A stretch of DNA of 22,670 bases, taken from the IMG/VR virus record IMGVR_UViG_3300025889_001029, positions 1 to 22,670 of that record. One strand, written 5' to 3'. Shown in pieces: positions 1 through 22,670 of this stretch (the first letter of the stretch is position 1; each line of letters begins with the position of its first letter). The stretch comes from a virus. Below the pieces are notes generated by a model. That model was not told where the DNA came from, did not search any database, and saw nothing but the letters and a program-made list of their open reading frames with translations. The translations under genes were made by a program, and so were the position numbers.

Positions 1-1
1 A

Positions 2-148
2 ATTAGAATTCATTATGGAGAAGAAAATACAATTCATATAGAGGATGAATTTGAAAAACGTGGTTGGGAATATGATTACCTTACTATTTATAATCATTAC
101 ATTGACAATAATTGGAATTATCGTATTTATGAAAGTAAAGCATTATGA
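2..148 (+). CDS. Hypothetical protein, C-terminal fragment
   Basis: An open frame enters from the left edge and ends at a TGA at 146-148, giving the last 48 residues of a protein whose start lies outside the window. The tail is rich in Tyr, Asn and acidic residues and ends in YESKAL. Its stop overlaps the ATG of the small terminase gene as ATGA, which suggests translational coupling and supports a real gene. No domain is recognisable in this short piece, so no function is assigned. Confidence 0.6.
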   Translation: MRIHYGEENTIHIEDEFEKRGWEYDYLTIYNHYIDNNWNYRIYESKAL

Positions 149-546
149 AAAACAAAACTAATTCAACAGAACAAGAAGCAAGAGTAGAAAAAGCTCTTGA
201 ATTGATGTTGGTAGATAAAATAAAATATGATGATTATCTTGCGTTTGCAAAGGATGAGTATGGGATATCCCGCAATGCAGCTAACAACATTTGGATATCT
301 GCTCGTGAACTAAGACGTGAATATTTTAAAGACGCTATTGAGGATAATATTATTGATGCCCTTGAGGAACTTCGTGAGTATGAAGAACGTATGTTAACAA
401 ATGATGAACCTGGATATGAAATAAAAGCTAAAGAATTACGTTATAAAATTCAGGGACTATTTAAAGAACGATTTGAAGTAAAACACGAAGGTGAATTAAT
501 TATTAAAACTACTTGGGGCAACGAAGATGCAGGTACAACTATTTAG
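145..546 (+). CDS. Terminase small subunit-like protein
   Basis: A 133-residue protein directly upstream of the large terminase, overlapping it by 20 bases. This is the usual place and size for the small terminase subunit, which recognises phage DNA and loads it on the packaging motor. Residues about 25-57 look like a helix-turn-helix region (a YDDYLAFAKDEYGISRNAAN-type segment). The rest is highly charged and helical, with an acidic helix around 65-90 that could support oligomerisation. The ATG overlaps the upstream stop (ATGA). The call rests mainly on gene position, size and the HTH-like N-terminus. Small terminases diverge widely and I see no diagnostic motif, so another small DNA-binding protein remains possible. 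Confidence 0.65.
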   Translation: MKNKTNSTEQEARVEKALELMLVDKIKYDDYLAFAKDEYGISRNAANNIWISARELRREYFKDAIEDNIIDALEELREYEERMLTNDEPGYEIKAKELRYKIQGLFKERFEVKHEGELIIKTTWGNEDAGTTI

Positions 547-1792
547 TCCATATCAAAAACAAAAACAAGTAATAGATAACTTTATAGACAGCCCTCATTT
601 ATTTGGGGTTGTAGTAGCACCACGTGGTTCAGGTAAAACATTACTTGCAGCTAATATGTTGTTGTATTGGGCATTATCTAAAAATAATTCTAAATGTGGA
701 TGGATATCTCCAATTTACAACCAGGCTAAATCTGTGTTTGAAACAATAGTGAAAGCAGCTTTTGACGCCATTGACGTGCATAATAAAGCTGAATTGACTA
801 TAACATTTATAAATGGGTCTACGTTGAAATTTTTATCAGCAGATAGCCCAAATAGTGTACGTGGTTTTCGTTTTGAATATCTTGTATTAGATGAGGTTGC
901 TTACATAACTGAATCTGCAATAACAGAAGCAATTATGCCTACTCTTAACCCATTAGGTAAAAAATGCTTAATGATTTCAACTCCACGTTCTAAAAACCAT
1001 TTTTATGGATGGTATATAAAAGGATTAGACAGTAATAACGTAATTAGTTTTAAAATACCATTAACTGAATGTCCTTATGTTAAACCGGAATTAATTGAGG
1101 AAGCACGTAAATCTTTACCTGCTGATATTTTTAATCAAGAATATAACGCTGAATTTACTGATGCCGGGAATGATGTATTTACAAATCTTGATTTCGTATG
1201 TATTTTAGATGAATTTGGAATACCAACAAGAAGTGAACGATACTATATTGGAGTTGATACTGGAATCACAAATGATTTTACTGTTTGCGCTATCCAAAGC
1301 GAATCAGGAAGAGTCGAAAAAATTATTCGCACTAACGGCAGAACATTTGAGGAAATTGGAAAAGATATCGTACTTGAATGCAATCGATGGAATATCGTGG
1401 GAGGATTTTGCGAAACAAATGGGATTGGATTAGCAATGTATGAGTTGTTAAAACCACGAATAAGAAAACTACAAGCATTTACTACAACACAAGATAGTAA
1501 AGCAAAGGGAGTACGCAAATTAATTTATGATATTCAGGAAGGTAATGTAGAATTTCCCTCTAAAAAATTAATGCCGGAACTGTATAATGAGTTTAATGCC
1601 TACACTTACAAAATAGCAGCAAATGGTAACATATCATTTACTCATCCAAGTGGAATGAAAGATGATATCGTTGATGCTGTTATGTTAGCTAATTTAGCTC
1701 GTAACGAACAAGTATTTACTAAAGGAAAGTTATATGTGGGTAATTCCCAAACAAAAATAGCTTCTCAATTTGGTAATTCAATGTCTTTTTAA
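527..1792 (+). CDS. terL: Terminase large subunit (packaging ATPase and nuclease)
   Basis: A 421-residue motor protein that drives DNA into the prohead and cuts the concatemer. The ATPase half has a Walker A motif APRGSGKT at residues 31-38, a Walker B LVLDE at 119-123 and a coupling STPRS motif at 151-155. The nuclease half has the RNase H-like fold signature: GVDTG with D244, an ETNG motif with E296, and DDIVD with D379, D380 and D383 as metal-binding acids. Length is normal for the family. The start lies inside the small terminase gene, and no SD sequence is visible, as expected for Bacteroidota phages. Both halves appear intact. Which packaging mechanism (cos or pac) is used cannot be told from these motifs alone. 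Confidence 0.97.
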   Translation: MQVQLFSPYQKQKQVIDNFIDSPHLFGVVVAPRGSGKTLLAANMLLYWALSKNNSKCGWISPIYNQAKSVFETIVKAAFDAIDVHNKAELTITFINGSTLKFLSADSPNSVRGFRFEYLVLDEVAYITESAITEAIMPTLNPLGKKCLMISTPRSKNHFYGWYIKGLDSNNVISFKIPLTECPYVKPELIEEARKSLPADIFNQEYNAEFTDAGNDVFTNLDFVCILDEFGIPTRSERYYIGVDTGITNDFTVCAIQSESGRVEKIIRTNGRTFEEIGKDIVLECNRWNIVGGFCETNGIGLAMYELLKPRIRKLQAFTTTQDSKAKGVRKLIYDIQEGNVEFPSKKLMPELYNEFNAYTYKIAANGNISFTHPSGMKDDIVDAVMLANLARNEQVFTKGKLYVGNSQTKIASQFGNSMSF

Positions 1793-1804
1793 TATATTCA
1801 CATT

Positions 1805-2212
1805 ATGAAGACTTGTATAAAATGTAATGTTGAAAAACCATTAACTGAATACTATTTAGCAAATAAAGGAAAAGCATACCAATCCAGATGTAAATCATGT
1901 TTTAAAAAACATGTATTGGATAATGGTTCAGTTACCACATATCATAGTAAGATTAAGGGGGTATATGGAATATTTGATAACAATGTATGTTTGTATGTAG
2001 GAGAAAGTCAAGCACTAAATCGTAGAATTGCAGAACATAAAACAAATATAAATCGTATTCAAACAAATACCATTGCTCATCAATTAATGTACAAACAATT
2101 ACAACAATGTCCTAATTTAGAATTTCGTATTTTAGAGGAATGTGATAACCATAAAGAACGAGAACAATATTATATAAATGAACTAAAACCAAAATACAAT
2201 GGACAATTCTAA
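1805..2212 (+). CDS. Zinc-finger plus GIY-YIG homing-type endonuclease
   Basis: A 135-residue protein with two parts. Residues 4-32 hold a probable zinc site, CxxC at C4/C7 and CxxC at C29/C32. Residues about 50-132 form a GIY-YIG nuclease: GVYGIF at 52-57 and LYVGES at 63-68 supply the two tyrosines, R74 is the likely catalytic arginine, E120 in EREQYY is the likely metal-binding glutamate, and N132 closes the KPKYN motif. All key residues are present, so it should be active. Such free-standing enzymes usually act as homing endonucleases that cut relatives lacking the gene. It sits just after the large terminase and overlaps the next small gene by 14 bases. A gene of the same architecture lies at 14036-14431 on the other strand. 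The target site cannot be read from the sequence. Confidence 0.85.
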   Translation: MKTCIKCNVEKPLTEYYLANKGKAYQSRCKSCFKKHVLDNGSVTTYHSKIKGVYGIFDNNVCLYVGESQALNRRIAEHKTNINRIQTNTIAHQLMYKQLQQCPNLEFRILEECDNHKEREQYYINELKPKYNGQF

Positions 2213-2423
2213 CAAAACACCAAATATCACTTTAGTAGGTGAACACGCAGTAGCCTATATTGTGGAAGAGGATTTAACACAATCGGTTTTAACTGACGAA
2301 CAAGAAAAAGAATTAGCTTTAGAGTTTTTAATGGAAAACGAATTATATCAAAAATTCCTTATGTGGATAGACATTAAGAATGAGATTGAGAAAAACGTAA
2401 AGGAAATTAATTCGAATTTATGA
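2199..2423 (+). CDS. Hypothetical small acidic protein
   Basis: A 74-residue protein between the GIY-YIG gene and the methyltransferase, overlapping both: 14 bases upstream and an ATGA overlap downstream. The tight packing supports it as real. It is acidic, with a predicted helical stretch from about residue 30 to the end (EQEKELALEFLMENELYQKF type). I see no cysteine motif, membrane segment or HTH. I do not recognise the family. Confidence 0.6.
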   Translation: MDNSNKTPNITLVGEHAVAYIVEEDLTQSVLTDEQEKELALEFLMENELYQKFLMWIDIKNEIEKNVKEINSNL

Positions 2424-3355
2424 AACAAACAAAAATAAACAATGGAACATTATGGGTAGGTGATTCAGCAGAAGTATTAAAACAATATCCTGACAATCAT
2501 TTCGACTCAATCGTTACTGACCCACCATATGGTATTGAGTTTTTAGGTAAAAATTGGGACAAAAATACTGGTGCTATTGAGGTATGGAGAGAATGTCTCC
2601 GTGTATTAAAACCAGGTGGTTATTTATTAGCATTCGGTGCCCCCAGAACATACCATAGATTAGCAACTAACCTCGAGGATATTGGTTTTGAAATCAAGGA
2701 TTCACTGATGTGGGTATTTGGTTCAGGATTTCCTAAAGCACAGGATATTGGTAAACAGATGGATAAAAAATTGGGTGTGAAAAACGAATGGAGTGGTTGG
2801 AAAACAGGACTCAAACCAGCCCACGAACCAATCATTATGTGTAGAAAACCAACCAAACTAACCTCCATGAATAATATATTAGAATGGGGTGTAGGTGCAT
2901 TAAATATTGATGCTACGAGAGTAGAAGAAGATAGATACCCCAGCAACGTTATTGGTGAAATAGATGGATACCAAAAATATTTCTATTGTCCTAAAGTAAA
3001 TAGAAAAGAGAGACATTGGGGATTAGATATGGAAAATGCACCACGTCCTGGTAATACAAACAAACGTAAAGATGATGTAGCGTGGATGGTTGGAAATCCC
3101 AATGCTACAAATAGTGGTGAGTTTGTCCCTCGTGTAGACGCCAATACACATCCAACAGTTAAACCCATAGATTTAATGTTATATTTAGTTAAAATGGTTA
3201 CTCCACCAAATGGTAAAGTATTAGACCCATTCAATGGTTCAGGTTCAACAGGAATGGCTGTTAAACAATTTGGTGGTGAATATACTGGAATCGATTTAGA
3301 TGAAAACTACGTTGAAATATCCAGAAAACGAATCAATGCTTGGAAAGAAGATTAA
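2420..3355 (+). CDS. DNA adenine methyltransferase, beta class
   Basis: A 311-residue S-adenosylmethionine-dependent DNA methyltransferase. The catalytic motif IV, DPPY, is at residues 34-37 in a TDPPYGIEF context, and the SAM-binding motif I, DPFNGSGSTG, starts at D269, followed by EYTGIDLDENY. This order, catalytic motif first and SAM motif last with a recognition domain between, is the beta arrangement. DPPY favours N6-adenine over N4-cytosine (usually SPPY), so m6A is likely. No restriction endonuclease partner is visible, so it looks like an orphan phage enzyme that may protect phage DNA from host restriction or mark it for packaging or transcription. The recognition site is unknown. The ATG overlaps the upstream stop as ATGA. 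Confidence 0.92.
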   Translation: MKQTKINNGTLWVGDSAEVLKQYPDNHFDSIVTDPPYGIEFLGKNWDKNTGAIEVWRECLRVLKPGGYLLAFGAPRTYHRLATNLEDIGFEIKDSLMWVFGSGFPKAQDIGKQMDKKLGVKNEWSGWKTGLKPAHEPIIMCRKPTKLTSMNNILEWGVGALNIDATRVEEDRYPSNVIGEIDGYQKYFYCPKVNRKERHWGLDMENAPRPGNTNKRKDDVAWMVGNPNATNSGEFVPRVDANTHPTVKPIDLMLYLVKMVTPPNGKVLDPFNGSGSTGMAVKQFGGEYTGIDLDENYVEISRKRINAWKED

Positions 3356-3371
3356 ATTTTCCTTATTTAAG

Positions 3372-3403
3372 TTTGGCAATTTAGATTTTCATTCGTATAT
3401 TAA
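3372..3403 (+). promoter_or_regulatory. Candidate Bacteroidota-type promoter
   Basis: TTTG at 3372-3375 is followed after exactly 20 bases by TATATTAA at 3396-3403, close to the Bacteroidota consensus TTTG-N19-21-TAnnTTTG though the last bases deviate. It lies in the 71-base gap after the methyltransferase and would drive the small gene at 3427 with a short A-rich leader. Confidence 0.4.
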
Positions 3404-3426
3404 CACCATAATAAAAAAAAAAACAT

Positions 3427-3636
3427 ATGAAAAACGAATTTATTGAACAATTAGAGAGTATTGGAGCGTGTATTAACACTAACACTGGAATGATTTATTC
3501 TATGTACAAAGATGGTACATATGACCCTGATTCTGAAATCCATGTTACAGAGGCAGACCATTACGAAATTCAGGACTACATCTCAGATGAGGACAATGAG
3601 ATTTATTTGTCTGTATTGGAACAACACCAAAAATAA
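3427..3636 (+). CDS. Hypothetical small acidic protein
   Basis: A 69-residue, strongly acidic protein (ISDEDNEIYL, DPDSEIHVTEAD). It has its own candidate promoter upstream and long-loop hairpins downstream, so it may be a single-gene transcription unit between the packaging/modification genes and the structural block. The start follows a run of A residues, typical of efficient Bacteroidota leaders. No domain is recognised. The size and charge would fit an inhibitor or DNA-mimic type peptide, but nothing in the sequence proves that. Confidence 0.6.
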   Translation: MKNEFIEQLESIGACINTNTGMIYSMYKDGTYDPDSEIHVTEADHYEIQDYISDEDNEIYLSVLEQHQK

Positions 3637-3672
3637 AATACATCCTCTGAAAAATACAATATATTTATTAAC

Positions 3673-3733
3673 GGCAATAGGGTTTTTTCCATATGTGTAT
3701 TTTTTTATTTTCCCTAATTGCCTTAATTTTATT
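3673..3733 (+). terminator. Long-loop hairpin, possible terminator
   Basis: GGCAATAGGG at 3673-3682 pairs with CCCTAATTGCC at 3712-3722, with one bulged base. The loop is a T-rich 29 bases. TTAATTTTATT follows at 3723-3733 as a weak T-tract. It lies downstream of the small gene ending at 3636. The long loop makes it less certain than the next hairpin. Confidence 0.4.
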
Positions 3734-3744
3734 CAAATAGTGTG

Positions 3745-3810
3745 AGCGTAGTGGGGCTTCAATTTTTTCTATAGTCTATCATATTATAAGCCCCGCTCCA
3801 CTATTTTTTT
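3745..3810 (+). terminator. Rho-independent terminator
   Basis: A 15-position stem runs 3745-3759 against 3788-3802 with 13 pairs, including the uninterrupted core GGGGCTT/AAGCCCC. The loop is 28 bases. A run of seven T residues at 3804-3810 follows the stem immediately. This is the strongest terminator in the left half and separates the packaging/modification genes from the tail block. Confidence 0.65.
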
Positions 3811-3832
3811 AGAGACGAAATTTACAACCCTT

Positions 3833-3840
3833 TATATTTA
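3833..3840 (+). promoter_or_regulatory. Candidate -7 promoter element of the tail block
   Basis: TATATTTA matches 7 of 8 positions of the Bacteroidota -7 element TAnnTTTG. It sits six bases before the ATG at 3847 and right after the terminator, so a promoter is expected here. A -33 TTTG is not clear (TTAG at 20 bases). If used, the mRNA would be nearly leaderless. Confidence 0.35.
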
Positions 3841-3846
3841 TTGAAG

Positions 3847-4599
3847 ATGGAATATAGTATCAATATACCTGATTATTTAACTGTAAAACATTACAAGGAT
3901 TTCTCTACATTAAAATCATTAGATGATTTAGAACAGAAATTATTTGTTATAAGTGCGTTAACTGAAGAACCATTACAAACCATTAAATCTTATCCTGTTC
4001 CATTTATACTAAGTGTATATGCGAAATTAAACGATAACGTTTTAAATGTTGAACCTGAGTTTTACCCAATTATTGAATGGGAAGGAAAACAATATGGTTA
4101 TCGTCCAATGCATAAAATGACAATGGATGAATATGTTGACTTAGACAATTTATCTAAGGACATAAACAACAATATAAATCAGGTTTTAGCCATACTATAT
4201 CGTCCTATAACCAAGAACAAAATGCAGTCACCACAATTCGTGACTAAATCAACTTTCAAGGTTATAAACGGAGAAGGTGAAAATGGATTTGATTATTATG
4301 AGGTAGAAAAATACGATAACGAGGTGAGAAAAGATCGAGCTAAGGAATATGATGGTTTTCCTGCTTCAGTAGCATTAGGTGCTTTGGGTTTTTTTTTAGG
4401 AACCGCGACCTTATTATCAAGCGATATTCCGTCTTATTCCCAACTGCTGGAGTCAAGGACGAACGTACCGATGAAGAGAAAAAACAAGATAAACAATCTA
4501 TTAGCTCGCATTACGGCTGGTTATATATCTTCCATGAATTGGCAAAAAGTCCCATCCTATCAGTCACTGGAGACAAAGCACTCACTGACATTAACGTGA
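3847..4599 (+). CDS. Tail assembly chaperone-like protein, unshifted product
   Basis: The zero-frame product is 250 residues from ATG 3847. A TTG six bases upstream is in frame but ATG is the better start. Residues 1-184 are shared with the frameshift product. The last 66 residues, after the T9 run, are Ser/Thr/Lys rich with no recognisable pattern and look like an out-of-frame reading of the real C-terminus. If frameshifting is programmed, this is the short form, analogous to lambda G beside GT, though its unshifted tail is longer than usual. If the T-run carries an indel, this product does not exist. Confidence 0.5.
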   Translation: MEYSINIPDYLTVKHYKDFSTLKSLDDLEQKLFVISALTEEPLQTIKSYPVPFILSVYAKLNDNVLNVEPEFYPIIEWEGKQYGYRPMHKMTMDEYVDLDNLSKDINNNINQVLAILYRPITKNKMQSPQFVTKSTFKVINGEGENGFDYYEVEKYDNEVRKDRAKEYDGFPASVALGALGFFLGTATLLSSDIPSYSQLLESRTNVPMKRKNKINNLLARITAGYISSMNWQKVPSYQSLETKHSLTLT

Positions 4600-4682
4600 T
4601 GTTTGCTTTGAATTATTTATCAATGTTAACAGAAATAAATTTAGAAAAACAAGACAAATTAAAGAACAAATATAATGGATAA
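3847..4682 (+). CDS. Tail assembly chaperone-like protein, -1 frameshift product
   Basis: Reading from ATG 3847 and moving to the -1 frame at the T9 run (4389-4397) gives a 278-residue protein: 184 residues in the first frame, then 94 residues from 4398 to the TAA at 4680-4682. The first part contains EGKQYGYRPM (79-88), EYVDLD (95-100), ILYRP (116-120) and FPASVALGALGFF (171-183), features I recall from tail assembly proteins of Bacteroidota phages. The second part (RDLIIKRY, then HYGWLYIFHELAK) reads like the expected end of that family. The -1 frame also overlaps the next gene by 8 bases, as most genes here do. Tail chaperones commonly use -1 frameshifting. A lost T in the homopolymer, in the genome or by sequencing error, would look the same. 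Confidence 0.65.
4389..4398 (+). other. Slippery site for -1 ribosomal frameshifting
   Basis: Nine T residues (4389-4397) followed by A sit in the frame GGT TTT TTT TTA, which includes the canonical heptamers T TTT TTT and T TTT TTA. The -1 frame is open from 4344 to 4682 across this site. No convincing stimulatory stem or pseudoknot was found by eye just downstream. Confidence 0.6.
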
Positions 4683-4884
4683 TAAAGAATTTGAGGATTT
4701 AGAAGGTGATGTTCAACCAATCAAACCAAAACGTAAAGCATTTGGTAAGGTTGAACCTGAATTAACCGAATTAGAACAACGTATAATTGCCTACGAAGCA
4801 AAAAACCAAAACATTCCAGCATTGTCTGCTATGTTTAGAGTTAGTGAGGTAACAATTAAAGAAATATTAAATAAAAAGAAATAA
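4675..4884 (+). CDS. Small HTH-like protein
   Basis: A 69-residue basic protein between the chaperone gene and the tail-terminator-like gene. Residues about 32-66 (LEQRIIAYEAKNQNIPALSA, then FRVSEVTIKEIL) look like a short helix-turn-helix: a helix, a turn at NIP and a putative recognition helix SEVTIKEIL. Its start overlaps the stop of the -1 frame chaperone product by 8 bases, and the next gene begins one base after its stop. The N-terminus is charged and probably disordered. It could be a DNA-binding regulator or a virion assembly factor; its location within the tail genes gives no firm answer. Confidence 0.6.
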   Translation: MDNKEFEDLEGDVQPIKPKRKAFGKVEPELTELEQRIIAYEAKNQNIPALSAMFRVSEVTIKEILNKKK

Positions 4885-4885
4885 T

Positions 4886-5353
4886 ATGGCTGATTTCCCT
4901 ACCTACCAATTTATTGTTGAGCAATTTGAAACGGCTTGTACCCAACATTTAGCCATTAACCAATTTGGTGAGGGTTCAATCGATAGATTAGATTCATTAT
5001 TTCAAAACGTAAAATATCCATTCGCATTTCTAAGACCATTACAATCAACAGGTATGGTTTTAAACACTAATGGTGTATCAGGTGCTCGCTCACTCAATTT
5101 TGAATTTTTCATGATTGATGTTCCTAAATTAACTGATGATGATGTATTAAAATTACAATCTAATTGTGAGATTTATTTATATGACATTATCGCTTGGTTT
5201 AACTTAGGTTCCGTACAACAAGTAGAGTATGTTACTCTAAACAATATATCGCCTTTATATGAGGCATTTAACGATCGTGTTGCTGGGTGGAATGCAAATA
5301 TAACTGTAAACACTTACGGAACACTTGATTACTGTAACTTTCCTAAATTATAA
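4886..5353 (+). CDS. Putative tail terminator/completion protein
   Basis: A 155-residue protein at the head of a tail gene run and directly before a gp10-like gene. Notable segments are YPFAFLRPL near residues 49-57, a central FEFFMIDVPKL beta stretch, and a C-terminal DRVAGWNANITV followed by DYC. This alpha/beta outline and neighbourhood fit the tail terminator or head-tail joining proteins of siphophages, which cap the tail tube. The call is from size, context and a remembered resemblance to Bacteroidota phage proteins rather than a diagnostic motif. Its stop and the next ATG overlap as TAATG. Confidence 0.45.
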   Translation: MADFPTYQFIVEQFETACTQHLAINQFGEGSIDRLDSLFQNVKYPFAFLRPLQSTGMVLNTNGVSGARSLNFEFFMIDVPKLTDDDVLKLQSNCEIYLYDIIAWFNLGSVQQVEYVTLNNISPLYEAFNDRVAGWNANITVNTYGTLDYCNFPKL

Positions 5354-5811
5354 TGTCTATTAGTCCTGAATTAAGAGCAGCATTGAACGAAGTTGGCAAA
5401 CAAATTGCTGATGAGATGAAAGCTACCTTACAGAGGAACAATAACAATAATACAGATAAACTAAAAGGATCTATTAATGTCTATATAAATTCAGAAGGAA
5501 ATGATTTTGTTTTAGACATGGAACCTTATGGTTGGTATGTTAATAACGGAGCAGAACGTCATTCAGGTAGAAAACCACCAATTGCCCCTATTCAAGCTTG
5601 GATTAAAAAACAAGGTATTATAGCAAGAGGAGGAATAACACCAAAACAATTACCTTATGTTATTCAAGCATCTATTGCTAAACGAGGACAACAAGATAGA
5701 AAAGCATATCCGTTTATTGGTCCATCAATAGAAAAAATACTAAATTCAGATTTATCAGACGAAATATTACCAGTAGTAGAATCATTATTCGAAAAATATA
5801 AACCACAATGA
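5353..5811 (+). CDS. HK97 gp10-like head-tail/neck protein
   Basis: A 152-residue protein with the signature of the gp10-like head-tail joining family: an N-terminal helix with KQIADEMKATL, a beta strand, then the characteristic YVNNGAERHSG (a V-E-x-G-x-R-H-like segment, about residues 56-66), APIQAWIKKQGI, and a C-terminal SIAKRG ... PFIGPSIEKI. Members sit at the neck of siphophage tails. A low-complexity NNNNN run is at residues 28-32. It is joined to both neighbours by short overlaps (TAATG upstream, ATGA downstream), indicating a tightly coupled tail operon. Confidence 0.6.
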   Translation: MSISPELRAALNEVGKQIADEMKATLQRNNNNNTDKLKGSINVYINSEGNDFVLDMEPYGWYVNNGAERHSGRKPPIAPIQAWIKKQGIIARGGITPKQLPYVIQASIAKRGQQDRKAYPFIGPSIEKILNSDLSDEILPVVESLFEKYKPQ

Positions 5812-7178
5812 GTATAACATTACATCAACAACCAACTTCACCGAACATGGCAAACGCTGATTTGTTGTATGTGGTGACTTCAAACTATACTACTTCATCT
5901 CAATTCCAATACGTTTGTGATATTAAAGATGAAAATAATGTATTAGTTCAGAGATTAAAACAACAACCTAACCCATCAGGTAAAGGTGTATTTAACGTAG
6001 GACAAGTATTACTTACCCAATTAGAGGTAGATCCAGTATGGAAAGCAAATATTATTCAAGGTATAACTGAATCAGCAGAACCATTTAAAGTATTTTTCGG
6101 TGAGGAATATGCTACAACAACATACGGAAATACCGCACTATATAATGGTATAACGAATGCCTCTACTGGTTCACCCGCTTTATCGGGTTCAAGTTATTAT
6201 TACGTTATAGACGGCTTAGTTGAACCTAACAGCGGTGATTGGAACTTTGCCTCATCATCATATTATACTGAATTTTCAACTCCAACAGGATTAACTGCCT
6301 CATTTAATAGAGGTTTAACTCCCTCACCTCGTACATTAACAATTGAGGAAGGTGATTATCATACAGTTGCTTTACTTAATGGTAATTTAAGTGGAGTTGC
6401 TAATTCAAATACTACTGCTCAGGACGTTTATATGATGAATGTAACAACGTATACAGGTCCAAATGCAACAGGAACACAAATTGATACTTACGATATTTAC
6501 AATATTACTTTAAATGGTGGATTTAGAAATAATATTAACCAATTATGGGCTGATGTTTATACAAGTCAATCAGCAGCAACACGTTTACAATATTGGGGTG
6601 TAGGTTATCAAAACATTATAGATAATAACCCAACTATTGATTTTACAGATTGGGGTTCGTATACTATTACTTGGTATGCTCAAGCATCTGCTGCTACACC
6701 TAATCTAAGTTATGTACTTGATGAATTTATTTTTAACAAATCCGAAGGTAATTGTGATTACGAAACCATACGATTTGCTTGGAAAAACCAATTAGGTACA
6801 TGGGATTATTATAATTTCACATTAGCTCAAAGTGAGAATAATGGAATTGAAAGACTTGAGTATAGACAAACATTTGTTCCGTTCTCAACTGATACTAATT
6901 CTGCTGCTTACAATATTTCAAGACGTGGTAGACAACAATTAGTAAATAAAATTACAACAACCAAAACAGCAAATACTGATTGGTTAACTCAAGAAGAAGC
7001 TGATTGGATTCAGGAATTATTCTTAACAAACAACGTATACATCCAGGATGGAACTAATTTCGTTCCTGTAGTAATTGTTGATACTAACGTTACATCAAAA
7101 CGTAACCCACGTACTCAAAAGAATTTCCAATATCAAATCACTTATCAACTTGCAAATAATAAGCGTCAAAGACAATAA
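5808..7178 (+). CDS. Tail structural protein
   Basis: A 456-residue Thr/Ser/Asn-rich, beta-strand-rich protein between the gp10-like gene and the giant hub gene. The N-terminal 80 residues (MANADLLYVV, QFQYVCDIKD, KGVFNVGQVLL) form what looks like an immunoglobulin-like or distal tail module. The C-terminal third (FAWKNQLGTWDYYNF, then a long conserved-looking stretch ending YQITYQLANNKRQRQ) looks like a tail attachment domain. I recall similar proteins in Bacteroidota phage tail clusters but not a defined role. A distal tail or upper tail tip component is the best guess. It joins the next gene at TAATG. Confidence 0.5.
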   Translation: MSITLHQQPTSPNMANADLLYVVTSNYTTSSQFQYVCDIKDENNVLVQRLKQQPNPSGKGVFNVGQVLLTQLEVDPVWKANIIQGITESAEPFKVFFGEEYATTTYGNTALYNGITNASTGSPALSGSSYYYVIDGLVEPNSGDWNFASSSYYTEFSTPTGLTASFNRGLTPSPRTLTIEEGDYHTVALLNGNLSGVANSNTTAQDVYMMNVTTYTGPNATGTQIDTYDIYNITLNGGFRNNINQLWADVYTSQSAATRLQYWGVGYQNIIDNNPTIDFTDWGSYTITWYAQASAATPNLSYVLDEFIFNKSEGNCDYETIRFAWKNQLGTWDYYNFTLAQSENNGIERLEYRQTFVPFSTDTNSAAYNISRRGRQQLVNKITTTKTANTDWLTQEEADWIQELFLTNNVYIQDGTNFVPVVIVDTNVTSKRNPRTQKNFQYQITYQLANNKRQRQ

Positions 7179-10100
7179 TGAATACTATTTTACGAGTATA
7201 CGACAATGACAATAATATGTACGATTTGGATTTATTCCAAGACGTAGATTTTTTATTAGATATTAGTGCTAAAGAAGCAGGTGAAATACCTTCTGTATTT
7301 GGCATTACATCACAACAATTTTCTGTACCTGCTACAAATAAAAACAATGATTATTTTGGTAATTTATGGAATTTAGCCTCTGTAGGTAACACATCTTTTA
7401 TCCAAACATATCCATGTCAGGTATTAGAGAATGGTGATGAAGTATTTACTGGTAAAATTTATTTAGAATCTATTGTAACTGACCAACGTGGAGATACAAT
7501 TTATAATGTTATCGTTATTAACGAAACTGTAGATTTTAAAAAACAAATTGAAAACTTAACCTGGAAAGAGGTATTTGCTTATTTTAATGTAAGTGGTTCA
7601 GGAACAAGTTTACAAGCAGGTTGGAACCATCCTTACACATACGGAAATATTACTTCATCTTGGGATTTAGCATTACCTGCTACTCCTGCAATTACTTCAC
7701 CTTCATACTTACCTCGTCCTGGTGATATTGTTTATCCATTAGCAGAATATGGTGTTAAAGAAAATTCAAAAGATGTTCAATTAAAATCAGGTGGAGATCC
7801 AGGAACATTTACACAATGGACTTCTCCAATATATGTTGATCAATTTAAACCAGCTATTCGTGTTAATGCAATGATGAAAGCATTAATGAGATATACTAGT
7901 TATGAGTATACTTCTTCATTTTTTGATTCTCCGTATTTTGATACAATATATTATTTAACAACACCAACAGAAGAAAAAGGAGCAACAACAACATTAGCTC
8001 CTACTGCTTCGTTTTTAGCAAATAAAGATACTGAACCTGATCAATTTTTATCTGGTAGTAGTACTTTATTTCAACAAGTTACTTATAGTAATGAGATATT
8101 TGATAATCCAAATACTTATAATACTGGAACTTCAGAATATACAGCTCCGTATGCTGGTCAATACTCATTTAAAACCAATATACTTTATAACATTCAATTT
8201 TTACAAGTAGGTGTTAAAAGAAGAAGTATACAAGTTAATTTAACCGTGAATGGAAATCCATTTATTGTGCCTGGTCAATTTACAGATATTGCAAAAAGTG
8301 GATTTGCAGGAACATTAGTTGTTGATTTTGGACCCGTTAACTTAAATGTTGGTGATCAAGTAGGTATTGTGGTTCAGTTTCTTACAACAGCTGCAGTTGA
8401 AAATTTTAGAATATTTGGTACTAATGCTACTTATTTTGAATGTTATTCTGGTCCCGCAGCTGCTGCAGGGCAACAAGTAGATTTTTCATTATGGTTTGGA
8501 GAAGAAACAGTACAAGAATGGTTATTAGGTTTAATACAAAAATTTAACTTAGTTATTGAACCCATTAAAGATAGAAAAAATGTATTGTTAATTGAACCAT
8601 TTGAAGAATGGAGAGAAATTGGACAAGTAGTAGATTGGACAAATAAAGTAGATAGAAACGTTAAATTCGAAATTAAACACCCAATGCAGGAACATGCAAA
8701 AACTGTTTATTTTTCAGATGTTGAAGATAAAGACGAATTTAACAGATATTCTATAGAATCACTTGATAAAATATTTGGTAATTATAAATACGTAGCTAAT
8801 ACAGATATTGCTGAAGGTGAATCTAAAGTGGGAACATATTTTGCTCCTACACCAATGAAATTTATTGAAGGTTCACCTAATGGTAAATTTATTGTCCCTC
8901 AAATCTATACAGATGATAATGGAGCAAAACGTCCACTTAAATTTAAACCAAGATTACTACACTATATTGGAAAACAAGATGTTGACGATACATTAGTTTC
9001 TAAAGTAGGTGTTACTACAAATGCTACTGGTAGTTGGTATATGTGGGATGAAAACGTAAATAGAAACGAATTATTTGAATTCCCAGTATTTCACCACCTT
9101 AGTGAAGTACCAGCAGATGATAATTGGGATCCAAATACTAATCCTTCAACAACACTTGACTTACATTTTGGTAACTTAAATCATTGGGAATACCACCAAG
9201 CACAAGTTAATGCTCAAACATATAGAGGAGCATATTATGAATATTGGGCAAATTACTTAAACGAAATTTATGATGTAGATGCTCGATTAGTAACATTAAA
9301 TATTAAATTAAATCCTGTAGATATAAGCCAAATTCAATTAAATGATAAAATCTTTATTGATGGTGATTATTACAGAATTAACAAAATACCAGGAGCAAGT
9401 TTAACCGTTGAGCAATCTACTCCTGTAGAATTAATTAAAGCTGGAACTCGTAGAAACCCATTTGTTAGAAGACGAGTAATTAAATTACCTGGTTCAGGTG
9501 GTGGTACTGGAGGTTCTGGTGGTGGAGGAGGAGGTGTAACAACCGATCAAGAATATTTTGAAGATATTATCATCGATGAGTTCAACTCAAATGGTAATGT
9601 TAAGTATGTTAATTATAATGATGGTACTGAAATTACTGATTATGATTTAATTAATCAAGCGGCTTGGGCAGATGGTGTTCAAGCATCTCCATCAGGAACA
9701 TTTTGGGAAAATATTCAAACACCAACCCCAACCTCAAATATCAATTTAGGTAACAACTATATTGATTATAGAAACGCAAATAACGTTGTTATAGGTTATA
9801 ATAACGAATTACTCTCACAAGGCGGGACAAACGTCGTTGTAGGCGAAAATAATGCATTAACAACGACTAACGGCGCTAATATGGTAGTTGCTCAATCAGC
9901 ATCTGTTTCAGGTGTTGAAAACGCTTCTGTATTTTATCCTTCACGTGATGTAACTACTGAAACATACAATAATAGTTTATCTACAGGACAATTAATTGTT
10001 CAAAGTGGATTTGCCCCTGAATATAATGTTGTTCAAACATACGCAGGAAATAATATATATATTACCTCAAGTGCTTACCAATACCCATATATGTTATTTG

Positions 10101-10801
10101 ATTGGAGTGGTTCTGTTGGTGATAGTTATGTTTATTTACCTGATGCCGATACTTTAGATGGTGTTGAATTTAGATTCCAATTATCAAGTTCATTTGCTTC
10201 ATTTGAATCTGTATTATTAACTCCTTCAGGTTCTCAAACAATTGATGGTGCTGCTGGTAAGGTATTAACTAATTCAAGAGCACAATACGTAATTAAATCT
10301 ATTAATGGTGATTGGAAAACAATTTCACCTGGTAACGTTTATTATGGTGGATTCTTTAGTTCTGGTTCTCAACCATTATTAACAGCAAGTGTTTCACAAT
10401 CAATTACTTGGGATGCTACTTATGAGGCAAATGGTTTTAGTGCAAGCGGTTCCTACGTTTATATTAACAATCCAGGCACATACCAAATGACAGCATTTTT
10501 CCAATTAACTAACAATTCGAATGATGCTCAAGACGTTAATTTCTGGGTAAAATATAATGGTAGTGATTATCCAAATTCTGGCAACTACACTACTATTAGA
10601 CCAAGAAAGAGTGCAGGTAATCCAAGCGCTCAATTAGTAACCGTTTCATTTATAGGAACATCTCAAGCAGCATTCGATACAGTTGAAATATATTGGGCAG
10701 GAACATCTACTGATTTAGCATTAACATATGCTTCTTCAGGAAGTATAGATGGTGGTCCTGCTGCTCCAAGTGCTGTAGTAAACTTTATACCCATACGATA
10801 A
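7178..10801 (+). CDS. Tail hub / receptor-binding fusion protein
   Basis: At 1207 residues this is the largest gene here. Residues 1-150 resemble an N-terminal tail-tip module (LRVYDNDNNMYDLDLF, GKIYLESI). Around 300-430 there is a C1q/TNF-like jelly-roll candidate (APYAGQYSFKTNI, LNVGDQVGIVVQF). Residues 430-770 look like a hub core (WLLGLIQKFNLVIEP). A glycine/serine linker (GSGGGTGGSGGGGGG) occupies about 772-786. Beyond it, about 860-910 show YadA-head-like turns (NNVVIGYNN, TNVVVGENNAL), and about 1060-1207 a second jelly-roll-like end. The plan is a tail hub fused by a flexible linker to a receptor-binding arm. Domain assignments are by eye. It lies immediately upstream of the tape measure, the reverse of the common order. 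Confidence 0.55.
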   Translation: MNTILRVYDNDNNMYDLDLFQDVDFLLDISAKEAGEIPSVFGITSQQFSVPATNKNNDYFGNLWNLASVGNTSFIQTYPCQVLENGDEVFTGKIYLESIVTDQRGDTIYNVIVINETVDFKKQIENLTWKEVFAYFNVSGSGTSLQAGWNHPYTYGNITSSWDLALPATPAITSPSYLPRPGDIVYPLAEYGVKENSKDVQLKSGGDPGTFTQWTSPIYVDQFKPAIRVNAMMKALMRYTSYEYTSSFFDSPYFDTIYYLTTPTEEKGATTTLAPTASFLANKDTEPDQFLSGSSTLFQQVTYSNEIFDNPNTYNTGTSEYTAPYAGQYSFKTNILYNIQFLQVGVKRRSIQVNLTVNGNPFIVPGQFTDIAKSGFAGTLVVDFGPVNLNVGDQVGIVVQFLTTAAVENFRIFGTNATYFECYSGPAAAAGQQVDFSLWFGEETVQEWLLGLIQKFNLVIEPIKDRKNVLLIEPFEEWREIGQVVDWTNKVDRNVKFEIKHPMQEHAKTVYFSDVEDKDEFNRYSIESLDKIFGNYKYVANTDIAEGESKVGTYFAPTPMKFIEGSPNGKFIVPQIYTDDNGAKRPLKFKPRLLHYIGKQDVDDTLVSKVGVTTNATGSWYMWDENVNRNELFEFPVFHHLSEVPADDNWDPNTNPSTTLDLHFGNLNHWEYHQAQVNAQTYRGAYYEYWANYLNEIYDVDARLVTLNIKLNPVDISQIQLNDKIFIDGDYYRINKIPGASLTVEQSTPVELIKAGTRRNPFVRRRVIKLPGSGGGTGGSGGGGGGVTTDQEYFEDIIIDEFNSNGNVKYVNYNDGTEITDYDLINQAAWADGVQASPSGTFWENIQTPTPTSNINLGNNYIDYRNANNVVIGYNNELLSQGGTNVVVGENNALTTTNGANMVVAQSASVSGVENASVFYPSRDVTTETYNNSLSTGQLIVQSGFAPEYNVVQTYAGNNIYITSSAYQYPYMLFDWSGSVGDSYVYLPDADTLDGVEFRFQLSSSFASFESVLLTPSGSQTIDGAAGKVLTNSRAQYVIKSINGDWKTISPGNVYYGGFFSSGSQPLLTASVSQSITWDATYEANGFSASGSYVYINNPGTYQMTAFFQLTNNSNDAQDVNFWVKYNGSDYPNSGNYTTIRPRKSAGNPSAQLVTVSFIGTSQAAFDTVEIYWAGTSTDLALTYASSGSIDGGPAAPSAVVNFIPIR

Positions 10802-10817
10802 AAAATATTTATAACAA

Positions 10818-12707
10818 ATGGCCGAATATAAACTCAATATAGATATAAACACCGCCTCGGTAGCCGACCTTGAACAGGAACTCGAAAGACTACAAGGTCA
10901 ATTTAAAGGTGTTGCTCAAGGTTCAAAACAATTTAATGAATTAGGTAGAGCCGCTCAACAAGTTGAGGGACGAATTAAAAACATTGAACTACAATTTGAA
11001 GCCTTAGATGCCGAACAACGAGCAACTGCTATTGCTGATTCATTTCAAGGTGTAGTAGGTGCTGTAGGTGCTGCTTCATCAGCATTCCTTGCTTTTGGAG
11101 CTGATGCTTCTGCTATTGAGGATGCTGAAAAGAAATTATTAGGTGTAATTGGTGTAGTTGGAGGATTAAGAGACGCTTCAAATGGATTAATTGCCTTAAA
11201 TAAATTAACAGGTGGTTCATTTACTGCTTTAGGTACTCAAATATCTACAGCATTTAAAACAGGTACAATATCTGCTATATCATTTAGAACCGTATTACAA
11301 TCATTAGGTATTGGTTTGTTAATTACTGCTGTAGCAGCATTAGTAACTAACTTAGATTCAGTAGCATCCGCACTTGGATTAGCAACTGATAATGCTAATA
11401 CTTTTAAAACTGCAAACGATGAATTAGAGAAACAATTAGGTGATGTTAATGAAGAAACAGAAATTCAAGTAAGATTACTTAGAGCTCAAGGTGTTAGTGA
11501 AAAAGAAATATTACAATATAAAGTAAGACAGAACGATGCCGATTTAACAGCAATTCAACTTCAATTAGAAAAACAAAAAGGTATAATTCAAGAGAAAAAA
11601 AATCGAAAGGAACAAATAACAGAAGGTGAAACAGCTGAACTTCTAAGATTAGAAAAACTTGAAAAAGCGACCAGAGCTACTCAATTTGAATTTTTAAATG
11701 CTATTATTAAAATTGATCAAGATGCTGAAGCTGCAAGAGCAAAATTATTAAAAGAGCAACAAGATGCTGCTAATAAAAGGAAAAAAGAAAGAGATGAGCA
11801 AGCAGCAAAAGATAAAGCTGACGCAGATAAAGCTGCAGCTGATGCTACACAAGCCGCTATTGACCTTGAAAATGATAGAGCAGATGCTATTGCTGATAAT
11901 CAAGAAGCAGAATTTAAGGATTCATTAGATCGTTTAGATACTTACTATACTCAAAGAGAAACAATATTAAAACAAAATTTAGCTGATGGATTAATAACTC
12001 AAGAACAATTTGATCAATCTATTATTGATCTTGAAGTTGAAAAAAATGCTGCTCAATTAGTAGCATACGAGGATTACCAACAAGATACAACTGATATTTT
12101 AGCAGAACAAACTGATCTTCGTTTAGAACAAATAAAAAGACAAACTGATGCTGATACTGCAGCTACTGATAAACAAAAACAAAATGCTGAAGCATTAGCA
12201 GCATCTAGACAACAATTAGTAAAAGCATCTGCTGATGCAATTGGTGCATTATCTGGTTTATTAAAAGAAGGAACAGCAGCACAAAAATCAGCAGCATTAA
12301 CAGAAATAGCAATTAACACAGCTTTAGGATTTGTTCAAGGTTTAGATATTGCCCAAAAATCAGCTAAAGCAACTGGTCCAGCTGCTGCATTTGCTTTTCC
12401 ATTATTTTATGCTTCACAAATAACAGCTGTATTATCAGCTGCTGCTCAAGCAAAACAAATAATAAAAGGAGGAGGAACGTCAACAACAGCTCCAACTATT
12501 GGAGGTGGAGCACCTTCAACTACTCCAAGTTTACCTACAATACCTGTTACACAAACAGGATTCCCAACTATTCCAACAGGTGGTGCTCAACAAGGAGGTA
12601 CAGGTACCGGAGGACAATTGGTTCCTATTAAAACATATGTATTATCAGGTGACGTAACAACTGCTCAGTCTGCTGATGCTAAACTTAGACAACAAAGAAA
12701 ATTATAA
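10818..12707 (+). CDS. Tail tape measure protein
   Basis: A 629-residue protein that sets tail length. It has long alpha-helical, coiled-coil stretches rich in Ala, Gln, Lys and Glu (residues about 200-480), a hydrophobic segment near 160-180 (LGIGLLITAVAALV) and further hydrophobic helices near 495-545. A Gly/Thr/Pro-rich, probably disordered tail follows, then a closing VPIKTYVLSGDVTTAQSADA segment of a type I recall from Bacteroidota phage tape measures. It is short for the class; at about 0.15 nm per residue it would predict a tail of roughly 90-95 nm. No lysozyme or peptidase domain is seen. The stop overlaps the protease ATG as TAATG. Confidence 0.85.
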   Translation: MAEYKLNIDINTASVADLEQELERLQGQFKGVAQGSKQFNELGRAAQQVEGRIKNIELQFEALDAEQRATAIADSFQGVVGAVGAASSAFLAFGADASAIEDAEKKLLGVIGVVGGLRDASNGLIALNKLTGGSFTALGTQISTAFKTGTISAISFRTVLQSLGIGLLITAVAALVTNLDSVASALGLATDNANTFKTANDELEKQLGDVNEETEIQVRLLRAQGVSEKEILQYKVRQNDADLTAIQLQLEKQKGIIQEKKNRKEQITEGETAELLRLEKLEKATRATQFEFLNAIIKIDQDAEAARAKLLKEQQDAANKRKKERDEQAAKDKADADKAAADATQAAIDLENDRADAIADNQEAEFKDSLDRLDTYYTQRETILKQNLADGLITQEQFDQSIIDLEVEKNAAQLVAYEDYQQDTTDILAEQTDLRLEQIKRQTDADTAATDKQKQNAEALAASRQQLVKASADAIGALSGLLKEGTAAQKSAALTEIAINTALGFVQGLDIAQKSAKATGPAAAFAFPLFYASQITAVLSAAAQAKQIIKGGGTSTTAPTIGGGAPSTTPSLPTIPVTQTGFPTIPTGGAQQGGTGTGGQLVPIKTYVLSGDVTTAQSADAKLRQQRKL

Positions 12708-13744
12708 TGAAAATTGTAGAATTACAAATTGACGATTCAGTATTATCAGGAATTGATGCTGTAGCATTAGTTGAAGCCCCTGCTATTGAAACTGATTTCG
12801 TAGCATTCAACAAAGTATCAATGGCAGAAATGACATTTGATGATTACCCACAAAAAGCGATTGAGAATGCTAAACGTGGAATTGAAATAAATAAGGAATT
12901 AGGTAATAAATGTGCTACCCAAGTTGGTAAAGTAAGAGCACAACAATTAGCAAACGGAGAAAAATTATCATTAGATACTATTCAACGTATGCGTTCGTTC
13001 CTTATCAGACAAAAAGGTAATTATGAGTTAGCCATTCGTAGAAAAGATTATGAAGCGTGTGGTTATATTAGTTACTTATTATGGGGTGGAGAAGAAGCAT
13101 TACCTTGGGCTGAAAAGAAATTACGTCAAGCTGGAATTGAATTCAACAAATTTAATGATTATTTAATCGATGAGGATTTACCTCCAGTATTGACTAACGA
13201 ACCACAAACATTCGAACAAACATTAATTGATGCTATTATAGCAAATATGTTAGGTATCGAATGGGATTTCAATATTAACATTAACGCATTACCTAATTTT
13301 GTAAACGAAGCATCAACAGGTAAAAAAAATAAATTTTCTGCTGAATTAGCTGAAAAACAAATGTTAGTAGGTCCATTAATGACTGCTGGGAAGTTAATTC
13401 CTCGTATGGATGAAAATGGTGAAGAATACCAAGTATTTTTCTCTAAAGAAACCATTGAAAAATTAGCTTATAAATTAATGGAAGATAAACTGATTGATTC
13501 AGTTAATATCGAACACGATCCACTTCAACCTGCTAAAGATGTTTATTTGGTTGAATCTTGGATTGTTAAAGATCCAGAACACGATAAAGCTACTTTATAC
13601 GGATTCAAACCCAATGAAGGAGATTGGTATGGAATGTATAAAATTAAAGATAGAACCTTATGGAATGAATATGTTAAAAGCGGTAAGGTAAAAGGTTTCA
13701 GTGTTGAAGGCATATTCACAAACAATATATTAACAAACAAATAA
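12707..13744 (+). CDS. Prohead serine protease (XkdF-like) with inserted domain
   Basis: A 345-residue capsid maturation protease. The N-terminus has an ALVEAPAIETDFVAF signature (20-34) found at the start of such proteins. The C-terminal part (about 213-338) matches the XkdF-like protease: VNIEHD with H270 as likely catalytic His, VYLVESWIVKD, WYGMYKIKD and GFSVEG with S332 as likely nucleophile. Residues 47-140 hold a separate module (YPQKAIENAKRGI, TQVGKVRAQQLA, GYISYLLWGGEEALPW) that I recall recurring in many phage head proteins with unknown function. The protease would trim the scaffold and capsid N-terminus, so finding it next to the tape measure but upstream of scaffold and capsid genes is coherent for head assembly. 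Confidence 0.75.
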   Translation: MKIVELQIDDSVLSGIDAVALVEAPAIETDFVAFNKVSMAEMTFDDYPQKAIENAKRGIEINKELGNKCATQVGKVRAQQLANGEKLSLDTIQRMRSFLIRQKGNYELAIRRKDYEACGYISYLLWGGEEALPWAEKKLRQAGIEFNKFNDYLIDEDLPPVLTNEPQTFEQTLIDAIIANMLGIEWDFNININALPNFVNEASTGKKNKFSAELAEKQMLVGPLMTAGKLIPRMDENGEEYQVFFSKETIEKLAYKLMEDKLIDSVNIEHDPLQPAKDVYLVESWIVKDPEHDKATLYGFKPNEGDWYGMYKIKDRTLWNEYVKSGKVKGFSVEGIFTNNILTNK

Positions 13745-13746
13745 TT

Positions 13747-13908
13747 ATGAAAAACGAGAAAACATTAGGATTATTACGCCACGTATTAACATTCGTAGGT
13801 GGTATTTTAGTAACCAAAGGCTTAATTGATGAGTCTATGTTGGGCGAATTAGTAGGTGCTGTTATCACTTTAGTTGGTGGTGTATGGTCTATTTCAAGTA
13901 AAAAATAA
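13747..13908 (+). CDS. Small membrane protein, putative holin
   Basis: A 53-residue protein starting two bases after the protease stop. Two hydrophobic segments (about residues 8-26, LLRHVLTFVGGILV, and 35-49, LVGAVITLVGGVWSI) are separated by a short turn KGLIDES, with a Lys-rich C-terminus. This hairpin outline matches small class II-like phage holins, including the Pam3 gp28-type family as I remember it. A holin would open the inner membrane at lysis. No endolysin is visible in the window. Position inside the head operon is unusual for lysis genes, so another membrane role is possible. Confidence 0.6.
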   Translation: MKNEKTLGLLRHVLTFVGGILVTKGLIDESMLGELVGAVITLVGGVWSISSKK

Positions 13909-13909
13909 T

Positions 13910-14035
13910 ATGCCCCTGCCAGTAAGAAAAGGTGAACCAAAGGATGAATTTATAGCAAAATGTATTGCTAAATTGCGTAAAGAATATCCACTAAAACAAG
14001 CAACAGCTATTTGTTATTTACAAGCTAAAAAATAA
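13910..14035 (+). CDS. Conserved 41-residue phage head-region peptide
   Basis: A 41-residue peptide with the pattern PVRKGEPKDEFIAKC ... EYP ... ATAIC. I recall this short Lys-Gly-Glu/FI-x-C/YP/AIC arrangement near protease and capsid genes of many phages, either as a free peptide or as part of a larger protein. C18 and C35 are its only cysteines. It begins one base after the putative holin stop, and its own stop (14033-14035) directly abuts the stop of the minus-strand GIY-YIG gene. The function is unknown. Confidence 0.6.
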   Translation: MPLPVRKGEPKDEFIAKCIAKLRKEYPLKQATAICYLQAKK

Positions 14036-14431
14036 TTAATATAAAGGTTTTAATTGATTTTGCCAATATTTTTCTCTTTCTAAAAGAATATTAATATCGC
14101 AATATTCAATTATTTCAACTTGTAAATTAGAGTAATTAAGTAGTTGAGGATAAAGATAAGATTGAGTAGGAATATGTTTAACAGCAATTTGAGGATTACG
14201 TAAACAACTTCTATGTTTAGACATTCTCTCATTAACTCTTTTAGATTGTCCTACATACAAAGTAATATTATTAGAGGTAATTTTATAAATACCACTATAT
14301 TTACTTTGCCATCTATTCATAGAAATTTTATTACAAATCTTACAAATTTGTCTAAAACCATCCTTAAAAGACCTATCCCTATAAAAATCAGTTAATGGTT
14401 TTTCAATTTTACAACACCCGCACCTTTTCAT
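14036..14431 (-). CDS. Zinc-finger plus GIY-YIG endonuclease, antisense in head operon
   Basis: A 131-residue protein on the minus strand, with ATG at 14431 preferred over an in-frame TTG at 14446. Zinc site: C4/C7 and C30/C33. GIY-YIG domain: SGIYKI around 46-51, LYVGQS at 58-63, R69, and E120 in EREKYW, aligned with those of the gene at 1805. It ends at LKPLY, so the asparagine that normally follows the KPxY motif is missing. It faces against all neighbours, splits the head operon between the 41-residue peptide and the scaffold-like gene, and has its own promoter candidate. This is what an inserted homing endonuclease gene would look like. Whether the missing Asn lowers activity is not known. 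Confidence 0.8.
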   Translation of the reverse strand: MKRCGCCKIEKPLTDFYRDRSFKDGFRQICKICNKISMNRWQSKYSGIYKITSNNITLYVGQSKRVNERMSKHRSCLRNPQIAVKHIPTQSYLYPQLLNYSNLQVEIIEYCDINILLEREKYWQNQLKPLY

Positions 14432-14435
14432 TACG

Positions 14436-14467
14436 TAAATATACAAACAAAAAACGGAAGCTCCAAA
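14436..14467 (-). promoter_or_regulatory. Bacteroidota-type promoter for antisense GIY-YIG gene
   Basis: On the minus strand, TTTG (14467-14464) is followed after 20 bases by TATATTTA (14443-14436), matching 7 of 8 bases of TAnnTTTG at the expected spacing. The ATG begins four bases later, so the transcript would be leaderless or nearly so. Confidence 0.5.
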
Positions 14468-14533
14468 CTAAACAGAAATAACATTTCACATATTTATAAC
14501 CGATTAAATTTAAAAAACATCAATTAATTAATT

Positions 14534-15178
14534 ATGAACAAAGAACACTTAAAAGAGCTTGTTAAAGCGCATTTTAATTTGGTCGATATGCCTGAAACAA
14601 AGGAAACATTTGGTGAAGTTTATGATGAGAACAAAGCGTTCAAATTCGTATTCCCAGGTGAAACTTTGAAGGTAGGTGACGAAGTTAAAGTCGTGACTGA
14701 AGAAGGACAAGAGTCCTTAGCTCCAGACGGATACCACAAATTGGAAGATGGTACCGTAATTAAAACTGAAGGTTCATCTGTAACTGAAATTTCTACTCCT
14801 GCTGAAGAAGCTAAGGAAGAAGAAATGTCTACTTTCGGTGCTGATGAGTCTATTTCTCAAGTTGAAGGTACTACTCCTCAAAACGAAACTACTGAGACTA
14901 ACCCTAATCCTGAAGCCGAAATCACTACTGAAGCTGAAGTTGAAGCCGAAATGATGAAGAAAATCAAAATGGCTGTAGACGAGGCTATCGCTTCTGAAAT
15001 TGCTGGTATTAAAGAGGAAATGGCTAAAATGAAAGCTAAATTCGAAGAATTCGCTAAGACTCCTGCAACTGAAAAAACTATGGCTAACGCTGCTTCTAAA
15101 ACTAAAATTGATCAGTTTTCAGCCACTAACGATCGTCAAGCACACATCATGCTTGCTGCATTAAAAAACAAGAAATAA
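14534..15178 (+). CDS. Putative capsid scaffolding protein
   Basis: A 214-residue acidic protein immediately before the major capsid gene, the classic scaffold position. The N-terminal half has a small beta module with GYHKLEDGTVIKTEG (about residues 66-80), which I recall from Bacteroidota phage head genes. Residues about 87-135 are Glu/Thr rich and probably disordered. Residues 135-172 (AEMMKKIKMAVDEAI, then IKEEMAKMKAKFEEFAK) form a clear coiled coil, as in scaffolds. A basic C-terminus follows, which could bind the capsid protein. Codon use shifts toward GCT, GAC and TTC compared with the tail genes. It follows an 87-base gap after the antisense endonuclease gene. Confidence 0.6.
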   Translation: MNKEHLKELVKAHFNLVDMPETKETFGEVYDENKAFKFVFPGETLKVGDEVKVVTEEGQESLAPDGYHKLEDGTVIKTEGSSVTEISTPAEEAKEEEMSTFGADESISQVEGTTPQNETTETNPNPEAEITTEAEVEAEMMKKIKMAVDEAIASEIAGIKEEMAKMKAKFEEFAKTPATEKTMANAASKTKIDQFSATNDRQAHIMLAALKNKK

Positions 15179-15215
15179 CAAATAAACAAAACAATAACAA
15201 TTTAAAATTACAAAA

Positions 15216-16172
15216 ATGAGTTTAAACGTCGCCGCCCTAGCCGATTTTAACAACCAGATTGCTGGTGAGTTAATTATCAAGATGGTTTATGCTGGTTCAA
15301 CAATGGAATATATCACCATTCAAGAAGGTGTAAAATACCAAGAGCCTATTAACCTTTTCGAAGTTGAGTTGTACATGCAGAATGGTACTTGCGTAAGCAA
15401 TCCTTCTGGTTCAGCCGCCTTCACCCAACGTACTATCGAGGTTTGCCCTCGTACTTCATTCGATGCATTGTGCTTGAAAGACTTAGACAAGAAATACTTA
15501 GGTATCTCTGCTTTGGCTCCAGGTTCATACAACGAAACTTTCGCTTTAGCCACTCAATACTCTGAGTTGTTGGTTAACCAATTCCAGAAAGCTAACGATT
15601 ACTTCTTGTGGCAACAAGAATCAGGTTCTGCCTCTACTTATGGTGGTACTTGTGCTGTTAGTGGTTTGAATTACATCATCACTGGTTCTACTTCAGGTGT
15701 AGTTGTTCCTACCTTCACTTCATCTTCTGCTGGTTCAATCGTTAACACTGCAAACATTTTGGGAACTATGGATCAAATGATCGCTGCTTCTTCTGCTGAC
15801 GTAGCCGATCGTGAGGACTTGACTTTCTTCATGAGCGTAAGCTTGTTCCGTAACTACTTGACTGCTTTGCGTTTGGCTAACAACTTCTACTTCGATCCTA
15901 ACTCTGTTATTAATCGTGGTGGTTTGTATGAAATGGCTTATCCTTTCCAACCAAACATTAAAGTTGTTGGTACCGTAGGTTTGCAAGGTTCTGACCGTGT
16001 GGTTTTAGGCCCTGCTAAGCACATCGTTGCTGGTACTGACTTGTTGAGTGACTTTACAGAGTTCCAGTTGTGGTACGATATCAACACTGATACTTTGCGT
16101 CACCGTATCTCTACTAAATTAGGTGTAAATATAGCGTATCCTTCTTTCTGGACAAGTAATGACCTCGCCTAA
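15216..16172 (+). CDS. Major capsid protein
   Basis: A 318-residue protein following the scaffold-like gene. Size, position and composition fit an HK97-fold major capsid protein. Features include an N-terminal helix (ALADFNNQIAGELIIKMVYA), cysteines at several beta strands, a long central helix region and a C-terminal strand rich in aromatic residues (FQLWYDINTDTLRHRIS). An A-rich leader with no SD precedes the ATG. Leucine codons are about 20 TTG to 7 TTA and nearly all Phe codons are TTC, unlike the TTA/TTT-rich tail genes, suggesting selection for high expression. Identification is by context rather than a single motif. Confidence 0.8.
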   Translation: MSLNVAALADFNNQIAGELIIKMVYAGSTMEYITIQEGVKYQEPINLFEVELYMQNGTCVSNPSGSAAFTQRTIEVCPRTSFDALCLKDLDKKYLGISALAPGSYNETFALATQYSELLVNQFQKANDYFLWQQESGSASTYGGTCAVSGLNYIITGSTSGVVVPTFTSSSAGSIVNTANILGTMDQMIAASSADVADREDLTFFMSVSLFRNYLTALRLANNFYFDPNSVINRGGLYEMAYPFQPNIKVVGTVGLQGSDRVVLGPAKHIVAGTDLLSDFTEFQLWYDINTDTLRHRISTKLGVNIAYPSFWTSNDLA

Positions 16173-16208
16173 TTTTATTGTTTAACCCTTTAATCTAAAC
16201 ATATAATT

Positions 16209-16784
16209 ATGGCTTGTGATATTTTATCTGGATTTCAATTAGGCTGCCGTGATAACACTGGTGGTTTAAAAGCAATTTACATCTTAGGAGAATCTGCTTC
16301 ATTAGCTCCTTCAATCGACAGTATCACTGGATACGAAAATGGTTTGATCACCAACATTACCGGAACAGGTTCTTGGTATCAATTCCAATTGTTTCGCCAA
16401 ACTTCAAACTATAGCGAAGAATTGGTAGCAACTCCAGAAAATGGTACTATCGTTTACAATCAGTCAGCTACTGTAGTATTCTTTAAAATGGACACTGCAA
16501 TGAGAAACCGCGTTAAAGTTCTTGCCCAGAATCCTAATTTGAGAATCATTATCGAAACTCAAAACGGATCTGAGGATGGAGATGCACGTTGGTTCTTGAT
16601 GGGTCAAACAAATGGTGCTCAGTTGTTAAGCGGAACTGCTTCTACTGGTACTGCGTTCTCTGACCTTAACGGTTACAACTTAGTGTTCACTGGTAATGAG
16701 CCTCTTCCAGCCTCTGAAGTTAGTGGTTCAGCAACTACATTTGCTGCTTCATTGACAGGTATGGACGTTGTTCAATACGCTTAA
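16209..16784 (+). CDS. Major tail tube protein
   Basis: A 191-residue protein after the capsid gene. It opens with CDILSGFQLGCRDNTGGLKA, a Cys-containing GGLK start I recall from tail tube or major structural proteins of Bacteroidota siphophages. It continues with alternating beta strands (GSWYQFQLFRQ, TVVFFKMDTAM, RIIIETQNG) and ends with a GYNLVFTGNEPLPA strand. Such proteins stack as rings around the tape measure. Codon use is intermediate between the capsid and tail-tip genes. The gene is 36 bases from the capsid stop, so the two are likely co-transcribed at a high level. Confidence 0.65.
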   Translation: MACDILSGFQLGCRDNTGGLKAIYILGESASLAPSIDSITGYENGLITNITGTGSWYQFQLFRQTSNYSEELVATPENGTIVYNQSATVVFFKMDTAMRNRVKVLAQNPNLRIIIETQNGSEDGDARWFLMGQTNGAQLLSGTASTGTAFSDLNGYNLVFTGNEPLPASEVSGSATTFAASLTGMDVVQYA

Positions 16785-16800
16785 TTTTTAACTTAAACCA

Positions 16801-17304
16801 ATGTGGGGGTTACGAGAAATCGTGATCCCCTACTTGGTTGAAAAACAGCCTATGCTACAATTTAATTATTCTCAGGCTACCAACACTAACGCTGTTTACC
16901 CCGATGTAACAGCCTCTGTTGGAACAACTCAAGTATTATTGGATTTTACTCAATCCATTAACAAAAACACATTTTTAGGTGTCATAACTACTTTAGCTAA
17001 TTCACCTACTGTATTAAATCCTTGGTTAGTATTACAACTAACAGGATCATCTGTACCTCCACCTTCAGGACAATATGATGTAAACATTTGGCAATACACT
17101 CAAACGTATTTACAAACTTGGTCTACACAAGCAACAATTTGGGATCAAACCGATTTTACTTGGGATGGTTCACAAGGTGGAATACAAAGAGACGTTTTAT
17201 TATCAACTGAAAGAGCGTTTGTGTCAGGCAGCAACGAATATCCTATTACACAATATTTATTGCCAACAAACGCAGGTTATTACTATACTTATAATCATCC
17301 ATAA
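16801..17304 (+). CDS. Hypothetical virion protein between tube and portal genes
   Basis: A 167-residue protein from ATG 16801, or 150 residues from the alternative ATG at 16852. The first 17 codons coincide with a strong hairpin and use codons rare here (GGG, CGA, CCC), so the 16852 start may be the true one. The body is beta-strand rich with many aromatic residues, for example WQYTQTYLQTWSTQATIWDQ, and ends GYYYTYNHP. I recall similar 150-residue beta proteins next to tail tube genes in Bacteroidota phages. A role in the tail or capsid surface is possible. It joins the portal gene at TAATG. Confidence 0.5.
   Translation: MWGLREIVIPYLVEKQPMLQFNYSQATNTNAVYPDVTASVGTTQVLLDFTQSINKNTFLGVITTLANSPTVLNPWLVLQLTGSSVPPPSGQYDVNIWQYTQTYLQTWSTQATIWDQTDFTWDGSQGGIQRDVLLSTERAFVSGSNEYPITQYLLPTNAGYYYTYNHP
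16805..16830 (+). other. GAAA-capped RNA hairpin over the 16801 start
   Basis: An 11-pair stem (16805-16815 with 16820-16830, two G-U pairs) is closed by a GAAA tetraloop at 16816-16819. It lies 20 bases after the tail tube stop in an otherwise AT-rich, hairpin-poor operon. No T-tract follows, so it is not a standard terminator. It could stabilise the upstream mRNA, attenuate transcription, or block the ATG at 16801. Confidence 0.55.
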
Positions 17305-18566
17305 TGAGTAACAAATATACATTCAAAACAATTCCACGAATAAACAATACTAACGAACGAATTTCATTAATCGAACGTAAGGATAAGTTTTTCATTAGTT
17401 TTGGTGCCGACAACAATTTTCCAGGCAAACTAATTGATTTGATGAACTATTCATCTATCCATGGAACTTGTGTAAACGCAACAGTAGAAGCTATTGTTGG
17501 AAATGGTTTAACTTCTAATATGCCCGAGACACTCGATTTCGCAAACTACGAAAACGAATCTTGGAACGACATTTATAAAAAAGTAGCTAAAGACTTAAAA
17601 TTATTTGGTGGTTTTGCTTTGGAAATTATTTGGTCTAAAGATAGATCTAAAATTGCTGAAGTATATCAAATTGATTTTAGTTACATTAGAGCTAAAGAAA
17701 AGAATTTACGTGGTAAAGTACCTGGATATTTTATATGGGATGGTTGGAATGAAACCAATGCTTGGATTAATCAATCATTAGATGACATACCATATTTACC
17801 AGTTTATAATCCAAGTAAAAAGTTTGACGAACCAAGTCAAATTTATGTTTATTACGCTTATCGCCCAGGTATGAAATATTATCCTCTACCTGACTATGTT
17901 GGTGCTTTAAAAGTAATTGAATTAGATGCTCAGGTTGATAATTTCCACCTTAATAATATTAGCAATGGCGTTGTTCCCTCTGTTGCTATCACTACTTTCA
18001 CAAATGCCAACGAGGAAGAAAGGGAAGCGATTGAAATAATGCTTCGCCAACAATATAGTGGAACACAAAATGCTGGTTCTTTAATTTATATGGACGTTGA
18101 TAGCCCAGAAAATGCACCAGTCATAACCCCCATTGATTCGAATGGAACAGATGTTTACTATACGACTATAAACGATTTAGTAATGCAAAAAATATTAACC
18201 GCTCATCGTATTACTTCAGGGATGATGTTAGGTATTAAAGAAGCTGGTCAATTAGGTGGTAGACAAGAAACAATAGATGCCTACTTATTATTTACTAACA
18301 CAGTGGTTAAACCATTCCAACAAGCTATTTTGGATTGTTTTGACGAAATTTTCCAAATTAACTATGGTAGTGATTATATTTTAGGTGTAGAACAATTAAA
18401 ACTCTACTCTGATGGTAAGGAAGAAGTAGATGTGGTTACAGGAACAGAAAGTGAAGTAGGTGAAGATAATGTATTAGAGGCTGAAATCGAGCGCGCTGAT
18501 TTATTAAATGAACCTAACGTAAACGAAGTAGTAGATCCCCAACCCGTAAACCCAATAATTGCATAA
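17304..18566 (+). CDS. Portal protein
   Basis: A 420-residue protein with the outline of phage portals, which form the twelve-subunit ring at the capsid vertex. The N-terminus has the typical FISFGADNNFPGKLIDL and IHGTCVNATVEAIVGNGLT segments (about 30-70), a KLFGGFALEIIW strand, and a central FHLNNISNGVVPSVAIT region. A long stem-like helix follows (NEEEREAIEIMLRQQYSG), then QKILTAHRITSGMMLGI and a GRQETIDAYLLF segment leading to the crown. The C-terminus is acidic and probably disordered. Length is normal. It is unusual that the portal follows the capsid gene by three genes and is far from the terminase. Confidence 0.88.
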   Translation: MSNKYTFKTIPRINNTNERISLIERKDKFFISFGADNNFPGKLIDLMNYSSIHGTCVNATVEAIVGNGLTSNMPETLDFANYENESWNDIYKKVAKDLKLFGGFALEIIWSKDRSKIAEVYQIDFSYIRAKEKNLRGKVPGYFIWDGWNETNAWINQSLDDIPYLPVYNPSKKFDEPSQIYVYYAYRPGMKYYPLPDYVGALKVIELDAQVDNFHLNNISNGVVPSVAITTFTNANEEEREAIEIMLRQQYSGTQNAGSLIYMDVDSPENAPVITPIDSNGTDVYYTTINDLVMQKILTAHRITSGMMLGIKEAGQLGGRQETIDAYLLFTNTVVKPFQQAILDCFDEIFQINYGSDYILGVEQLKLYSDGKEEVDVVTGTESEVGEDNVLEAEIERADLLNEPNVNEVVDPQPVNPIIA

Positions 18567-18567
18567 C

Positions 18568-19203
18568 ATGACAGATGTATTTATAATCTCAGAAGCAAAC
18601 TTAAGACAATTTACCGACATTAATAACAATGTTGATTCTAAATTGTTAGCAAGTGCCATTCGTGAATCTCAAGATATTGAAATTCAACGTATTTTAGGTA
18701 CTAAATTATATAATAAAATCCTTGAGGATATTAAAACAAGCACTTTATCAGGTGATTATGAAACCTTAGTATTGAATTGGGTTCAAAACGCCGCTATCTA
18801 CTACGCATACTACTATTCATTAGAAGACATTTACTTACGTCCTCGTAACAATGGTTTGTTATCTCCTACAGGAGGTGAGAATAGTGAGAAAGTAGATGGT
18901 ACTTGGTATAATAGAAAAAGAGAATCAGTAAAAAACAAAGCACAATTTTATGCTGAACGTTTAACTGAATATTTGATTCAAAACCAAGGTAACTACCCTG
19001 AATTGAACGGAAACGTAGAATTACAACAGATGTATCCTGATTTTGGAATTCAATACAGAAATCCAATTGTAATGAGACGTAATGGTAGAGGTTATCATTT
19101 AAATCAAGCTGTAGAATGTGGTTTACCAGTGTATGATTCACGTTACCCACAATTCCCTCAGTATCCTTACACCGCATACAAAAATAACGTATCTAATTTT
19201 TAA
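18568..19203 (+). CDS. Head-tail connector protein
   Basis: A 211-residue protein beginning at ATG 18568, one base after the portal stop; an in-frame TTG at 18559 is less likely. The N-terminal pattern (ISEANLRQFTDINNNVDSKL, RILGTKLYNKIL, then YETLVLNWVQNAAIYYAYYY) is that of head completion/adaptor proteins beside portals in Bacteroidota phages (DUF6712-like from memory). These bind the portal ring and start the neck. The C-terminal third is Tyr/Pro/Asn-rich and unlike the core. Confidence 0.6.
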   Translation: MTDVFIISEANLRQFTDINNNVDSKLLASAIRESQDIEIQRILGTKLYNKILEDIKTSTLSGDYETLVLNWVQNAAIYYAYYYSLEDIYLRPRNNGLLSPTGGENSEKVDGTWYNRKRESVKNKAQFYAERLTEYLIQNQGNYPELNGNVELQQMYPDFGIQYRNPIVMRRNGRGYHLNQAVECGLPVYDSRYPQFPQYPYTAYKNNVSNF

Positions 19204-19209
19204 TATATA

Positions 19210-21447
19210 ATGGGAAGAAATTTATCCAATTTATACATCTCAAGTTCATATCAATACTTAACTCAAGTAAGTGGTAGTGAATTACAAGATGGTTTAGGAA
19301 ACAAAATTACAGGCACTTTAGATATAACTGCCTCATTAGCAGATACAGCAACCTCTGCTTCACATGCTTTGAATGCTAATAATGCTATCAGTAGTTCATA
19401 TGCTATTACTGCTTCATACGCCTTAAACGGAGGTGGTGGTAGTGTAGATACCGGAAGTTTGTTAACTACAGCGTCTATAAGCGACGCAACCACAACATAC
19501 ACCAAAGGTGATGGTTCAACATTTAGTCTTACAACTAACAACGTAGTAAACGCTACTTCTGCGAGTGTAGCAGATACAGCCTCTGTTGTTGACATTCAAC
19601 AAGCTGGGGGTGCTGGTATTGATTACTACCCAACATTTGTTGAAACATTTGGAGTAGCAGGTGCTCAAGAACTAAAAAACTGGACTGGATTAAAGTTTAA
19701 TGATTTATCAGGAGCTGAAACTCTATATTGCTTGAACTTTTCAGGTAGTCTATTAGGTAATGCCGATACAGCAACATCTGCTTCATACGCAACTACAGCT
19801 TCATATGCTCTAAACGTTTCTACTCCTACATTAAATGAGGTATTAACAGCAGGTAATACAGCAACAGATGAATCAATCATTCTAACTCAAACTGATGGTT
19901 CTTCATTAGGAGGAGAACCCACCTTAAAAACCACAATAGGTGGACAAAATCAGGTTAGATTTATTAGCACTGATTCAACTAACGTTATTTCTTTATCTAC
20001 CTCAGGTTCACAAACAGCCCAACTTAGCTTTAGTGGAACTGGAGCTAAAAAAATAACATTTTCTACTGCTGGTGAAATCTCAACAACAACAGGAGATTTA
20101 ACATTAACAACAACATCAGGTAAAGTAGTAGCTTCAAGTATTTCAGCATCAGCTGGTTTTACAGGAAGTCTACAAGGTAATGCTGATACAGCTACCTCTG
20201 CTTCATACGCAACTACTGCCTCATACGCATTAACTTCAGTTTCTGCTTCACACGCCTTAAACGCAGATACAGCAACTTCTGCTTCTCACGCATTAAACGC
20301 TGACAACGCTATTTCATCGAGTTATGCTATAACAGCATCCTACGCATTATCTGCTCCTGCCTCATCACCATTCCCATATGTTGGAACAGCTACAATCACT
20401 GGAAGTTTAGTAGTTTCAGGTTCAGCTCTAATAGGTGCTTCAAGTAATACAACAGCAGGTGCTTATTCAGTTGTATTAGGTGGAACATCTAATACTTTAG
20501 CAAGCAATGATAACTCTATGATTGTTGGAGGTAATGGTAATAATATTAGTGCTACAAGCGCTCCAATGATTGGTATTATTGGAGGTGGAAGTAATAGTAT
20601 TACTACTAAACATAACGGAAAGGGTTATGGAACTATTATTGTTGGTGGTTATGAAAATATAATAGGAGGTTCAAGTGATAGTATATCAAACTTTGGTAGT
20701 AGTATTGTTGGTGGTAGAGGTGCTGAAAACAATGGCAACTTTTCAGGTATTTTTTCAACAGCATCTCCGGCAGGTTTAAAAAGTAAAATACGTTATGGAG
20801 CTGATGTAAATAATAGTATTGAAGGAGCAACAATATTAGGTGGGGCTAAACAAGAAATCAGTGGTTTAGGTTTATATTCTTCTTTAGTAGGAGGATATGG
20901 AAATAAAGTTCAACAAAAAGCATCAACCATTGTTGGTGGATATGATAACTCTATTACCGATGCTGGAACATCTGCTGGTTCAGCCTATACAGGAAGTGTT
21001 ATTGTTGGAGGACGCAATAACCTAATCAACCAAAAGAATAACTCAGTTATTTTAGGTGGTTCAAACATTACAGCATCAGCCGATAACACAACATATGTTC
21101 CAAATCTATCAATCAGTGGTTCAGCATATAGTTCAGTTTATTCATTAGCTATTGTTTCTACAACAGCATCACTTGATTGTTCAACTGGAAATGCTTTCAC
21201 ATTAACCTTAGTAGACGGAGTTGATACATTCGTAAATGCTTCAAATGTAAAAGCAGGACAAACCATTAACTTACAAATCACTAATAGTTCAGTAGGAACA
21301 GGAACAATAAGTTTTAGTTCTAATATTAAACAACCTTCAGGTGGTAGTTATTCACCAACAGGAACAGCAAATGCTATTGATGTATTATCAATGGTTAGTT
21401 TTGATGGAACCAACTTATTAATGAACTCAGTTAAAAACTTAGTATAA
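19210..21447 (+). CDS. Repeat-rich trimeric tail fibre
   Basis: A 745-residue fibre. A short N-terminal adaptor (LSNLYISSSYQYL) leads into Ala/Ser/Thr/Tyr repeats of the TATSASYATTASYAL type at about residues 44-73, 183-201 and 323-381. The second half carries YadA-head-like turns (VVLGGTSNTLASNDNS, IIGGGSNSI, SSIVGGRGAENN, AKQEISG, TIVGGYDNSI) typical of trimeric beta-roll shafts. The last 110 residues (FTLTLVDGVDTF, KAGQTINLQIT, ISFSSNIKQPSGG) form a beta-rich tip. It would be a side or central fibre that contacts the host. The next gene starts at a TAATG overlap, suggesting it works with the LamG protein. Confidence 0.75.
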   Translation: MGRNLSNLYISSSYQYLTQVSGSELQDGLGNKITGTLDITASLADTATSASHALNANNAISSSYAITASYALNGGGGSVDTGSLLTTASISDATTTYTKGDGSTFSLTTNNVVNATSASVADTASVVDIQQAGGAGIDYYPTFVETFGVAGAQELKNWTGLKFNDLSGAETLYCLNFSGSLLGNADTATSASYATTASYALNVSTPTLNEVLTAGNTATDESIILTQTDGSSLGGEPTLKTTIGGQNQVRFISTDSTNVISLSTSGSQTAQLSFSGTGAKKITFSTAGEISTTTGDLTLTTTSGKVVASSISASAGFTGSLQGNADTATSASYATTASYALTSVSASHALNADTATSASHALNADNAISSSYAITASYALSAPASSPFPYVGTATITGSLVVSGSALIGASSNTTAGAYSVVLGGTSNTLASNDNSMIVGGNGNNISATSAPMIGIIGGGSNSITTKHNGKGYGTIIVGGYENIIGGSSDSISNFGSSIVGGRGAENNGNFSGIFSTASPAGLKSKIRYGADVNNSIEGATILGGAKQEISGLGLYSSLVGGYGNKVQQKASTIVGGYDNSITDAGTSAGSAYTGSVIVGGRNNLINQKNNSVILGGSNITASADNTTYVPNLSISGSAYSSVYSLAIVSTTASLDCSTGNAFTLTLVDGVDTFVNASNVKAGQTINLQITNSSVGTGTISFSSNIKQPSGGSYSPTGTANAIDVLSMVSFDGTNLLMNSVKNLV
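19339..19428 (+). repeat. Tail fibre repeat unit, copy 1
   Basis: Thirty codons beginning ADTATSASHALNA and ending ITASYALN. The peptide recurs almost unchanged at 20263-20352, but the DNA differs at many synonymous positions. Confidence 0.8.
19756..19812 (+). repeat. Tail fibre short repeat, copy 1
   Basis: Nineteen codons reading GNADTATSASYATTASYAL, identical in protein to 20176-20232 and preceded in both by an F-S/T-GSL segment. Synonymous differences separate the two DNA copies. Confidence 0.8.
20176..20232 (+). repeat. Tail fibre short repeat, copy 2
   Basis: Second copy of the 19-codon unit at 19756-19812, preceded by FTGSLQ. Confidence 0.8.
20263..20352 (+). repeat. Tail fibre repeat unit, copy 2
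   Basis: Second copy of the 30-codon unit at 19339-19428, with one Asn-to-Asp change inside and a Ser in place of the final Asn. Confidence 0.8.
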
Positions 21448-22289
21448 TGTCATTATTTACACCATTTGCTATTTTTACTGGAGGAAAAGATGCTGATGCT
21501 ACAGCATATATTAATGCTGTTATTTCTGCTGGTGGAACACTAAGTGATGGAAATAAAATAGCAATCAATACATTTTTTGTTGATTTAAAAAATATTGGAG
21601 TATATAGTAAAATGATTGCTTTTTGGCCTATTATGGGTGGAACAGCAAACTCTCACGCTATCAATGGTAATCTAAACTCAACATATGATTTAACATATTT
21701 TGGAACTTGGACACATAATAGTAGTGGACAAAAACCAAATGGAGCGAGTGGAACTTACGCTAATACACATTATGTTATTCCAACTGGATATACTGGATCA
21801 GGCGCTGCTGATAATTTATCTTTTGGTCTCTATATTAATGATATTACTGGAACTGCTCCTTCATACGAACTTGATATGGGAGTAAGGATACCAGATCCAG
21901 ATAATACCCACATTTATTGGATTGGTGCTAAATGGGGGGCTACTAATACTGCCAGATATTCTCAACAAAACAATGGGCCACACAATGGAAACTTTACAAA
22001 TGTTGGAAATGGACAATATATGATTTCAAGGACAGCATCTAACTTATTTAGATTATATGAAAATGGTGTTAATACACAAAATCTGGGAGCGAGTCACACA
22101 AGTGATTTAGGTTCTGGTGGTTATTCATTTTATCTTGGAGCCCTTGCAACTGGAACAGCAAATCAGTTTAACTCATTTTATCGTCAATGTTTTTCCTTTA
22201 TCTCCTCAGGTTTAGATAATACTGAAAGTATTAACTTACAAACAGCCATAAATGATCTTCAAACTTCAATAGGTAGAAACACATATTAA
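21447..22289 (+). CDS. LamG-like receptor-binding protein
   Basis: A 280-residue protein downstream of the fibre, joined to it at TAATG. The N-terminal region (DADATAYINAVISAGG, ... INTFFVDLKNIGVYSKMIAF) is a segment I recall in Bacteroidota phage surface proteins. Residues about 75-275 are a beta-sandwich of LamG/concanavalin-like style (LNSTYDLTYFGTW, DNLSFGLYIND, YSFYLGALATGTANQFNS). Such domains bind sugars, so this is likely a receptor-binding tip. No catalytic residues are recognised. Gly, Asn, Ser and Thr dominate, as in other phage adhesins. Confidence 0.6.
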   Translation: MSLFTPFAIFTGGKDADATAYINAVISAGGTLSDGNKIAINTFFVDLKNIGVYSKMIAFWPIMGGTANSHAINGNLNSTYDLTYFGTWTHNSSGQKPNGASGTYANTHYVIPTGYTGSGAADNLSFGLYINDITGTAPSYELDMGVRIPDPDNTHIYWIGAKWGATNTARYSQQNNGPHNGNFTNVGNGQYMISRTASNLFRLYENGVNTQNLGASHTSDLGSGGYSFYLGALATGTANQFNSFYRQCFSFISSGLDNTESINLQTAINDLQTSIGRNTY

Positions 22290-22468
22290 TGCCCAACATG
22301 GATTGTCATACTAAAGATGCATTAGCTAACTCGTTTAGCATATCAGCTGTATTTTCGTTTTTACTAAGCTGGCAAGCTGAATTAACTATATTATTGTTAG
22401 TAACAGGTTTACTACTAAACTTTCTAAGAATATACGATCGCCTAAAAAACGGCAAAAGTAAAGATTAA
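22289..22468 (+). CDS. Small membrane protein, possible holin
   Basis: A 59-residue protein whose ATG overlaps the upstream stop by one base (TAATG). It has a 13-residue polar N-terminus, two hydrophobic stretches (about 14-28, FSISAVFSFLLSW, and 31-47, ELTILLLVTGLLLNFL) and a basic tail RLKNGKSKD. This two-segment plan with a basic C-terminus fits holins or other small phage membrane proteins. No endolysin lies within reach of the window. It is the last plus-strand gene before the convergent boundary. Confidence 0.6.
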   Translation: MPNMDCHTKDALANSFSISAVFSFLLSWQAELTILLLVTGLLLNFLRIYDRLKNGKSKD

Positions 22469-22474
22469 ACAAAA

Positions 22475-22492
22475 GAGCCCCGTAAGGGGCTC
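22475..22492. terminator. Bidirectional terminator at convergent boundary
   Basis: A perfect 7-pair stem GAGCCCC (22475-22481) and GGGGCTC (22486-22492) closes a GTAA loop. The minus-strand reading is followed by TTTTGTTT, a reasonable T-tract. The plus-strand tail is AATTGTTT, a weaker one. It sits between convergent genes ending at 22468 and 22521, so it can serve both. Confidence 0.75.
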
Positions 22493-22520
22493 AATTGTTT
22501 CGTAACATTATAGAATAACT

Positions 22521-22670
22521 TTAATTTTTCAAGGTATAATATGTTCCTGGTTCTAACGAGGAGGGGATGTTTACTTGCGGTAACTCAATGTGCAAAGAAC
22601 TTGCCACACCGATCATTGTGTATTCATCGGTTACCCTTAATTGTTCTGGTTCTAAACAATCATTTAGATA
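22521..22670 (-). CDS. Hypothetical protein, C-terminal fragment
   Basis: A minus-strand open frame enters from the right edge and stops at 22521-22523, giving the last 49 residues. It ends in LEPGTYYTLKN after a strand-like VASSLHIELPQVNIP. The start and most of the protein are outside the window. It converges on the structural block, with the terminator between them. No family is recognised. Confidence 0.55.
   Translation of the reverse strand, partial: YLNDCLEPEQLRVTDEYTMIGVASSLHIELPQVNIPSSLEPGTYYTLKN

Follow-up and report, generated by a model that had tools for sequence, protein, structure and literature searches.

The locus described here raises the question of how a viral gene in which two reading frames continue past a run of nine Ts is expressed, and whether one or both of the possible proteins are made. 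The window, that is, the whole stretch of DNA that was analysed, corresponds to a viral record 22,670 bases long, and the T9 run at 4389–4397 (context ...TTG GGT TTT TTT TTA GGA...) is its sole run of eight or more Ts. The zero frame extends from the ATG at 3847 to a stop at 4597–4599 and codes for 250 amino acids, and the -1 frame, when entered at the T run, continues to a TAA at 4680–4682 and gives 278 amino acids (Table 1). These product lengths, the presence of the heptamers T TTT TTT and T TTT TTA in the zero frame at 4389–4398, and the overlap of the -1 product with the next start codon had been noted in the first-pass annotation and were all reproduced from the sequence. Its statement that the -1 frame is open from 4344 had to be corrected, since a TGA at 4350–4352 leaves this frame open only from 4353. 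Judging from the reading frames, the gene probably gives rise to two proteins that have the same 183 N-terminal residues and differ in their C-termini.

Table 1. Features of the frame-changed gene and its surroundings in the window.
Feature	Positions	Strand	Remarks
N-terminal domain common to both products	3847..4395	+	183 codons, ATG 3847, last residues Phe-Phe; open frame, conserved in relatives
T9 run, site of frame change	4389..4397	+	contains T TTT TTT (4389–4395) and T TTT TTA (4392–4398)
Zero-frame C-terminal extension	4396..4599	+	67 codons and TAA; open against codon usage in window and relatives
-1-frame C-terminal domain	4395..4682	+	95 codons and TAA; conserved -1-frame protein
Next gene, 69 aa, HTH-like	4675..4884	+	ATG 4675 overlaps the -1 product by 8 bases

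Relatives were collected by searching IMG/VR with protein patterns located either upstream of the T run or in the -1 tail, which recovered hundreds of them; at most 80 were retained per search, and the locus counts given here refer to the matches listed. Prophages were sampled from bacterial genome contigs, and two members were found in bacterial genomes, one a prophage in the isolate genome of Flagellimonas onchidii and the other in an Epsilonproteobacteria MAG. The relatives comprise at least 240 non-redundant loci, reach down to about 25–35% protein identity and include a cultured member, Nonlabens phage P12024S/L. The latter was reached only via a distant member, and a comparison with named phages by sequence gave no match for the window protein. 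Among the 240 non-redundant loci listed, the frame change lies at the same protein position in all that were examined, and the -1 extension of the relatives spans 80–107 codons. The T run has a length of nine in 206 of these loci, ten in 31, twelve in one and seven in one (L145, 3456–4001); a further run of eight Ts (L294) is cut by a contig end and was excluded from the counts of complete runs. Consequently, 238 of the 239 non-redundant relatives whose run is complete have at least nine Ts, the only exception being L145, whose seven Ts stand in the exact heptamer phase and which has kept the -1 domain. The alignment of homologues proposed in the first-pass annotation thus revealed a conserved T run followed by an out-of-frame domain, and an in-frame fusion lacking the slippery run is absent from the 240 loci listed. 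Since the change occurs at the same position in 240 loci and 477 kb of other genes from these phages contain no run of eight or more Ts, against about 19 expected, frame change and T run are, by this comparison, far beyond chance. The programmed -1 frame change in a tail-module gene that had been put forward for this site is therefore real as far as comparative sequence evidence can establish it.

In the cultured phage P12024S (L155, NC_018271, 23136–23830), gp38 corresponds to the N-terminal half, with a T9 run where it ends, and the -1 half has an annotation of its own as gp39. These two proteins are the two halves of one frame-changed gene, and the annotated start of gp39 is probably spurious. 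The halves match phrog_32199 and phrog_38404, both of unknown function, which are kept as separate families in PHROGs and here represent two parts of a single gene. A distant structural relative, gp10 of Flavobacterium phage 6H (Foldseek E 2e-4), was considered as a member and left out, as its C-terminal region seems broken or differently shifted and has no T9 run. At this locus (L156, NC_021867, 10352–10927 on the minus strand, and the sequence downstream) more than one frame change seems to be needed to arrive at the conserved C-terminus, a pattern that seems to reflect a sequencing error or a different mechanism.

Comparison of the two frames beyond the T run indicates that both are under selection. 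The -1-frame tail is conserved as a protein, and its conservation begins directly at the T run, where there is no start codon; its structure model is helical (pLDDT 73), with generic helical bundles as structural matches. The zero-frame tail had been taken for noise in the first-pass annotation, a view contradicted by the stretch of about 60 codons that, in the window as in the relatives, stays free of stops despite the codon usage. When the -1 codons were shuffled among synonyms, the zero frame closed at a median of 5–7 codons, compared to the 62–67 codons that are open in the window and its near relatives. Given the -1 amino acids and the codon usage, a stop would be expected within about five codons in the window, yet 67 codons stay open. 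The chance of the observed openness, calculated from codon usage, is 3e-4 for the window, with a median of 0.01 over 157 relatives. The common codons TTA, ATA, and GTA are avoided in the -1 frame where zero-frame stops would arise from them, and this avoidance is gone beyond the zero-frame stop, where 432 stops were observed in the relatives versus 365 expected. The feature kept in the zero frame is thus an open tail of about 60 residues, and because this tail is held open against codon usage, both products are probably made.

Which machine slips at the run was addressed by comparing the length of the T runs with their codon phase. The core of each run is a pair of Phe codons, and a leftward extension by one, two or three Ts defines layouts starting at codon position 3, 2, or 1, for which a T TTT TTT heptamer requires seven, eight, and nine Ts, respectively. 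Run starts were found at all three codon positions, and with the exception of L145 at least nine Ts are present in each layout. The number of Ts contributed by the codon following the Phe pair is just what is needed for this length: runs starting at codon position 3 continue with TT in 82 of 83 cases, those starting at position 2 continue with T in 133 of 133 and with TT in only 19 of 133, and those starting at position 1, which have nine Ts already, continue with T in only 12 of 23 (all raw tip counts, uncorrected for shared ancestry). In a tree comprising 85 members, nine changes of layout were counted, and L145 is the single row below nine Ts. The conserved quantity thus looks like run length and not heptamer phase. 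Across the 477 kb of other genes from these phages, T7 is rarer than expected in every codon phase, with the weakest depletion in the heptamer phase, and therefore the heptamer is not itself what is avoided. Flagellimonas genes (254 kb) contain T7 39 times and T8 11 times versus 46 and 15 expected, which is not a significant depletion, and a single A/T run of nine or more was found in them versus about 21 expected. This shortage of runs of nine or more resembles the nine-nucleotide threshold of transcriptional slippage described for many bacteria (Baranov et al., 2005; PMC1088944), but the host of the window phage may differ from Flagellimonas.

Transcriptional slippage is somewhat favoured over ribosomal frameshifting by these data, because at least nine Ts in every phase are not required by the heptamer and are required for slippage of RNA polymerase; the site itself is a coding homopolymer of at least nine Ts that is conserved in length. 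That the two products arise through RNA polymerase slippage on the T run is, in our estimate, somewhat better than an even bet. RNA polymerase would slip while copying the weak rU:dA run, and a fraction of the mRNAs would gain one U (U10) and give the -1 form by ordinary decoding. The unslipped U9 mRNA would give the zero-frame form, and translation of U8 or U11 mRNAs would terminate almost immediately in the third frame. The resulting pair would act like lambda gpG/gpGT, in which a tail assembly chaperone and a longer version of it are needed at a set ratio. Two points count against slippage: a T9 run in any phase always contains an in-frame T TTT TTT, and L145 keeps its -1 domain with seven Ts in exact heptamer phase. 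Residue preferences after Phe-Phe could be a partial cause of the T pattern, and the rarity of long runs elsewhere may stem from replication slippage. Slippage thresholds also vary among bacteria.

The strongest competing explanation, which we consider a serious possibility although the less probable one, is programmed -1 ribosomal frameshifting as in lambda gpG/gpGT. Here the tRNAs on UUU UUU or UUU UUA would slip back by one base on U UUU UUU or U UUU UUA, and the length of the run would only add slipperiness. As proposed in the first-pass annotation, the heptamer is indeed present in the right phase: every complete run, including the seven Ts of L145, contains an in-frame T TTT TTT, to which the window adds T TTT TTA. 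The comparative data, however, favour run length over heptamer phase, as the heptamer does not predict nine or more Ts in each codon phase, and neither the genes of Flagellimonas nor those of the phages avoid in-frame T7 and T8 in particular. A downstream stem-loop as stimulator was considered and discarded, because in 12 relatives the 80 nt after the run showed no excess stability in pseudoknot-free folding (z -0.8 to 1.3), and the window contains no Rfam family. Some ribosomal frameshift sites need no stimulatory structure. On the other hand, the tail chaperone cases covered by reviews shift ribosomally (PMC5009743, PMC3711429). L145 provides a natural test case between ribosomal and transcriptional slippage, and slippage of RNA polymerase can be tested directly by mRNA sequencing.

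Very little speaks for a decayed or split gene whose -1 part is a separate gene with a start of its own. The separate annotation of gp39 in P12024S and the TTG codons that some loci have close to the beginning of the -1 frame would fit such an arrangement, but the -1 part is conserved from the T run onward and not from a start codon, the run too is conserved, and no relative with separated parts occurs among those listed. Least probable is an assembly or sequencing error in which one T was lost from the homopolymer of a single-frame gene, an alternative raised in the first-pass annotation. Homopolymers are error-prone and the -1 frame past the run clearly codes for protein, which would fit such an error, but a missing base in the window is ruled out by the relatives, which share run and frame change in 240 non-redundant assemblies without any in-frame fusion, with metagenome assemblies, the cultured P12024S and the isolate Flagellimonas onchidii in agreement, and the zero frame past the run is also selected to stay open.

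With regard to function, the gene had been described as tail chaperone-like. Its location in a tail module stood up to analysis: in the window and in distant members it lies 3' of the gene of the terminase large subunit, either directly or with few genes between, and is followed further downstream by genes for a protein of about 152 aa and for one resembling HK97 gp10. The genes after the frame-changed gene in the window code for 69 aa (with a weak PHROG match to a late transcriptional activator, E 0.014), 155 aa, and the HK97-gp10-like protein. A position directly upstream of the tape measure gene was not found, as the gene starting at 10818, which by the character of its sequence is likely that of the tape measure protein, lies about 6 kb further on. 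The N-terminal domain was modelled with a mean AlphaFold pLDDT of 85, and of the PDB chains that were realigned with VIA-align the best was 2ob9, the HK97 tail assembly chaperone gp13, with a weak Z of 4.2 (next Z 2.7); residues 1–69 of the domain were matched with 63 residues aligned at an rmsd of 3.2, and a Z below 8 may reflect a common arrangement. Foldseek returned confident matches of this domain to uncharacterised phage proteins only and nothing in the PDB. Neither Pfam nor PHROGs gave a confident family for the window protein, and one member matched Pfam Phage_TAC_7 at an E of only 0.2. Based on the tail-module neighbourhood and the top structural match to HK97 gp13, which together lend modest support, our best guess is a putative tail assembly chaperone role like that of gpG/gpGT.

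Tail chaperones with two products are a textbook case in phage biology, and their expression is generally attributed to ribosomal frameshifting. The lambda G frame stops shortly past the slip, whereas about 60 codons of the present gene are coding in both frames. The gene resembles lambda gpG/gpGT and HK97 gp13/gp14 in being a tail-module gene with a common N-terminus and a longer product through a -1 change, deduced here from sequence, but no sequence similarity to them was found, and it differs in its run of at least nine Ts in any codon phase and in lying apart from the likely tape measure gene. Bacterial slippage on A9/T9 is known from Thermus dnaX, Shigella spa13 and mxiE, and IS elements (PMC1088944, PMC5009743), which likewise have a coding homopolymer of at least nine that leads to two products, with a similar threshold length; in contrast to these, the present case concerns a phage tail-module gene, and slippage is suggested by comparison. 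Two-product tail chaperones (PMC5009743, PMC3711429) and transcriptional slippage are each known; a search of the open-licence literature turned up nothing, apart from reviews and prediction surveys, that connects transcriptional slippage with a tail assembly chaperone gene. The broadest reading, to which we give slightly less than an even chance, is that RNA polymerase slippage on a run kept at nine or more Ts, in place of a lambda-like ribosomal frameshift, fixes the ratio of two tail-assembly proteins in a widespread lineage of uncultured phages that includes members in Bacteroidota, with two C-termini encoded in overlapping frames. If true, the two-protein tail design would be reachable by a gene-expression step other than ribosomal frameshifting. 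This protein is split or truncated by gene callers and in family libraries, and its conserved C-terminal domain can thereby be missed.

Three further features of the window were observed. A long inverted repeat at 3745–3810 (GTGGGGCTT ... AAGCCCCGCTCCAC), followed by seven Ts, lies just 5' of the frame-changed gene; it was absent from the output of a simple terminator scan, and resembles either an attenuator or a long-looped terminator, dividing this gene from the upstream genes. A noncoding A11 run is located at 3413–3423, just 5' of a small ORF at 3427. Finally, two related GIY-YIG-like proteins with the N-terminal zinc-finger-like motif CxxCxxxKPLTxxY are encoded at 1805–2212 (+) and 14036–14446 (-), one within the terminase-tail interval and the other adjoining the scaffold gene, and by their motifs are likely homing endonucleases.
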